A stretch of DNA of 64,000 nt from NCBI GenBank assembly GCA_039794565.1, contig JAUQVX010000001.1:124001-188000 (forward strand). Direction: 5' to 3'. This DNA comes from Gloeomargarita sp. SRBZ-1_bins_9. GTDB taxonomy: Bacteria; Cyanobacteriota; Cyanobacteriia; Gloeomargaritales; Gloeomargaritaceae. Made by a program: the position numbers and the translations under genes. Shown piece by piece: positions 1 through 64,000 of the stretch. How positions within the stretch are numbered: position 1 is the first letter of the stretch; every line of letters starts with the position of its first letter. A model generated the notes under the pieces. That model had not been told where the DNA came from. It saw only the letters and a list, made by a program, of their open reading frames with translations, and ran no database searches.

Positions 1-1
1 G

Positions 2-583
2 TTCATCGCCCACTGGCTGGCCACCCAGAAAACCCCGGTGGTGCTTGGCCTGAACAAATGTGACGCCCAACCCCCAAACCAGGCGGCGGCCATCATCCAG
101 AGCTACCAGCAACTGTTGCCGGAGGCGCCCTTGCTGACGTTTTCGGCCTTGACGGGGGAGGGGATTCCCACTTTGCAGGAGCGGTTGTTACAGATGCTGC
201 CCCCCGGCCCCTGTTACTACCCCCCCGACCTGGTCACTGACCAGCCCGAGCGTTTCCTGATGGCAGAACTCATCCGGGAACAGATTTTACATTTAACTCG
301 CGAGGAAGTGCCCCATTCGGTGGCGGTCACCATTGACCAGGTGGAAGAGCTGCCCAAGGTTACCCGCATCCTCGCCACCATCATCGTGGAGCGGCCGTCC
401 CAAAAAGCCATCATCATCGGCCACCAGGGGCAAATGCTCAAAACCATTGGCAGCCGCGCCCGCGCCGAGATGCAAAAATTGGTGGATGGTCCGGTGTACC
501 TGGAACTGTTTGTCAAGGTGGAACCCAAATGGCGGGAAACACCCCATCTACTGCGGGACTTGGGCTACCGCCCGGAGCCTTAA
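2..583 (+). CDS. era: GTPase Era, C-terminal part (5' end outside window)
   Basis: Era is a GTP-binding protein that helps 16S rRNA maturation and 30S assembly. The reading frame is open from base 2, so the N-terminal G1-G3 motifs lie upstream of the window. Visible are the G4 motif NKCD in 'LGLNKCD', the G5-like 'FSALTGEG', and a C-terminal KH domain whose 'IIGHQGQMLKTIGSRAR' is the RNA-binding GxxG segment. The ending 'VKVEPKWRE' is typical of Era. The downstream dihydroorotase-like gene starts within about 10 bases of the stop, or inside era if an upstream ATG is used. Identification is firm; only completeness is unknown. Confidence 0.95.
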   Translation, partial: FIAHWLATQKTPVVLGLNKCDAQPPNQAAAIIQSYQQLLPEAPLLTFSALTGEGIPTLQERLLQMLPPGPCYYPPDLVTDQPERFLMAELIREQILHLTREEVPHSVAVTIDQVEELPKVTRILATIIVERPSQKAIIIGHQGQMLKTIGSRARAEMQKLVDGPVYLELFVKVEPKWRETPHLLRDLGYRPEP

Positions 584-591
584 AGGGGGAG

Positions 592-1785
592 GTGCTGCTG
601 CGACAGGTGCGTCGGCTGGACCCCCTGACCCAGCGGGAGGAAGTCACCGATGTCTGGCTCCGGCAGGGGAAAATCCACGCTGTTGGCCCTCATCTTCCCC
701 TGACAGAAGGGGTGGCGGAGTATCCGGCCCAAGGGTGCTGGCTGGGACCGGGACTGGTGGACCTCTACAGCCAGAGCAGCGAACCGGGTTACGAAGGGCG
801 CGAGACCCTGGCCCAGCTAATACACCAGGCTCTGACGGGGGGCTTTACCCAAGTCGCGCTACTGCCCCACACCCAGCCCGTCCTGGACAATGCCGCGGCA
901 GTCACCTGGTGGCAGGAGCAACAAAGCCGGTGCCCGGTACACCTACATCTGTGGGGGGCCTTGACCCAGGAGACCAAGGGCGAACAGATGGCACAACTGC
1001 GGGAATTGGCCCAGGCGGGGGTGGTGGGGTTTGGGGAAGCCCGACCCTGTGTGCGCTGGGACCTGCTTCAACAAATCCTGCTTTATGTCCGACCCCTGGG
1101 CAAACCCCTGCTACTGTGGCCCCGGGCGGAAGTGAGTCATGGCGTAGCCCGGCCCGGGGTGTGGAGCGTTACGCTGGGGTTGCCGGAGATGCCGGTGGCG
1201 GCCGAAAGTGCTGTGTTAGCCGGCATTCTGGAGTGGGTGCGGTTGTATCCAACGCCGGTGCACCTAATGCGCCTTTCGACTGCCCGTGCCGTCGCCCTGG
1301 TAGCCCAAGCCAAGGATGCGGGTTTGCCGGTGACCGCCAGTACCCCTTGGACCCACCTGCTGTGGGATAGCAGCCACTTGAGCGGCTATAACCCCTATCT
1401 ACGCTTCGACCCACCCTTGGGGAACCCCGACGACCGGCAGGCCCTGATTCGGGGAGTGAAAACCGGTGTGATTGACGCCATTGCCGTTGACCATCAAGCC
1501 TACACCTATGAGGAGAAAATGGTACCCTTGGCCCTGGCGCCCCCAGGCATTCCCGGCTTCGGCGTCGCCTTGCCCTATCTCTGGGCGGGCTTGGTGGTCA
1601 CTGGCGCCTTGACTCCCCTAGAACTCTGGTCGGCTTTGAGCGTCAAACCTCTGACCTGCTTAGGCCTGTCGCCGGACCCTTCTCCCACTCCGGTTCTGTT
1701 CGCTCCCCAGGAACCAGTCACTCAGACGCTACCTTTGCCCGGCGCGCCCCAAGGACGGGTGTACACCCCCTTAACCCTGGATTAA
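592..1785 (+). CDS. dihydroorotase-like protein lacking the metal-binding HxH (probably non-catalytic)
   Basis: The fold is that of class I dihydroorotases (amidohydrolase superfamily, pyrimidine pathway). In active enzymes the strand after 'PGLVD' carries HxHLREPG, which binds zinc; here it reads 'LVDLYSQSSEPG', so both histidines are gone. The catalytic Asp region usually DHAPHT is 'DHQAYTYEEK'. Family knowledge: similar inactive homologues exist (for example PyrC' supporting aspartate transcarbamoylase), so a structural or regulatory role is likelier than catalysis. The start is uncertain: GTG at 592 gives the usual family N-terminus 'VLLRQVRRLDP' (397 aa), whereas ATG at 529 would add 21 residues overlapping era. 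A true PyrC should be encoded elsewhere. Confidence 0.8.
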   Translation: MLLRQVRRLDPLTQREEVTDVWLRQGKIHAVGPHLPLTEGVAEYPAQGCWLGPGLVDLYSQSSEPGYEGRETLAQLIHQALTGGFTQVALLPHTQPVLDNAAAVTWWQEQQSRCPVHLHLWGALTQETKGEQMAQLRELAQAGVVGFGEARPCVRWDLLQQILLYVRPLGKPLLLWPRAEVSHGVARPGVWSVTLGLPEMPVAAESAVLAGILEWVRLYPTPVHLMRLSTARAVALVAQAKDAGLPVTASTPWTHLLWDSSHLSGYNPYLRFDPPLGNPDDRQALIRGVKTGVIDAIAVDHQAYTYEEKMVPLALAPPGIPGFGVALPYLWAGLVVTGALTPLELWSALSVKPLTCLGLSPDPSPTPVLFAPQEPVTQTLPLPGAPQGRVYTPLTLD

Positions 1786-1855
1786 CGTTTTCATTACATG
1801 GTGTTGATGTTGAGGGGCTAAGGTAAAGGCCAGCCGGCGTGTAGGGAAAGCAGTC

Positions 1856-2521
1856 ATGACCATAGCGGCGCGACCAGCCCCAGGAGCGAGTTGGCGTGAA
1901 TGGGTGGCAACGGCGCTGGAGTTAGCGGGTAAGGCGCGCTGCGAACGTTTTTTTGGCCGCTTAGCGTATCTTCCCCTGACCGGGGACGGCCTGTGGCAAG
2001 TGCGCCAGGGGGTCGTGCAGTTGACCGTGACCCAGGCGAGCGGTGATGAGGTGTTGGTGGGGCTGGCGGGGCCGGGGATGCCGGTGGGATTGCCTTTGAC
2101 GGGTCTGCCGACCCACCAGGCGCAGGCGTTGACCGACGTGTACGCGGTGTGGTTGACCCTGGCGGACCTGGAGCGTTCGGGTACCTTGGCCCAGGCGCTG
2201 CTGTTTCCCCTGATGCGGCGGTTGCGCCAGACGGAACATCTACTGGTGATCACGGCAGGCCAGCGTCGGGTGCAGGAGCGGTTACGGCATTTGCTGCTGC
2301 TGTTGATGCAGGAAGTGGGGCAGCCGGTGGAGCAGGGGGTGCGCCTGGAGGTGCGCTTGACCCATCAGAGCCTGGCCAACGCCATCGGCACCAGTCGCGT
2401 GACCTGCACCCGCCTGCTGGGACGATTTCAGGACTGGGGCTGGATTACCTGGGGCCCCGACCGCCATCTGGTGATTCTGCCGGCCATGCCCCGAACCGGA
2501 GACGGTAGGATAGAAGGGTAG
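1856..2521 (+). CDS. Crp/Fnr-family transcription regulator (NtcA-like HTH)
   Basis: This 221-aa protein has a degenerate cyclic-nucleotide-binding-like beta-roll (about residues 25-110), a long dimerisation helix and a C-terminal winged helix. The recognition region 'LTHQSLANAIGTSRVTCTRLLGRF' is split by its core 'IGTSRVTCTRLL', which closely resembles the NtcA/Crp recognition helix. The effector pocket is not conserved enough to assign cAMP or 2-oxoglutarate binding. It lies between the dihydroorotase-like gene and ftsH, same strand, 21 bp before ftsH. It could be an NtcA paralogue; I do not call it NtcA because the N-terminal half diverges strongly. Confidence 0.8.
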   Translation: MTIAARPAPGASWREWVATALELAGKARCERFFGRLAYLPLTGDGLWQVRQGVVQLTVTQASGDEVLVGLAGPGMPVGLPLTGLPTHQAQALTDVYAVWLTLADLERSGTLAQALLFPLMRRLRQTEHLLVITAGQRRVQERLRHLLLLLMQEVGQPVEQGVRLEVRLTHQSLANAIGTSRVTCTRLLGRFQDWGWITWGPDRHLVILPAMPRTGDGRIEG

Positions 2522-2542
2522 GGGTTTGTCGGTTGAGGAGCT

Positions 2543-4399
2543 ATGGCCGTACCGCAACAGGTCCTGCCCAAACAGCGGTGGTGGTGGGCGGTGATGCTGG
2601 GTTTAACCCTGACCACGGCTACGCCCGGGCAAGCCCAGGTGCGGCCAACGGGACAATTGCAACTGAGCTACAGCGAACTGCTGCAAAAAATTCGCCAGAA
2701 TCAGGTAGCGGAAATGGCCATTCTCCGGCAGCGGCAGGTGGCGCGGGTGCGGCTGAAGGACCGACCGGCCCAGGACCCTCCCCTGGAGGTGCAACTGTTT
2801 GACCAGAACCCGGAACTGCTGCGGCAGGTGCGCCAAGCGGGGGTGAAGTTGACGGTGGTGGACCAGCCCGCCAACGATGCCCTGATGGGACTCCTGGCCA
2901 ACCTGCTGGTGGGTTTGATCCTGCTGGTGCTGGTGGTGGCCCTACTGCGGCGCCTGAGCAATGCACCGGGGGGACCGGGTCAGGCCTTGAGCTTTGGGCA
3001 AACGCGGGCGCGGTTTCAGGTGGCGGCCAAAACCGGTGTGAAGTTTGATGACGTGGCCGGCATTGAAGAGGCCAAGGAGGAACTCCAGGAAATCGTCACG
3101 TTTTTGAAGTATCCCGACCGGTTTACAGCGGTGGGGGCGCGGATTCCCCGGGGGGTGTTGCTGATTGGCCCACCGGGTACGGGGAAAACGCTGCTGGCCA
3201 AGGCTATTGCCGGCGAAGCAGGGGTGCCTTTTTTGAGCATTTCTGGCTCGGAATTTGTGGAGTTGTTTGTGGGGGTAGGGGCATCGCGGGTGCGGGATTT
3301 GTTCCGCAAGGCCAAAGAACAGGCCCCCTGCATTGTCTTTATTGACGAAATCGATGCGGTGGGGCGGCAGCGGGGCATCGGCATTGGCGGCGGTAACGAC
3401 GAGCGGGAGCAAACCCTCAACCAACTGCTGACGGAAATGGACGGGTTTGAGGGCAATACTGGCGTAATCGTCATTGCCGCTACCAACCGGCCCGATGTCC
3501 TCGACGGTGCGCTGCTGCGACCGGGGCGCTTTGACCGGCAGGTGTTTGTGGATTTACCCACGTTCCAAGGACGACTGGCCATCCTGCGGGTCCATGCCCG
3601 GGACAAAAAACTGGCGCCGGAGGTTTCCCTGGAAACCATTGCCCGACGCACACCGGGGTTTTCGGGAGCGGCCTTAGCCAATTTGCTCAATGAGGCGGCG
3701 ATCCTGACGGCACGGCGGCGCAAGGAGGCCATTACCCCTGCTGAAATCGAGGACGCCATTGACCGCATCACCATCGGCCTGACCCTAAACCCCCTGATGG
3801 ACGGCAAGAAAAAGCGCCTGATTGCCTACCACGAAATCGGCCATGCCCTATTGATTGCCCTATTGCCCCATACCGACCCCTTGAACAAAGTCACCATCAT
3901 TCCCCGCTCTGGCGGTGTAGGGGGCTTTAGCCAGCAAATTTTCAACGAAGAGCGCGTGGACAGTGGGCTATACACCCGGGCTTGGTTGTACAGCCAAATG
4001 GTGGCAACCCTGGGGGGACGGGCAGCAGAAGCGGAGGTGTTCGGCGAAAGCGAGGTCACCGTAGGAGCCAGCAACGACCTCCAGACCGTCACCCAGCTGG
4101 CCCGGGAGATGGTCACCCGCTACGGCATGTCGGAGTTGGGTCTGGTGGCCCTGGACGAACCGACCGACTGGTGGCAACGGCCCAACTACTCCGATGAACT
4201 GGCCCACCAAGTGGACGAGCTGGTGCGGGCCATGATCCAAAAGGCCTACCAACAGGCCCGGGAACTCCTGCGCGCCCATCGGCCCCTGATGGACCAGTTG
4301 GTGGAACGATTGCTCGAACAAGAGACCATCGAAGGGGAAGAGTTTTACCGGATCGTGCGGGACTACCAAGCCCAGCACCAGCCTTTACCCGTGGGCTAA
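2543..4399 (+). CDS. ftsH: ATP-dependent zinc metalloprotease FtsH
   Basis: FtsH degrades membrane proteins, in cyanobacteria notably damaged photosystem II D1. The 618-aa product has an N-terminal hydrophobic segment (about residues 12-30), a lumenal/periplasmic stretch, a second membrane helix (about 112-132), an AAA+ domain with Walker A GPPGTGKT (209-216) and Walker B '[11 protein letters not shown]', the SRH '[20 protein letters not shown]', and a peptidase domain with zinc site HEIGH (430-434; the usual form is HEAGH). All catalytic elements look intact. Cyanobacteria carry about four FtsH paralogues; which one this is cannot be decided here. Its 3' end overlaps convergent argD by 15 bases. 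Confidence 0.95.
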
Positions 4400-5581
4400 G
4401 GCCACCTCTAGACGCTCCAGGGCTTCGGCCACTTCCGCCGCGCTGACAATCAGGGGGGGGACAAAGCGCACCACCTGGGGACCCGCCGGGACCAACAATA
4501 ACCCTTGCACCAGCGCCCGGCGAACGACCTCTAGCGCCTGCCAAGGGCCATCCGGCTGCAGCACCAGCCCTTGAATCAATCCCCAGCCCCGTACCCCTTG
4601 GCATATCTCCGGGTAACGGTCCACCAAGGCGGCCAATCCCCGGCGCAACTGCTCCCCCCGCTGCCGGACGTTGGTGAGCAAATTCTCTTCTTCGATGACC
4701 TGGCACACGGTCAAGGCAGCCCGGCAGGCCAGGGGATTACCGCCGTAGGTACTGGCGTGGTCACCCGGCTGAAAAACGCTGTAGGGTTCTTTGCACAGCA
4801 CCGCACCGATGGGAATCCCCCCCCCTAGGCCCTTCGCTGACGTGAAAATATCAGGTTCAATGCCCAGGTGTTCGTAGGCCCACCAGTGGCCCGTGCGTCC
4901 CATCCCCGTTTGCACCTCATCCAGGATGAGCAAAATCCCCCGTTCATCACACAGGCGGCGCACCCCTTGGAAGTAATCCCGTTCCCCTGGACGCACCCCC
5001 CCTTCCCCCTGCACCGGCTCCAGCAAAATTGCCGCCACCTCCTCCAGCTCCAGCACCGTGCGGGTCAGGGCCGCCAGGTCGTTGTAAGGCACATAGACAA
5101 AGCCCGGCACCAGCGGGTCAAAGTGCTGCTGGTACTTCGCTTGTCCCGTAGCCGTCAGAGCCGCCAGGGTGCGTCCGTGAAAACTCCCCTGGGCCGTGAT
5201 GATCACCGGCTGAGTGTAGCCCTTGACCACATGGGCATATTTGCGCGCCAGTTTGATGGCCCCCTCGTTGGCCTCCGCCCCTGAATTGGCCAAAAACACC
5301 CGGTCGGCGCAGGAATGCCGGGTCAACACCGCCGCCAGCTCCTCCTGCTCCGGGATGTGGTAGAGGTTGGAGACGTGGTGGAGTTGCTGGATTTGTTCGC
5401 TAATAGCCTGCACCAGGCGTGGGTGGGCATGCCCCAACGTACAGGTGGCAATCCCGGCCACGAAGTCTAGATATTCCCGGCCCTGGTCATCCCATACCCG
5501 ACAACCCTGCCCCCGCACCAGCCGCACCGGCAAACGGCTGTAGGTCTTCATCAAAGCGGGCGACTCCAACAGGGTGGTCAT
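4385..5581 (-). CDS. argD: acetylornithine aminotransferase
   Basis: A PLP-dependent class III aminotransferase that makes N-acetylornithine in arginine synthesis. Supporting signatures are '[17 protein letters not shown]', '[14 protein letters not shown]', the PLP-binding '[15 protein letters not shown]' and the Schiff-base lysine in '[15 protein letters not shown]', followed by '[16 protein letters not shown]'. The chosen start (ATG at 5581, '[16 protein letters not shown]') gives 398 aa, the normal family length; a longer frame to 5653 has an atypical N-terminus. Stands alone on the minus strand and converges on ftsH. Ornithine/GABA aminotransferase paralogues are alternatives, but ArgD fits best. 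Confidence 0.9.
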
Positions 5582-5675
5582 GGGCCTACCAGGTGACACA
5601 ACGACAGTTATGGTAACAGAGAGCGGCTGGGGGAGTAGTTTGCGATGGAACACAGCAGTCCCTGCTGCACCCAGT

Positions 5676-6187
5676 ATGGTTGCTCCTGTACCGGTTTATC
5701 TCCCCCCCACAGTGGCGTTTTGGCGTCGAGCAATTTCAGGAGCTAGTGCGGGCTAATCCCGAGTTACGCCTAACCGGCAGGCAAAACGCCCGTTTCCTCA
5801 GTCGCCTGGAGTGGTGGAACGAGCAAACCCAACTGGGCATGGTCTTTTCCACAGGCTTTCCTCTGTCCAATGGCGCGATTCGTTCACCCGATGTGGCCTG
5901 GGTGCCCAAAGCAAGCTGGGACGCCTTAACCCCTGCCGAAAAAGCCGGCTTTGCCCCCTTGTGTCCCGACTTCGTCATCGAGCGGGTCTCCCCGTCCGAC
6001 GATACAGCCCTGGTGCAGACCAAGATGCAGGAGTACCGCGATAATGGTTGCCGCCTGGGATGGCTTATCCTGCCTGCCAACAGCACCGTAGTCATTTACC
6101 ACGCCAGTCAGGTCCTTGCCGCTCCAGGGTGAAGACGTACTCCCCGGACTGGTCCTGGACCTCAGGACAACGTTGGCCCCCCCTTAA
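5676..6187 (+). pseudogene. Uma2-family (DUF820) restriction-endonuclease-like gene, frameshifted and internally deleted
   Basis: Uma2 proteins are PD-(D/E)xK-fold putative nucleases that are abundant in cyanobacteria. The expected start 'MVAPVPVYLPPTVAF' is in the frame of the ATG at 5676, the next section 'EQFQELVRANPELRLTG' is in another frame, and the segment usually following (ERTA..G.LI.MPPTGG) is missing: the sequence jumps to 'RQNARFLSRLEWWN'. The catalytic-region 'RSPDVAWV' and 'CPDFVIE' are present. After 'IYHASQVLA' a second shift puts the usual ending 'LQGEDVLPGLVLDLR' in the third frame, stopping at 6187 inside the 3' end of nadC. I read this as a decayed gene with two frameshifts and a deletion. 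Confidence 0.8.
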
Positions 6188-7034
6188 GACGCATACTCAG
6201 GTCCAGCCAGCGGGCTTGGGTGATGGGGGCGCTGGTGGCCAAGTAGTCCACTCCCGTCTGGGCAAAGGCCGCCAAATTCTCCAGGGTGATATTCCCTGAT
6301 GCCTCGATCTTGACGTGGGGGTGGCTTTGGCGAATCTGGCGCACCGCCTGCTGGATTTGTTCCGGCGTCATGTTGTCCAGCAAAATCCGCTGGGGTTCAC
6401 AGGCCAGGGCCTCAGGAATTTGCTCAAGCCGTTCCACCTCAATTTCCAAACCCAACGGATGGGGGGTATGCTGACGGATAGCTGCCACCGCCTGACGAAT
6501 TCCCCCTGCTGCGGCAATGTGGTTCTCCTTGACCAGCACCGCGTCATCCAGGCCCAGCCGGTGATTCATCCCCCCCCCCACCCGAATCGCATACTTCTCC
6601 AGCAGGCGCAACCCAGGCGTCGTTTTGCGCGTGTCCACCACCTGCACCCCCGTGCCCTGCAACTGCTCCACGTACTGCCGAGTCAAGGTGGCAATCCCAC
6701 TCAGGCGCATCACGATATTCAGGGCCACCCGTTCCCCCATCAGCAAAGCGTTAATCGGTCCCCGCACCCACGCCACCACCTGTCCCGGCGTCACCGGCCT
6801 ACCCTCCTCCACCTGGGGCAGAAATTCCACCCTCGGGTCTAGCCAGTAAAACAACCGCGCCGCCACCGGCAAGCCGGCCATGACCCCTGCCGCCTTAGCC
6901 TGCCAGAACCCCTCTGCTTCCCCCTGCAGCCCCAACCCCAACGTCGTTTGGTCCCCCCGGCCCACATCCTCCCGCAACCAGGACTGTAACGTTTCATCCA
7001 ACAAAAACCAGGGCAAACCCGCCAGGGAGTCCAT
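6162..7034 (-). CDS. nadC: nicotinate-nucleotide pyrophosphorylase (carboxylating), quinolinate phosphoribosyltransferase
   Basis: NadC converts quinolinate and PRPP to nicotinate mononucleotide in de novo NAD synthesis. The 290-aa protein shows the family's conserved stretches: 'REDVGRGDQTT' at the N-terminus, 'ALNIVMRLSGIAT', 'VDTRKTTPGLRLLEKYAIRVGGG', 'HRLGLDDAVLVKENH', 'LEIEVERLEQ', 'ILLDNMTPEQI' and 'IEASGNITLENL'. The phosphoribosyl-binding Arg, His and Lys positions appear retained. It is divergent from secY, with 67 bases between the two starts, and its 3' end overlaps the Uma2 remnant. Confidence 0.96.
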   Translation of the reverse strand: MDSLAGLPWFLLDETLQSWLREDVGRGDQTTLGLGLQGEAEGFWQAKAAGVMAGLPVAARLFYWLDPRVEFLPQVEEGRPVTPGQVVAWVRGPINALLMGERVALNIVMRLSGIATLTRQYVEQLQGTGVQVVDTRKTTPGLRLLEKYAIRVGGGMNHRLGLDDAVLVKENHIAAAGGIRQAVAAIRQHTPHPLGLEIEVERLEQIPEALACEPQRILLDNMTPEQIQQAVRQIRQSHPHVKIEASGNITLENLAAFAQTGVDYLATSAPITQARWLDLSMRLKGGPTLS

Positions 7035-7101
7035 TCGTCGTCACGACCGCTGCCGTTTTCCGATAGAATTGTAACCTAGTATTTCCGGGAAAAACGGGCG
7101 T

Positions 7102-8406
7102 ATGGATATTACACGGGGACGCACCCCTACGGCGCAGGAAACCTTTGCCCAGATGGCCCAGGCGGCGGGGCTGCGCGGACGACTGCTGCTCACCATCGGC
7201 ATTCTCATCGTGGCCCGGCTAGGTATCTTTATCCCCGTCCCGGGCATTGACCGTCAGGCCTTTGCCGAGAGCATCGCCCGCAATCCGGTCATCGGCTTTT
7301 TGGACATCTTTGCCGGGGGGGGGTTGTCCACCCTGGGGATTTTTGCCCTGGGGATTTTGCCCTATATCAACGCCTCCATCATCCTGCAAATATTGGCGGC
7401 GGCCATCCCGGCCCTGGAGCGCTTGCAAAAAGAAGAAGGGGAAGCAGGGCGCCGCAAAATTTCCCAGATTACCCGTTACGTGGCGCTGGGGTGGGCCATC
7501 TTGCAAAGCACCCTTTTAGCTAGCACCTGGGTCCGTCCCTTTGCCTATAACTTTGGCCCGGCCTTTGTGCTCAAAACGGCCCTAGTGCTCACAGCCGGCT
7601 CCCTATTCGTCATGTGGCTATCAGAGGTGATTACCGAGCGGGGCATCGGCAACGGGGCATCCCTGCTGATTTTTGTGAGTATCGTCTCTGGGTTGCCGGT
7701 TTCCATCAACCGCACGATTGAGTGGGTCAAAAGCGGCGGCAACATCGGCAGTGTGATTGTGCTGGTGCTGGCCTTTTTGGCCATGATTGTGGGGATTGTG
7801 TTTGTCCAGGAAGGGGTGCGGCGCATTCCCATCGTTTCGGCACGACGGCAGGTGGGCCGTAAATTCTATCGGGAGCAGCAAAGCTACTTGCCCCTACGGC
7901 TGAACCAGGGGAACGTGATGCCCATTATCTTTGCCTCGGCCATGTTGGTGCTGCCGGCATCTTTAGCCCAATTTACAGGCAACCCGGTGCTGGTGCAAAT
8001 TGCTACCTATCTATCCCCTACCGGACCTGCCCCCTATCTGTATGTTCTGTTTTATCTGGCGCTCATTTTGATGTTTAGCTACTTCTACACCAGTTTGATT
8101 CTCAACCCGGTGGACATGGCCCAGAACCTAAAAAAAATGGGTTCGACGATTCCGGGTATTCGTCCCGGGAAGGCCACCAGTGAATACCTGGAAAAGGTAC
8201 TCAACCGGTTGACGTTTTTGGGGGCGATTTTCTTGGGCTTGGTGGCCATCCTGCCGACGGCGGTGGAAAGCGCCACCCGGGTCACCACGTTTCAGGGATT
8301 TGGGGCCACGTCGCTGCTGATCATCGTGGGGGTGGCCATTGATACGGCCAAGCAGATTCAAACCTTTGTCATCTCCCAGCGCTACGAGGGGATGATGAAG
8401 CAGTAG
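7102..8406 (+). CDS. secY: preprotein translocase subunit SecY
   Basis: SecY is the pore subunit of the Sec translocon in plasma and thylakoid membranes. The 434-aa product has ten hydrophobic segments, the family signatures 'GIFIPVPGID' and 'GILPYINASIILQIL' near the N-terminus, and 'MSELITERGIGNGASL'-type sequence (here 'WLSEVITERGIGNGASL') in the middle, ending 'QRYEGMMKQ'. It is normally preceded by rplO; here it is the first gene of the cluster, divergent from nadC, and is followed closely by adk and infA as in other bacteria. Confidence 0.97.
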   Translation: MDITRGRTPTAQETFAQMAQAAGLRGRLLLTIGILIVARLGIFIPVPGIDRQAFAESIARNPVIGFLDIFAGGGLSTLGIFALGILPYINASIILQILAAAIPALERLQKEEGEAGRRKISQITRYVALGWAILQSTLLASTWVRPFAYNFGPAFVLKTALVLTAGSLFVMWLSEVITERGIGNGASLLIFVSIVSGLPVSINRTIEWVKSGGNIGSVIVLVLAFLAMIVGIVFVQEGVRRIPIVSARRQVGRKFYREQQSYLPLRLNQGNVMPIIFASAMLVLPASLAQFTGNPVLVQIATYLSPTGPAPYLYVLFYLALILMFSYFYTSLILNPVDMAQNLKKMGSTIPGIRPGKATSEYLEKVLNRLTFLGAIFLGLVAILPTAVESATRVTTFQGFGATSLLIIVGVAIDTAKQIQTFVISQRYEGMMKQ

Positions 8407-8434
8407 TTTTGTTTTATTGCGCGAGGAAGGATTC

Positions 8435-8998
8435 ATGCCACGGGTGATTTTGATGGGGCCGCCGGGGTCCGGCAAAGGCACACAAGGGGAGATTTTGGCC
8501 CAGATGTGGGGGGTGCCGCGCCTGGCGCCGGGGGACATTTTCCGGGACCACATCCGTCGGGGAACGCCCCTGGGCCAGGAGGTGAAAAGTTACAGCGACG
8601 CCGGCAAGTTGGTGCCCGATGAGGTGGTGATCCGGGTGATGGCGGAACGTTTGACGGCGGCCGATGCCCAGACCGGTTGGATTCTGGACGGGTTTCCCCG
8701 CACCGTGCCCCAGGCGGAGGCCCTGGAGGAACTCCTAGCACAATTGGGCCAACCCTGCGATGCCATCATCAACCTGGAGGTGCCGGAGGAGGTGCTGCTG
8801 CCCCGGTTGCTGCAACGGGCCAAGGAGCAAAACCGGGCGGATGACACCCCGGAGGTGATCCACCAGCGGCTCCAGGAGTACTACAGCAAAACCCAGCCCC
8901 TGTTGGATTTTTACCGCCAGCGGGTGATTCGTATTGACGGTACTCAGCCCATTCCCCAGGTGACCGCCCAGATCCAGGCACATCTGGCGGCAACTTGA
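8435..8998 (+). CDS. adk: adenylate kinase
   Basis: Catalyses ATP + AMP to 2 ADP. The 187-aa short-type enzyme begins 'MPRVILMGPPGSGKGTQ' with the P-loop GPPGSGKG, then 'GDIFRDHIRRGTPLG' (AMP-binding), 'GWILDGFPRTVPQAEAL' and 'RADDTPEVIHQRLQEYYSKTQPLL'. It has the short LID found in cyanobacterial enzymes, with no zinc-binding cysteines. ATG at 8435 is preferred over an upstream TTG because GAGGAAGG lies just before it. It is 28 bases after secY and so probably cotranscribed. Confidence 0.97.
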   Translation: MPRVILMGPPGSGKGTQGEILAQMWGVPRLAPGDIFRDHIRRGTPLGQEVKSYSDAGKLVPDEVVIRVMAERLTAADAQTGWILDGFPRTVPQAEALEELLAQLGQPCDAIINLEVPEEVLLPRLLQRAKEQNRADDTPEVIHQRLQEYYSKTQPLLDFYRQRVIRIDGTQPIPQVTAQIQAHLAAT

Positions 8999-9044
8999 TA
9001 GTCTATAGATGTAGGTAATTCTTGCAGAGGGAGGGTGAGACAGC

Positions 9045-9269
9045 TTGTCTAAGCAAGACCTGATTGAGATGGAAGGCACCGTGACCGAGTCCCTACCCAA
9101 CGCCATGTTCCGGGTGGACTTGGATAATGGGTTCAATGTCCTGGCCCACATTTCGGGCAAAATCCGGCGCAACTACATCAAAATCCTACCGGGCGACCGG
9201 GTGAAGGTGGAGTTGACCCCCTACGACCTGACCAAAGGCCGCATCACCTTCCGGCTAAAGAAAAAATAA
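9045..9269 (+). CDS. infA: translation initiation factor IF-1
   Basis: IF-1 occupies the ribosomal A site during initiation. The 74-aa S1/OB-fold protein contains '[22 protein letters not shown]', interrupted only by its own strand turns, and '[25 protein letters not shown]', both diagnostic in their cores ('[13 protein letters not shown]'). The start is TTG at 9045 with GAGGGTGAG upstream. The C-terminus '[10 protein letters not shown]' is typical of cyanobacteria and plastids. Lies between adk and rpmJ. Confidence 0.96.
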
Positions 9270-9275
9270 ATCCTA

Positions 9276-9304
9276 TTGACAGGAACACCTCTTGCCGGTA
9301 GGAT
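9276..9304 (+). promoter_or_regulatory. sigma70-type promoter in the infA-rpmJ gap
   Basis: A consensus -35 TTGACA (9276-9281) is followed by a 17-base spacer and TAGGAT (9299-9304), six bases beyond the infA stop and 33 bases before the rpmJ start. Spacing and -35 are ideal, so rpmJ-rpsM-rpsK-rpoA-rplQ probably has its own internal promoter in addition to readthrough from secY. Confidence 0.7.
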
Positions 9305-9337
9305 AATGATTTTGCTGTGGCTTTTGGGTAAGGGGTC

Positions 9338-9451
9338 ATGAAAGTGCGGGCTTCGGTACGGCGGATGTGCGAAAAGTGCCGGGTCATTCGCCGGAAGGGG
9401 CGGGTGATGGTCATTTGCGTGAACCCCAAGCACAAGCAACGGCAAGGTTAA
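9338..9451 (+). CDS. rpmJ: 50S ribosomal protein L36
   Basis: A 37-aa basic protein '[19 protein letters not shown]...NPKHKQRQG' with the zinc-binding pattern CxxC...C...H of C-type L36 (Cys11, Cys14, Cys27, His32). ATG at 9338 follows an AAGGGG ribosome-binding sequence. Sits between infA and rpsM exactly as expected for this cluster. Confidence 0.97.
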
Positions 9452-9469
9452 TGCATTTGTGAGGGGCAG

Positions 9470-9853
9470 GTGGCACGGATTGCTGGTGTAGATATTCCCC
9501 GGGACAAGCGGGTCGAGGTTGCGCTGACTTACATTTACGGGATTGGGTTAACCCGGTCACGGCAGGTCCTAGCGGCGACGGGGGTCAACCCGGATACGCG
9601 GGTGAAGGACCTGACCGACCAGGAGGTGGCCGCCCTGCGGGAGTACATCGAGCAGAATTACCAGGTGGAGGGGGACCTGCGCCGGATCGAGGCGATGAAC
9701 ATCAAACGCCTGATGGATATCGGCTGCTACCGGGGACGACGCCATCGGTTGGGGTTACCGGTACGGGGGCAACGGACCCGCACCAACGCCCGCACCCGCA
9801 AGGGGGTTCGCAAGACAGTGGCCGGTAAGAAGAAGGCGACGGCGAAGAAGTAA
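9470..9853 (+). CDS. rpsM: 30S ribosomal protein S13
   Basis: S13 sits in the head of the small subunit and contacts the P-site tRNA and L5. The 127-aa protein starts at GTG 9470 ('[17 protein letters not shown]') after GAGGGG. Diagnostic segments are '[16 protein letters not shown]', '[23 protein letters not shown]' split by its helix-turn, and '[22 protein letters not shown]'. The lysine-rich tail is normal. It is 18 bases after rpmJ and 40 bases before rpsK. Confidence 0.97.
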
Positions 9854-9893
9854 GTAATCCAGTTCTCCACGCATTGCTTTGGGGGTTGTACCT

Positions 9894-10283
9894 ATGGCAC
9901 CGCAGAAGAAAGGGGGCGCGCGCAAACAGAAAAAGAACGTACCCAACGGCATTGCCCACATCCAGTCCACGTTCAACAACACCATCGTGACGATTACCGA
10001 CCCCAAAGGGGATGTGATTGCCTGGTCCTCGGCGGGGGCCAGCGGCTTTAAGGGGGCCAAAAAGGGAACTCCCTTTGCGGCTCAGATGGCCAGTGAGAAT
10101 GCGGCGCGGCAGGCCATGGAGCACGGGATGCGCCAGGTGGAGGTGATGGTGTCGGGACCGGGTTCAGGGCGAGAAACGGCGATCCGGGCGTTGCAGGCTG
10201 CGGGTTTGGAAATTACGCTCATCCGGGATGTGACGCCCATTCCCCATAACGGGTGTCGTCCCCCCAAGCGGCGGCGGGTATAA
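9894..10283 (+). CDS. rpsK: 30S ribosomal protein S11
   Basis: S11 lies on the platform of the 30S subunit. The 129-aa protein starts at ATG 9894 ('[19 protein letters not shown]'); earlier in-frame codons give an atypical N-terminus. Conserved parts are '[17 protein letters not shown]', '[20 protein letters not shown]' and the C-terminal '[18 protein letters not shown]'. It is followed 24 bases later by rpoA. Confidence 0.97.
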
Positions 10284-10307
10284 CGTTGAACCCATCGGGA
10301 GGGTGCT

Positions 10308-11240
10308 ATGGCGCAGTTTAAGGTAGAGGTGGTGGAAACGTCGGGCCAACAGCAGTATGGGCGCTTTATTTTAGAACCGCTGCACCAGGGTCAGGGCACA
10401 ACGGTAGGGAATGCCCTGCGGCGCGTGTTGCTTGGCGATCTGGAAGGGGCGGCCATCACGGCGGTGCATATCGAAGGGGTGACCCACGAGTTCTCCACGG
10501 TGCCGGGGCTGCGGGAGGATGTACTGGAACTGATGCTGAATTTGAAGGAGGTGGTGCTGCGCAGCCACAGCCCGGAACGGCAACTGGGACGGCTCGAGCG
10601 GGTGCAGGGACCAATGATTATTACGGCGGGCCATTTGAAGCTACCCCCTGAGGTGGAGGTGGTGCATCCAACCCAGTACATTGCCACCCTGGCGGAGGGC
10701 TATACCCTGGAGATGGAGTTTTACGTGGAGCGGGGCCGGGGCTATCGCCTGCTGGATGGCAGCCATAGAGATGGCACGTCGGTGGATTTTCTCCAGATCG
10801 ATGCGGTGTTTATGCCGGTACGCAAGGTGAACTGGCAGGTGGAGGAGTTCCGGGGTGAAGACGGTACCCTGAAGGACCGCCTGATTCTGGAGGTGACCAC
10901 CGATGGGAGTATCAGCCCCAAGGAAGCGGTGAGTCAGGCGGCCCACATCCTGGTGGATTTGTTCTCGCCTTTGCGGACGATTACGGGTCTGGAGCCGACA
11001 GATAGCAGCCAAACCTCCGAGGAGGATAAGATTGGCCAGATTCCCATCGAGGAGTTGCAACTGTCGGTGCGGGCCTACAACTGCCTGAAGCGGGCGCAAA
11101 TCCACACGGTGGCCGACCTGCTTAACTACAGCCAGGAGGAGCTGCTGGAGATCAAAAACTTCGGCCAGAAGTCGGCGGAAGAGGTGATCGAGGCGTTGCA
11201 AAACCGGCTGGGTATTGTGTTACCGAAGGAAAAGGCCTAG
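10308..11240 (+). CDS. rpoA: DNA-directed RNA polymerase subunit alpha
   Basis: Alpha nucleates RNA polymerase assembly and its C-terminal domain binds UP elements and activators. The 310-aa protein has the N-terminal dimerisation domain ('RFILEPLHQGQGTTVGNALRRVLL', whose core is 'GNALRRVLL') and a C-terminal domain with 'IEELQLSVRAYNCLKRA' and 'NFGQKSAEEVIEALQ'. Length is normal for cyanobacteria (about 315). The gene is flanked by rpsK and rplQ with short spacers and is part of that transcription unit. Confidence 0.97.
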   Translation: MAQFKVEVVETSGQQQYGRFILEPLHQGQGTTVGNALRRVLLGDLEGAAITAVHIEGVTHEFSTVPGLREDVLELMLNLKEVVLRSHSPERQLGRLERVQGPMIITAGHLKLPPEVEVVHPTQYIATLAEGYTLEMEFYVERGRGYRLLDGSHRDGTSVDFLQIDAVFMPVRKVNWQVEEFRGEDGTLKDRLILEVTTDGSISPKEAVSQAAHILVDLFSPLRTITGLEPTDSSQTSEEDKIGQIPIEELQLSVRAYNCLKRAQIHTVADLLNYSQEELLEIKNFGQKSAEEVIEALQNRLGIVLPKEKA

Positions 11241-11255
11241 GGAGGGGGCGAGACG

Positions 11256-11606
11256 ATGCGGCACGGCAAACGGATTCCCCGGCTGAGTAAACCGGCCGAC
11301 CAGCGTAAGGCGCTGTTGCGGGCTTTGACGACAGCGCTGTTGCGTTATGGGCGCATTAGGACCACGAAGGCGCGGGCCAAGGCGGTGCGGGCGGAGGTGG
11401 ACCGGATGATTACCTTGGCTAAAGATGGGTCTTTGGCGGCGCGGCGACGGGCGCTGGGGTACATCTACGACAAGCAGTTAGTGCATGCCCTGTTTGCCGA
11501 AGCCCCGGCGCGCTATGGCAACCGGTCGGGGGGCTATACCCGTATCATCCGCACGGTTCCCCGCCGGGGGGATAACGCGGAGATGGCGATCATCGAGTTG
11601 GTCTAG
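11256..11606 (+). CDS. rplQ: 50S ribosomal protein L17
   Basis: L17 lies near the peptide exit tunnel. The 116-aa protein starts '[20 protein letters not shown]' and has '[22 protein letters not shown]' and the ending '[23 protein letters not shown]', all diagnostic in their cores ('KARAKAVR', '[14 protein letters not shown]'). Follows rpoA by 15 bases with a GGGAGGGGG ribosome-binding site. Confidence 0.97.
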
Positions 11607-11608
11607 CC

Positions 11609-12433
11609 TTGCCCAGGGTTGCGCTGCTGTTGCAGTACATCGGCACCCATTTCCACGGCTGGCAGTCCCAACCGGGTCAGCGGACGGTCCAGGGGGTACT
11701 CCAGGAGGCGATTGCCCAGGTGTTGGGACAGCCGGTGACGGTGGTGGGGGCAGGGCGCACGGATACGGGGGTGCACGCAGCAGGGCAGGTGGCCCACTTT
11801 GATGCGCCGGAGACGATTCCTCCGGAGCGGTGGACGGCGATTCTGAATGGGCGATTACCCCCGGATGTGCTGGTGCGGGCGAGCGTGGCGGTGCCGCCGG
11901 ATTGGCATGCTCGCTTTTCTGCCCGCTGGCGTCGCTATCGCTATTGCCTGTATACGGAAAAACAGAATAATCTGTTTTGTGCGCCCTTTTGCTGGCACTA
12001 TTACTACGCGCCGCTGGATGTGGAGCGGATGCGGGCGGCGTTGGCACCCTTGGTGGGGCATTGGGAATTGCGGGCGTTTCACCGCAGTAACTCGGGGCGG
12101 GAGCACTCCTGGGTGCAGGTGCAGGAGGTGGCCTGTTGGCGACAAGGGGGCTGGGTGTATATTGAGGTGCAGGCTAATGCGTTTTTGTACGGGATGATGC
12201 GCCTCCTGGTGGGGATGCTGGTGGAGGTGGGGCGGGGCTGGCGCTCGGTGGGGGAATTTACGGCCCTGTGGCAGCAGCAACGGCGGGAGGAGGTGAAATA
12301 TGCGGCACCGGCGCGGGGGTTGACCCTGCTGCGGGTTGGGTATGATGAGCCCTATTTGTTTCCCCTGCCTTTGGTGGAAATGGCCATGCCCCTCTGGGAG
12401 ACCCAGCCCCAGGTTGCCCAGGCCGTGTTATGA
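11609..12433 (+). CDS. truA: tRNA pseudouridine(38-40) synthase TruA
   Basis: TruA isomerises U38-U40 in the anticodon arm of many tRNAs. The 274-aa protein has the catalytic Asp in 'GAGRTDTGVHAAGQVAHF', then 'ARFSARWRRYRYCLYT', 'HRSNSGREHSW' and 'FLYGMMRLLVGMLVEVGRG', all normal for the family. The start is TTG at 11609, two bases after the rplQ stop, so translation is probably coupled. In most cyanobacteria rplM and rpsI follow truA; here rimP follows with a 4-base overlap, marking a rearrangement point. Confidence 0.95.
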   Translation: MPRVALLLQYIGTHFHGWQSQPGQRTVQGVLQEAIAQVLGQPVTVVGAGRTDTGVHAAGQVAHFDAPETIPPERWTAILNGRLPPDVLVRASVAVPPDWHARFSARWRRYRYCLYTEKQNNLFCAPFCWHYYYAPLDVERMRAALAPLVGHWELRAFHRSNSGREHSWVQVQEVACWRQGGWVYIEVQANAFLYGMMRLLVGMLVEVGRGWRSVGEFTALWQQQRREEVKYAAPARGLTLLRVGYDEPYLFPLPLVEMAMPLWETQPQVAQAVL

Positions 12434-12921
12434 TGGATAGAGACTGTGCTATGACCCATCCGGTTATCCCGCAGGTTTTGGCGCTGGCCCGGCCCATCGG
12501 GGAATCTCTGGGTTTAGAGGTGGTGGGGGCTTCCTTCCATAGGGACCAGGTACCGCCGGTTTTGCGGATTGATATTCGCCATCCCCATCGGGATACGGGT
12601 TTGGAGGATTGTGAGCGCATGAGCCAAGCCCTGTCGCCGGCCCTGGACGCGGTGGATTGGTTTCCCGATGCCTATGTCCTGGAGGTGTCTAGCCCTGGTG
12701 TGGGGGAGGAACTGGTGACCGACCGGGACTTCCAGATTTTTCAGGGGTTTGCCGTGCGGGTGGAGTTGCATACGCCCTACCGGGGACGCCAGGAGTGGCA
12801 GGGTCGTCTCCTGTGCCGGGATGAGGAAGCGGTGGTGCTCAATCGGCGGGGCCGCACAGTGCGTCTTTTGCGGGCATGGGTGGCGCGGGTAGTCCTGACC
12901 ACCGATGACCAGCCCGACTGA
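12430..12921 (+). CDS. rimP: ribosome maturation factor RimP
   Basis: RimP assists 30S assembly. The 163-aa frame starts at an ATG overlapping the truA stop; ATG at 12451 ('MTHPVIPQVLALARPIGE') gives the more usual N-terminus. Family motifs are 'LGLEVVG', 'LRIDIRHPHRDTGLEDCERMSQALSPALD' in its core 'LEDCERMSQ', and 'YVLEVSSPGVGEEL' (usually LEVSSPGLDRPL). The C-terminal SH3-like domain follows. It is the first gene of the common rimP-nusA-ylxR series. Confidence 0.92.
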   Translation: MMDRDCAMTHPVIPQVLALARPIGESLGLEVVGASFHRDQVPPVLRIDIRHPHRDTGLEDCERMSQALSPALDAVDWFPDAYVLEVSSPGVGEELVTDRDFQIFQGFAVRVELHTPYRGRQEWQGRLLCRDEEAVVLNRRGRTVRLLRAWVARVVLTTDDQPD

Positions 12922-12953
12922 AACCTCAAACTACAACCAACTGAATAGGGCCT

Positions 12954-14171
12954 ATGTCCATCATTGCTTTGCCGAATCTGAAGGAACTGATTGACGAGAT
13001 CAGCCGCACCCACAACCTGCCGAAGGCGGAATTGCAAGAGGCGCTCCGGGAGGCGTTGCTGAAGGGCTACGAAAAGCACCGGCGGGCTAAGGAGTTGCAT
13101 GTCCGGGAATTTAGCGATGATTATTTCCGCAACTTTGACGTGGAGCTGGACCTGGAGGAGGGGGGCTTCCGCATCCTGGCGGAGAAAACCATCGTGGAGG
13201 AGGTGAAGGACCCGGACCATGAGGTGGCCTTGGCGGAGGTGAAACCCTTTATCCCGGAGGCCCAGGTGGGGGGCACGGTGGTATTGGATGTGTCCCCCGA
13301 GGACCGGCGGGAACTGGGGCGCATGGCGGCGATGCAGACCAAACAGGTGTTCCACCAGTTGCTGCGGGAACTGAAGCGCCGCTTGATCCAAGAGGAGTTC
13401 CAGGACCTGGAGGGGACGGTGCTCACCGGGCGGATTCTCCGGTTTGAGCGGGGGTCCTGGATCGTTGGGGTCACCAGCGGCTACAACCAGACGGAGGTGG
13501 AGGCCGAGCTGCCCAAGAAAGAGCAACTGCCCAACGACAATTACCGGCCCGGCGCGACCTACAAGTTCTACCTGAAGCATGTCTACAGTGGTCCGCACCG
13601 GGGTCCGCAATTGGTGGTCTCGCGAGCGGATGCGGGGCTGGTGGTGTACCTGTTTGCCAACGAAGTGCCGGAGATGGAGGACGAGATTGTGCGGATTGTA
13701 GCGGTGGCCCGGGAAGCCAATCCCCCCACCCGCAACGTGGGGCCGCGCACCAAGATTGCCGTGGATACCCTGGACCGGGATGTGGACCCGGTGGGGGCTT
13801 GTATCGGGGCGCGGGGGTCCCGTATCCAGGCGGTGGTCAACGAGCTGCGGGGGGAAAAAATTGATGTGGTGCGCTGGTCCCCAGACCCGGCGACTTACAT
13901 TGCCAATGCCCTGAGTCCGGCCCAGGTGGAAGCGGTGCGACTCGTGGACCCGGATGGTCGCCAAGCCCATGTACTGGTGGATGAAAAACAACTGAGCTTG
14001 GCAATTGGCAAGGAGGGGCAAAACGTTCGCTTAGCGGCCCGCTTGACGGGTTGGAAGATTGACATCAAGGACAAGAATAAGTACGACGCGGCAGCGGAAG
14101 ACGCCCGGATTCAGGAAATCATCGCTGAACGGGAGCGGCAAAAGGCACAAGCGGATGCCCAGGAGGAATAA
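12954..14171 (+). CDS. nusA: transcription termination/antitermination protein NusA
   Basis: NusA binds RNA polymerase and modulates pausing, termination and antitermination. The 405-aa protein has the N-terminal polymerase-binding domain ('[19 protein letters not shown]'), an S1 domain ('[20 protein letters not shown]'), and two KH domains including '[21 protein letters not shown]' and '[23 protein letters not shown]' with GxxG loops. There are no C-terminal acidic repeats, as expected outside Proteobacteria. It lies 32 bases after rimP and 8 bases before ylxR. Confidence 0.96.
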
Positions 14172-14179
14172 ATCGGACC

Positions 14180-14533
14180 ATGCCCCCGGGCTGGCGTCGC
14201 TGCATCAGTTGCCGGACGGTAGGGCCGCGGGAGCAGTTCTGGCGGGTGGTGCGGCTGCATCCTTCCCATCGGGTGGTGTTGGACCAGGGGATGGGCCGCT
14301 CGGCTTACCTGTGCCCTAAACGGGAATGTCTGCAGCAGGCCCAACGGAAAAATCGCCTCGGTAAGGCCCTCAAGGCCCCCGTGCCCCCCGAAATCTATGC
14401 GGCTTTGTGGGCGCGACTCAACGCCCTTGGTCCAGCACCAGATGACCGTCCTCCAGATGCACAATCCGGTCGGCAATGTCCAGAATCCGGTGGTCGTGGG
14501 TCACCAGGAGAATCGCCGCCCCCCGCTCCTTAG
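14180..14533 (+). CDS. ylxR: YlxR-family RNA-binding protein
   Basis: YlxR (DUF448) proteins are small nucleic-acid-binding proteins usually encoded between nusA and infB. The core is clear: 'WRRCISCRTVGPREQFWRVV', 'GRSAYLCPKRECLQQAQRKNRLGKAL' with its 'GRSAYLCP' signature. After about residue 85 the sequence becomes a low-complexity Pro/Gly/Ser tail that lies antisense to the 3' end of the ABC ATPase gene (116-base overlap), which suggests that the native stop was lost. infB is not downstream here. Confidence 0.85.
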   Translation: MPPGWRRCISCRTVGPREQFWRVVRLHPSHRVVLDQGMGRSAYLCPKRECLQQAQRKNRLGKALKAPVPPEIYAALWARLNALGPAPDDRPPDAQSGRQCPESGGRGSPGESPPPAP

Positions 14534-15152
14534 CCAGGTGCTGCATCAGGTCCACCACCTCGCGCCCGGCTTTGCTGTCTAAGGAGGCGGTGGGTTCGTC
14601 GGCCAAAATGAGCCGGGGTTGGGCTACCAGCGCCCGGGCAATGGCCACCCGCTGTTTCTGCCCGCCGGATAGGTCGTGGGGGTAGCTGTTGCACTTGTCC
14701 GCCAGACCCACGCGCGCCAGCATGGCTTCGGCCATCGCCTTCGCCTTGGCGGGGGGGATGTGGGGGTGGAGTTCGAGGGCCATCTGCACGTTCTGGCGGG
14801 CGGTGAGAAATTGCAACAGGTTGTGGGCCTGAAAGATATAACCAATCCGCCGCCGCAACTGAATCAGGGTGTTTTTGCCGGCCCCGTGTAGTTCCTGCCC
14901 CAGCACCTTAAGGCTGCCTTCCTGCACTGACCGCAAGCAACCAATCAACGTGAGCAGGGTGGTTTTCCCAGAACCGGACGGCCCGGTGAGAATGACAATT
15001 TCCCCTTCGCGAATCGTCAGGTTGATGTCAAACAAAATCTGCTTGCGCAAGGCCCCGTGACCATAGGCGTGGTTCAGGTGGGCAATGTCCACTACCGCTT
15101 CCCCGGCGGCTGTCGCCCTTGTGGCGGGGGCAATTTGGGTGGCAGTCGTCAT
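14418..15152 (-). CDS. devA: DevA-family ABC transporter ATP-binding protein
   Basis: A 244-aa MacB/LolD-type ATPase most like cyanobacterial DevA, which in heterocyst formers energises the DevBCA glycolipid exporter. Walker A GPSGSGKTTLL, Q-loop 'GYIFQAHNLLQFLTA', signature 'HDLSGGQKQRVAIARAL', Walker B 'LILADEPTASLD' and the H-loop 'LLVTHDHRI' are all intact. The family call rests on overall pattern, especially 'IRLRRRIGYIFQAHNLL'-like sequence. No devB (membrane fusion) or devC (permease) gene is adjacent, so its partners must be elsewhere. It is divergent from the MBL-fold gene. Confidence 0.8.
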   Translation of the reverse strand: MTTATQIAPATRATAAGEAVVDIAHLNHAYGHGALRKQILFDINLTIREGEIVILTGPSGSGKTTLLTLIGCLRSVQEGSLKVLGQELHGAGKNTLIQLRRRIGYIFQAHNLLQFLTARQNVQMALELHPHIPPAKAKAMAEAMLARVGLADKCNSYPHDLSGGQKQRVAIARALVAQPRLILADEPTASLDSKAGREVVDLMQHLAKERGAAILLVTHDHRILDIADRIVHLEDGHLVLDQGR

Positions 15153-15266
15153 AGGCGTTCACAAGTTTTTACCAATTTTAACAATCCCGGCCTGGGAGAC
15201 GGGAACGCTGCCCGGGGTGAAGACTTCTGAAAAGTGCGGTAGGCTGTAGGGCGATGTGCACGGGAA

Positions 15267-16040
15267 ATGGGCATGAAACGACGGGCGATGTTGGTAGGTG
15301 CCGGGGCGTTGTGGGCTAGTGGGCGGGTGTTGGCCCAAGGGGCGCCGGCGGGTGTAACTATCCAGTTTTTGGGGCACATGTGTTTTCTGTTTACAGGGGG
15401 GGGGCTGCGGTTGCTGGTGAATCCGTTTCGGCCCAGCGGTTGTACCCAAGGCTACCGGCCCCCTCGGGTGGCAGCGGATTTGGTCCTGGTCAGCAGTCTG
15501 CTCCTGGATACGGGCTATGTGGCGGATTTGCCGGGAGACCCGCGGGTGTTGGCCACGCCGGGGGATTACGAACTGCCTAACAATTTCCAGGTCTCCGGCT
15601 TCCAGACCTTTAGCGACCGGATGGGGGGGCGGCGCTTCGGGGCCAATATCTGCTGGCGCTGGACCCAGGGGGGGATTCGCTTTTTGCACCTGGGGGGGAT
15701 TGCCACGCCTATTAGCGTCGAGCAGCGGATTTTGTTCGGCAACCCGGATGTGCTGTTTGTGCCGGTGGGGGGGCGGGATAAGGCCTATAACCCCCAGGAG
15801 GCGGCGGAGGCGGTGCAGGCCCTGAATCCCAAAATCGTTGTCCCTACCCATTTCCGCACCCAGGCCGCCGATGAGCAATGCGACCTATTCCCGGTGGAGG
15901 ACTTCCTGGCCTTGATGGGCAAGATGACGGTGCGGCGGTTGGGGGACCAGGTGACGATTCGACCGGGGGACTTGCCCAAACAGGGGTCCTTGATTCATCT
16001 GTTTAGCTACAATTTCTCTACACCCAAACCCCGTGCCTGA
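15267..16040 (+). CDS. exported metallo-beta-lactamase-fold protein with degenerate metal site
   Basis: A 257-aa protein with an N-terminal signal-like segment ('MKRRAMLVGAGALWASGRVLAQG', whose hydrophobic core is 'AMLVGAGALWASG'). The body resembles the UPF0173/MBL-fold group: 'IQFLGHMCFLFTGGGLRLLVNPF', later 'VPVGGRDKAYNPQEAAEAV' and 'KIVVPTHFRTQ'. The canonical HxHxDH metal motif should follow the Ala-Asp-x-x-Leu strand, but the sequence there is 'ADLVLVSSLLLDTGYV', so the ligands are absent. It may be a non-hydrolytic relative. The start can be ATG 15267 or 15273. Its end overlaps pepP by 8 bases. Confidence 0.7.
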   Translation: MGMKRRAMLVGAGALWASGRVLAQGAPAGVTIQFLGHMCFLFTGGGLRLLVNPFRPSGCTQGYRPPRVAADLVLVSSLLLDTGYVADLPGDPRVLATPGDYELPNNFQVSGFQTFSDRMGGRRFGANICWRWTQGGIRFLHLGGIATPISVEQRILFGNPDVLFVPVGGRDKAYNPQEAAEAVQALNPKIVVPTHFRTQAADEQCDLFPVEDFLALMGKMTVRRLGDQVTIRPGDLPKQGSLIHLFSYNFSTPKPRA

Positions 16041-17382
16041 AGCCATGGTCACCACACCGGTTGGTCTGTATCCGCCTGTGCCTGCCAGCGAGTATGCCGA
16101 GCGCCGCCGCCGGTTTTTGCAGGTCTTGGGACAGGGGGTGGCCATTCTCCCCAGCGCCCCTTTGGCCTATTTGCACAACGATGTGGAGGCCACCTACCGA
16201 CAAGACGGCAATCTGTTTTACCTGACGGGGTTGAACGAGCCGGGGGCGGTAGCGGTGTTTGCCCCCCACCATCCGGAACATCAATTTATCCTGTTTGTCC
16301 AGCCCAAGGATTGGGAAAAGGAGGTCTGGACGGGTTACCGAGTGGGGCCAGAGGCGGCCAAGGAACTCTATGGCTGCGATGTGGCTTTTTCCCTGGAGGA
16401 ACTGGACCAAAAACTGCCGGAGTACGTGGAGGGGGCCGATTGTCTCTACTACCACCCGGGCCGGGATGAGGACATGAATCGGCGGGTGTATCGGCTCTGG
16501 CAAAAAATGCTGCACCTGCGCCAGCGCAAGGGGTACGGGCCGACGATGCTGGCGGATGTCCATCCCCTGTTGCACCCGCTGCGCATGGTCAAAAGTCCCC
16601 TGGAGATTGAGCGCATCAAGCAGGCAGTGGCCATTGCCGTCCAGGCCCACCAGTACGCCCAGGACATTGTGCGCCCCGGGATGTACGAGTACGAACTCCA
16701 GGCAGCTATCGAGCGGGTGTTTCAGGAGCAGGGGGGACGCCCGGCCTATCCCTCCATCGTGGCCTCGGGACCCAACGCCTGTATCCTCCACTACGGAGAC
16801 AACACGCGCCAAATGCAAGCGGGGGATTTGGTGCTGGTGGATGCGGGGTGCGCCTGGGGCTGCTATAACTCGGACATTACCCGCACGTTTCCGGTCAACG
16901 GCCAGATGACCCCGCCCCAAAAAGCTATCTACGAGGTGGTGTTGCGGGCGCAGCAGGCGGCTATCGGGGTGGTAAAACCGGGGGTGCCCTACGACCAGGT
17001 CCATAAAACGGCGGTACGGGTGTTGGTGGAAGGGTTACTGGACCTGGGGTTGCTCCAGGGGGACCCGGAGGCAATCGCCAACGAAACGGACGAGAAAAAG
17101 CAGGCCTACCGGCCCTACTACATGCACCGCACGGGTCACTGGTTGGGGTTGGATGTACACGATGCGGGCATCTACTACCAGGCCAAGGAGCAGGCCACCC
17201 TGCTGGTCCCCGGACAGGTGTTTACGGTGGAGCCGGGACTCTACATCGGTCCCCACACCCAGCCAGTGGAAGGTCAACCCCCCATTCCCGACGAATTCCG
17301 GGGCATCGGGGTGCGCATTGAGGACGATGTGCTGGTGACGGAAACGGGCTGCGAGGTGTTGACGGCGGCAGTACCCAAGTGA
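16033..17382 (+). CDS. pepP: Xaa-Pro aminopeptidase (aminopeptidase P)
   Basis: Removes N-terminal residues preceding proline. The 449-aa protein has the aminopeptidase P N-terminal domain ('NDVEATYRQDGNLFYLTGLNEPG' in its core 'YRQDGNLFYLTG') and a pita-bread M24 domain with metal ligands in 'LVLVDAGCAWGCYNSDITRTFP' (Asp, Asp), 'HRTGHWLGLDVHDAG' (His) and 'FTVEPGLYI' and 'RIEDDVLVT' (Glu, Glu). Start is GTG 16033 or ATG 16045. It runs directly into the DUF3445 gene with a one-base gap. Confidence 0.93.
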   Translation: MPEAMVTTPVGLYPPVPASEYAERRRRFLQVLGQGVAILPSAPLAYLHNDVEATYRQDGNLFYLTGLNEPGAVAVFAPHHPEHQFILFVQPKDWEKEVWTGYRVGPEAAKELYGCDVAFSLEELDQKLPEYVEGADCLYYHPGRDEDMNRRVYRLWQKMLHLRQRKGYGPTMLADVHPLLHPLRMVKSPLEIERIKQAVAIAVQAHQYAQDIVRPGMYEYELQAAIERVFQEQGGRPAYPSIVASGPNACILHYGDNTRQMQAGDLVLVDAGCAWGCYNSDITRTFPVNGQMTPPQKAIYEVVLRAQQAAIGVVKPGVPYDQVHKTAVRVLVEGLLDLGLLQGDPEAIANETDEKKQAYRPYYMHRTGHWLGLDVHDAGIYYQAKEQATLLVPGQVFTVEPGLYIGPHTQPVEGQPPIPDEFRGIGVRIEDDVLVTETGCEVLTAAVPK

Positions 17383-17383
17383 T

Positions 17384-18328
17384 ATGCCTGCTTGTCCGGT
17401 GGAACAGCTACCCGACGCGCCCCGCTACTTTCCCCTGGCCAAGGGCCGCTATGAGGTGAAACCCGGTCTGTATCCCTTGGGGACGGATTTCGGCCAGGGG
17501 GAACGGGACCGGCAGGTGTTTCACCTAGACAGCGACTTTCCCCATTACCGTCAGGTAAAACAGGCAGCCCGCCAGGAGGACTTGGCGAAATACGTGCAGA
17601 CCTGCAACTTGACCCCCCCGGTGGAACAGGCGGCGGTGGCCTTCATCGCCCAGCGATTGCCCCAGGAATATCCCCAGTGGTTTCGGCTGGAGGACCACAC
17701 CGCTGGTTGGCGCTTGCATTGCTACCTAACCGGTGAGGTGCTGGACTTTGACCGGGATTTTGGCTGCCGGGGGACGGCCTACCTCTCGGGCCTGGATGCC
17801 CTGGCGATGCAAATCCAGGAGGACCTGTGTGTGGTCAGCCGCACCGGGGACCGGCACTGGGTGAGCGTTATCCACCTGTGTTTCCCCAACCACTGGGCGG
17901 CCCAGGACAAGATTGGCCGGAGCTTTGCCGAGATCCATGCGCCGGTGCCGGGGATGGAACCTCTGAACCGGCGGGGGGCAGCGCTGGTGCAGGCCATGAT
18001 TGCCGGTCCACCCATGGTGCGGTTCGCCTGGGGGTTGAGCACGGACACGGAGCTGAACCATCATCCCGACCGGCCAGGGGGACGCACCTTTGACCCCCAA
18101 TGTCCCTGCCTGTACCTGCGTCTCGAACGTCAGGTGATCTGGGGGCTACCGGCGGTGGAGGCGGCCCTGTTTTTTATCCGCACCTACTTCCGGGATGTGA
18201 GTTGCCTGCGCCAGGACCCCATGCACCATACCGCGCTGCGGTCGGCGATCCAGTCCATGTCTCCGGCGGCGTTGACCTATAAAGGATTGGCGCCCCATCT
18301 CCGGGAAATCCTGGCCTGGTTGGGGTGA
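17384..18328 (+). CDS. DUF3445 protein (heme-dependent oxidative N-demethylase-like)
   Basis: The 314-aa protein matches the DUF3445 pattern: 'ARYFPLAKGRYEVKPGL', here 'PRYFPLAKGRYEVKPGLYPLG', then 'QEDLCVVSRTGDRHWVSVIHLCFPNHW' in its core 'HWVSVIHLCFPNHW', 'GRSFAEIHAPVPGM', and the C-terminal 'ALFFIRTYFRDVSCL'. Family knowledge: members include the alpha subunit of a heme- and flavin-dependent oxidative N-demethylase acting on dimethylamine. In cyanobacteria the substrate is unknown, and no partner subunits are adjacent. The family call is fairly secure; the reaction is inference. Confidence 0.75.
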   Translation: MPACPVEQLPDAPRYFPLAKGRYEVKPGLYPLGTDFGQGERDRQVFHLDSDFPHYRQVKQAARQEDLAKYVQTCNLTPPVEQAAVAFIAQRLPQEYPQWFRLEDHTAGWRLHCYLTGEVLDFDRDFGCRGTAYLSGLDALAMQIQEDLCVVSRTGDRHWVSVIHLCFPNHWAAQDKIGRSFAEIHAPVPGMEPLNRRGAALVQAMIAGPPMVRFAWGLSTDTELNHHPDRPGGRTFDPQCPCLYLRLERQVIWGLPAVEAALFFIRTYFRDVSCLRQDPMHHTALRSAIQSMSPAALTYKGLAPHLREILAWLG

Positions 18329-18375
18329 GTCCGGCACAATGAAATAAAGTAAAGATTTTTGGGGGTTTTGGTTGC

Positions 18376-20115
18376 ATGGTGACTACGCCGCCCCGGGATG
18401 TGCAGGTTTTGCCCATCGCCACCGACACCTGGGTGTTGCGCTCTCGCAGTTGGCAACGGTTGCGCTTTGAGATGGAATACGCCCTGGAGCGGGGCACGAC
18501 GGCCAACAGCTACCTGATTCAGGGTGAGCGCATCGCCCTGATCGACCCGCCGGGGGAAACCTTTACGGACCTATTTCTGACGGAATTGCAGCGCCATGTG
18601 GCCCTGGACCAGATTGACTACGTGATTCTGGGGCACATTAACCCCAACCGGGCGGCCACCTTGGCACGGTTGTGGCAATTGGCTCCCCAGGTCACCTTCG
18701 TCTGCTCTAATCCGGGCGAGCAAACCCTGCGGTCGTTGTTGGCCCAGCGGTTGTCGGATCAGATGGCGCAGCAACCCCTACAAACGCGGGTCATCCGGGG
18801 GGAAGACAGCCTAGACCTGGGCCGAGGACACACCCTGGAGTTCATCCCCATTCCCACCCCCCGTTTTCCCAACGGTTTGGCCACCTTTGACCCCAGCACG
18901 GGCCTGCTGTTTTGCGGCAAGTTCTTTAGTGCCCACCGCTGTAGCGACCAGGTGTTTGACGAGGGCTGGGAGGCCCTGCTGGAGGACTACCGCTACTATT
19001 TCGACTGCATCCACGCGCCCCAGGTGCGCCAAGTCGAACAGGTGCTGGAGCGGTTGCGCCGCTGGCCGGCCACCTGCTATGCCAATGGGCATGGGTCCCT
19101 GGTGCGCTATCACCTACCCGAATTGACATACCTGTACCGGCTGTGGTGCGAACGGCAAAGCGGCTGTGAGGTGACAGTGGCCCTGCTTTATGCGTCGGCC
19201 TACGGCAACACCGCTATCCTAGCCCAGGCCATCGGGCGCGGCTTGACCAAAGGAGGTGTGCGGGTGGAATCCCTGAACTGTGAATTCGCCAGTCCGGAGG
19301 ACATCCGCCAGGTGGTCAGCCAGGCCCAGGGCATTATCTTGGGGTCGCCGACGCTGGGGGGGCACGCCCCGACCCAAATGCAAACCGCCCTGGGGATTGT
19401 GCTGGAGCAAGCGCCGCGTACAACCCTGGTGGGGGTGTTTGGGTCCTATGGCTGGAGCGGCGAGGCGGTGGACCTGCTGGCGGGCCGACTGCGAGATGCC
19501 GGGTTTCCCTTCGGCTTTGCACCCATCCGCGTCAAATTCGCCCCCACCGACGCCGACTTACAGCGCTGCGAACAAACGGGCACCGACTTTGCCCAGGCCC
19601 TGCGCCAGAAACAACGGCGACAGGTGGCTCGCCCTACGGATGCCCAGGCAGCCCGGGCTGAACAGGCCATGGGGCGGATTGTGGGTCCGTTGTGTGTCCT
19701 AGCGGCTCGGCGGGGTGAACTCACCAGCGGCATGCTGGCCAGTTGGGTCTCCCAGGCCACCTTCAACCCTCCCGGCATCACCGTAGCGGTGGCTAAAGAC
19801 CGAGCGGTGGAATCCTTGCTTCATGTCGGGGACCGCTTTGTGCTGAACATCCTGCCGGAGGGCAGTAGCCTGATACGCCATTTCCTCAAACCCTTTGGGC
19901 CGGGGGAGGACCGGTTTGATGGGGTGGCGACGACAACGACTGCGGACGGTTGTCCGATCCTCACCGAGGCCCTAGCTTACCTGCACTGCCAGGTGGCCCA
20001 GCGGATGGAATGCGGCGACCACTGGGTGGTCTATGCCGTAGTGGATGAGGGGAAAGTCCTGGACCCCCACGCCGTCACCGCCGTGCACCACCGCAAATCC
20101 GGCAACCACTACTGA
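18376..20115 (+). CDS. flv1: flavodiiron protein, Flv1-like (class C, non-canonical diiron site)
   Basis: Class C flavodiiron proteins reduce O2 at the acceptor side of photosystem I, usually as Flv1/Flv3 or Flv2/Flv4 heterodimers. The 579-aa protein has an MBL-like diiron domain (about residues 1-260), a flavodoxin domain ('ALLYASAYGNTAILAQAIGRGLTKGG' in its core 'YASAYGNTAILAQAI', and 'GSPTLGGHAPTQMQTAL') and a C-terminal NAD(P)H:flavin reductase domain ('GMLASWVSQATFNPPGITVAVAKDR'). Canonical iron ligands HxExDH are replaced by 'LGHINPNRAATL', the Flv1/Flv2-type substitution. No Flv3/Flv4 partner is present in the window. It ends in a 7-base overlap with the convergent flotillin-like gene. 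Confidence 0.85.
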   Translation: MVTTPPRDVQVLPIATDTWVLRSRSWQRLRFEMEYALERGTTANSYLIQGERIALIDPPGETFTDLFLTELQRHVALDQIDYVILGHINPNRAATLARLWQLAPQVTFVCSNPGEQTLRSLLAQRLSDQMAQQPLQTRVIRGEDSLDLGRGHTLEFIPIPTPRFPNGLATFDPSTGLLFCGKFFSAHRCSDQVFDEGWEALLEDYRYYFDCIHAPQVRQVEQVLERLRRWPATCYANGHGSLVRYHLPELTYLYRLWCERQSGCEVTVALLYASAYGNTAILAQAIGRGLTKGGVRVESLNCEFASPEDIRQVVSQAQGIILGSPTLGGHAPTQMQTALGIVLEQAPRTTLVGVFGSYGWSGEAVDLLAGRLRDAGFPFGFAPIRVKFAPTDADLQRCEQTGTDFAQALRQKQRRQVARPTDAQAARAEQAMGRIVGPLCVLAARRGELTSGMLASWVSQATFNPPGITVAVAKDRAVESLLHVGDRFVLNILPEGSSLIRHFLKPFGPGEDRFDGVATTTTADGCPILTEALAYLHCQVAQRMECGDHWVVYAVVDEGKVLDPHAVTAVHHRKSGNHY

Positions 20116-21455
20116 GACGGCGGCGTTGAGGGAAAGACACTGGTCAAGTTCAACCCCAGTGTTTGGTCCGCCTGGTGCAAAAACTGCCGAACTAAATCGG
20201 GATAGGCCCGCATCAGCGCGCTCAAGGTCTGGCCCTGGCCGCCGTCAATCACCTGCACCTGGCCCACCCGCAATTTCTGGGGCACCTGCGCCGCCGTCTG
20301 GAGAAGCGTTTCCAGTTGCTGGATGATCAAGATGGCATTGGCGTCCTGACCGTATTCCTGCCACAGGGCCTGGAGCATCTCGGCGACGGCGGCGGTGGCC
20401 TTAGCATTGGCGGCTAGGTGCGCTGCTTCCCCCCGGGCCAACAATTCCTGGGCTTGGCGCTGGGCTTGGGCCGGGAGCACCACATCCGCCTCTAGCCGTA
20501 ACCGTTCCAGTTCCGCCCGTATCGCCTGTAATTCCTGTTCGGCCCGGGCGCGAGTTTCTTGGGCAATGGCTTCTGTGCGCTCCTCTTCCGCGCGGGCTTG
20601 CAGCTCTAACTCTGCCTTGCGCTTGCGGTGCTCGTTTTGCTTTTGCTGAATGGCCGCTTGGGCTTCCTTTTGGGCGACCTCAGCCGCGCGACGACTGGCA
20701 GCCACCGCCGCTTCCGCCTCCCGTTCCGCGTTCGACTCGGCAATCTGGGCATCCCGCAACATCTCAGCAATTTGCCGCCGCCCAATGGAGTTCAGGTAGT
20801 CCACCTCGTCCGAGACGCTTTGAATTTTCAAGGTGTCCAGTTGCAGCCCTAACTTGGCCAAATCCCGTTCCACGAAGCGGGAAATCCGGTCGGCAAACTG
20901 CAGGCGGTCCTCATTCACCTGCTCCGGCGTCAGGGTCGCCACCACCCCCCGCAAATTCCCCTCCAGGGTTTCTTTGGCCACCCGGATGATTTCCTCCCGC
21001 TTGCGCCCCAAAAACCGCTCGATGGCGTTCCCCACAATCTCCGGGTCGCTGGAGACCTTGATATTGGCAATAGCCTGAATTTGCAACGGAATACCCCCGG
21101 CGGAATAGGCGTTTTTCACCTCCACCTGCACCGGCATGGTAGTCAGGTCCATGCGGTCCACGCTCTCCAGGATGGGAATGCGAATCGCCGCCCCGCCAAA
21201 GACCACCCGGTAGCCCACCTTCTGGCCACTGCTGAGGCGATGCTCCCGCCCGGAAAAAATCAGGATTTCGTTGGGGTTGCAGATGTAAACGATCTGACTT
21301 AGGAGAATTAAGGCTATCACCAGTACGAAAACCGTAATCAACGCCAGAGTCAGGACGCCAAGAACCCCATTACCCGCAGCCGCCGTTTGCGCCCGGACCG
21401 GCAGCGCCAGCACCAACCCCAACACACTCAACCCTAGCAGCCCATACCGTCCCAT
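20109..21455 (-). CDS. SPFH/flotillin-like membrane protein
   Basis: A 448-aa protein with a signal-like first segment ('GLLGLSVLGLVLALPVRAQ') and a strong membrane helix (about residues 32-58), an SPFH/band-7 domain (about 60-230: 'CNPNEILIFSGREHRLSSG', 'VQVEVKNAYSAGGIPLQIQAIANIKV' in its core 'AYSAGGIPLQI'), then a long Ala/Glu/Gln/Arg-rich coiled coil (about 245-375) and a flotillin C-terminal region. The architecture is that of bacterial flotillins, which organise membrane microdomains. The TG GCAACATG start context has AGGGGGG upstream. A second SPFH protein of stomatin type lies at 54692-55465. Confidence 0.85.
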   Translation of the reverse strand: MGRYGLLGLSVLGLVLALPVRAQTAAAGNGVLGVLTLALITVFVLVIALILLSQIVYICNPNEILIFSGREHRLSSGQKVGYRVVFGGAAIRIPILESVDRMDLTTMPVQVEVKNAYSAGGIPLQIQAIANIKVSSDPEIVGNAIERFLGRKREEIIRVAKETLEGNLRGVVATLTPEQVNEDRLQFADRISRFVERDLAKLGLQLDTLKIQSVSDEVDYLNSIGRRQIAEMLRDAQIAESNAEREAEAAVAASRRAAEVAQKEAQAAIQQKQNEHRKRKAELELQARAEEERTEAIAQETRARAEQELQAIRAELERLRLEADVVLPAQAQRQAQELLARGEAAHLAANAKATAAVAEMLQALWQEYGQDANAILIIQQLETLLQTAAQVPQKLRVGQVQVIDGGQGQTLSALMRAYPDLVRQFLHQADQTLGLNLTSVFPSTPPSQ

Positions 21456-21496
21456 GTTGCCACCCCCCTTGCGTTTGTCTTTTAGGCTACCACGGG

Positions 21497-22090
21497 CTAG
21501 GGATGGAGCGTGCCATCCGGCATCACCGCCCCCGTCAGATTCGCCCCTGTCAGATTGGCCCCCCGCATACTAGCCCCCGCCAGATTCGCCCCCGCCAGAT
21601 TCGCCCCCGTCAAATTGACCCCCCTGAGGATCGCCACCACCAGAAACGCCCCCGTCAGGTCCGCCCCCGCCAAGTTGGCCGAATGGAGATTCGCCTCCGT
21701 AAGATTGCTGTGGGCCAAATTACACCCCTGGAACTGGGCCTTTAGGGCGTCCACCCCCCGCAGGTAAGCCCCTTGCAAATCCGCCCCCTGCAGTTGCGCC
21801 TCCCCCAGATTGGCAAAAATCAAATCCGCCTCCCGCAGCCCCGCCCGTTGTAGCCGCGCCCGCACCAGGTTGCAGCGACAGAGAATCGCCCCTGTCAGAT
21901 TCGCCTCCGTCAAATCCGCCTCAAACAGGTCCGCCCGGTACAAATTGGCCCGCTCCAGGACAATCCCCGGCAAGGCCAGCCCATGCAAATCCACCCGGTT
22001 CAGGTCCACCCGTCGGAAATGCCGCTCCCCCTGGCGATAACGCTCCTGCAACTGCTCCGCCGTCAGTTGCCACTCATAGCCCGATGACAT
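21497..22090 (-). CDS. pentapeptide-repeat protein
   Basis: The 197-aa protein consists almost entirely of A(D/N)LxX pentapeptides from about residue 28, e.g. 'LYRADLFEADLTEANLTGA', which form a right-handed quadrilateral beta-helix. A short N-terminal region ('LTAEQLQERYRQGERHFRRV') precedes the repeats. There is no signal peptide, so it is probably cytoplasmic. Its start overlaps the 3' end of the HNH gene by 17 bases, suggesting coupling. The function is unknown; many cyanobacterial members have none assigned. Confidence 0.85.
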   Translation of the reverse strand: MSSGYEWQLTAEQLQERYRQGERHFRRVDLNRVDLHGLALPGIVLERANLYRADLFEADLTEANLTGAILCRCNLVRARLQRAGLREADLIFANLGEAQLQGADLQGAYLRGVDALKAQFQGCNLAHSNLTEANLHSANLAGADLTGAFLVVAILRGVNLTGANLAGANLAGASMRGANLTGANLTGAVMPDGTLHP

Positions 22091-22571
22091 ACTTGCGCCA
22101 CTCCTGGTGGGAGCCGTTGCGCAGGTGCTTACTCACCTCAAAGTACAGACTGCGATGGGGGCGACGGGGCCGTTGGCGCAGCATCAATCCCGCCTCCTCC
22201 GGCGTGCGGTTCCCCTTTTTAATATTGCAGCGCACACAGGCCGTGACAATGTTTTCCCAGGAATCATCCCCTCCCCGGGACTTGGGAACCACATGGTCCA
22301 GGGTCAAATCCTCCCCCGTATAGCCGCAGTACTGACAGGTATGGCCATCCCGGTGCAGAACATTCCGGCGCGTTAGGGGAATTTCCTTGTGGGGAATATT
22401 GACGTACTGGCGCAGGCGAATCACCGTCGGCAGGGGGAAATTGGGGTAAATCACCTTGCCATTGTGCTCCAGTTGCTCCGCCTTACCCTTGAGTAACAAC
22501 ACAGCCGCCCGCTTCCAGGTGGTGATGTTCAGCGGCTCATAGGACGCATTGAGCACCAGAACTTTCCCCAT
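22074..22571 (-). CDS. HNH endonuclease-family protein
   Basis: This 165-aa protein has an N-terminal segment 'VLVLNASYEPLNITTWKRA' typical of a widely conserved cyanobacterial HNH protein, then the HNH domain 'CQYCGYTGEDLTLDHVVPKSRGGDDSW', read in its parts as the CxxC zinc knuckle, 'LTLDHVVPKSRGG' and 'NIVTACVRCNIKKGNRTPEEA' (second CxxC and the final N/H position). All key residues are present. It is not near any restriction or phage genes; a housekeeping DNA-processing role is likely but unknown. Confidence 0.9.
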   Translation of the reverse strand: MGKVLVLNASYEPLNITTWKRAAVLLLKGKAEQLEHNGKVIYPNFPLPTVIRLRQYVNIPHKEIPLTRRNVLHRDGHTCQYCGYTGEDLTLDHVVPKSRGGDDSWENIVTACVRCNIKKGNRTPEEAGLMLRQRPRRPHRSLYFEVSKHLRNGSHQEWRKYVIGL

Positions 22572-22625
22572 GACGGCCCTAGCGGCGGGTTCGTAAAGAT
22601 ATTAACACAAAACCATTAAGGCCGT

Positions 22626-23819
22626 TTAAGAAACGCGGTACGCATCCGGGCCGTTGGCCAAGGCAAACGCCAGGGAATCCCGGGGGTTTTTCCCCATCCC
22701 CACCAGATGCACCGTCAACGCCGCCAGGGCAATCCCCAGCAGCACCGTTGTCACCCCCGGCAGCCCCAGCACCTGCAAGCCCCGGCCCACCAAGGGTCCC
22801 GCCAGCCCAATCCCCAAATCAAATCCCCCCAGACACAGGCCAAAACTGCGGCCCCGCTCCTGAGCTGGGGAACGATCGGCAATCAACGCGGCCATCCCCG
22901 GAATCAACAGCCCCGCCCCTATCCCCTCAAACACCCCCGCCAGCAACAGCCCCGGCACCCCCGGGCGACTCCCCAACGTCAGCATCGCCAGGCAGTAACT
23001 ACCCAAACTCACCGTAATCAGTTGCCCCCGGCCCCAGCGGTCCGCCACCCGTCCCAGCAGCAAACGCATAGAAAAACTGGCCACCGCCACCGCCGTATAG
23101 AACAACCCCGGATTCAAGGGCAACCCCTGGCGCTTGATAAACAGAGGAATAAAAATCTGCAACCCCCCAAACAACAACCCCACCAGCAAAAACACCAACG
23201 CCGGCGTGCGCAAGGGAGGCGTCAGCAGCAACCCCCAGGACAAAGATGGCCCCGTCTCAACCCGGCGGCGAGGCGGTTCCTGCACTCCCCAGGTACACAA
23301 CCCCCAACTGAGCGTCCCCAGCAGCGCCGACAGGGCAAAGATCAGCGGATACTGCCCCTGGTCCGCCAGATACCCCCCAATTGCCGGTCCCAGAGCCACC
23401 CCCACTGGTTGCGCCAACGTCATATACCCCAAAATCCGTCCCCGACGCACCGGCGGCGCCAAATCCGTCACCAACGCCAAATAGGCCGTAGCAAAAGCCG
23501 CCACACTCAACCCGTGATACACCCGCAGCGCCACCAACAACGGGATTTGCCGCCACCAGAGATACCCCCAGGGCGCCGTCGCCAACACCAGCAGCCCCAG
23601 TTGAATCCCCCGCTTACGGCCCTGGGTATCCGTCCAGCGCCCCACCGGCTCCCGAAACAACAGCATCCCCAAGGCAAACGCCCCCACCACCCAGCCAATC
23701 TGCCCATCGCTGGCCCCGACCACCTCCGCCAAATACAAGGGCAACGTCGGCAGCAGCAGCGTCAACCCCGACCAAAACAACAAAGCCGACCCAAACAGCC
23801 GTCCCCAGACGCCCGGCAC
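22626..23819 (-). CDS. major facilitator superfamily transporter
   Basis: A 397-aa, twelve-helix MFS protein of the drug/sugar-exporter type. The loop 2-3 motif '[16 protein letters not shown]' (G-x-x-x-D-x-x-G-R-K-R) and '[35 protein letters not shown]' in its core '[14 protein letters not shown]' (motif C) are clear. The open frame extends to 23942, but GTG at 23819 has GGAGTAGGG just upstream and starts directly before the first helix, so I use it. The substrate is unknown. It is divergent from pepA, with 122 bases between the starts. Confidence 0.85.
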
Positions 23820-23941
23820 ACCCCTACTCCCGTCGTCACCCAACTGTAAACAATTGTATCGGGTTTGGCAAAACCAGTACGACTTCGACCTGCTCGGCCC
23901 AGGGACTAGAATGGGAAATGTGTGCTCGGGATGGGAAAACA

Positions 23942-25408
23942 ATGGAACTGGTGACGGTGGCGACGCAGCCCCAGGACTGGACGGGGGACCTGCTATGTAT
24001 CGGTTTTTGGCAAGACAACGTAGCCTTGACGGGGGACCTGGCCGCCCTTGACGAACGCCTAGGGGGTGCCCTGCAGGACCTGCTGAACGAAACCGAATTC
24101 AAGGGCAAACCCGGCAGCCTACAAGTGACCCGTCTCCCCAGCGGCAGTCCGGTGAAAAAATTGGCCCTGGTGGGTCTAGGAAAACCCAACGGCCTAGAAC
24201 CCTATCGCCAGGCCGCCGCCGCCAGCGCCAAAGCCGCCAAAGCCCAAAAGGCCCGGCACATGGCCCTCTATGTCCCCCCCAGCGACCAACCCCCTGACGC
24301 CCTAGCGGCTGCCCTCACCGAAGGCATCCTACTGGCCCTGCACCAGGACAACCGCTTCAAATCCGACCCGGAAGACAAACCCCCGGTGCTAGAGCACATA
24401 GCGTTTTTGGCCATGGCCGACGGGCAAGCAGGGATCGAGCGGGCGCAAAAAGTCATCTCCGGCGTAATCCTGGCGCGGGAGTTGGTCAACGCCCCTGCCA
24501 GCCTGGTCACCCCCACCACCCTAGCAGAAACCGCCCTTTCTCTGGCCCAGACCTACGGCTTTAACGTCACCATCCTGGAGCGGGAAGACTGCCAGCGCCT
24601 AGGCATGGGGGCCTTTCTCGGCGTGGCCCAGGGGTCCGACACCCCCCCCAAATTCATCCATCTCACCTACACCCCCCCCGTCACCCCCCAAAAACGCCTG
24701 GCCATCATCGGCAAGGGACTCACCTTTGACTCCGGCGGCCTGAATCTCAAAACCCAGGGGGGCATCGAAACCATGAAAATGGACATGGCCGGGGCCGCCG
24801 CCGTACTGGGTTGTTTCAAAGTCCTGGGGCAATTGCAGCCGCCGGTGCAGGTACACGGGATCATTGCCGCCACCGAAAACATGATCAACGGCCATGCCCT
24901 GCATCCGGGGGACATCCTCACCGCCAGCAACGGCAAAACCATCGAAGTAAACAACACCGACGCCGAAGGCCGCCTCACCCTGGCCGACGCCCTGGTCTAT
25001 GCCGAAAAGCTGGAAGTCGATGCCATCGTGGACCTGGCCACCCTAACCGGCGCCTGCATCGTAGCCCTAGGGGACGACATCGCCGGTTTGTGGAGCACCA
25101 GCGACGAGCTAGCCAACGAACTGCTCCAGGCCTCCCAGGCCAGCGGCGAAAAAATCTGGCGGATGCCCCTGGAAGAAAAATACTTTGAGAGCCTGAAATC
25201 CCCCATTGCCGACATGAAAAATGCCGGGGGACGCAGCGCCGGTTCCATCACCGGGGCCTTATTTTTGAAGCAATTTGTGCAGAAAACCCCTTGGGCGCAT
25301 TTAGACGTCGCCGGACCGGTGTGGAGCGAAAAGGGCAACAGCTACAGCGGGCCGGGGGCCACGGGATTTGGGGTGCGCCTGCTGGTGCAATGGCTGTTGA
25401 ACCAGTAG
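23942..25408 (+). CDS. pepA: leucyl aminopeptidase (M17)
   Basis: PepA is a hexameric dinuclear-metal aminopeptidase; some homologues also bind DNA. The 488-aa protein has a divergent N-terminal macro-like domain and a C-terminal catalytic domain with '[15 protein letters not shown]' (Lys, Asp), '[13 protein letters not shown]', '[31 protein letters not shown]' in the signature '[10 protein letters not shown]', and '[12 protein letters not shown]'. ATG at 23942 ('MELVTVATQ') is preferred over 23918. The following gene begins 7 bases downstream. Confidence 0.94.
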
Positions 25409-25415
25409 GTGGGTC

Positions 25416-26432
25416 ATGCCCTGTGACGGCGCCATTATCGAGTTACACCCCAGCCCCGGGCGCAACCGTCTTATTCTGCACATCAACGGGGTGACCTCCA
25501 CCGCCGACAAGCAACAGCGGGACATCCAGGCCCTCCAGCGCATGGCCCCCGATGCCCACGTACGGGGCGTGCACAACGCCAGCCAGGACTGGCAAAGCGA
25601 CCTGCTTGAGAGCATTCTTGGACGTTCGGAACTCTGGCAGTACCAGCAGCCAAATGCCGCCGCCGCCCAACGCCTAGCCACCTACAGCCGCCTATTGCAG
25701 CAACTGCTCAACCAACCGGCCCTCCCCCCAGACGCCAACCTGCGGGACTATCTCCCAGAGGCTACCACCGGCAGCGGGCTTTTAGACGGAGACCTGTTGC
25801 GGCAGTTACCCTTCATCGCCCAACTCACCTGGCCCGACTTTTTGCAGTATCTCTACGGCGACTACCCGGCGGGGGCTTCCTGCGCGACCCTGCGACTGGC
25901 CTACGAACTGGCCCAGGGGATTCACGCCGGCGTACCGATTCTGGTGACCGCCCACAGCCAGGGGCTGATCATCACCGGCCTGGCCACCCACATCCTCACC
26001 CGCTTTTTTGGCGACTACACCCGCTGGCAGGAGCAGATTCACATCCTGGGCTACGGCCCCGTCATCTTGCTCGAGGAACTCCCTGCAGGGCTGCGGGGGC
26101 AAACCATCCTGATCCAGGACCGGCACGACCTGGTGGCCGAGACCTTCAGCAACATGCGCTACACGGATGTTTGGCACCTACTGCAAACCCAGGTTTGGCG
26201 CACCATCCAGCGTCTGCATCAACTGCCCCAACTGGCCCGCCCCGACAGCCACCACAGCGCCGGTTACTACCTGGGACTCCTAGACACCCCCGCCAGTCGC
26301 CGCGCCGGCCAACTCATGCAGTATTTCGTCAGTCAAGAATGGCATAGCAATCCCGTCATCCAGCGGTTTAGGGGGATTCGTTTTATCCTGGAGGATTTGG
26401 TTCCCGGTGGAGCACTGGCGGTGAAAAATTAG
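25416..26432 (+). CDS. conserved-looking hypothetical protein with alpha/beta-hydrolase-like nucleophile elbow
   Basis: I do not recognise this 338-aa protein. It has no signal peptide or membrane helix. The stretch 'VPILVTAHSQGLIITGLATHIL' contains A-H-S-Q-G, the form of a serine-hydrolase nucleophile elbow after a hydrophobic strand, and the N-terminal 'RNRLILHINGVTSTADKQQ' resembles the first strand and oxyanion loop of lipase-like proteins. A possible catalytic Asp lies in 'TILIQDRHDLVAETFSN' and a His after it. It is 7 bases after pepA, so is probably cotranscribed with it. Serine hydrolase activity is inference. Confidence 0.6.
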   Translation: MPCDGAIIELHPSPGRNRLILHINGVTSTADKQQRDIQALQRMAPDAHVRGVHNASQDWQSDLLESILGRSELWQYQQPNAAAAQRLATYSRLLQQLLNQPALPPDANLRDYLPEATTGSGLLDGDLLRQLPFIAQLTWPDFLQYLYGDYPAGASCATLRLAYELAQGIHAGVPILVTAHSQGLIITGLATHILTRFFGDYTRWQEQIHILGYGPVILLEELPAGLRGQTILIQDRHDLVAETFSNMRYTDVWHLLQTQVWRTIQRLHQLPQLARPDSHHSAGYYLGLLDTPASRRAGQLMQYFVSQEWHSNPVIQRFRGIRFILEDLVPGGALAVKN

Positions 26433-26495
26433 CCAAATTGCGGGATAACCGCCCTAAACGGTGTTTAGTTTTAGAAATTTTTATCAATCTCCCTG

Positions 26496-26524
26496 GTGAC
26501 AAGTCCGGCAGGGCTTGGTATATT
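26496..26524 (+). promoter_or_regulatory. sigma70-type promoter upstream of truB-kaiABC
   Basis: GTGACA (26496-26501), a 17-base spacer and TATATT (26519-26524) form a near-consensus promoter about 115 bases before truB. Transcription would start near 26531. Because truB, kaiA, kaiB and kaiC are nearly contiguous, this is the obvious promoter for the whole clock operon, unless the following hairpin terminates a short RNA. Confidence 0.65.
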
Positions 26525-26530
26525 AAAGTC

Positions 26531-26600
26531 AGTGTGTGTGAGGAGCGAACCAGGAAAGGCACCGAGACGAAACACGGCCAGTCGTCGGTGTCTTTTCTGC
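26531..26600 (+). ncRNA. structured leader or small RNA ahead of truB-kaiABC
   Basis: Downstream of the promoter the transcript would begin with a GU repeat and then GUGUGAGGAG (26536-26545), followed by an 11-bp stem: AAAGGCACCGA (26555-26565) pairs with TCGGTGTCTTT (26585-26595) with one G-U pair, loop of 19 bases, and then a T-rich tail TTTTCTGCTTTT. The stem plus T-run looks like a terminator, so this is either an approximately 70-80-nt sRNA or an attenuated 5' leader of truB-kaiABC. GUGUGAGGAG is complementary to the conserved core of the cyanobacterial sRNA Yfr1. No Rfam family is assigned by me. Confidence 0.45.
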
Positions 26601-26641
26601 TTTTATTGGTGGGTCCATCAGCGCGCGCATGGCACCCTTAG

Positions 26642-27532
26642 ATGGACGGTTTTCTGAATCTTTATAAACCGGCGGGTTGGACGTCCCACGACTGTGTGGC
26701 GAAAGTGCGACGGCTGTTGGGGGAGCGGCGGGTGGGGCATGGTGGCACCCTCGACCCTTGGGCGATGGGTGTGCTGCCAATTGCTATAGGGCGAGCGACG
26801 CGACTGGTGAATTTTCTGCCGCCGGAGAAGCGTTACCGGGCGCGGATCCGCTTTGGGGTGCAGACCACTACCGATGATTTGGCGGGAGAAATCGTAACGC
26901 AGCGGCCCGTGCCCGACCTGACCTTGGCGATGGTCCAGGGGATACTGCCGGAATTTGTGGGCGTGATTACCCAGAAACCCCCGGCCTTCAGTGCAGTTCA
27001 CATCCAAGGGCAACGGGCCTATGACCTAGCGCGCCAAGGACAGGCGGTGGAAATGCCAGATCGCCGTGTCGAGATTTACGACCTCACCGTGCGGGATTGG
27101 CAGCCGGGCGAATTTCCCGAGCTGACTCTGGAGGTCCACTGCGGCCGGGGTACCTATGTCCGGTCTCTGGCCAGGGACATTGGTCAGCGGCTTGGTCTAC
27201 CGGCGACCTTGAGTGCCTTGGAGCGTACCGCCAGTGGTGGGATGGAGCTGCAAGAGAGCCTGACCCTGGAGCAATGGTACACCCACCTGCAAACCCGTAC
27301 CTGGCAGCCAGACCCCCCTGACCGCTACCTCCAGCACCTACCAACCCTAACCTTAACCGGTCGCCAGGCGCGATTATGGTGCCACGGGCAAGCCCAGGAC
27401 GGTCCCGTGCAAGCATCCCCCTGGTGGCGGGTGTACGATGAACAAGGGCGTTTTTTAGGCATTGGTCAACAGATGGGCCCCGGGATGCTCAAGCCCCAGG
27501 TTGTTTTGGTCAATCCGGCGGCCAAATGCTAA
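26642..27532 (+). CDS. truB: tRNA pseudouridine(55) synthase TruB
   Basis: TruB makes pseudouridine 55 in the T-loop of tRNAs. The 296-aa protein has 'GFLNLYKPAGWTSHDCVAKVRR' in its core 'NLYKPAGWTSHD', the catalytic Asp in 'GHGGTLDPWAMGVLPIAIGRATR' (HGGTLDP), 'KPPAFSAVHIQGQRAYDLAR' and 'VHCGRGTYVRSLARDIG'. All active-site residues are present. No strong ribosome-binding site precedes the ATG. The 9-base gap to kaiA suggests that truB is the first gene of a truB-kaiABC operon. Confidence 0.96.
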   Translation: MDGFLNLYKPAGWTSHDCVAKVRRLLGERRVGHGGTLDPWAMGVLPIAIGRATRLVNFLPPEKRYRARIRFGVQTTTDDLAGEIVTQRPVPDLTLAMVQGILPEFVGVITQKPPAFSAVHIQGQRAYDLARQGQAVEMPDRRVEIYDLTVRDWQPGEFPELTLEVHCGRGTYVRSLARDIGQRLGLPATLSALERTASGGMELQESLTLEQWYTHLQTRTWQPDPPDRYLQHLPTLTLTGRQARLWCHGQAQDGPVQASPWWRVYDEQGRFLGIGQQMGPGMLKPQVVLVNPAAKC

Positions 27533-27541
27533 CTTGAACCT

Positions 27542-27922
27542 ATGGATACTGCTCCCCTCCCCTGTCGGAACCCGCAACAGTTTTGGGGACGTCTTTCGCA
27601 GGACCAACGGCAATACTGGCTGGACCGGCTCCGGTCATTGTATCACCAAATCATCCTGCTGTATTTTCGGGACGGCCCCCACCTAGCCGAGTGCATCGCC
27701 GAATTTACCCACCTGGCCTATGTCCTAAACCTACCGGTGGCGGAAATTGTGGGCATTCATGTGCAATTTATGGATGAGATCACCAAACAGTTAAAATTAG
27801 AGGGGCGCAGCGAGGAATTGGTGTTAGACTACCGGTTGACTCTGATTGATGTCATCGCCCACCTATGCGAGCGCTATCGCCAGGCCATGAATGCAACGCC
27901 GTCTGGGGGAGAAACCCGATGA
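27542..27922 (+). CDS. kaiA: circadian clock protein KaiA, short form (C-terminal domain only)
   Basis: KaiA stimulates KaiC autophosphorylation by binding its A-loop. This 126-aa protein corresponds to the four-helix C-terminal clock domain of Synechococcus elongatus KaiA (284 aa): '[13 protein letters not shown]', '[48 protein letters not shown]' contains the near-invariant '[12 protein letters not shown]' and '[15 protein letters not shown]'. The N-terminal pseudo-receiver domain, which senses redox/quinone input, is missing; there is no upstream in-frame coding for it because truB ends 9 bases earlier. Nostoc/Anabaena have comparably short KaiA. The stop overlaps the kaiB start by 4 bases. 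Confidence 0.93.
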
Positions 27923-28254
27923 ACCGCCGCACCAAGAAGGTTTATATTCTCAAGCTCTATGTGGCCGGCAACACACCCAACTCGGTGCGAGCGCTCGCCA
28001 CGTTGCGGGACATTTTAGCCACGGAATTTAAGGGGGTTTATACCCTGAAGGTCATTGACATCTTAGCCAACCCCCGTTTAGCGGAAGAAGATAAGATTTT
28101 GGCCACCCCCACCCTGGCGCGGATTTTGCCACCCCCCGTGCGGCGGATCATTGGCGACCTGTCCGACCGGGAAAAAGTTTTGATCGGCCTAGACCTCTTG
28201 TATGATGAATTGGTGGAAGAAGAGGAAGCGTCGGACCAGACAGGATCACTATGA
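27919..28254 (+). CDS. kaiB: circadian clock protein KaiB
   Basis: KaiB is the metamorphic thioredoxin-like clock protein that binds phosphorylated KaiC and sequesters KaiA. The 111-aa protein starts at ATG 27919 (within the kaiA stop); earlier in-frame codons lie inside kaiA. Conserved segments are '[21 protein letters not shown]', in its core '[12 protein letters not shown]', '[26 protein letters not shown]' and '[24 protein letters not shown]'. The acidic C-terminal tail is typical. ATGA overlap with kaiC gives complete coupling of the three clock genes. Confidence 0.96.
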
Positions 28255-29801
28255 CAGACAGCAGAACGACCCCGGTGGGGGTGCAAAAAATTCGCACGTT
28301 AATTGAGGGATTTGATGAGGTCAGTCACGGGGGATTACCGGCCGGGCGCTGCACCATCGTCAGTGGCACCTCCGGTACCGGAAAAACCATCTTCGCCCTG
28401 CAATTTCTCTACAACGGCATCATTCACTTTGATGAGCCGGGGATTTTTGTCACCTTTGAGGAGTCTCCGGAAGACATTATCAAAAATGCCCTCAGTTTTG
28501 GCTGGAACCTCCAGGCGTTGATCGATCAGGGGAAACTGTTTATCCTGGATGCTTCCCCGGAACCGGAAGGGCAACAAATCATTGGTGAATTTGACTTATC
28601 CGGTTTAATTGCCCGCATTGAATACGCCGTGGAAAAATTCAAGGCCAAACGGGTTTCGATAGATTCGGTAACGGCTATTTTCCAGCAATTTAGCGCCAAT
28701 AATGGGGCCTCGTTGATCCGTAATCAGTTGTTTATCCTGGTCTCGCGCTTGAAAAAACTGCAAGTGACTACCGTCATGACCACGGAGCGGATTGATGAAT
28801 ACGGTCCGATTGCCCGCTTTGATGTGGAGGAATTTGTCTCGGACAATGTGGTGATTCTGCGCAATGTGCTGGAGATGGAACGGCGTCACCGCACGATTGA
28901 AATCCTCAAATTGCGCGGCACGACCCACATGAAGGGGGAATATCCGTTTACGATTACTAACGATGGGTTGAGTATTTTCCCGCTGGGGGCGATGCAGTTG
29001 ACCCAACGGTCCTCCAATGTGCGGGTGTCGTCTGGCATTCCCAAGCTGGACGAAATGTGCGGCGGTGGCTTTTTCAAAGACTCTATCATCCTGGCGACGG
29101 GGGCCACGGGTACGGGCAAGACGTTGCTGGTGAGCCGTTTTTTGGAACATGCCTGTCAGCGGGGGGAACGGGCGTTGCTGTTTGCCTATGAGGAATCCCG
29201 CTCCCAACTGGCCCGCAATGCCTCCTCCTGGGGGGTGGATTTTGAGCGCTACGAACGCCAGGGGTTACTGAAAATCATCTGTGCCTATCCGGAATCCACC
29301 GGGCTGGAGGACCACTTGCAGATCATTCGCTCGGAAATTGCCAGTTTTCGCCCCTCCTGCTTTGCCATTGATTCCCTGTCGGCCCTGGCGCGGGGGGTGA
29401 GCAACAATGCTTTCCGCCAATTTGTGATCGGGGTGACGGGGTTTGCCAAACAGCAGGAAATTACAGGGTTTTTCACCAACACCCTGGACCAATTCCTGGG
29501 TTTGCATTCCATTACCGAGTCCCATATCTCCACCATCACGGATACCATCCTGTTGCTGCAATATGTGGAGATTCGCGGGGAAATTTCCCGGGCGATCAAT
29601 GTGTTTAAGATGCGGGGGTCCTGGCATGACAAGGGCATCCGGGAGTACGTGATTACGGACAAAGGGCCGGAAATCCGGGATTCCTTCCGCAACCTGGAGC
29701 GGATCATCAGCGGGTCGCCGACGCGGGTGGCGGTAGATGAAAAGGCGGAACTGTCACGCATCATGCGGGGGATGCAAAATCCGGAGAACCCGAGTCATTA
29801 G
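28251..29801 (+). CDS. kaiC: circadian clock ATPase/autokinase KaiC
   Basis: KaiC is the hexameric core of the oscillator. The 516-aa protein has two RecA-like domains. CI: Walker A GTSGTGKT (39-46), catalytic Glu-Glu at 70-71 ('VTFEES'). CII: Walker A GATGTGKT (284-291), 'FAYEES', and the phosphorylation site '[12 protein letters not shown]' with Ser427 and Thr428 equivalent to S431/T432 of S. elongatus and Thr422 equivalent to T426. The A-loop and tail ('[19 protein letters not shown]') that bind KaiA are conserved. All residues needed for a functional clock are therefore present. Its 3' end overlaps the convergent cobU gene by 41 bases. Confidence 0.98.
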
Positions 29802-30342
29802 GCAGAGGTTGCCCCAGTTGGGCCAGGTTGACCACCCAGCCGCCGGTGACCAGGTAAACCTGCCCGGCGATGGCGCCGATGGTCTGTACCAGTTCCCCCA
29901 GCCGGTCCCGGAATAGACGTCCTGCGGCAGAGGCGGGCACCACCCCCCACCCGACTTCTTCGGCCACCAGAATGGTGGGGTTGGGCAGGCGGGCCAGTGC
30001 AGCCACTAGGGTCTGTTGTTGCTGTTGCCATTGGGGGTCGGGGTGCTCCAGCAACTGCGCCACCCAGGTGCCTAGGGAGTCCACCAGCAAGCAGGTGTGG
30101 GCCGGGGGATGGGCACACAGGGCGGGCAGGTCCAGGGGAGGTTCGCGGGTTTGCCAATGGGAAGGGCGGCGCTGCCGATGGGCCTGAAGTCGGGCTTGCC
30201 ATTCCGGGTCGGTGGGGTCGGGCCAGGCAGTCGCCACGTACAGCACCGGTAACCCGGATTGGGCGGCCAAATGTTCTGCCCAGCGGCTCTTGCCGGAACG
30301 GGTGGGGCCGGTCACTAAAGTCAGTTGCGGGTTACGGGCCAT
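29761..30342 (-). CDS. cobU: adenosylcobinamide kinase / adenosylcobinamide-phosphate guanylyltransferase
   Basis: CobU activates adenosylcobinamide for nucleotide-loop assembly of cobamides. The 193-aa protein has the P-loop GPTRSGKS at the N-terminus, 'YVATAWPDPTDPEWQARLQAHRQRRPSHW' with the guanylylated-His region 'RIxxHRxxRPxxW' ('RLQAHRQRRPSHW'), 'LLVDSLGTWVAQLL' and 'LVAEEVGWGVVP' (NEVG-like). It starts in an 11-base overlap with the 3' end of the NAD(P)HX repair gene and ends antisense to the kaiC 3' end. A second cobamide gene, cobO-like, lies at 53 kb. Confidence 0.9.
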   Translation of the reverse strand: MARNPQLTLVTGPTRSGKSRWAEHLAAQSGLPVLYVATAWPDPTDPEWQARLQAHRQRRPSHWQTREPPLDLPALCAHPPAHTCLLVDSLGTWVAQLLEHPDPQWQQQQQTLVAALARLPNPTILVAEEVGWGVVPASAAGRLFRDRLGELVQTIGAIAGQVYLVTGGWVVNLAQLGQPLPNDSGSPDFASPA

Positions 30343-31852
30343 GCCGGAGTATTTCCCCTAAGACCACGCCCAAATGTTGCGCCAACGGCTGGGGATGAAC
30401 GCTGAGTTCGCCATAGCGTTGGGCCAGCCATAACCCCGTTTGTGCGTGCCACCAGACTCCCACCTCCGTCAGCGCCGCTAAATCCCGCTGCTGTTTCACC
30501 CCCTGGGCCAGCAGTCCCCCCAGCAGTCCGGTCAACACATCGCCACTGCCACCCCGCGCCAATCCGGGAGTGCTTTCGGCGTTGATGGCCACCGTGCCGT
30601 TAGGTCTGGCGATCAAGGTCTTGGCCCCCTTGAGCACAACGGTCGCCTGGGCCATCTGGGCTGCCTGACGCACCGCCCCGAGTCGGTCGGCTACGTCCAG
30701 GGCGGGAAACAAACGTTGAAATTCGCCGGCATGGGGTGTTAGCACTGTCCAAGGGGAGCGGGTTTGGGACCAGGGTGCCAGGGCATTGAGGGCATCGGCA
30801 TCCAGTAACAGGGGTTTGTCGCTGGACCACAGGTACGTCACCACCGGTTTGGCTGCCAAAGTCAGCCCTGGCCCCACCGCCACCAGGTCATAGCGGTCCA
30901 GGTCCACCGGCAATTGGGCGATGGCTCCCTGGTCGGTTTCGGGGCAAGGGATGACCAATGCTTCTGGCACCTGGGACGTGATGAGCCACTGCAGCGACTG
31001 GGGGACGGCTACGCTCAACAGGCCCACGCCGCTGGCCCGCGCCCCCAAAGCTGCCAGTACCGCTGCGCCCCCGTAGGTCCGGGACCCGACCACCAACAGC
31101 AGGTGACCGCACTGGTACTTGTGGGTGGTGATGGGCCTGGGAAGGGGAAGGGCCTGCCGCATCGCCGGAGCCGTCAGCCGATATAGCGCCGGAGTGTCCC
31201 CAATTACTGCCGCGATGGTCGCCGGGGGAATGTCCAGGTCTAGGCGCACAAGGGTCCCCACGTAGGGTTGCGCCGGTTCCAAAAACAACCCCACTTTCCC
31301 CAGCCCCAGACAGAGGGTGTGCGTCGCTTGGATGGCCACCGGTTGCGGTTGTCCGGTGTCCGTGTGCAACCCCGACGGCAGATCAATGCTGATGACGGAC
31401 TTTTGCCAGGTGTTGACCGTGGTGATCAGGTCCACTAGTTCCGGCGCCAGGGCTTTTTCCCAGCCAAAACCCAACAGGCCATCGAGCAGCACATCGCAGT
31501 CTGCCAGGGCCTGCAGGTTGTCCACGAAAGGAATGCCTAAGTAGTGGGCGTACTTTTTGTGGGCGAGCGTCAACTCCTTAGCCCGCTCAAAGGGGTGATA
31601 AATGCGCACTGGATAGCCCTTGAGCCAGAGTTCCCGGCCAATGGCCAAGGTATCTGCGCCGTTGTGCCCGGGTCCTACCAGCAAGCCGACGGTTTGTCCC
31701 GGGGAGAGCCTGGCCAATAGGTGTTGGGTGACCCGAGCCACCACCTTTTCCATCAGGGCCGCCACCGGTAACCCCTGGTCAAACAGGGTCTGTTCGATGG
31801 CCCGCATCTGGGCTGCCGTCACCAGTACCGATTCCGCCTGGGCCGGGGACAT
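30332..31852 (-). CDS. nnr: bifunctional NAD(P)H-hydrate epimerase / ADP-dependent dehydratase
   Basis: Repairs damaged NAD(P)HX. The 506-aa fusion has the YjeF-N epimerase domain (about residues 1-215: 'QMRAIEQTLFDQGLP', 'VGPGHNGADTLAIGRELWLKGY' in its core 'VGPGHNG.DTL', 'DLPSGLHTDTG') and a ribokinase-like dehydratase domain (about 225-500: 'KYQCGHLLLVVGSRTYGGAAVLAALGA', 'AVGPGLTLA', 'LLDADALNAL', 'LTPHAGEFQRL', 'GGSGDVLTGLLGGLLAQG'). Both active sites look intact. The asparagine-rich hydration motif is 'GHNGAD', normal for the family. Confidence 0.95.
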   Translation of the reverse strand: MSPAQAESVLVTAAQMRAIEQTLFDQGLPVAALMEKVVARVTQHLLARLSPGQTVGLLVGPGHNGADTLAIGRELWLKGYPVRIYHPFERAKELTLAHKKYAHYLGIPFVDNLQALADCDVLLDGLLGFGWEKALAPELVDLITTVNTWQKSVISIDLPSGLHTDTGQPQPVAIQATHTLCLGLGKVGLFLEPAQPYVGTLVRLDLDIPPATIAAVIGDTPALYRLTAPAMRQALPLPRPITTHKYQCGHLLLVVGSRTYGGAAVLAALGARASGVGLLSVAVPQSLQWLITSQVPEALVIPCPETDQGAIAQLPVDLDRYDLVAVGPGLTLAAKPVVTYLWSSDKPLLLDADALNALAPWSQTRSPWTVLTPHAGEFQRLFPALDVADRLGAVRQAAQMAQATVVLKGAKTLIARPNGTVAINAESTPGLARGGSGDVLTGLLGGLLAQGVKQQRDLAALTEVGVWWHAQTGLWLAQRYGELSVHPQPLAQHLGVVLGEILRHGP

Positions 31853-31897
31853 GGCCGATCCGTTAGAATAAAACCGGTCATTTTCAAGGTATCACCG

Positions 31898-32437
31898 ATG
31901 CAACGGCGGACGCTGCTGGGGGGTTTGGCCATTTCGTTGGCGGGTTATTTGGTCTGGGGACAACCGGCCTGGGCGTTAGGGGGCACGATGCCAGAAGTCG
32001 GCCAACCGGCACCTGATTTTTCCCTCCCCAGTCTGGACAACCAACGGGTGTCCCTCTCGGATTACCGGGGCCGCTGGGTGGTGCTGTATTTCTACCCCAG
32101 GGATTTCACGTCCGGGTGCACCCTGGAGGCGCGGCGGTTTCAAGCGGACTGGCCGGAGTACCAAAAACGGGGGGTGCAGATTTTGGGGGTGAGTGCGGAT
32201 TCGGTGGATACCCATCGGCAATTTTGCGACCAGGAAGGTCTTACGTTCCCCCTGCTGGCGGATACCGATGGTGCTGTGAGCCGGGCCTATGGGTCGTGGC
32301 TGGGTTTTATTTCCCTACGTCACACGTTTCTCATTGACCCTGACGGCATCATTCGGGCGCGGTTTGTGAAGGTGAACCCGGCCACCCACAGCCAGGAGGT
32401 ATTGGCAACGCTGGATAGTTTGGGGGTTGTAGGTTAA
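31898..32437 (+). CDS. peroxiredoxin of the PrxQ/Bcp type with N-terminal signal (1-Cys variant)
   Basis: A thiol peroxidase predicted outside the cytoplasm or in the thylakoid lumen. The 179-aa protein begins 'MQRRTLLGGLAISLAGYLVWGQPAWA', a signal peptide with an R-R pair and cleavage after A-W-A. The thioredoxin fold includes 'LYFYPRDFTSGCTLEARRF', where the peroxidatic Cys is retained, but PrxQ proteins usually have a second Cys five residues on (C-T-x-E-A-C); here that position is not Cys. It should therefore act as a 1-Cys enzyme or use another cysteine ('HRQFCDQEG'). Divergent from nnr, 45 bases between starts. Confidence 0.88.
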   Translation: MQRRTLLGGLAISLAGYLVWGQPAWALGGTMPEVGQPAPDFSLPSLDNQRVSLSDYRGRWVVLYFYPRDFTSGCTLEARRFQADWPEYQKRGVQILGVSADSVDTHRQFCDQEGLTFPLLADTDGAVSRAYGSWLGFISLRHTFLIDPDGIIRARFVKVNPATHSQEVLATLDSLGVVG

Positions 32438-32487
32438 GGTTAAAATCCACTGCTATAGTAGTCGGCCAATTCAGCGGCAGCAGGCAC

Positions 32488-33573
32488 TTGGCGAAGGAAG
32501 CGGCCTATTGGTTGGCATGGGACCGGATTCCTGGGATGGGACCGGTTTTGCTGCAACGGCTCCACCAGCAATTCGGGAGTTTGGCTCAAGCCTGGCAGGC
32601 ATCGGCATCGGACCTCTTAACGGTTCCCGGTCTGGGCCACCAGTTGGTCCAGCGGATTGTCACCACCCGCCCCACCCTAGATCCCCAGGCGCTGTACGAC
32701 CAATGCCGCGCCCAGAATCCCCATTTTTGGACGCCCGCCGACCCGGATTACCCTCGCTTACTGCGGGAAATTCCCGACCCGCCGCCGGTGCTGTATTACC
32801 AGGGCCATCCCCAACCAGCGGAACTGGAGGGCACTACGCCCCTGCTGGCGGTGGTGGGTACGCGCAAACCATCCCCCTACGGACGCAAATGGACCGAGAA
32901 ACTGGTACAGGCGGTGGTGCACCAGGGCTGGGGGGTGGTCTCCGGGCTGGCCTACGGCATTGACACCACGGCCCACAGGACTTGTCTGGCGGCGGGTGGC
33001 CGGACCTGGGCGGTGCTAGGGACAGGGGTGGACCGGGTTTATCCCCCGGAAAATCGCTGGCTACAGCAGGAGATCGCCCGCCAGGGACTTTTGCTCAGTG
33101 AATATCCCGCCGGTACGGGACCGGATCGGGTGCATTTCCCCCGCCGCAACCGCCTGATTGCCGGGTTGTGCCGCGCTGTGCTGATCACGGAAGCCCCAGC
33201 GGGGTCGGGCGCGCTGATTACCGCCCACTTCGCCTGCCAATACAACCGGGATGTATATGTCCTGCCTGGTTCCCTGGACAATCCGGCGGCCTTGGGGTGT
33301 CTGCAGCTGGTGCAACAAGGCGCCCAGATGGTCCTAGGGGTAGAGGCATTTTTGGAGGCTCTGGGCGCTATACCGACGTCATCCCCCACTGTGCCCCTGC
33401 TGCCTCCCGAATGGGCCGCTATTTGGGCGCTGCTTCCCCCCGAACCCATCGCCTTCGACGTCATCGTCGCTACCAGTGGACAACCCGCCTCCACCGTTGC
33501 CCATGTCCTGCTGGAGCTGGAACTCCGGGGCTATGTCACCCAACTGCCGGGGCTGCGGTATCAGCGCTGCTAG
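32488..33573 (+). CDS. dprA: DNA-processing protein DprA
   Basis: DprA protects incoming single-stranded DNA and loads RecA during natural transformation. The 361-aa protein starts at TTG 32488 and has an N-terminal HhH-like region ('IPGMGPVLLQRLHQQFG', 'VPGLGHQLVQRI'), a Rossmann-fold core ('LAVVGTRKPSPYGRKW', 'GVVSGLAYGIDTTAH', 'VLGTGVDRVYPPEN', 'LLSEYPAGTGPDRVHFPRRNRLIAGL' in its core 'FPRRNRLIAGL', 'GSGALITAHFA', 'VYVLPGSLDNP') and a C-terminal winged helix. About 195 bases of its 3' end are antisense to the extended sufR frame. Confidence 0.95.
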   Translation: MAKEAAYWLAWDRIPGMGPVLLQRLHQQFGSLAQAWQASASDLLTVPGLGHQLVQRIVTTRPTLDPQALYDQCRAQNPHFWTPADPDYPRLLREIPDPPPVLYYQGHPQPAELEGTTPLLAVVGTRKPSPYGRKWTEKLVQAVVHQGWGVVSGLAYGIDTTAHRTCLAAGGRTWAVLGTGVDRVYPPENRWLQQEIARQGLLLSEYPAGTGPDRVHFPRRNRLIAGLCRAVLITEAPAGSGALITAHFACQYNRDVYVLPGSLDNPAALGCLQLVQQGAQMVLGVEAFLEALGAIPTSSPTVPLLPPEWAAIWALLPPEPIAFDVIVATSGQPASTVAHVLLELELRGYVTQLPGLRYQRC

Positions 33574-34203
33574 TTTTTTGGGGCGAATGAGATAAGCGCA
33601 CTGGTGCTGGCCGTTGACCAACCACTGAACGCGCTCTACCGTACAGTCGGGCAACGCCGTGGCGAATAACTCCAACTCGTGCTTGCACACCCGGGGGAAA
33701 TTCTCCGCTACCTGGGCAATGGCGCAAATGTGCTCCGTGACCAGAAAACCCTGGGGAATGACCTGGAACTCGGCCATGTACCCCTCGGAGCGGCGCAACT
33801 GCACCAACCGTTGAATGCGGGTTTCCAGGTCCCCTTCCCCCATGGCCTGACGATAGGCTTCCGCCTTGGCCTGCCACTGCTGCGCCAAAATCCGCCCGAC
33901 CGCCTCCTGCCCCAAGGTCTGGTGCAACGTGGTCAACAAATCCACCGCAAACTCCCCGTAGCGATGGGGGAACTGCGCCCGACCCTTGCGACTGAGGGTG
34001 TACAGATGCTGGGGCCGCCCCATGCCACCGCTTTGGGTAACGTACTGAATCAACCCCTCCTGCTCCAGGTCCTTCAAATGCCGCCGGATCGCCTGGGGCG
34101 TAATGTGTAACTGGGCCGCCAACTCCTGGGCCGTGGCTTGCCCCCGCCGCAATAAATGAGCTAAGATATCCTGCTTAGTGGACGCTTGTTCCGTCGGTGC
34201 CAC
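33379..34203 (-). CDS. sufR: iron-sulfur cluster biogenesis transcriptional repressor SufR
   Basis: SufR is an Fe-S-dependent winged-helix repressor of the suf genes and of itself. Visible are the N-terminal HTH ('ATAQELAAQLHITPQAIRRHLKDLEQEG' in its core 'ITPQAIRRHLKDLE') and the 'GGMGRPQHLYTLS' wing, then the cluster-binding cysteines in 'TEHICAIAQVA', 'FPRVCKHELELF', 'ALPDCTVERVQWL' and 'NGQHQCAYLI'. GTG 34203 is chosen because GGGGAG lies 7 bases upstream. The normal family end is near 'CAYLI'; about 60 further residues of Gly-rich sequence lie antisense to dprA and look like readthrough. It is divergent from sufB with a shared operator. Confidence 0.92.
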   Translation of the reverse strand: MAPTEQASTKQDILAHLLRRGQATAQELAAQLHITPQAIRRHLKDLEQEGLIQYVTQSGGMGRPQHLYTLSRKGRAQFPHRYGEFAVDLLTTLHQTLGQEAVGRILAQQWQAKAEAYRQAMGEGDLETRIQRLVQLRRSEGYMAEFQVIPQGFLVTEHICAIAQVAENFPRVCKHELELFATALPDCTVERVQWLVNGQHQCAYLIRPKKLAALIPQPRQLGDIAPEFQLQQDMGNGGGGLSTGSDDDVEGDGFGGKQRPNSGPFGRQQGHSGG

Positions 34204-34293
34204 GAGTCGACTCCCCAGCAACGTGACGAGAATCCGCAGATTTTATTCCTATTCTAAAGGAACTTTGACAAGGCGCAAATTGCTTAATTATCC

Positions 34294-34299
34294 TATAAT
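34294..34299 (+). promoter_or_regulatory. -10 element of the sufB promoter
   Basis: TATAAT, a perfect -10 hexamer, lies 50 bases before the sufB start. The TTGACA at 34265-34270 is 23 bases away, too far for a standard pair, so the -35 is weak or the promoter needs an activator. The SufR operator begins 10 bases downstream of this hexamer, across the expected transcription start. Confidence 0.6.
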
Positions 34300-34309
34300 C
34301 AGAACTAAA

Positions 34310-34325
34310 GCAACACCTGCGTTGC
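34310..34325. promoter_or_regulatory. SufR operator (CAAC-N6-GTTG palindrome)
   Basis: GCAAC-ACCTGC-GTTGC is a perfect inverted repeat containing CAAC-N6-GTTG, the published SufR recognition pattern in cyanobacteria. It sits between divergent sufR and sufB, just after the sufB TATAAT, where bound repressor would block transcription initiation. Sequence, position and adjacent regulator gene all agree. Confidence 0.88.
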
Positions 34326-34349
34326 GAAACTCCTGAGGGAAGAGGGTCT

Positions 34350-35804
34350 ATGGTAGCCACACCGACGAAAACGTCCACGCTGGAGCACTTGGTCAGCCGT
34401 CCGTACCCGTACGGTTTTGTTACCCTGATTGAGGCGGAGGTCATCCCCAAGGGGTTGAACGAGGACATTATTCGGATGATTTCGGCCAAGAAACGGGAGC
34501 CGGACTTCATGCTGGAGTTTCGCTTACGGGCCTACCGGCACTGGTTGACCATGCCTGTTCCTACCTGGGCGCAGGTGAGCTATCCCCCCATTGACTACCA
34601 AAACATCGTTTACTACTCGGCGCCGAAAACCAAGGAAAAGCTGAATAGCCTAGAGGAGGTGGACCCAGAACTCCTGGAGACGTTTGAAAAGCTGGGGATT
34701 CCCCTGTCGGAGCAAAAGCGTCTGGCCAATGTGGCGGTGGATGCTATTTTCGATAGTGTGTCCATTGCCACGACCTATAAGAAAGACCTGGCCAAGCTGG
34801 GGATCATCTTCTGTTCCCTATCGGAGGCGATTCAGGAGTATCCGGAGCTGGTGAAGAAATACCTGGGTTCGGTGGTGCCGATCGGGGATAACTACTACGC
34901 GGCCCTGAACTCGGCGGTGTTTAGCGACGGGTCGTTTGTGTACATTCCCAAGGGGGTGCGGTGCCCGTTGGAGTTGTCCACCTATTTCCGCATCAACAAT
35001 GGGGAGGTGGGCCAGTTTGAACGCACCCTGATCATCGCCGATGAGGGCAGTTACGTGAGTTATCTGGAGGGGTGTACGGCCCCCATGTACGACACCAACC
35101 AACTGCATGCGGCGGTGGTGGAACTGGTGGCCCTAGACAACGCTGAAATTAAATACTCCACGGTACAGAATTGGTATGCGGGGGACAAGGACGGTAAGGG
35201 GGGCATTTACAACTTTGTCACCAAGCGGGGCCTGTGCCAGGGGGTGAACTCCAAGATTTCCTGGACCCAGGTGGAAACGGGGTCGGCGATTACCTGGAAA
35301 TACCCCAGTTGTGTGCTGGTGGGGGACTACTCGGTGGGTGAGTTTTATTCGGTGGCCCTGACCAACCATCACCAGCAGGCGGATACGGGGACAAAGATGG
35401 TCCATGTGGGGCGGCATACCCGCTCGCGCATTGTCTCGAAGGGGATTTCGGCGGGGCAGTCGCGCAATACCTACCGGGGTCTGGTGCGGGTGAATCCCAA
35501 GGCGGAGTACGCCCGTAATTACACCCAGTGCGATTCCCTGCTGATCGGGTCGCGCTCCCAGGCCAACACGGTGCCGGTGATCCAGGTACACAACCCCACG
35601 GCGCGGGTGGAACACGAGGCGTCCACGTCGAAAATCGGCGAGGAGCAGTTGTTCTATTGCCAGCAACGGGGCATGGACCCGGAGGCGGCGGTGGCGTTGA
35701 TGATCAGCGGTTTTTGCCGGGATGTCTTCAACCAACTGCCGATGGAGTTTGCAGTGGAGGCAGACAAGCTGCTGTCCCTGAAGCTGGAGGGCACGGTCGG
35801 CTAA
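34350..35804 (+). CDS. sufB: Fe-S cluster assembly scaffold protein SufB
   Basis: SufB is the scaffold of the SufBCD complex, the main Fe-S assembly machine in cyanobacteria. The 484-aa protein has the family pattern: '[19 protein letters not shown]', '[32 protein letters not shown]' in its core '[13 protein letters not shown]', '[16 protein letters not shown]', '[22 protein letters not shown]' and '[24 protein letters not shown]' in its core '[14 protein letters not shown]'. It is normally followed by sufC-sufD-sufS; here the next genes are a DUF3181 gene and dnaK, so the operon is split. SufR should repress it through the upstream operator. Confidence 0.97.
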
Positions 35805-35833
35805 ACTAGAGCCGTAGCCGAGGGGGACACCCC

Positions 35834-36145
35834 ATGAGCGACCCAGAGGTCACACGTATCATTGAGGGTCTGGCGGCGGAGTTGGGCGACCGGGTGTACA
35901 TGGACATCGCCCACTGGCACCTGTATTTGCGGGAAGCCAAGTTGGATAAACCCCTGGCGCAGCGGATTTACGAGCAGGTGCAAAAGGGTCCTCTACGGGA
36001 GGAGCAGGCCCTGGCCCTGTTGCGGGAGATGCCGGTGGAGATTGGGGGGGGGCGACGGCAAATTCCTCTTTTAGACCTGGTGCCCCTGGCAGGCCAGTTG
36101 GCCTATATGGACATCGTGGAGGAATTTCAAAAACGCTACACCTGA
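35834..36145 (+). CDS. DUF3181 family protein
   Basis: A 103-aa soluble protein of a cyanobacteria-specific family. The pattern 'IEGLAAELGDRVYMDIAHWHLYLREAKLDKPLA' in its core 'DIAHWHLYLREAKLDKPLA', then 'PVEIGGGRRQIPLLDLVP' and the terminal 'LMDILEEYQ'-like 'YMDIVEEFQKRYT', match what I recall of DUF3181. No catalytic motif is visible and the function is unknown. It begins 29 bases after sufB and may be cotranscribed with it. Confidence 0.75.
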   Translation: MSDPEVTRIIEGLAAELGDRVYMDIAHWHLYLREAKLDKPLAQRIYEQVQKGPLREEQALALLREMPVEIGGGRRQIPLLDLVPLAGQLAYMDIVEEFQKRYT

Positions 36146-36231
36146 GTTCGGAAACCCCACCTTTGCAGGCTTCTCCCCAGCGCCCATCATAGAAAGTACG
36201 GGAATCATCCCAGAGGAACATGTTTTTTTAG

Positions 36232-38133
<1,902 letters not shown>

Positions 38134-38160
38134 CCCCGCCGGGTAGCCATGAATCCAAGG

Positions 38161-38191
38161 GCCAGTGGGTTGTGCACCTGCTGGCTTTTTT
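38161..38191 (+). terminator. rho-independent terminator of dnaK
   Basis: GCCAGTGGG (38161-38169) and CCTGCTGGC (38177-38185) form a 9-bp stem with two G-U pairs and a 7-base loop, immediately followed by six T. It begins 27 bases after the dnaK stop. Confidence 0.8.
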
Positions 38192-38501
38192 CGTGCCCTG
38201 GCGTTGGCAAATAACCAACTGTTGTCAATCGCGGCGGTCAAGAAAAAGGCCAACGCTCCCCAGTAACCGCCCGGGCCATCAGGTTGAAGCCTTCTCGGGC
38301 CATTTCGTTTTGGAGGGCTGAACGGAAGTAGCATCAAAGCTCCTGGCACCCCCAGACCCACCCCGGCAGACCCGAAAGCCACCCGCCCATCGGGATGGAT
38401 ACGTCGCCGCTCACTGCAAAATCCCGGCACTTGAAACGGCTCAGGCACCGAGGGGTCCATGGTCTTGCCAAACGCCAGACAAGCAGCCATCCCTCAACCC
38501 C
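38192..38501. other. gene-poor stretch between dnaK and hli
   Basis: About 310 bases without a convincing gene. On the minus strand an open frame starts at 38490 after GAGGG and continues into dnaK antisense; its composition (Pro/Gly/Arg-rich) is not like a real protein. A different minus frame gives 'NEMAREGFNLMARAVTGE' (around 38243-38330), which looks more protein-like and could be a remnant, but I cannot assign it to a family. Confidence 0.4.
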
Positions 38502-38519
38502 TTTACAAAAGTTAACATT
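38502..38519 (+). promoter_or_regulatory. HLR1-like element (predicted RpaB site) upstream of hli
   Basis: Two 8-base direct repeats, TTTACAAA (38502-38509) and TTAACATT (38512-38519), are separated by exactly two bases, matching the HLR1 pattern (G/T)TTACA(A/T)(A/T)-N2-repeat with a single mismatch. A -10-like TAGAAT follows at 38533-38538. HLR1 is the binding site of the response regulator RpaB at high-light genes, and the next gene is an Hli protein. Confidence 0.72.
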
Positions 38520-38559
38520 CGCGTTAAAATTATAGAATAATGTTTTTAGGAGAGGTAGC

Positions 38560-38793
38560 ATGACGCAGCAGGACGTGACACGGACGCGGGGTTACACCGT
38601 CGAAAGTGGGGGCCGGTTGAACAACTTTGCCATTGAACCCCGGATGTATGTGGACGAGGTGGCGCGGGTGGGCTTTACGGAGTATGCCGAGCGGTTGAAC
38701 GGGCGATTAGCGATGATTGGGTTTGTGGCGCTGATTATTTTAGAACTGTTGACCGGCAAGGGGTTGATCGGGTTATTGAAGGCCTTGGGTTAA
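38560..38793 (+). CDS. high-light-inducible (Hli/Scp) one-helix protein
   Basis: Hli proteins bind chlorophyll and carotenoid and protect photosystem II assembly intermediates. The 77-aa protein has the chlorophyll-binding signature 'AERLNGRLAMIGFVALIILELLTG' with the E-x-x-N-G-R-x-A-M-x-G-F motif in a single thylakoid helix (about residues 49-68). A good AGGAGAGG site precedes the ATG, and an HLR1-like operator lies upstream. The stop overlaps by a few bases the stop of a decayed gene on the other strand. Confidence 0.95.
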   Translation: MTQQDVTRTRGYTVESGGRLNNFAIEPRMYVDEVARVGFTEYAERLNGRLAMIGFVALIILELLTGKGLIGLLKALG

Positions 38794-39150
38794 CGGGGAC
38801 GGGCTTGGATGGTTTGATGGACCAGTTGTATCAGACTGTCCCGGTCTGCATTACGGGCGCTGAGGGTGTAGGGGGCGTTGCTACCAACCCAGTGCATCGG
38901 GGCCGTGCAATAGGCGCCGCAACTGTTCACCAATTGCCCTGGGCTAGCTGCACCTTCTGGTGAGTATCGCCTTGACCAGAGGTGAACAATCGGTTTTCTA
39001 GTTGACTGCTGTAGGACTCAACCGTCCAGGCCCCGGCCCAGCAACCCGGAAAGGTGTATAGGACCAGGTCGCACGAGGTTGGTGGGGGAGGACAGTGGGG
39101 ACAAAAAAACAACTGCATTTCCCCGAAGCGCAACGGTTCATGGGGTAACC
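38790..39150 (-). pseudogene. remnant of an unknown gene with a one-base frameshift
   Basis: On the minus strand, 'CDLVLYTFPGCWAGAWTVE' and 'NRLFTSGQGDTHQKVQLAQG' (frame ending at 38927) is continued in the next frame by 'LVNSCGAYCTAPMHWVGS' and 'NAPYTLSARNADRDSLIQL', which ends at TAA 38790-38792. Joining the two requires one extra base near 38935, where GGGCAA would become GGGCCAA. The joined sequence reads like a genuine protein C-terminus. Upstream of about 39150 the frame is closed by a stop and has no clear start. I cannot name the family. Confidence 0.55.
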
Positions 39151-39585
39151 GAATTGGAATGTTTACCTAAGGTGCGCCTGATTTGTGAGATTTGGCCTGG
39201 GCCATTGACCAAGGGGCGGAATGTTTCCGTGACATCCAGTCAGGCAGTCACCTGTTCACCCGTGATGGGGATTGTTGGCCTACCTGAATCGCCGGGGTTT
39301 GCCTAGAACCCGCCCCCAACTGACCTTGCATCAGGGCAGCCATCTTACAGGGGATGCGCAATTTCCCCAATCGAACCCTACACCTGGGGAAACCGGTGAC
39401 ACAAGCCTGCCGTCGCGGTAAGCATATGGGCAACATGCCAGTCGTAGATGGGTAATGGGCGCCCAAGTGTGGTGTCAGTTTCTTAGGCGATCAGGTGGGC
39501 ATGGGACCAGGGCTAGGGGTTCCCGGCAAACGCACAATAGGGATGGCCAGGGAGGGATTGCATCAGCAGGAACGCCAGACTCCCC
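39151..39585. other. gene-poor stretch between the remnant and the DUF2839 gene
   Basis: About 435 bases in which no frame on either strand looks protein-coding by composition or by any family resemblance. A GGTTCGATT sequence on the minus strand near 39380 resembles a tRNA T-loop, but there is no T-stem partner or acceptor arm. It may be decayed sequence from the neighbouring remnant. Confidence 0.5.
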
Positions 39586-39777
39586 TTATTCACCGGCCAA
39601 CTGCCACCAGCCCAAGCCGGGTCCGATAAAGCGCACTGTTACCCAGATGACCACCAGTAATCCAATTCCCACCCATGTGCCGCGCGTGGTAATTTGCAGA
39701 AATTGCTGCCATCGCTGCGCCAGCGCATGGGTTTTGGGGGCTTGCGCCTGGGTTCGGCGGCGTTTGGCTTCGCCCAT
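39586..39777 (-). CDS. DUF2839 small membrane protein
   Basis: A 63-aa protein of a cyanobacteria-specific family: it starts with the typical 'MGEAKRRR' and contains 'TTRGTWVGIGLLVVIWVTVRFIGPGLGWW' whose core 'TRGTWVGIGLLV' and 'TVRFIGP' are strongly conserved. There is one membrane helix (about residues 33-52). The function is unknown. The overlapping plus-strand frame in the same place is its antisense shadow. Confidence 0.88.
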   Translation of the reverse strand: MGEAKRRRTQAQAPKTHALAQRWQQFLQITTRGTWVGIGLLVVIWVTVRFIGPGLGWWQLAGE

Positions 39778-39888
39778 GGACTATTAAAGGGGGTAGGACT
39801 TGACCAGCATTATAGGCGGTCTCGGGGAAGGAAAACAACCGGCTAGGGTTATACTAAGTCCTGTTTGTTAGGGCAGGGAGGTATCAGT

Positions 39889-40338
39889 ATGGCGAGGCCG
39901 CCGTCACCGGAGTTGGTTTGGGTGGTCGGCAGTATTTTTGCAGGATTGGGTGGTCTATTCCTCGTCATCAGCTTGGGATTTACTTATCACACCCGTAACT
40001 TTGTGGCCAGGGCCGAGACCGCAACTGGTCAGGTGGTGGCACTGGAGTATCGGCGCTCTAGGGATACCCATGATGGTTCTACCTCCTACCTTTACTACCC
40101 GGTCGTGGAATTTGCGTTGGCCGATGGGCAGCAAATCCGTTTTGAAAGCCAAGTGGGCAGTAGCTGGCCTCGGTTTCGGGTGGGGCAAACGGTCGAGGTT
40201 TTGTATGACCCACGAAATCCCCAGAAGGCCCAGATTAACCGCTTTTGGGAACTGTGGCTTTTCCCGGTCGTGTTCGGGGGATTGGGAGCTGTATTTTTCC
40301 TGATTGGCGCCGGGTCATTGCTGATGGGAGTCCGCTGA
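39889..40338 (+). CDS. DUF3592 membrane protein, copy 1
   Basis: A 149-aa protein with an N-terminal membrane helix (about residues 9-33), a beta-rich middle ('ATGQVVALEYRRSRD', 'YYPVVEFALADGQQIRFES') with the D-P-R-N-P turn 'VEVLYDPRNPQKAQIN', and a C-terminal helix (about 122-145). This is the DUF3592 layout. The start at ATG 39889 is preceded by GGGAGG. It lies 15 bases before a paralogue of the same architecture. Function is unknown. Confidence 0.82.
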   Translation: MARPPSPELVWVVGSIFAGLGGLFLVISLGFTYHTRNFVARAETATGQVVALEYRRSRDTHDGSTSYLYYPVVEFALADGQQIRFESQVGSSWPRFRVGQTVEVLYDPRNPQKAQINRFWELWLFPVVFGGLGAVFFLIGAGSLLMGVR

Positions 40339-40353
40339 GGCGGTGGGGTTGGG

Positions 40354-40836
40354 ATGGCAGCGTTCATGTTCCGGCTCGTCTTTTGCTTGATTGGTCTGGC
40401 GATGTTGGGGTTTGCGGGGTGGGATGCCCATCGCACTTGGCAGTTTGTACAAGTCGCCGCTAAAACGACAGGCGAAGTTGTAGACCTGGAGCGCCAAAGG
40501 CTAGCCGATGAAGACTATGATGACCACTACGCCTATCGGAGATACCGCTATTCTGGGCGCATTGGGCACCGGAGGTCGGTGAGCTACTATCCTGTCGTGG
40601 TCTACACCCTGCCCGATGGCCGCCGGTTAGAAGTGGTGGCCCGGACAGGGAGTACACCGCCTCGTTACCGCATTGGCCAGCGTGTGGAGGTGCTCTACGA
40701 CCCCCAAAACCCCAGCCGGGCGCGCATCAACGATTTCTTCGAACTGTGGCTGTTGCCCCTGTTTTTCGGCGGGTTCGGCCTGTTTTTTACCATCGGTGGC
40801 TTGGTGGCTCCTGTCAGTTCTAACACGGTGAGATAA
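40354..40836 (+). CDS. DUF3592 membrane protein, copy 2
   Basis: A 160-aa paralogue of the preceding gene. It has the same order: N-terminal helix (about residues 5-22), 'TTGEVVDLERQRL', 'YYPVVVYTLPDGRRLEV', 'RYRIGQRVEVLYDPQNPSRARIN', and the final helix starting 'FFELWLLPLFFGGFG'. The near-identical 'VEVLYDP.NP..A.IN.F.ELWL.P..FGG' run in both copies indicates tandem duplication. It ends 5 bases before the metal permease gene, so the three genes may share a transcript. Confidence 0.82.
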   Translation: MAAFMFRLVFCLIGLAMLGFAGWDAHRTWQFVQVAAKTTGEVVDLERQRLADEDYDDHYAYRRYRYSGRIGHRRSVSYYPVVVYTLPDGRRLEVVARTGSTPPRYRIGQRVEVLYDPQNPSRARINDFFELWLLPLFFGGFGLFFTIGGLVAPVSSNTVR

Positions 40837-40841
40837 CCCCT

Positions 40842-41708
40842 ATGTGGGACGTTTTGACAGCTCCCTTGCAGTTGACTTTCATGCAACGGGCACTGGTGAT
40901 GGGCCTGCTGACGGGGGCCTTGTGTCCGGTGGTGGGCAGTTTTCTGGTGGTGCAGCGGATGGCGCTGTTGGCGGATGTGATGGCCCATGCGGTGTTGCCG
41001 GGGGTGGCGGTATCCCTGGCGCTGGGGATGGATGGGGGGTGGGGGGCTTTGGTCTCCGGCCTGCTCAGTACAGGGGTGATGCACTGGCTGCAACAGCAAA
41101 CCCGTATCAAGGCGGATGGGGCCATGGCTTTTACCTTTGCCAGTTTCTTTGCCCTGGGGGTTTTGCTAATTAGCTGGCTGCGCCCGACTCGGGATTTGGA
41201 ACACATCCTGTTTGGCAATTTGCTGAGCGTGACGGGGGCAGACATCGGCAAAACGGTGGCCCTGGCCGGGGTCCTGGGGGTGTTACTGGTGCGTTTTTAT
41301 CGGTCCCTGCTGTTTGTCACCTTTGACCCGGTGGGGGCGCAGGCGCTGGGGTTGCCGGTGCGCTGGTTGCACTGGGGACTGCTGGTGGCGGTGACCCTGA
41401 CCATCATTGTCAGTATGCAGGCGGTGGGGGTGATTTTGGTGATGGCGTTGATGGTGGGACCGGCGCTGGTGGGCTATGTGCTGGCTCGGGACCTGTGGGG
41501 CATGATGGCTGTCGGGGCGGGGGTAGGGGTGCTCAGCAGCGCTTTGGGGGTCTATAGCAGTTATTACCTGAACCTGCCGCCGGGGCCGTTGATTGTCCTG
41601 GGTAATACGGCGATTCTGGTGCTGGTGGTGCTAGGACGGGGGTGGCACTGGCGTAAGATGGAAAAAGACACCGGGACCGATTCGTCATGCAGCGCATCGC
41701 CACGGTAA
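40842..41708 (+). CDS. zinc/manganese-type ABC transporter permease
   Basis: A 288-aa inner-membrane permease of the ZnuB/MntB (ABC-3) family, with about eight or nine hydrophobic helices. Family features are '[32 protein letters not shown]' in its core '[17 protein letters not shown]', '[20 protein letters not shown]' and '[20 protein letters not shown]'. Partner ATPase and substrate-binding genes are not adjacent, so the metal cannot be inferred from context. Its last 22 bases overlap hisB. Confidence 0.88.
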
Positions 41709-42283
41709 CCCGCCAGACCCGCGAGACCTCTGTGCAGGTGACCTGGAACCTAGACGGCCAGGGGGACTGTGAAGCCAATACGGGCATCCCGTTTTTAGAC
41801 CACATGTTGCACCAGTTGGCGACCCATGGGTTGTTTGACCTCAGGGTGCAAGCCCAAGGGGATGTCCATATTGACGACCACCACACCAATGAGGACGTGG
41901 GGATTACCTTGGGGCAGGCGTTGGCCCAGGCATTGGGCGATAAAAAGGGGATTCACCGGTTTGGTCATTTCCTGGCCCCGTTGGATGAGGCGTTGATTCA
42001 GGTGGCGTTGGACTGCTCGGGACGACCCCATTTGAGCTATGGGTTGGCCATCCCTACTCAGCGCGTCGGCACCTATGACACCCAGTTGGTGCGGGAGTTT
42101 TTTGTCGCCCTGGTCAACCACAGCGCCATTACCCTGCACATCCGGCAACTGGCGGGGATCAATTCCCACCACATCATTGAGGCCACGTTCAAGGCCTTTG
42201 CCCGGGCGTTGCGCCAGGCTGTGGACTATGACCCCCGGCGGTTAGGGCACATTCCCAGTTCCAAGGGTTCCCTGTGCGGCTAG
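41687..42283 (+). CDS. hisB: imidazoleglycerol-phosphate dehydratase
   Basis: Sixth step of histidine biosynthesis. The 198-aa monofunctional enzyme has metal-binding '[18 protein letters not shown]' and '[19 protein letters not shown]', plus '[17 protein letters not shown]' and '[18 protein letters not shown]'. All Mn-binding His/Glu residues in the two HHxxE motifs are present. The start lies inside the preceding permease gene and the end overlaps thiL by 10 bases. Confidence 0.96.
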
Positions 42284-43257
42284 GGGACATCGGCGAAGGG
42301 GGACTGTTGCAGCGTTTACATCCCTTTTGCCCGGCAGAGGTCATTGGGGACGACGCCGCCTGGTTTCGCCCACCGCCGGGGAAAGAACTGGTGATCACCA
42401 CCGATGTGCTGGTGGAAGGGGTGCATTTCAGCAGCAGTCCCCTGAGTCCCCTGGCTGGCCTGACCATGACGGCGGCGGATGTGGGCTGGCGGGCGGTGGC
42501 GGCTAACTACTCCGACCTGGCGGCCATGGGGGCCCAACCGTTGGGGATCACGGTGGGGCTGGGGTTGCCGCCGGAGTTGCCAGTCGCCTGGGTGGAGGCG
42601 CTCTATCGGGGGATGCAGGAGGTGCTGGGGGTCTATGGCGGGGTGATTTGGGGGGGGGATGTGGTGCGCTCGCCGGTGGTGTCTATTGGCATTACGGCGG
42701 TGGGGTGGCTGGAGCAGCTGCGTATCCAACGGTCAACGGCCCGAGTGGGGGACTGGCTGGTGGCCACCGGCTATCACGGACTGTCCCAGGCAGGCTTAGT
42801 GCTTCTCACCAAGGGCGAGTCGTCCCCGGAAACCGCTGTTTTGCTCACCGCCCACCGCCGACCCCGGCCCCGTTTGGATGTGGTGCGTGTGCTCCAGCAA
42901 TTGGGTCTCCAGCGGGTGGCGGGAATGGATACCAGTGATGGGCTGGCGGACGCGGTTTGGCAGATTTGTCGCGCCAGTGGGGTAGGAGCTAAATTGCGCC
43001 CTGAGGTTCCCGTGCACCCCCTGTTGGCCCAACGTTTTCCCCAACAGGCCTGGGAATGGCTCTGGTACGGGGGTGAGGATTTTGAATTGGTGTTGGCGTT
43101 GGAACCGCCGGCGGCCCAAGCGTTAGTTAGCCAATTAGGCCCACCGGCTCACATTCTCGGAGAGATCATCCCCGGTGACCAGGTGTGGCTAGGGGAAGAG
43201 CCGTTGCCAGCAGTGGGCGGATTTCAGCATTTCACCAGGGATTGCCGATCAGGTTAA
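42274..43257 (+). CDS. thiL: thiamine-monophosphate kinase
   Basis: ThiL phosphorylates thiamine monophosphate to thiamine pyrophosphate. The 327-aa protein starts at GTG 42274 ('[15 protein letters not shown]', a variant of the usual E-F-x-LI) and shows 'VIGDDAAWF', '[16 protein letters not shown]' (VEGVHF), '[22 protein letters not shown]' (NxSDxAAMGA), '[18 protein letters not shown]', '[14 protein letters not shown]' and '[11 protein letters not shown]'. All signature blocks are present. It converges on the CHAT gene with a 26-base overlap. Confidence 0.94.
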
Positions 43258-44554
43258 AGGCCGCCCAGTAGTAGGGATGGGTGAAATCGGGGTTATGACC
43301 ACGGGCCATGCTGATTTGGGCTTGCCGCAGGGCTTCTGCAGGGGGGATGGTTTCGCCATGGACCTGCAAACGGTGGTAAAAGTCATACATCAACGCCAGA
43401 GTTGGTTCATCCTCTACGCGCCAGAGGGAAGCGACAACCCGTTTGGCCCCCAACCGCACCGCTAACCCCGCAAAACCCAACTCCGCCTGGACATCCCCTA
43501 TAGCCGTGCGACAGGCGCTCAAAACCACCAACTCCGCTGGATTGGCCCGCAGGTGTTGCTGTAGGGCGCTAAACTCCAGGGGCTGGTCGTAGAACTCGAG
43601 GTAGCTGCGGGTCGGCAAAAACTCAGCGTGGGTGGCCACATGAAAGGCAAAACCCGGATGCTGTTGCCAGGCCGCCAGAAAATTACTCGCCGTGAAGTCC
43701 TGGTTCAGGTACTGGCGCCCCTGGGTCAGCTTGGCGATTTGTTCGACTTCTACCCGGACTCCTGGCAAGAGGGGTTGGCGGCCCCCAAACTCTTCGCTGC
43801 CCATGACCACCGTTCGCCCACCCATCTTTTGCCCAGTCAAGTCGAGATTCACCAGATTAATGCTGGGGATCTGGCTGAGGCGATAGCGTTCCACCAGATG
43901 TTCCTGGCCGGTCCACAACGCCCGGTAGGGAAGGCTCCGCAGGTGTTCGTCCGGCACGATGAGGAGGGCTTGCACCTGATGCCTTGCAAGGATTGGCTCG
44001 AGGGGAGCAATCAACCAGTGATAGAGCCTTTGCCCCGGTACACGGTAGTTGGTGTTGGAACGGTGGCGCGGGTCCTGGAGGAAACGGATAAACCGCTCAA
44101 CCGTTTGTTGCACCTCCCGGGCATTCAGACTGACGGTTTGCAAGAAGGTGGTTTGCTCGGCGACTTTGCGAGGGAGCACCAGGGCCACGGTCAAATTTCC
44201 ATCCCGCAACCACCAGTACACCAGGGCTGTGCGCCCCCGCCCCCGTTCCTCCGCTTGTTGGAGCACCCCTTGTATCTCGGCTAGGGAAAGCCGATTTTCT
44301 GGCTCCAGACCCGTCAGGCCAAAACGCAGGCGAAAATCTGTATCTATAGCTGCAATCTGTTCGCTTGGGGTTAGCCCAGGCGCCATCGGCAGGGGTAACC
44401 AGGGCCGCCGTTGCAGGAGGTCGCGTTGGGGGTCCAGATTGGGTTTGGGCTTTGGGCTAGGAGGATTAAAGGGACCTTGGAACTGCGCCAGGGCAACGGA
44501 CGACTCTAGCAGGACAAAAGCCAAGGTTAGGAAAGCCAAAAGACGGTGCCCCAT
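43232..44554 (-). CDS. secreted CHAT-domain (caspase-like) protein
   Basis: CHAT domains are clan CD cysteine proteases related to caspases and separase. The 440-aa protein has a signal peptide ('[20 protein letters not shown]', cleaved near residue 23), a proline-rich linker, and a CHAT domain from about residue 165 to the end. The catalytic dyad is intact: His309 in 'FHVATHAEF' and Cys348 in '[11 protein letters not shown]', with the downstream '[26 protein letters not shown]' typical of the family. No TPR repeats precede it, unlike many cyanobacterial CHAT proteins. The target is unknown. It converges on thiL. Confidence 0.9.
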
Positions 44555-44653
44555 GGGACCCCCTTCGCTATTTCATCTCCCATCCTAGACGGGGATAGCC
44601 TTCCCCAAGTTGCCAGGGGGGAACGGGGGTTTTATCCTAAGAACGATGCACTA

Positions 44654-45655
44654 ATGCACACGACGGCCATGACGGAACCTTTGGCGTTAGGAATTTTGGG
44701 ATACGGCGGTTTGGGCCAGGCAATGGGGCAGTTGGTGTCCCGGCGACAACAGGTGCGTTGGGTGGCGGTGGCCGACCGCAAGGGCTATGCCCTGAATCCG
44801 GCAGGTTTATCCCCGGCCCACTGCCAAAAGGTCTATCGCGAGCGGGGGTCAGTGGGCTACCTGGAGCCGGGGGGCGTGATCAGCGAAGATAGTCTCGGCG
44901 ATCTGATGGCCCAACCCGGTGTTCAAGCCTACTTTCTCGCCCTGCCCAATTTGCCCAACACCTTTATGGCCGAGGTGGTGCGGCGGTTTTTGGCCCAAGG
45001 GTGGCGGGGGGTCCTGGTGGATGCCCTCAAACGCACCCGTGCGGTGGAATACCTGCGCCAATTGCACAAGGATTTACAAGCCGGGGGTATTACCTACTTA
45101 ACGGGTTGTGGTGCCACACCAGGGTTATTAACCGCAGCGGCAGCTTTGGCGGCCCACAGCTATGAAGAAATCCTGGCGGTGGACATTCGCTTCGGGGTGG
45201 GCATTGCCAACTGGGAAGCCTATCGGGCCACCATTCGTGAGGACATTGCCCATTTACCCGGCTACGACGTGGCCAAAGCCCAGGCCATGACCGACGCGGA
45301 AATCAACGCCCTGCTGGACCAAACCGACGGTAAGTTGCACCTGGAAAATATGGAGCACGCCGATGATGTGATCCTGGAATGGGCCGGCATCTGCCCCCGG
45401 GAGCGGGTAACCGTCGGTGGCATTGTGGATACCCGCAACCCCCGCAAGCCCATCAGCACTCACGTGAAGATCACGGGCCGCACGTTTGAGGGGAAAATCT
45501 CTACCCACACCTTCACCCTAGGGGACGAAACCAGCATGGCCGCCAATGTCTGCGGTCCGGCGTTGGGTTACCTCCAGGCGGGTTGGCAGCTCCACCAACA
45601 GGGACATTACGGGTTGTTCACCTGCGCCGAGGTCATGCCCCGCTGGGTGCGCTAG
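44654..45655 (+). CDS. saccharopine dehydrogenase-like NAD(P)-binding oxidoreductase
   Basis: A cyanobacterial conserved protein usually annotated as saccharopine dehydrogenase-like. The Rossmann start '[17 protein letters not shown]' is followed by '[12 protein letters not shown]', '[20 protein letters not shown]', '[20 protein letters not shown]', '[20 protein letters not shown]' and '[22 protein letters not shown]' in its core '[15 protein letters not shown]'. The substrate is unknown. ATG 44654 (333 aa) or 44669 fits the fold; the open frame from 44546 would run through the CHAT promoter. It converges on the next gene with a 3-base gap. Confidence 0.82.
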
Positions 45656-45658
45656 TTC

Positions 45659-47014
45659 TCAGGGCAACCAATGCGGCTGGCGTCCCCATAGCCCCAAGTC
45701 CTCCGGTTTTTGCCCCACCGGGTGGTCCCCCAGGGCTAACCGCCACAGGCGTCCGTTGGTTTCCAGCAACAGACTACGTCCATCTGGGGCCAGGGCCATG
45801 GAGGGCGGTGCCGGGTCTGCAAACTGCACCAGCGTCTGGATTTGTTTGGTCGGGAGCACAATCGCCGCCAGGTAAGGTAACTCCTGGAAATGGGTGACCT
45901 CGCCTGCTTCGGTGGCCAGCACATACACCCAAGGCCGCCGGGGGTCAAAACAGGCGCTCAAAATCGAACCCCGTAACCGCAACAACTCCTGCTCACCCCT
46001 TTCCCCCACCACGAACAACGACCGGGTGAAATCGCTGTTGAACTTCACCATCAGCGCCTGCGTACCGCGCTGGTCAAACTCCAATAACTGACCGAATTTG
46101 GGCAAAAACTCCAACGGCTCCGCCTCCGGTTGCAATGGCAGTAGGGCCAAACCCTCCCCCTTAGCCATCACCAGGTTTTGGCCATCCGGCGTCACCCGAA
46201 AATCACCCCCCAAATCCACCTGCAAGGCCCGTCGTTGTCCCCGCAAATTCACCTGCCACAATCCCGACTGGGCGGAATTGGATAAACTGGCCCGGGCCAC
46301 CACCAATTTTTGACCATCGGGGGATACATCAAATTTCAGATTTTGAAACCCCTCACTGGGCAACAGGAGGGCCACCTGACCGGCCTCGCGGCGGGGGGGC
46401 GTACCCTCCGGGGTGGCATACTGCAAACCCGTGGTCACCGTATAAATTTCCACCGCCGGGTCATCCCGTCTTTGGGCGCTGAACACCACCCGGTCCGCCT
46501 GGGGCAAGGGTTGGGCATCCAACACCACCAAATCCGGCGGCGTCAATACCCGGTGGGTGCCCTGGCTCAAGTTATGCAACACCAGACGTCCCGTCTCCTC
46601 CCCTTGGGTCCCCACATAGATAAATGCCTGGTCCCGCGTGCGAAACCGTCCGGTAAAGGGTTCCATCACCCGCCCGCGGCCATACTTATCCTTCGCACCT
46701 CGGACCTCCAGCCGGTATTCCTGCCCATAGGGTGCCGGTTCCACCAGTGTGTAGGCCATACGCCGTCCCGCCCAACTCACCTTGCCCCGCAGCGTCGGCG
46801 TGATCCGTATCCCCTGTTCCACCGTGCGGGTATCCATCGGGCGATTAAACGTCACAATAAAGGCCTGGTCCTGCGCCCCCACCACCCGTTCCTGCCAAGA
46901 AAACTGCTGCACCCGGGGTCGGGACCGATCGCCTCCCCCCAAAAGCACCAGGGTCACCAGGGCCAGGAGGACCAAAACCGTCACCACCGCCCGGTCCAAA
47001 GGCTGTTTGAGCAT
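45659..47014 (-). CDS. membrane-anchored protein with Ig-like domain and beta-propeller
   Basis: A 451-aa protein with an N-terminal membrane anchor (about residues 9-27, 'AVVTVLVLLALVTLVLLGG'), then a bacterial Ig-like (SbsA-type) domain at about 40-125 ('QAFIVTFNRPMDTRTVEQGIRITP' in its core 'ITFNRPMD'-like 'VTFNRPMDTRTV'), then TolB/WD40-like blades with repeats of 'SPDGQKLVVAR', 'TPDGQNLVMAK' and 'APDGRSLLLETNGRLWRL'. It should face the periplasm. The function is unknown; there is no catalytic motif. Confidence 0.75.
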   Translation of the reverse strand: MLKQPLDRAVVTVLVLLALVTLVLLGGGDRSRPRVQQFSWQERVVGAQDQAFIVTFNRPMDTRTVEQGIRITPTLRGKVSWAGRRMAYTLVEPAPYGQEYRLEVRGAKDKYGRGRVMEPFTGRFRTRDQAFIYVGTQGEETGRLVLHNLSQGTHRVLTPPDLVVLDAQPLPQADRVVFSAQRRDDPAVEIYTVTTGLQYATPEGTPPRREAGQVALLLPSEGFQNLKFDVSPDGQKLVVARASLSNSAQSGLWQVNLRGQRRALQVDLGGDFRVTPDGQNLVMAKGEGLALLPLQPEAEPLEFLPKFGQLLEFDQRGTQALMVKFNSDFTRSLFVVGERGEQELLRLRGSILSACFDPRRPWVYVLATEAGEVTHFQELPYLAAIVLPTKQIQTLVQFADPAPPSMALAPDGRSLLLETNGRLWRLALGDHPVGQKPEDLGLWGRQPHWLP

Positions 47015-47182
47015 GACTAGCGTCCCGATCGGCTTTTCTGGTGGATCACTCTAACATTCCCGCCCCTGGGGATGAGCAAGGTAGCATCTGCCTCTGCCGT
47101 TAGGCATTAAGCAATCGTCAAGAACACAGCGACTGGCTGGGTGGGGTTGCTAGGGTGGAAAGGAACGAGTACGGCCAAAACG

Positions 47183-47770
47183 ATGGACATCCCCGCAGGT
47201 TACGTCAATCTCATGGGGCGGGTGCACGGTTCCGAGGTCAACGGGCCGGGCCGCCGGGCAGTGGTTTGGGTACAGGGGTGCTACCGGGCTTGCCCAGGCT
47301 GCTTTAACCCCCAATCCTGGGCGTGGGAAATGCGGGAACTGGTACCGATTCCGGAGCTGGTGGACTGGATTCTGGCGGACCCGGACGAGGAGGGAGTGAC
47401 CTTTTCTGGGGGCGAGCCGTTTCTCCAGGCGGTGGCCCTGGCGGCAGTGGCGCGGGCGGTGAAGGCAGCCGGGCGCAATGTCATGTCCTTTAGCGGCTAC
47501 ACCCTGGCGGAGTTGCAGGGTCCCCAGGCCCCGGCTGGCTCAGCAGATTTACTGGCCCAATTGGATATTTTGGTGGACGGTCCCTACGTGGCGTCCCTGG
47601 CGGTGAACGACCCCCATTCCCTGGTCTCCTCCCGCAACCAACGGGTGCACGTATTCAATCCGGCGCTACGGGACCGGCTGAACTGGGCCAGTAACCAAGC
47701 GGAAGTGCATATCCTCAAGGACGGTACCCGCATTTTCACCGGCTTTTTGGGCCAATTCCTAGAAACCTAA
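47183..47770 (+). CDS. radical SAM protein, NrdG-like 4Fe-4S activase family
   Basis: A 195-aa protein of the single-domain radical SAM activating-enzyme family. The cluster motif is 'GCYRACPGCFNPQSW' (CxxxCxxC), followed by the SAM-binding 'GVTFSGGEPFLQAVALAAV' (GGEP) and 'MSFSGYTLAELQ'. 'VDGPYVASLAVNDPHSLVSSRNQRV' in its core 'LVDGPYV' and 'SRNQRV' resembles NrdG, activator of anaerobic ribonucleotide reductase. No nrdD is adjacent, so the partner is uncertain. ATG 47183 is the likely start. It ends by one-base overlap with the ATG ahead of the AhpD-like gene. Confidence 0.82.
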   Translation: MDIPAGYVNLMGRVHGSEVNGPGRRAVVWVQGCYRACPGCFNPQSWAWEMRELVPIPELVDWILADPDEEGVTFSGGEPFLQAVALAAVARAVKAAGRNVMSFSGYTLAELQGPQAPAGSADLLAQLDILVDGPYVASLAVNDPHSLVSSRNQRVHVFNPALRDRLNWASNQAEVHILKDGTRIFTGFLGQFLET

Positions 47771-47781
47771 TGGAGGGAGCT

Positions 47782-48132
47782 ATGGGTACGTTTCAGCAGG
47801 AAATGGACCGCATTAAACAGGGCACGGCGCAACTGTCCCAGGCGATTCCCGACACCATGAAGGGCTTTTACGCCCTGAGCCGGGCAGCCACCACCCCCGG
47901 CGCTCTAGACACCAAAACCAAGGAACTGATTGCCCTGGCCATTGCCGTGGCGTTGCGCTGCGATGGTTGCATCGGCTTCCACACCCGCGCCGTTTTACAG
48001 GCTGGAGCAACCCCCCAAGAAATCATGGAAGCCCTGGGGGTAGCCGTACTGATGGGGGGCGGACCGGCGCTGATGTATGCGGCCCACGCCCTAGACGCCC
48101 TGGCGGAATTGCAACCCCCGTCCCCCACTTGA
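47782..48132 (+). CDS. carboxymuconolactone decarboxylase / AhpD-like protein
   Basis: A 116-aa protein of the CMD/AhpD family. The redox motif 'CDGCIGFHTRAVLQAGATPQEIMEAL' has the AhpD-type C-x-x-C with the following H, so an alkylhydroperoxidase-like thiol activity is plausible. ATG 47782 is chosen because GGAGGGAG lies just upstream. It directly follows the radical SAM gene and is probably cotranscribed with it. The physiological substrate is unknown. Confidence 0.88.
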   Translation: MGTFQQEMDRIKQGTAQLSQAIPDTMKGFYALSRAATTPGALDTKTKELIALAIAVALRCDGCIGFHTRAVLQAGATPQEIMEALGVAVLMGGGPALMYAAHALDALAELQPPSPT

Positions 48133-48219
48133 CTACTGGCCCCAAACCACCACCTCCCCAAGGCCGTAATAAAACTAGACGAATCTACACATTCGTTAAC
48201 AGCGTGGGAGGTACCATTG

Positions 48220-48756
48220 ATGGTGAAGTCATCTGCTTGGTTAGGGGTTGTGCTGGGGTTGGCGTTGGGACCGGTGGCGCCGGTGATGGCCAGGGGGACC
48301 TGTGGACCTCGCTTGGCCGCGGGAACGCCGGGACAGCAGGCGGCCACCCAAGGCAACATCGTGCAGGTAGCCCAGCAGGCGGGTCAGTTCAAGACCTTGG
48401 TGCAGGCGGTGCAGGCCGCAGGACTGGTGGATGTCTTGTCCGGTCCGGGGCCGTTTACGGTGTTTGCGCCCACGGATGACGCCTTTGCCGCCCTGCCGCC
48501 GGGAACCCTAGAAAACCTGCTCAAGCCGGAAAACCGGGAAAAACTGCGGGCAGTCTTGACCTATCACGTGGTGCCGGGCCGGGTCACCTCTAAGGACCTG
48601 AAGGCGGGTCCCCTGAAAACCGTGCAGGGACAATCCCTTACAGTAAGTCTCACGGAGCAGCCCCAGGTGGACAACGCCCGTATTCTCCAGGCGGATATCC
48701 CGGCCAGTAATGGGGTGATTCACGTGATTGACCAGGTGGTGCTGCCGAAAAACTAA
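48220..48756 (+). CDS. secreted fasciclin-domain protein
   Basis: A 178-aa protein with a signal peptide ('AWLGVVLGLALGPVAPVMA', cleavage near residue 25) and one FAS1 domain: 'FKTLVQAVQAAGLVDVLSGPGPFTVFAPTDDAFAALP' in its core 'GPFTVFAPTDDAFAAL', 'LRAVLTYHVVPGRV' and 'NGVIHVIDQVVLP'. FAS1 proteins mediate adhesion or matrix interactions. The start is ATG 48220 (GGGAGG upstream). There is a cysteine early in the mature protein. The gene stands alone. Confidence 0.92.
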   Translation: MVKSSAWLGVVLGLALGPVAPVMARGTCGPRLAAGTPGQQAATQGNIVQVAQQAGQFKTLVQAVQAAGLVDVLSGPGPFTVFAPTDDAFAALPPGTLENLLKPENREKLRAVLTYHVVPGRVTSKDLKAGPLKTVQGQSLTVSLTEQPQVDNARILQADIPASNGVIHVIDQVVLPKN

Positions 48757-48819
48757 CCGCGGTTGCTTGGGCAAGGGCAGGTCTTGGCGACTCTCGCTAT
48801 TCCTGGGCCTGTCCTGCCT

Positions 48820-49254
48820 TTACAACTGCCCGATGTCTTCGTACCACAGGTCAGGGTGACGTTGGATAAATTCCTGGAGCAAATGCCGGCACTCGGCCAG
48901 GTCCAGATCAATCACTTCTACGCCGTGCTGTTCCATCCATTCCCTTGCCCCAGGAAATGTGCGGGATTCCCCCACAATTACCCGGCGAATGCCAAACTGC
49001 ACCACCGCCCCGGCGCATAAGTAGCAGGGCATGAGGGTTGAGTACAAAGTCGTATCCCGATAGGAACCGATGCGACCAGCCCGCCGTAGACAATCAATTT
49101 CCGCATGGGTAATGGGGTCATTGTCCTGGACCCGCCGGTTACGCCCCGCACCTACGATTTGTCCGGCCTTGACCAATACCGACCCGATGGGAATCCCCCC
49201 TTCGGCCAAACCCAAGCGCGCCTGTTCAATAGCTGCCTGCATGAATGCGTCCAT
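48820..49254 (-). CDS. cytosine deaminase-like nucleoside/base deaminase (fungal FCY1-like)
   Basis: A 144-aa CDA-fold zinc deaminase. Zinc ligands and catalytic Glu are in 'DPITHAEIDCLRRAGRI' (H-A-E) and 'DTTLYSTLMPCYLCAGAVVQFGI' (P-C-x-x-C). Unlike TadA or guanine deaminase, it has the ending 'RHPDLWYEDIGQL' and 'RRVIVGESRTF', which match yeast cytosine deaminase Fcy1 ('PQDWFEDIGE', 'CVVGENVNF'). It should deaminate cytosine to uracil; another base is possible. ATG 49254 has GAGGGG upstream. It is followed by lipA on the other side of a 36-base gap, same strand order reversed. Confidence 0.85.
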   Translation of the reverse strand: MDAFMQAAIEQARLGLAEGGIPIGSVLVKAGQIVGAGRNRRVQDNDPITHAEIDCLRRAGRIGSYRDTTLYSTLMPCYLCAGAVVQFGIRRVIVGESRTFPGAREWMEQHGVEVIDLDLAECRHLLQEFIQRHPDLWYEDIGQL

Positions 49255-49290
49255 AGCCCCTCTTGGACCTGTCCCCGGCATTATACCCAG

Positions 49291-50178
49291 CTAGCGGGGA
49301 TAACGCTGCATCAGGTGCTGCACTTCAGCGGCATGGTAAGAACTGCGGGTCAAGGGGGAGGCCACCACCTGCAAAAAGCCCATTTGTTCCCCAATGCGCC
49401 GCCATTCAGCAAATTCCTCCGGATGGACATAGCGGGCCACCGGTAAATGCTTAGGACTCGGTTGCAGGTATTGCCCCAGGGTGAGAATGTCGCAGTCCAC
49501 CTCCCGTAAATCCTGCATCACCTGAAGGACCTCCTCCCAAGTTTCCCCCAACCCCACCATCAGACCCGACTTGGTGTAAACGCGGGGGTGCAGTTGTCGG
49601 GCGTGGCGCAACAGCATCAGACTACGGTGGTAATCCCCCTGGGGACGCACACGCCGGTAAAGACGGGGCACCGTTTCCGTGTTGTGGTTGAGCACCTCCG
49701 GTTGGGCCGCCAGGATCACCGCCAGGGCCTCCCAGTTGCCACATAAATCGGGAATAAGCACTTCAATGGTCGTACCGGGGCAGACTTCCCGAACCTTGTG
49801 AATGCAGTTGGCAAATTGTTGGGCGCCCCCATCCGGTAGGTCGTCCCGGTTTACCGAGGTAATCACCACATGGCGCAGGCCCAATCGCCGCACCGCTTCC
49901 GCCAGCCGAGCCGGTTCCTCCGGGTCCGGGGGTGGGGGTTTTTTCACAAACTCAATATCACAGTAGGGACAGGCGCGGGTGCAGGCCGGACCCAGGATCA
50001 AAAACGTCGCCGTGCCCTGGCTAAAACATTCGCCGATATTGGGGCAGGAGGCTTCTTCACAGACCGTATTGAGCCGCAAATCCCGCAGCAGATGTTTGAC
50101 CTGACCAAAGACCGGTCCCTGTCCCAGGGGCGTGCGCAGCCAATCGGGTTTGCGGGGGCGTGTAGGGGTTTGGGTCAT
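49291..50178 (-). CDS. lipA: lipoyl synthase
   Basis: LipA inserts two sulfurs into protein-bound octanoate. The 295-aa radical SAM enzyme has the auxiliary-cluster motif '[13 protein letters not shown]' (CxxxxCxxxxxC), the radical SAM motif '[12 protein letters not shown]' (CxxxCxxC), '[20 protein letters not shown]', '[18 protein letters not shown]' and the terminal '[12 protein letters not shown]' with the R-S-S-Y-H signature. ATG 50178 ('[14 protein letters not shown]') is used; the open frame further upstream is non-coding. Cyanobacteria often have two LipA proteins; which copy this is cannot be told. Confidence 0.95.
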
Positions 50179-50238
50179 GGATTCCACTGTAGCAAAGGAT
50201 AAGCTAGGGGTGTGAGGGCCACAGGACAGGCATCCCCC

Positions 50239-50700
50239 ATGAGGTATTGGTTGCTGAAATCCGAACCCCAGGTGTACAGCATTGCTGATTTGGCGCGGGA
50301 GCAACGCACGCTCTGGGATGGGGTGCGCAATTACCAGGCCCGCAATTTTCTACGCCAGATGCAGGTGGGGGAACGAGCCTTTTTCTATCATTCCAACGCC
50401 CATCCGCCGGCCATCGTTGGGCTGATGGAAATTACGCAAACTCATGTGGTGGACCCCAGCCAATTTGACCCCCACAGCCCCTATTACGACCCCCAGGCCT
50501 CCCCTGACCATCCCCGCTGGTGGACCGTGGAGGTGCAATATCTGCAAACCTGTGTCACCCCCTTGACCCTGGCGCAATTGCGTGTGCTCTATAACCCCCA
50601 GGAATTTCTCCTCCTGCGCCCGGGTAACCGGTTATCGGTGCTGCCGGTCCCTTCCCCCATCGCCCAGGACATCGCCGCCCGCACAGGATTGCGTTTATAG
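50239..50700 (+). CDS. EVE-domain (PUA-like) protein
   Basis: A 153-aa protein of the thymocyte nuclear protein/EVE family, a PUA-like fold that binds modified bases. It starts '[18 protein letters not shown]' (the W-L-x-K-S-E-P signature), then '[17 protein letters not shown]' (W-x-G-V-R-N-x-x-A) and '[19 protein letters not shown]' (F-Y-H-S). All family motifs are present. EVE proteins are linked to recognising modified DNA or RNA; here there is no restriction system nearby. ATG 50239 is chosen by family N-terminus. Confidence 0.93.
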
Positions 50701-50754
50701 TCCTGTTTCCCTAAGATATGGGTGGTGGTGGGGGGGGAGCAGAGCAAGGGACCA

Positions 50755-52401
50755 ATGGGTCGTTGGCTGCGGTTGATACTGCTGGCGGTGGCCGTTGCGG
50801 TGGTGGCCCACCTGGGGTTTATCCCGGCCTTGGCCCAGAGACCAACCGTCACGGTGCAGCTCATCGCCATCAACGATTTCCACGGGCGTCTGGAGCCAGA
50901 CGGTTTAACCCTCGCTTTAGCCGATGGGCAACGGCTACCGGCGGGGGGCGCAGCCTATCTAGCTACCCATGTCCGGCGCTGGCGACAGGGGCACCGGCAC
51001 ACCCTTTTTGTCTCCGCCGGGGATAACATCGGCGCCACCCCCTTGTTATCGGCCCTGTTCCATGACGAACCGACGATTGAAGCCCTCAACGCCATGGGAT
51101 TGGACGCTAGCGCCGTGGGCAATCACGAATTCGACCGGGGGGTGGCGGAGCTGTTGCGCCTGCAAAAAGGGGGGTGTCATCCCGGCGAGGGCTGCCCCAC
51201 TGGTGAGACCTTTCCGGGTGCGCGATTTTCCTACCTGGCCGCCAATGTGATCGATGCGACCACCGGGCGCCCCCTGCTGCCCCCCTACCGGATTTACCAG
51301 TTTGCCGGGGTAAAGGTGGCCTTGGTGGGTCTGGTGCTCAAGGGCACACCCCAGATCGTTGCTCCCCAAAACGTGGCCGGATTGGAGTTTCGCGACGAAG
51401 CCGACACCCTCAATGCCCTGGTGCCGGTGCTGCGTAGGCAGGGTGTACGGGCCATCCTAGCCCTGGTCCATGAGGGCGGCTTCACCACCGGCGGCCATAA
51501 CGAGTGCCCAAATCTCACCGGCCCCATTGTGGACATCGTGCGCCGTACCGACCGGGAAGTAGACGTTTTTATCACCGGGCACACCCATCGCGCCTACAAC
51601 TGCCTGGTGGATGGACGGGTGGTCACTAGCGCCGACGCCTTTGGCCGGCTATTGACAGCGATAGAACTGCAACTGGACCGACGCAGCGGCGATGTCCGTT
51701 CCGTCCAGGCCCAGAACCATATCGTCACCCGCGACGTTCCCCCGGCGCCTGCCTTGACCCGTTTGATCGACAAGTACCGAGTCATTGCCGAACCCCTGGC
51801 CAACCGGGTGATTGGGCAGATCACCGCCGATATTCTGCGCCGCCCCAGCCCTAGCGGGGAAATGCCTTTAGGCAACCTCATCGCCGATGCCCAACTGGCC
51901 GCCACCCAAGGCCCTGACCAGGGAGGAGCCGTCATCGCCCTGATGAATCCGGGGGGCATCCGCGCCGATTTACTCTACGGGGAAGGGGGCCAGGTCACCT
52001 ATGGTCAAGCCTTTAATGTACAGCCCTTTGGTAATTACCTGGTGACCCTGACCCTCACCGGGGCGCAAATCAAAACCCTACTGGAGCAGCAGTTCGACAA
52101 CCCATCGCCGGGGCAAAACCGCATACTCCAGGTCTCCCAGGGCTTGCGTTACCGCTGGCGACCGGACGCCCCCCCCGGCCAGCGCGTGGTGGACCTCACC
52201 CTGCACGGCCAGCCCCTGGAACCAACCCAAACCTACCGAGTGACCGTCAACAGCTTTTTGGCCGACGGCGGCGATGGATTTAGCATCCTACGACAGGGGC
52301 AGGACCGAGTCGTGGGCATCCAGGACCTGGCCGCTTTGGAGGCCTATTTCCGCACCCACTCCCCCGTCAGTCCCCCGGCCCTAGGCCGTATCACCAACTA
52401 A
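50755..52401 (+). CDS. secreted bifunctional UDP-sugar hydrolase / 5'-nucleotidase
   Basis: A 548-aa periplasmic phosphoesterase of the UshA/CD73 family. After a signal peptide ('LILLAVAVAVVAHLGFIPALA') comes the calcineurin-like metallophosphatase domain with 'IAINDFHGRLEP' (D-x-H), 'FVSAGDNIGATPLL' (G-D), 'AVGNHEFDRG' (G-N-H-E) and 'ITGHTHRAYN' (G-H-T-H), followed by a 5_nucleotid_C domain with 'ADAQLAAT', 'NPGGIRADL' and 'ADGGDGFSIL'. Its role would be extracellular nucleotide use for phosphate or nucleoside supply. Its stop overlaps the convergent tatA stop by 4 bases. Confidence 0.92.
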   Translation: MGRWLRLILLAVAVAVVAHLGFIPALAQRPTVTVQLIAINDFHGRLEPDGLTLALADGQRLPAGGAAYLATHVRRWRQGHRHTLFVSAGDNIGATPLLSALFHDEPTIEALNAMGLDASAVGNHEFDRGVAELLRLQKGGCHPGEGCPTGETFPGARFSYLAANVIDATTGRPLLPPYRIYQFAGVKVALVGLVLKGTPQIVAPQNVAGLEFRDEADTLNALVPVLRRQGVRAILALVHEGGFTTGGHNECPNLTGPIVDIVRRTDREVDVFITGHTHRAYNCLVDGRVVTSADAFGRLLTAIELQLDRRSGDVRSVQAQNHIVTRDVPPAPALTRLIDKYRVIAEPLANRVIGQITADILRRPSPSGEMPLGNLIADAQLAATQGPDQGGAVIALMNPGGIRADLLYGEGGQVTYGQAFNVQPFGNYLVTLTLTGAQIKTLLEQQFDNPSPGQNRILQVSQGLRYRWRPDAPPGQRVVDLTLHGQPLEPTQTYRVTVNSFLADGGDGFSILRQGQDRVVGIQDLAALEAYFRTHSPVSPPALGRITN

Positions 52402-52601
52402 CCGCTTTTATCCTCACCGCTTTCCAAGGCGCTGGCTTCCCGTTTGAACTCCTCTTCAAATTCCCGGGCGGCCTGCTGAAAGCTCTTGACCGTCTTGCCC
52501 AAGCTACGACCGATTTCCGGCAGCTTGCGGGGGCCAAAGATGAGCAAAGCCACAATCGCAATCACCCCCAGCTCCGGCAACCCCATCCCAAAGATGTTCA
52601 T
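52398..52601 (-). CDS. tatA: Sec-independent translocase protein TatA (TatA/E family)
   Basis: A 67-aa protein with an N-terminal membrane helix ('GLPELGVIAIVALLIFGP'), the hinge F-G-P-R-K-L-P, and an amphipathic helix 'EIGRSLGKTVKSFQQAAREFEEEF'. These are definitive of TatA/TatB-type components of the twin-arginine translocon. Cyanobacteria use TatA-like proteins with TatC. ATG 52601 ('MNIFGMG') has TGGAGG upstream. It lies on the same strand downstream of psbH with a 49-base gap, a common arrangement in cyanobacteria. Confidence 0.93.
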   Translation of the reverse strand: MNIFGMGLPELGVIAIVALLIFGPRKLPEIGRSLGKTVKSFQQAAREFEEEFKREASALESGEDKSG

Positions 52602-52650
52602 CGTTACGCCTCCAGGGGGGGTCAGCGCCCCTGCCAACCCCCATCAACGC

Positions 52651-52845
52651 TTAACCGGCCCAATCCACCTTGAAGCTATCCAGCAGAATGGAGGAGTTAT
52701 AAATCTGCAGGATGATCAGCAAAAACAGGAAAAACAACAGCATAAACACTGCCATCAAAGGCGTGGTTCCCCAACCCGGTGCTACCTTCCCGTACTCCGA
52801 ATTGAGCGGGCGCAACAAGTCCCCCAACCAAGTCCGCATTGCCAT
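52651..52845 (-). CDS. psbH: photosystem II protein PsbH
   Basis: PsbH is a 10-kDa-type phosphoprotein homologue of PSII needed for QA/QB function and assembly. The 64-aa protein has '[29 protein letters not shown]' in its core '[18 protein letters not shown]', then a single thylakoid helix ('[20 protein letters not shown]'). ATG 52845 ('MAMRTWLG') matches the family start. It is divergent from psbN, the classic arrangement. Confidence 0.97.
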
Positions 52846-52879
52846 AGGATTGACCCGTCCATCGTTAATCTCCTGTAAC

Positions 52880-52885
52880 ATTATA
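52880..52885 (-). promoter_or_regulatory. -10 element of psbH promoter
   Basis: On the minus strand TATAAT lies 35 bases upstream of the psbH start, giving a short leader with transcription starting near 52873. No clear -35 is visible 17 bases further upstream, which is common for photosynthesis genes controlled by activators. Confidence 0.5.
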
Positions 52886-52916
52886 GGAGCACCTTTTGCT
52901 AGACGGATCGCCTTCT

Positions 52917-53048
52917 ATGGAATCTGCAACAGTTTTTATCACTTCCCTGGCGGCGCTGGTGATCGGCATTACGGCCTACGCGATTTATGTGGCCTTTGGG
53001 CCGCCGTCGCGGGTGCTGGACGACCCCTTTGAGGACCACGAGGACTAG
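52917..53048 (+). CDS. psbN: PsbN protein (photosystem II assembly)
   Basis: A 43-aa protein 'MESATVFITSLAALVIG...' with a single helix ('VFITSLAALVIGITAYAIY') followed by 'FGPPSRVLDDPFEDHED', the invariant PsbN ending. PsbN is required for PSII assembly and repair but is not a stable subunit. It is divergent from psbH (71 bases between starts) and is followed by the cobO-like gene 39 bases later. Confidence 0.97.
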   Translation: MESATVFITSLAALVIGITAYAIYVAFGPPSRVLDDPFEDHED

Positions 53049-53087
53049 CCCCCTACAATAGAAGTGACCCCCCTGGGGGAAATGGTC

Positions 53088-54221
53088 ATGGGACGCACGG
53101 GGATAGGCATCGTCACGGCCCAGCGGCGGCAGGAACGACCCGTTGGCCAAATTCACGTTTATGACGGTCTCGGCAAGGGCAAGTCCCAGGCGGCCTTGGG
53201 GGTGGTCCTGCGCTCGATTGGTTTGGGCATCAACACGGGCAAGCAGAACCGGGTGCTGCTGTTGCGCTTTCTCAAAGGGCCAGGGCGAGTCTATGACGAG
53301 GATGGGGCCATCGAGGCGCTGGAGCAGGCCTTTCCCCACCTGATTGACCAGGTGCGCACGGGGCGGGCGGAATACTTTGGTCCCGATGAGATTACGCCCT
53401 TTGACCGGTTGGAGGCGGAACGGGGCTGGCACATCGCCAAGGGGGCCATTCTTTCTGAGTTGTACTCGGTAATCGTGCTGGATGAAATCAATCCGGTGCT
53501 GGATTTGGGTTTGCTGCCGGTTGAGGAGGTGGTGGAAACCCTGGCCAAAAAACCGGAACCTCTAGAGATCATTGCCACGGGCCGGGCCGCCCCCAAGGAG
53601 TTGCTTGAAATTGCCGATCTGCACTCGGAAATGCGGCCCCACCATCACCCCACCGCCGAAAAGTACGGCATTACCGGGATCGAGATTTATACGGGCTCGG
53701 GCAAGGGGAAATCCACCAGCGCCCTGGGAAAAGCTCTGCAGGCCATTGGGCGGGGGATTCGCTTGGACTTGTCCCACCGGGTGTTGATCCTGCAATGGCT
53801 CAAGGGGGGCACCGGTTACACGGAGGACGCAGCGATTCAGGCCCTACAGCACAGCTATCCCAATCTGGTGGACCACCAACGCTGTGGCCGGGATGCCATT
53901 GTTTGGTGGAAGGACCGGCAAGAGTTGGATTACGTAGAGGCGGAACGGGGCTGGGAAATTGCCCAGGCGGCGATTCTTTCCGGGCTGTACAAAACCATCA
54001 TCCTAGATGAGCTGAACCCGACGGTGGACTTGGAACTCCTGCCCCAGGAACCCATCATCCAGACCCTGTTGCGCAAACCCCAGCATACGGAGGTGATCAT
54101 CACCGGGCGTTGTCGGCAATTGCCCCGCTACTTTGACTTAGCCAGCGTCCATTCGGAGATGGTCAACCACAAGCATTACGCCGACCGGGGGGTGGATTTG
54201 AAACGGGGGGTGGACTACTAG
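53088..54221 (+). CDS. cobO: cob(I)yrinic acid a,c-diamide adenosyltransferase, tandem-domain CobO/BtuR
   Basis: Adenosylates the cobalt of corrinoids. The usual CobA/CobO is about 180-200 aa with one P-loop; this 377-aa protein has two homologous halves. First half: 'VYDGLGKGKSQAALGVVLRSIGLG' with P-loop GLGKGKSQ, and 'VIVLDEINPVLDLGLLPVEEVVE'. Second half: 'IYTGSGKGKSTSALGKALQAIGRG' with GSGKGKST, and 'IILDELNPTVDLELLPQEPII'. Both keep Walker A and the D-E-(I/L)-N motif, so both could be active. ATG 53088 has GGGGGA upstream. The order psbN then this gene is common in cyanobacteria, from what I recall. Confidence 0.9.
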   Translation: MGRTGIGIVTAQRRQERPVGQIHVYDGLGKGKSQAALGVVLRSIGLGINTGKQNRVLLLRFLKGPGRVYDEDGAIEALEQAFPHLIDQVRTGRAEYFGPDEITPFDRLEAERGWHIAKGAILSELYSVIVLDEINPVLDLGLLPVEEVVETLAKKPEPLEIIATGRAAPKELLEIADLHSEMRPHHHPTAEKYGITGIEIYTGSGKGKSTSALGKALQAIGRGIRLDLSHRVLILQWLKGGTGYTEDAAIQALQHSYPNLVDHQRCGRDAIVWWKDRQELDYVEAERGWEIAQAAILSGLYKTIILDELNPTVDLELLPQEPIIQTLLRKPQHTEVIITGRCRQLPRYFDLASVHSEMVNHKHYADRGVDLKRGVDY

Positions 54222-54300
54222 CGATACAGATCACAGCGGCGGGGCGCTTTTTGCCAAAAAATAGAGGAATGGAGTTGTGGCGTTTGTCCAGGAGTTTTTT

Positions 54301-54717
54301 ATGAAGTTCCTCAATGGCCTCTTGGTGGCGGCGGTGGTCGGGCTGGTCACGGTACCGGTTCAGGCGGAGGATGCGGTCCAGGTACGGCAGTTATTGAACA
54401 CCAAAACCTGTACGAACTGTGACCTGCGGGGGGCGGATTTGCGGGGAGCGCGGCTGAACAATGCCAACCTGCAGGGGTCGGATTTGACGCGGGCAAACCT
54501 CCGGGGTGCGGAACTGGTGGGGGCGGATTTGCGGAACACGGACCTGCGGAACGCGGATTTGCGAGGGGCCAATTTGAGCTACGCCAATCTGGAGGGGGCG
54601 GACTTGCGGGGGGCCAATTTAGAGGGAGCCAACCTGCGGGGGACGGAACTGGAAGGGCGCCGGGGACGCGGGAGTGCTACCCTACGGCAAATTACGGTGC
54701 CCCTACCTCGGCGTTAG
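54301..54717 (+). CDS. secreted pentapeptide-repeat protein
   Basis: A 138-aa protein with a signal peptide ('LLVAAVVGLVTVPVQA', cleavage near residue 22) and then 'AVQVRQLLNTKTCTNCDLRGADLRGA', that is the cyanobacterial 'LLxTxxCxxCxLxGA' cap, in which the C-x-x-C pair precedes about 14 A(D/N)LxG repeats. It is predicted periplasmic or lumenal, like the lumenal pentapeptide proteins of thylakoids. ATG 54301 starts just before the signal. It overlaps the stomatin-like gene by 26 bases, tail to tail. Confidence 0.88.
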   Translation: MKFLNGLLVAAVVGLVTVPVQAEDAVQVRQLLNTKTCTNCDLRGADLRGARLNNANLQGSDLTRANLRGAELVGADLRNTDLRNADLRGANLSYANLEGADLRGANLEGANLRGTELEGRRGRGSATLRQITVPLPRR

Positions 54718-55465
54718 GCGGTGAATTGACCCAGCGCTGGGCCAGGTTCACCCAATCCGACGGCACCATGATGATGGTAGTGGTATTGTTTTCGGCGCCG
54801 ATTTCTGTGAGCATTTGTAGGCGGCGCAGTTCGAGGGCAGCCGGGTTTTGAGCAATTTCCTTGGCGGCGCTAGCCAGTTGTAAAGACGCTTCCTGTTCGG
54901 CGGCGGCCTTGATCAACCGGGCGCGTTTTTCCCGTACCGCTTCGGCTTCCTTGGCCATGGCCCGCTGCATGGAGGGGGGAATTTCCACGTCCCGCATTTC
55001 CACCCGTTCGATGTCGATGCCCCAGGGTGCGGTGATCTCGTCTACAATCTCCCGGATGCGCAGGTTCACCTGGTCCCGGTTTTTCAGTACGTCGTCGAGC
55101 AGGTTTTGGCCGACTACGTTGCGCAGGGTGGTTTGGGCGGCCAGATACACGGCCTGGTGGTAGTCCTCGACGCGGTTGATGGCCTTGGCGGGGTCAATCA
55201 CCCGGTAGTAGAGCACGGCGTTGACCCGAATGGTGACGCTGTCGGCGGTGACGGTCTCTTGGGGTTGAACGTCCACGGTGCGGGTGCGCATATCCACCTG
55301 GACTTTTTGCTCCAAAAAGGGGATGGTCCAGTACAACCCCGGCCCGCGAATGCTGTGCAGGCGTCCTAGGCGAAAAATCACCCCCCGTTGGTACTCCCGG
55401 TCTAGTTTGAAGCCCGATAACAGGAGGGCGAGGATGACCAAAACGACCGTTGCGCCCCAGGGCAT
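54692..55465 (-). CDS. stomatin/prohibitin-like SPFH-domain protein
   Basis: A 257-aa protein of the slipin (stomatin) group. There is an N-terminal membrane helix ('ATVVLVILALLLSGFKL'), the band-7 domain ('YQRGVIFRLGRLHSIRGPGLYWTIPF', core 'RGVIFRLGRL...GPGLYW', then 'RTRTVDVQPQETVTADSVTIRVNAVLYYRV', core 'TADSVTIRV.AV.YY') and a coiled tail with 'MQRAMAKEAEAVREKRARLI'. ATG 55465 has AGGAGA upstream. No NfeD partner is next to it. A flotillin-type SPFH protein is at 20-21 kb. Confidence 0.9.
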   Translation of the reverse strand: MPWGATVVLVILALLLSGFKLDREYQRGVIFRLGRLHSIRGPGLYWTIPFLEQKVQVDMRTRTVDVQPQETVTADSVTIRVNAVLYYRVIDPAKAINRVEDYHQAVYLAAQTTLRNVVGQNLLDDVLKNRDQVNLRIREIVDEITAPWGIDIERVEMRDVEIPPSMQRAMAKEAEAVREKRARLIKAAAEQEASLQLASAAKEIAQNPAALELRRLQMLTEIGAENNTTTIIMVPSDWVNLAQRWVNSPPNAEVGAP

Positions 55466-55547
55466 GGCTATCTCCTGGCAGTAACCCGGCACTTCTAGTT
55501 TAATTGCCCCTTGCTATACTACGGCTGGTCCGGGCAGGGTGAGGTCT

Positions 55548-56345
55548 ATGCGGATCGCCACTTGGAATGTCAATTCGGTGCGCACCCGTTTGCCCCATAT
55601 CCAAAGTTGGTTGGCCCGACATCCGGTGGAGGTGCTGTGTTTGCAGGAGACCAAGGTCCCGGATGACCAGTTTCCCAGGGAGGCGTTTCCGGGGTATACC
55701 TGCGTGGTGGCCGGGCAAAAGGCCTATAACGGGGTGGCGGTCCTGACCCGCATTCCTCCAGAGCGGGTTTCGGTGGGTTTTGCGCCCCTGTTGGGTCCAG
55801 AATGGGTTGGCCAGTTGGATGAACAAAAACGGTTCCTGCATGTGCAGATTCAGGGCTTAGAGATTGTGAATGTCTATGTGCCCAATGGCCAGAGTGTGGG
55901 CAGCGATAAGTACGACTACAAGTTGCGTTGGCTGGCGGCCCTGCACCAGTATTTACAGCGGTTGTTGCTGCGCACGTCCCAGGTGTGCGTATGCGGGGAT
56001 TGGAACGTGGCCCCCACCGATCTGGATATTTACGACCCCCGGGACAAGCAGGAGCACATCATGGCTTCACCGGCGGAACGGGCGGCCTTTCAGCAAGTGT
56101 TGGCCTTGAGTTTCCAGGACAGTTTTCGGTTGTTTTGGCCAGAGGGGGGGCATTTTACCTGGTGGGACTACCGGGCCGGGGCCTTTCGCCGCAACCAGGG
56201 CTGGCGGATTGACCACATCTTGATCAGCCAAACCCTGCGTCCCTGGGCGAAAAATTGTTGGATTGACCGGGAACCCCGCACCTGGCAGCAACCCAGCGAC
56301 CACACGCCGGTGATCCTGGAACTGGACTGGCCCCCTACACGATGA
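55548..56345 (+). CDS. xthA: exodeoxyribonuclease III
   Basis: An AP endonuclease/3' exonuclease for base-excision repair. The 265-aa protein has the EEP-fold signatures 'IATWNVNSVRTRL', 'EVLCLQETKVPDDQFP', 'NGVAVLTRI', 'VNVYVPNG', 'VCVCGDWNVAPTDLDIYDP' and the final 'RIDHILIS' and 'PSDHTPVILEL'. All metal and catalytic residues (N, E, Y, D, N, D, H) appear retained. ATG 55548 lies after GGGTGAGG. A TATACT at 55515-55520 could be its -10. Its 3' end overlaps the convergent Rrf2 gene by 11 bases. Confidence 0.95.
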   Translation: MRIATWNVNSVRTRLPHIQSWLARHPVEVLCLQETKVPDDQFPREAFPGYTCVVAGQKAYNGVAVLTRIPPERVSVGFAPLLGPEWVGQLDEQKRFLHVQIQGLEIVNVYVPNGQSVGSDKYDYKLRWLAALHQYLQRLLLRTSQVCVCGDWNVAPTDLDIYDPRDKQEHIMASPAERAAFQQVLALSFQDSFRLFWPEGGHFTWWDYRAGAFRRNQGWRIDHILISQTLRPWAKNCWIDREPRTWQQPSDHTPVILELDWPPTR

Positions 56346-56772
56346 ACTGATAGGGTTCGCTGTCGCTGGCCATGCGGCTGCGCACATCGTAGTACAAGTC
56401 GGCCAGGGTGCATTGGGCCAGGGCCTGCTGGCATTGCTCGCTCAGGCGTCGCCAGAGGCTGCGGGTCACCCAGTCGGTGGGTTGGTGGGCCGGGAATTCC
56501 GGGGTGCTTAGGGGCTCGCCGACGGCCGCCAGAATCTGCTGCACACGAATCGTCTCCGGCGGCTGGGCTAACCGGTATCCCCCCTGCGCTCCCCGCTGGG
56601 CCACCACTAAGCCAGCGCGCCGCAGCTCCAGGAGTAACTTTTCCAAAAAGGGGGCGGGAATCCCCTGGCGCCGGGCGATGGTGCGCACGGACACGGGTTG
56701 CCGGGAGGCCGCCAACGTCAATTCCAGCATCGCCTTCAGGGCGTATTGTCCCCGCACGGACAGGCGAAACAT
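56335..56772 (-). CDS. Rrf2-family transcriptional regulator
   Basis: A 145-aa winged-helix regulator. It begins 'MFRLSVRGQYALKAMLELTL' (the K-x-x-Y-A-L-x-A signature), followed by the HTH 'VSVRTIARRQGIPAPFLEKLLLELRRAGLV' in its core 'IPAPFLEKLLLELRRAGLV' and the wing 'RGAQGGYRLA'. IscR-type members have three cysteines in the dimer loop; here only Cys in 'SEQCQQALAQCTL' are found, so cluster binding is not clear. It may be CymR-like or the cyanobacterial Slr0846 type. It is divergent from tldD with 36 bases between starts. Confidence 0.88.
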   Translation of the reverse strand: MFRLSVRGQYALKAMLELTLAASRQPVSVRTIARRQGIPAPFLEKLLLELRRAGLVVAQRGAQGGYRLAQPPETIRVQQILAAVGEPLSTPEFPAHQPTDWVTRSLWRRLSEQCQQALAQCTLADLYYDVRSRMASDSEPYQFIV

Positions 56773-56808
56773 CGTTACACTAAGAAATACGCTCTCTTTT
56801 TTCCCATC

Positions 56809-58206
56809 ATGGCAAGGACGCTAACCCCGCCGCGCATCCAAGACCAGTTACAGGACACGGTGGCCCGCTACAGTTCCCGCGTGGATTATCTGGACATCCG
56901 CCTGGAACAGAGTGAATCCCTGCGGTTAGGGTTCCGGGGGCCCCGTTTTGACGCCGTGGACCGGGCGCTGTCCTTGGCGGGGGGCATTCGGGCCTGTTAT
57001 CGGGGGGGGTGGAGTTTTGTGACATTCAACGGCCTGGAGGAACTGGCGGATCGGGTGGAGGAGGCCGTCGAACAGGCCCGGTTGATCGGTCATGAACAAA
57101 CCCAACTGGCCCCGGTCCCACCGGTGGTGGATTATGTCAGGGCGGAAATAGCCCGCGACCCCCGCACCGTACCCCTAGCGGAAAAACGGGACTTGCTCCG
57201 GCACTACAACGACCTGCTGCTGAGCTATGACCCCCGCATCCAAACCACCAGCGTCAGCTACCGGGAGCGGTTTGGGGTGACCTATTTGGTGACATCCACC
57301 GGTACCAACCTGGCTCAGGAACGTCTAGATGTGTCGGGGATGTTTGGCGTGGTGGCCCGGGGGGAGGGACTGGTGGTGCGCCAGGGCTACGAATCGGTCC
57401 ATTCCCGCGCGGATTACCGGGTGATGATGGGCCTGGACGAGCAGGTGCGGGCAGCGGCCCAACGGGCGATCCGACAACTGGAGGCGCAACCGGTCAGGGG
57501 TGGACAGTACACGGTGATCCTCGACCCTTACCTGGCGGGGGTATTTATCCACGAGGCGTTTGGGCATCTCTCGGAGGCGGATTTCGTCTATGAAAATCCC
57601 CGCTTGCAGGAGCTGTTACAACTGGGGCGGCCGGTGGCCATTCCCGAGTTGAACGTGGTGGACGACGCTACCTTGCCTGGGTTGCCGGGTTCCCTGAAGT
57701 ACGATGATGAGGGGGTGCCGGGGCAACGGAAATACCTCATCCGCGAGGGGGTACTGACCCAACGGCTCCATTCCCGGGAGACGGCGGGAAAGATGGCCGA
57801 GCAACCCACCGGCAACGCTCGGGCCTTGTCGGCGACCTATCCCCCCATCGTGCGCATGACCAACACAGGGATCGAGCCAGGGCGCTATACCTTGGCCGAG
57901 ATGATGCAGGACATTGACCTGGGGGTGTACTGTGTGCGGATGCTGGGGGGCCAGACCAACGGGGAACTGTTTACCTTTACCGCCGCCGAAGGGTTTATGA
58001 TCCGCAAGGGGCAACTGGCGGAACCCGTGAGCGATGTCACCCTGAGCGGCAACGTCTTTCAAACCCTGAAGGACATCGAAGCCATCGGCAACGACACGGT
58101 TTACCGCAACGGCGGCTGTGGCAAGGCGGGGCAGTCCCCCCTACCGGTGAGCGTGGGCGGTCCCCATGTGCGCATCAAAAATGTGGTCATTGGCGGGCGT
58201 TCGTGA
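56809..58206 (+). CDS. tldD: TldD/PmbA-family metalloprotease TldD
   Basis: TldD pairs with TldE (PmbA) to degrade unfolded peptides and process modified peptides. The 465-aa protein carries the zinc motif HEAFGH (248-253, HExxxH), the 'GGIRACYRGGWSFVTFNGL' region, 'LNVVDDATLPGLPGSLKYDDEG' in its core 'LPGSLKYDDEG', and 'NGELFTFTAAEGFMIRKG' with 'FQTLKDIEAIGND' close to the end. These are TldD-type (TldE lacks the zinc site). The partner TldE is not in the window. ATG 56809 is directly between the two divergent genes. Confidence 0.92.
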   Translation: MARTLTPPRIQDQLQDTVARYSSRVDYLDIRLEQSESLRLGFRGPRFDAVDRALSLAGGIRACYRGGWSFVTFNGLEELADRVEEAVEQARLIGHEQTQLAPVPPVVDYVRAEIARDPRTVPLAEKRDLLRHYNDLLLSYDPRIQTTSVSYRERFGVTYLVTSTGTNLAQERLDVSGMFGVVARGEGLVVRQGYESVHSRADYRVMMGLDEQVRAAAQRAIRQLEAQPVRGGQYTVILDPYLAGVFIHEAFGHLSEADFVYENPRLQELLQLGRPVAIPELNVVDDATLPGLPGSLKYDDEGVPGQRKYLIREGVLTQRLHSRETAGKMAEQPTGNARALSATYPPIVRMTNTGIEPGRYTLAEMMQDIDLGVYCVRMLGGQTNGELFTFTAAEGFMIRKGQLAEPVSDVTLSGNVFQTLKDIEAIGNDTVYRNGGCGKAGQSPLPVSVGGPHVRIKNVVIGGRS

Positions 58207-58277
58207 TGGAGCGACCCTATCCACCCCCACCAGTGTTGACCGCCGGCAACCGTAACGAAATATCTAAGGACACCCCC

Positions 58278-58306
58278 CTGACAGACTTGACAAGACCGGT
58301 TATGAT
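58278..58306 (+). promoter_or_regulatory. promoter of rbp
   Basis: CTGACA (58278-58283), a 17-base spacer and TATGAT (58301-58306) lie 86 bases before the RRM gene. Transcription starting near 58313 would give a leader of about 80 bases, which is consistent with the long 5' UTRs of cold-regulated cyanobacterial rbp genes. TTGACA-like sequence at 58286 is out of spacing with the -10. Confidence 0.65.
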
Positions 58307-58391
58307 GGACTTGGTTCCGCCCCCTGGGATTTAGCTCTGCTTAATTCCATTGCGGCAACGGAGCGTTGTGCATTGGCGTTGGATTTGGGTT

Positions 58392-58652
58392 ATGACTATT
58401 TACGTGGGCAATTTATCCTTCAAGGCCACCGAACAGGACCTGAGGGAAGTTTTCTCGGAATACGGACCAGTCAAGCGGGTCACGTTACCGATGGATCGGG
58501 AAACGGGTCGGATGCGGGGGTTTGCCTTCGTGGAAATGATGGAGGACGACCACGAAGAAAAGGCGATCAATGCCCTCGACGGCGCGGAGTGGATGGGGCG
58601 GCAGTTGCGGGTTAATAAAGCCCGGCCCCGGGACGATAACCGGCGTTTCTAA
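58392..58652 (+). CDS. RRM-type RNA-binding protein (cyanobacterial Rbp)
   Basis: An 86-aa single-RRM protein. RNP2 is 'IYVGNLSF' and RNP1 is 'RGFAFVEM', flanked by 'ATEQDLREVFSEYGPVKRVTLPMDRETGRMRG' in its core 'DLREVFSEYG'. There is a very short tail 'ARPRDDNRRF', without the long glycine-rich region of the cold-inducible type. Rbp proteins bind mRNAs, in some cyanobacteria guiding photosystem mRNAs to thylakoids. ATG 58392 is the family start. It ends 4 bases from the convergent hypothetical gene. Confidence 0.94.
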   Translation: MTIYVGNLSFKATEQDLREVFSEYGPVKRVTLPMDRETGRMRGFAFVEMMEDDHEEKAINALDGAEWMGRQLRVNKARPRDDNRRF

Positions 58653-58656
58653 AACC

Positions 58657-59445
58657 CTAGCCCCGTAACCGTTTTTGCACATCCCGGGGGAGAATGATCA
58701 CCCGGCGGCCGTCGGGCAAGGTCTCAATTCGCCCCCCGGCTTCTAAAATTTTTTGAATGGCAATGGCTTGGATGCGCTTGGTTGGTGCGTAACTGAGGAT
58801 GGTCAGCCAGCCAATGACTTTAGCAATGCGACTGTTGGCATCCTCCCGCAGAAACTGGGCTGACTGGGTTGCCCGCCGAACCACTGCTTGACTCTCTGGC
58901 GTATCCCACCGGCTGGCCCACCGGGCGGCGGTCTCGAAGGAACGAATGGCCGCGGGACCGTCCCCTAAAAACAACATCTCATCAATGCCCCGGTACATCC
59001 AGGGGTAGTAGGACCCCGGCACCTCCGGCGTCAAAGACTGCATGGCCCGGCTGGCAATTTGAATGCTCCGCTCCGGTTCCCCGGCGTAGAGGGACCCCGC
59101 CGTGGATAGAAATAAATAAGCTCGGATAAAACGCGGATCATGTCGTAGGATGACTTCAAAAAAATCGGGCACCAATCCATAGGCCAAGGCCCTGCGGGCT
59201 TCCTCATCGCCAAAGTAAATATTGAACTGAATCAGCCACCAATTGGCTATCATGTTGTCGAACCCCAAACCGGGCATTTGTCGCCATAAACGCAACTGGG
59301 CCTGGGTCAGGGCTTCCTGCTGTTGCCACAGGGGAAGATTGTTTTGTTGCTGGGCAGTCAACCAGGCCTGGCGTTGCATTTGTAACCCCACCACCCCCCC
59401 AAAGGTCACCAGCCCGATCAACACATTAACCAGGGTTTTGATCAT
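58657..59445 (-). CDS. membrane-anchored conserved hypothetical protein
   Basis: A 262-aa protein with an N-terminal membrane helix ('KTLVNVLIGLVTFGGVVGLQM') and a helical, TPR-like body: 'GLGFDNMIANWWLIQFNIYFGDEEARR', 'FFEVILRHDPRFIRAYLFLSTAGSLYAGEPERS' and 'YYPWMYRGIDEMLFLGDGPAAIRSFETAARWAS' look like successive helix pairs with short repeats. I recall similar conserved cyanobacterial hypotheticals but no assigned function. ATG 59445 is preceded by GGGGGG and lies inside the 3' end of larC (20-base overlap), making it the last gene of a coupled set. Confidence 0.75.
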   Translation of the reverse strand: MIKTLVNVLIGLVTFGGVVGLQMQRQAWLTAQQQNNLPLWQQQEALTQAQLRLWRQMPGLGFDNMIANWWLIQFNIYFGDEEARRALAYGLVPDFFEVILRHDPRFIRAYLFLSTAGSLYAGEPERSIQIASRAMQSLTPEVPGSYYPWMYRGIDEMLFLGDGPAAIRSFETAARWASRWDTPESQAVVRRATQSAQFLREDANSRIAKVIGWLTILSYAPTKRIQAIAIQKILEAGGRIETLPDGRRVIILPRDVQKRLRG

Positions 59446-60634
59446 CTTGGTTCCCCCCCGCCTGCCAAAACTGATGGAGGACCTGTTGATGCACCTGCTT
59501 CCAGGGTAGTCCATGGGCGCGGGCGATCCGGGCGCAATCCTCGTACTCCGGTTGTACGTTAACCAGCCGACCGTTGATTTCCGCCACTTTGACGGCCACC
59601 TCTCCCCAGGGTGTTGCCAGTCGCACCAGGCGCCGGGGTAAAACCTTCCGTTCCTGCCACTGATACCGGACACCCAAGGTGGTCGTTTCCTCAAACAGGA
59701 TAGCGCTACAGCGGTCTGCTTGCTCGGGCGAGCACAGGACCTGCACCAGGACCCCCTGCCGTCCTTTCTTCATGGTGATCGCCTGAGTCCACACATCTAA
59801 CGCCCCAGCGGCCAGTAACCGTTCACAGGCGTAGGTCAGTCCCTGGGGCGACATGTCGTCAATTTGGGTCTCCAACACCACCACAGGTTCCGTCATGCGG
59901 GTCCCTGGAGCTGACCCTAACCACAACCGCAATACGTTAGCAATGGCCAAATCCCGGCTACCGGCACCCCAACCTACCCGCTCCAGAGACATCCGCGGTG
60001 GCCCCCCAAACCCCTGGGCCAGGGTGGTCACAATGGCTGCCCCCGTCGGCGTGACCAGTTCCCCAGTGAGGCCGTTGTCATATACTGGGACCCGTTTGGC
60101 CTGGCATAGGTACAGGACCGCCGGCGTGGGGACTGCCATAGACCCATGGGCCGTTTCCACATACCCCGACCCCAGGGGCAAAGCGGAGCAGTACACCTGC
60201 GTCACCCCCAGGACATGCAAACCCAGGCAGGTGCCCACCACATCCACCAGGGCATCCCATGCCCCCACCTCGTGGAAATGCACCCGCTCCGGCGGCACCC
60301 CATGCACGGCCCCTTCCGCGATGGCCAGGCTCTGGAAAATCGCTAAACTCCCCTGCTTGACCGGATCGGGCAAGGAGGCCTCAGTCAGGAGCCGGCGAAT
60401 GTCTCCCCAATTCCGATAGGGCGGTTGTTCCCCCACCGGCTGGACGTGCAGGTAGGTCGCCCGCTGGCCCCGCCGTTGCACCGACTGCACCATCAGGCTC
60501 ACCGACTCGGCTATCCCCAACCCCTGTAGGACCTGTTGTAAGACCTCAACCGGCAAACCGGCATCCACCAAGGCCCCCAGGCACATATCGCCCGCAACCC
60601 CCGTCGGGCAATCAAAGTAGGCCAGGCGTCCCAT
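59426..60634 (-). CDS. larC: nickel-pincer cofactor biosynthesis protein LarC
   Basis: LarC inserts nickel into the pincer nucleotide cofactor of lactate racemase and related enzymes. The 402-aa protein starts 'MGRLAYFDCPTGVAGDMCLGALVDAG' in its core 'YFDCPTGVAGDM' (usually D.-.G.SGDM.LGAL), then 'HFHEVGAWDALVDVVG', 'CSALPLGSGYVETAHGSMAVPTPAVL' in its core 'VETAHGSMAVPTPA', 'ELVTPTGAAIVTTLA' and 'ETQIDDMSPQ'. LarB/LarE and LarA are not present here, and LarC homologues are common in bacteria without LarA. ATG 60634 overlaps the menG stop by one base. Confidence 0.9.
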   Translation of the reverse strand: MGRLAYFDCPTGVAGDMCLGALVDAGLPVEVLQQVLQGLGIAESVSLMVQSVQRRGQRATYLHVQPVGEQPPYRNWGDIRRLLTEASLPDPVKQGSLAIFQSLAIAEGAVHGVPPERVHFHEVGAWDALVDVVGTCLGLHVLGVTQVYCSALPLGSGYVETAHGSMAVPTPAVLYLCQAKRVPVYDNGLTGELVTPTGAAIVTTLAQGFGGPPRMSLERVGWGAGSRDLAIANVLRLWLGSAPGTRMTEPVVVLETQIDDMSPQGLTYACERLLAAGALDVWTQAITMKKGRQGVLVQVLCSPEQADRCSAILFEETTTLGVRYQWQERKVLPRRLVRLATPWGEVAVKVAEINGRLVNVQPEYEDCARIARAHGLPWKQVHQQVLHQFWQAGGNQDDQNPG

Positions 60635-61308
60635 CAAGAGCGCTGTAGCACCAACACCCCCATTAAACCATGGGCAATCGGGTAGTGGCCGGCCTGAAAC
60701 CCGCAATCTTGGGCCCACTGCACCTGCCGGTCGCCGGGGGGAAAATTTTGCAAGCTCGGCCAGATATAGGCGTATTCATCCCCCAACCCCAACCACTGGG
60801 CCACCGGCACCACCACCCGTTGCAAATACCACCTTTGCCAAGCTCGCAGCCAGGGGTCCTCGGGGTGGTGAAAATCCAAAATGGCCGCCCGTCCCCCCGG
60901 TCGCAACACCCGGTAGATTTCCCGCAAACACCGCTGTCGGTCCTGGACATTGCGTAACCCGTACCCCATGGTCACCACATCCACCGTGTTGTCCCCAAAG
61001 GGCAATTGCAAGACATCCCCCTGGTGCCAGTGAATGGGTTGGTGAGCGTATCGCGCGCGGGCAATGGCCAGCATCGCCGGGGCAAAGTCAATCCCCCACA
61101 CCTGACCCCTCCCCCCTATTTTCCGCGCCAGCAGCCCCGTCAAATCCCCCGTGCCACAGCACAAATCCACCGCCGTTTCCCCCGGTTGCGGGTCCACCCA
61201 GCCGATGACCATGTGTTTCCAGACCCAATGCTGCCCCCAGCTCAGCCAGTTGTTGAGGGCGTCGTAATGGCGGGCAATCCGGTTAAACAGGGCCTGTGTA
61301 TCGGTCAT
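60634..61308 (-). CDS. menG: demethylphylloquinone methyltransferase (UbiE/MenG)
   Basis: Final methylation in phylloquinone (vitamin K1, PSI secondary acceptor) synthesis in cyanobacteria. The 224-aa SAM-dependent methyltransferase has 'FNRIARHYDALNNWLSWGQHWVWK' (UbiE start), the SAM-binding 'AVDLCCGTGDLTGLLA', 'WGIDFAPAMLAIARARY', 'QLPFGDNTVDVVTMGYGLRNV' and 'EIYRVLRPGGRAAILDFHHP'. ATG 61308 overlaps the lptC stop by 4 bases; a longer open frame upstream is antisense or out-of-frame sequence of lptC. The phylloquinone role is inferred from organism type. Confidence 0.92.
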   Translation of the reverse strand: MTDTQALFNRIARHYDALNNWLSWGQHWVWKHMVIGWVDPQPGETAVDLCCGTGDLTGLLARKIGGRGQVWGIDFAPAMLAIARARYAHQPIHWHQGDVLQLPFGDNTVDVVTMGYGLRNVQDRQRCLREIYRVLRPGGRAAILDFHHPEDPWLRAWQRWYLQRVVVPVAQWLGLGDEYAYIWPSLQNFPPGDRQVQWAQDCGFQAGHYPIAHGLMGVLVLQRS

Positions 61309-62225
61309 TCCGGGAACACCTGCGTCCGCGCCTGCACCACCCGAATCTGCCGGGTCGCCAAATTCCCTTCTGCCTGCGCCCCCGTGACCGTGATGGGGGG
61401 GTCGTTTTGGGTGTAAAACACATTGCCGCTGGCCGTGACCTCCTGCCGGTCTATCCGCCACTCCACCGTCTGGGCGCGCAACCGCCCCCGGGGATGTACC
61501 GCCTCCACCCCCTGGCGTAACCGCAACACCTGCCGGGCAAAGTCCATCTGCCCGCCCCCCGCCTTGACCACCAGTTGCTCCGGCGTATAGACGATCTGCA
61601 CCGGTTTTAGCGCCTGCGCCAGCCCCTCCCGCCATCGCCAGTCCAGGGCCTCCCCCGTGATCCGCAGCGCTGGCTTTTGGTTAGTCACCTGCACCTGTTG
61701 CCGCAGGGACAGCCGATTCTCCCGCAAACGAATCGTGGCCTCCTGCCCCTTGACATACATCCGATTCGGCTGGCGAAATTCCGGGTTGCCCCTCAACAGG
61801 ATTTCCTTCTGGGCCGGACGCCACATCAGGAAACGGGCCTTGATCACCATTTTGTCCTGCACATCCTCCGCGGTGATGTCCCCCTCGACGGTCAACGTTT
61901 CCTGGGCCTCCTGCACCGTCGCCTGGGTCGCCTTGACCCGATAACGGGGTTTCCCCTGGGCATAAATATCCCCCACCACCTGCCGGGCCGTCACCCGCCG
62001 GGTTTGGACATCTGCTATCGCCTGGTCCGCCTGCAACTTCCACACCGTCTGGCCCCCCTTATCCGCCTGGTGCAGTTTGAGGGATTCAAAGGTCAATTGC
62101 TGGGACGCCTCTGGGTTGGCCTCCGGTTCGAGGGGACGTTCCGGCACCTGACAACCGGCCAACAGGCAGCCCAGGACCACCCCCCAGGCCCATCGCCTAA
62201 TTACGGGACGGATTGGCGTTGTCAT
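61305..62225 (-). CDS. lptC: LPS export protein LptC (lipoprotein-like)
   Basis: LptC bridges LptB2FG and LptA in lipopolysaccharide transport. The 306-aa protein has an N-terminal membrane segment ending in a lipobox-like 'GCLLAGCQ', then a single long beta-jellyroll domain with 'TWKLQADQAIADVQTRRVTARQVVGDIY' in its core 'VWKLQADQAIADV' and repeated 'VKA', 'VEGDITAEDV', 'ASGNVFYTQND' strands. The length is larger than E. coli LptC (191 aa), as is usual in cyanobacteria. The E. coli protein is not lipid-anchored, so the cysteine may be a cyanobacterial variation. It overlaps the labA-like gene by 29 bases and menG by 4. Confidence 0.85.
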   Translation of the reverse strand: MTTPIRPVIRRWAWGVVLGCLLAGCQVPERPLEPEANPEASQQLTFESLKLHQADKGGQTVWKLQADQAIADVQTRRVTARQVVGDIYAQGKPRYRVKATQATVQEAQETLTVEGDITAEDVQDKMVIKARFLMWRPAQKEILLRGNPEFRQPNRMYVKGQEATIRLRENRLSLRQQVQVTNQKPALRITGEALDWRWREGLAQALKPVQIVYTPEQLVVKAGGGQMDFARQVLRLRQGVEAVHPRGRLRAQTVEWRIDRQEVTASGNVFYTQNDPPITVTGAQAEGNLATRQIRVVQARTQVFPE

Positions 62226-62820
62226 TCGCGTTGTTGTTGGCATTGTTGACCATCTCCGCCACCGAGCGGTAGGGGGTGGGACGATTGGCCTTGCGGATCT
62301 CATCCCGAATCGTCTCTAAATCAATATAACGGTCGGCCACATTAATCAAATTATCGCTGGTCATGGAGCGCAGACTCACTACCTCTACCCGTACCCCTCG
62401 GTAGCTCACCGCATCCACTGCATAGGCCAAGTCCCCGTCGCCGCTGACTAAAATGGCCGTATCGTAGGACCCCACCAGGGATAACATATCCACCGCAATT
62501 TCCACATCCAGATTGGCCTTTTTCGACCCGTCCGGTAACTGAACCAGCTCCTTACACACCACCCGATAACCGTTGCGGCGCATCCAGAGTAAAAACCCCT
62601 GCTGTTTTTCATTGGTTGGGTCCACGCCCGTGTAGAAAAAAGCCCGCAGCAGACGGGAACCCGCCGTCAAATAACACAACAACTTACTGTAGTCAATTTC
62701 AATCCCCAACTGGAGAGCAGCATAAAACAGGTTAGAACCATCAATAAAGATGGCAATCCGACCCCGGTTTTCCAAGACCTGTTGGGGAGTAAATAAACCC
62801 ACGTTATCCATGCCAGACAT
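62197..62820 (-). CDS. NYN-domain (DUF88) LabA-like protein
   Basis: A 207-aa PIN-fold protein. The NYN acidic residues are seen in 'IAIFIDGSNLFYAAL' (D-G-S-N), 'KKANLDVEIAVDML' (D..D) and 'TAILVSGDGDLAYAVDAV' (S-G-D-G-D), a putative ribonuclease centre. LabA of S. elongatus is a related protein in circadian output downstream of KaiC. The Asn/Asp-rich tail 'NNANNNANDNANP' is low complexity. It is the first gene of the minus-strand set with lptC, menG and larC. The LabA role is inference by homology. Confidence 0.88.
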   Translation of the reverse strand: MSGMDNVGLFTPQQVLENRGRIAIFIDGSNLFYAALQLGIEIDYSKLLCYLTAGSRLLRAFFYTGVDPTNEKQQGFLLWMRRNGYRVVCKELVQLPDGSKKANLDVEIAVDMLSLVGSYDTAILVSGDGDLAYAVDAVSYRGVRVEVVSLRSMTSDNLINVADRYIDLETIRDEIRKANRPTPYRSVAEMVNNANNNANDNANPSRN

Positions 62821-62930
62821 CGGTTTAATCCCAGGTTAATAAAAAATATGAATGTTTTGTAAGTCCCGCCCACCCATCCGGTACGGTACTTAATACCTTA
62901 GCAAACAACCCTGGTCTGCCCCACAAAACG

Positions 62931-64000
62931 TTAGGATTTTATCGGTTTTGCCAGTTCCAAGCGGCCAAAAACCGGCTCCGGCGGGGCGAGGACCTGACCG
63001 GCGGGTAAAACTCCCCAACGGCTGTGGTCCGCGAAAGCCAGGGATACCTCGCCGTCAAAATCCACTCCGTAGCCCAACTGCTGGTAAATCCGGGTGCTGG
63101 TTTGGGGAACGACCGGGCTCAGCAAGTAGGCCGCCAACCGCACCGCCTCCAGCAAGCTATACAGTACGCCTTCTAAAGTGGTCTGGTCCCCGGTTTTCGC
63201 CAACTGCCAGGGCGCCTGTTCGTCAATCCACTGGTTGGCCCGTTGCACCAGCGCCAGCGTCAACCCACAGGCCCGGTGAATCGCCAATGCCTGGTAGGCC
63301 TGGGCCACCTGTGCCCCCAAATCCCGGCCCATCGTCACCAAGGGATTATTCGGTAAGGCCACCGGCGTCGGCACCCGTCCGCCGCAATACTTGTGGACGA
63401 GCTTAGACGTGCGGTTCAGCAAATTCCCCAACCCATTCGCCAAATCGGCATTCACAATCTGCACAAATCGTTCCTCGTTAAAATCCCCATCCTTCCCCAG
63501 TTCAATCTCCTTCAAAAAGTAATAGCGCAGGGCGTCACTCCCGTAGGTCTCCACCAGGGCAAAGGGGTCCACCACATTCCCCAGGGATTTGCTCATCTTT
63601 TGGCCGTCCTTGGTGAGAAAACCGTGGGCAAAAACCCGCTTGGGCAAGGGCAACCCCGCTGACATCAACATCGCCGGCCAATACACCGCATGGAACCGCA
63701 AAATGTCCTTGCCAATGAGATGTAAGTCCACCGGCCACCAGGTGCGGACCGCCGCCGCCAAACTGGGGGGTTCGTCGGGTTCTAACAACGCTGTGATGTA
63801 ACCCAACAGGGCATCAAACCAAACATAAATCACCTGCTGGGGGTCCACCGGCACCGGAAAGCCCCAGTCCAGATGTCGGCGGGAAATGGAAAAATCATTT
63901 AGCCCCTGGGCCACAAATTTCATCACCTCATTGCGGCGGGTTTCCGGCTGGATAAAGTCCGGCTGGTCCCGGTACAGCCGTTCGAGCGGTTCTTGATAGC
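62931..64000 (-). CDS. metG: methionyl-tRNA synthetase, 3' part (5' end outside window)
   Basis: Charges initiator and elongator tRNA-Met. Only the C-terminal 356 or so residues lie in the window: 'WGFPVPVDPQQVIYVWFDALLGYITAL' in its core 'VIYVWFDALLGYI', 'LIGKDILRFHAVYWPAMLMSAGLPLPKRVFAHGF' in its core 'GKDILRFHAVYWPAMLM', the KMSKS loop 'DGQKMSKSLGNVVDP', and the anticodon-binding domain 'RFVQIVNADLANGLGNLLNR'. It ends at a short C-terminal region with no tRNA-binding Trbp111 extension. The frame is open through base 64000. Confidence 0.97.
   Translation of the reverse strand, partial: YQEPLERLYRDQPDFIQPETRRNEVMKFVAQGLNDFSISRRHLDWGFPVPVDPQQVIYVWFDALLGYITALLEPDEPPSLAAAVRTWWPVDLHLIGKDILRFHAVYWPAMLMSAGLPLPKRVFAHGFLTKDGQKMSKSLGNVVDPFALVETYGSDALRYYFLKEIELGKDGDFNEERFVQIVNADLANGLGNLLNRTSKLVHKYCGGRVPTPVALPNNPLVTMGRDLGAQVAQAYQALAIHRACGLTLALVQRANQWIDEQAPWQLAKTGDQTTLEGVLYSLLEAVRLAAYLLSPVVPQTSTRIYQQLGYGVDFDGEVSLAFADHSRWGVLPAGQVLAPPEPVFGRLELAKPIKS

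Follow-up and report, generated by a model that had tools for sequence, protein, structure and literature searches.

A Yfr2-family small RNA gene lies directly upstream of the truB-kaiABC clock operon in one clade of Gloeomargarita

The window, i.e., the whole 64-kb stretch of DNA analysed here, comes from the Gloeomargarita genome G000 and carries the circadian clock genes kaiA, kaiB and kaiC behind truB. The four genes are packed or overlapping, and only ~40 nt separate truB from the end of a short structured RNA element, which in turn follows pepA and a conserved gene, p338. The features at this junction, in window coordinates, are the following:

23918-25408: pepA, which precedes p338
25416-26432, plus strand: p338, a conserved 338-aa protein with no Pfam match, between pepA and yfr2 in 7/7 genus genomes
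26473-26488, plus strand: AGAAATTTTTATCAAT block 5' of the -35 box (sequences compared by eye)
26496-26524, plus strand: yfr2 promoter-like sequence, GTGACA-17 nt-TATATT, with the TGACA conserved
26531-26607, plus strand: Yfr2 (Cyano-1) small RNA gene, its 5' end placed from the -10 box
26536-26545, plus strand: GTGTGAGGAG, the 5' motif of Yfr2, complementary to the Yfr1 core
26551-26599, plus strand: Yfr2 stem of 18 bp with one bulge and a 12-nt GAAACACGGCCA loop, a putative terminator
26613-26628, plus strand: GTCCATCAGCGCGCGC, complement to the Yfr2 5' motif just 5' of truB, a candidate masking element in a read-through mRNA
26642-27532, plus strand: truB, tRNA pseudouridine synthase, first gene of the operon 3' of yfr2
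27542-27922, plus strand: kaiA, short form (126 aa, C-terminal domain)
27919-28254, plus strand: kaiB
28251-29801, plus strand: kaiC

The initial annotation regarded the element before truB as the leader of the clock operon mRNA, with a standalone small RNA as the alternative, and it is this alternative that the evidence bears out. A focused Rfam scan matched 26532-26601 to the Cyano-1 model (RF01701) over its full length (model positions 1-69), with a score of 40.9 bits and an E value of 4.7e-6. The gathering score of this model is 41, and since the match falls 0.1 bit short of it, a scan of the whole 64-kb window at the gathering threshold returned no match; the orthologous copies in three other genomes of the genus (G002, G003 and G005) score over the cut-off, that of G002 in a repeat scan too. 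Cyano-1 corresponds to the Yfr2 family motif (PMC8400943). The family is defined in PMC2662882 by 8-13 unpaired nt at the 5' end and by a 12-nt loop with a bulge at -4 relative to it. Each of these traits is present in the window RNA: in its predicted fold the 5' GUGUGAGGAG is unpaired, GAAACA lies within the 12-nt loop (26569-26580), and the bulge sits four positions from the loop. The stem pairs 26551-26568 with 26581-26599 and is directly followed by a T-run (26600-26607, CTTTTATT). Thus, the strong hairpin with a T-run that had been noted here is real, but its stem is 18 bp long rather than the 11 bp (26555-26596) first proposed. A scan for terminator-like hairpins, which considers loops of 3-8 nt only, makes no call on this 12-nt-loop structure.

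The likeness to known members of the family (Yfr2-Yfr5 of Prochlorococcus and Yfr2a-c of Synechocystis) extends from the 5' GUGUGAGGAG, the GAAACA loop, the bulge and the complementarity to Yfr1 to the promoter-like sequence, the terminator-like stem, the presence of two copies per genome and the variable neighbours. According to the primers listed in PMC2662882, GTGTGTGAGGAG and GTCGAAACAAGGAA are found in Synechocystis Yfr2a and Yfr2c as well. What sets the window copy apart is its score just under the Rfam cut-off, its clock operon neighbour and its sequence subtype, CGAACCAG...ACCGAGACGAAACACGGCCAGUCGUCGGU, which also occurs in several other families. Yfr2 small RNAs occur in nearly all cyanobacteria.

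Conservation follows the RNA and not its surroundings. Between G000 and G001, 74 of 76 Yfr2 bases are identical, both mismatches falling at the final two positions of the comparison, as against 45/73 and 21/36 in the flanking spacers and 73% in truB. Within the family, GTGTGAGGAGCGAACCAG is present without a mismatch in all eight genomes and is invariant across 11 yfr2 sequences; in these same sequences the 18 stem pairs are 97% paired, with six pairs changed on both sides versus 0-4 in slid controls. Closely similar Yfr2-type RNAs were found in many other cyanobacterial families. These observations also dispose of the reading that the element is a chance 10-mer beside an ordinary terminator, without function. 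By count alone GTGTGAGGAG is only mildly unusual (a single copy in the 64-kb window versus 0.08 expected, such that ~8% of shuffled windows would be expected to contain it), and it is the Rfam match and the conservation that lift it above chance; with the covariance match, the covariation, the near-perfect conservation and the presence across the phylum all against it, we regard a chance origin as refuted and practically without prospect.

Each genome of the genus carries a second yfr2 copy, so that the truB-linked copy is not the only one in G000. In G000, G001 and G006 this second copy was detected by pattern search alone, the Rfam model giving no match at E 0.001; Rfam thus undercounts Yfr2 copies in these genomes. 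The second copy of G000 (G000:C3:214176-214193; L147) has an altered loop, GAAACTTGGATA.

We next turn to the partner of this RNA. As had been noted from the window, GTGTGAGGAG at 26536-26545 is an exact complement to 10 of the 11 bases of the Yfr1 core, and a search with the Rfam model (RF01116) located a Yfr1 gene in G000 (G000:C4:167857-167922) with its core, ACTCCTCACAC, intact. Plain Yfr1 duplex energies were uninformative because they ignore internal structure, and the gain upon cofolding was used in their place: for Yfr1 and Yfr2 it is a predicted -26.1 kcal/mol, which 1 of 3456 window segments equals. Yfr1 was recovered in pull-downs with Prochlorococcus Yfr2, and repression by Yfr1 is relieved by Yfr2 in an E. 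coli reporter assay (PMC6778093). The Yfr1 gene, the cofolding gain and this published pairing together suggest that the complementarity reflects the known Yfr1-Yfr2 interaction. The Yfr1 complement recognized earlier is genuine, but it was assigned to the wrong RNA: it is the family-defining 5' motif of the small RNA Yfr2. For G000, we infer the pairing from the conserved sequence and the predicted duplex, the experiments being those in Prochlorococcus and the E. coli reporter. In the proposed mechanism, the unpaired 5' GUGUGAGGAG of Yfr2 would pair with the CUCCUCACAC core of Yfr1, and abundant Yfr2 would act in trans, withdrawing Yfr1 from its mRNA targets. The known Yfr1 targets PMM1119/PMM1121 and ppa likewise have a stretch close to the mRNA 5' end that is complementary to the Yfr1 core; here, unlike in those mRNAs, the complement lies within a separate structured small RNA, away from the start codon of a conserved target.

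Comparison of the gene neighbourhood across the genus further separates the RNA from the clock genes. This yfr2 copy has pepA-p338 upstream in every one of the seven genus genomes, but truB-kaiABC directly behind it in only three of them (G000, G001 and G006); in G002-G005 truB-kaiABC has another location, and other sequences follow yfr2. In a TruB-KaiB-KaiC tree the three fused genomes form one clade (UFBoot 97), with the unfused genus genomes as its sister group and G007, also unfused, as the outgroup. The fusion is therefore most simply derived, i.e., truB-kaiABC would have arrived directly behind a long-established yfr2 in the common ancestor of the three fused genomes. A set of 80 kaiC loci, drawn almost entirely from other cyanobacteria, contained no yfr2-like site, and truB adjoins kai at only one of them, that of Gloeomargaritales cyanobacterium VI4D9, the nearest named relative found (this is the G002 genome, which is unfused). 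Among the loci examined, the linkage of truB to kaiABC appears confined to this family. G021 was considered as a further fused case and rejected, as its yfr2 lies 1.4 kb from truB with two opposite-strand genes in between.

These comparisons bear directly on the reading in which the element is mainly the truB-kaiABC leader, making the clock mRNA a direct target of Yfr1 or the hairpin an attenuator set by Yfr1. In its favour, Yfr1 exists, the complementarity is exact, no other promoter is visible, and, given read-through, the mRNA would start with a Yfr1-binding motif. Yet the motif is retained wherever this type of Yfr2 is found, copies unlinked to kai included: in G002-G005 and at further loci the same RNA and motif stand apart from truB-kaiABC, so the proposal of the clock mRNA as a conserved Yfr1 target does not hold. 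The co-occurrence of the motif with kai expected in relatives was likewise limited to 3/7 genus genomes, and the motif is absent before kai in the outgroup G007 and at the 80 kaiC loci; therefore, there is no conserved signal of the clock mRNA as a Yfr1 target. Moreover, predicted folding of the read-through leader has the motif paired, at an opening cost of 6-15 kcal/mol, as opposed to 1.2-1.5 kcal/mol in the free small RNA (1.2 for the window Yfr2). As to the attenuator, the Yfr1 site precedes the terminator stem and shares no bases with it, and therefore no anti-terminator is evident. We accordingly hold the leader reading to be very unlikely: the region 26531-26607 is a Yfr2 small RNA gene and not chiefly an mRNA leader. 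The RNA itself is known, and what is new is its lineage-specific setting before truB-kaiABC. A suspected clock-RNA regulation thus becomes a named, widely conserved small RNA with a known partner.

How, then, is the clock operon of the fused clade transcribed? The promoter proposed for the element, GTGACA-17-TATATT, is present at 26496-26524, with its TGACA retained in all 15 yfr2 copies compared within the family. It is the sole sigma-70-like match between 26300 and 28400, a region in which shuffles yield 1.1 by chance. No second match that could serve truB-kaiABC was found there by this consensus scan, to which a weak promoter within truB would be invisible. With no visible truB promoter in the fused clade, truB-kaiABC is therefore probably transcribed in part by read-through: most transcripts would end at the Yfr2 terminator, and by analogy with Synechocystis the fraction passing it would make the truB-kaiABC mRNA. 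Synechocystis offers a strong precedent: its Yfr2b and Yfr2c start at the same sites as the mRNAs downstream of them and are counted among the actuatons (PMC2662882, PMC5386190). The Synechocystis pairs Yfr2b-slr0199 and Yfr2c-sll1477 resemble the present locus in that yfr2 lies directly upstream in sense, the gene has no visible promoter and the fusion is limited to some strains; they differ in that here the read-through is presumed, the cargo is truB-kaiABC, and the Yfr2 5' motif has a complement in the spacer. By definition, an actuaton consists of a small RNA plus a downstream gene without a start site of its own.

A competing explanation takes the junction as mere neighbourhood, with yfr2 ending at its terminator and the unrelated truB-kaiABC transcribed either from a cryptic promoter within truB or close to it, or from 5' of pepA. 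That the genes behind this yfr2 copy vary between lineages, as they would if rearrangements settled by chance, speaks for it. Against it stand the gap of only ~40 nt between Yfr2 and truB, the retention of the arrangement in G000 and in G001/G006 although their truB genes are 27% apart in DNA sequence, the lack of a second promoter match between 26300 and 28400, and the read-through of Synechocystis Yfr2b and Yfr2c in the same layout (PMC2662882). We consider this explanation unlikely. The preferred reading, which is very likely, is that 26531-26607 is the gene for a Yfr2-family (Cyano-1) small RNA of ~75 nt, equipped with a promoter and terminator of its own, and that truB-kaiABC is transcribed partly by read-through from it. 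A lineage-specific effect on truB-kaiABC via this read-through is possible.

One further feature distinguishes the fused genomes. A complement to the Yfr2 5' motif precedes truB only where truB-kaiABC follows yfr2. The duplex between spacer and motif has p values of 0.0135 in G000, 0.0005 in G001 and 0.002 in G006 (z -2.6 and -3.8), while the lowest among 12 unfused yfr2 copies is 0.03; the spacer complement is equalled by 0.7% and 0.1% of random window segments. In the G000 leader the candidate masking helix would pair GUGUGAGGAG with GCGCGCGC. The higher opening cost of the motif in the leader suggests that a read-through mRNA may hide its Yfr1 site, or that Yfr1 may open the leader. We treat this masking as a lead only, because it involves two lineages and a post-hoc comparison, and because the GCGCGC part of the complement is shared by descent. 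In G001 and G006 an extended TruB start would be in frame with this GCGCGC element, and in G000 a stop codon intervenes, which rules out that it is simply conserved coding sequence.

The most far-reaching version of the read-through model is that yfr2-truB-kaiABC of the fused clade forms a functional actuaton, with the yfr2 promoter driving the clock operon and the 5' motif free in the small RNA and masked in the mRNA, thereby coupling the Yfr1/Yfr2 network to clock expression. As a whole we deem it quite improbable. A light-stimulated Yfr2a promoter has been published for Synechocystis; if read-through is true, the kai genes of the fused clade would acquire the light responsiveness of a yfr2 promoter, a simple rewiring of the clock operon. 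A literature search on Yfr2 and circadian regulation returned no paper linking the two by title or abstract. The single aspect that merits testing is the lineage-specific junction of yfr2 and the clock operon, and the sister lineages offer a clean natural comparison, sharing this yfr2 locus but differing in whether the clock operon follows it.

Additional observations concern the surroundings of the junction. The sequence immediately 3' of this yfr2 copy (L132-L135) differs in every lineage, which suggests a point of frequent rearrangement. The kaiA of G003 (L141:6170-7625) matches in two pieces ~1.1 kb apart, in an insertion-like pattern. On the upstream side, the AGAAATTTTTATCAAT block is common to the promoters of the yfr2 copy behind pepA-p338 in 7/7 genus genomes; this AGAAATTNTTATCAAT-like block at 26473-26488 is absent from the promoter of the second yfr2 copy and is possibly the site of a regulator.
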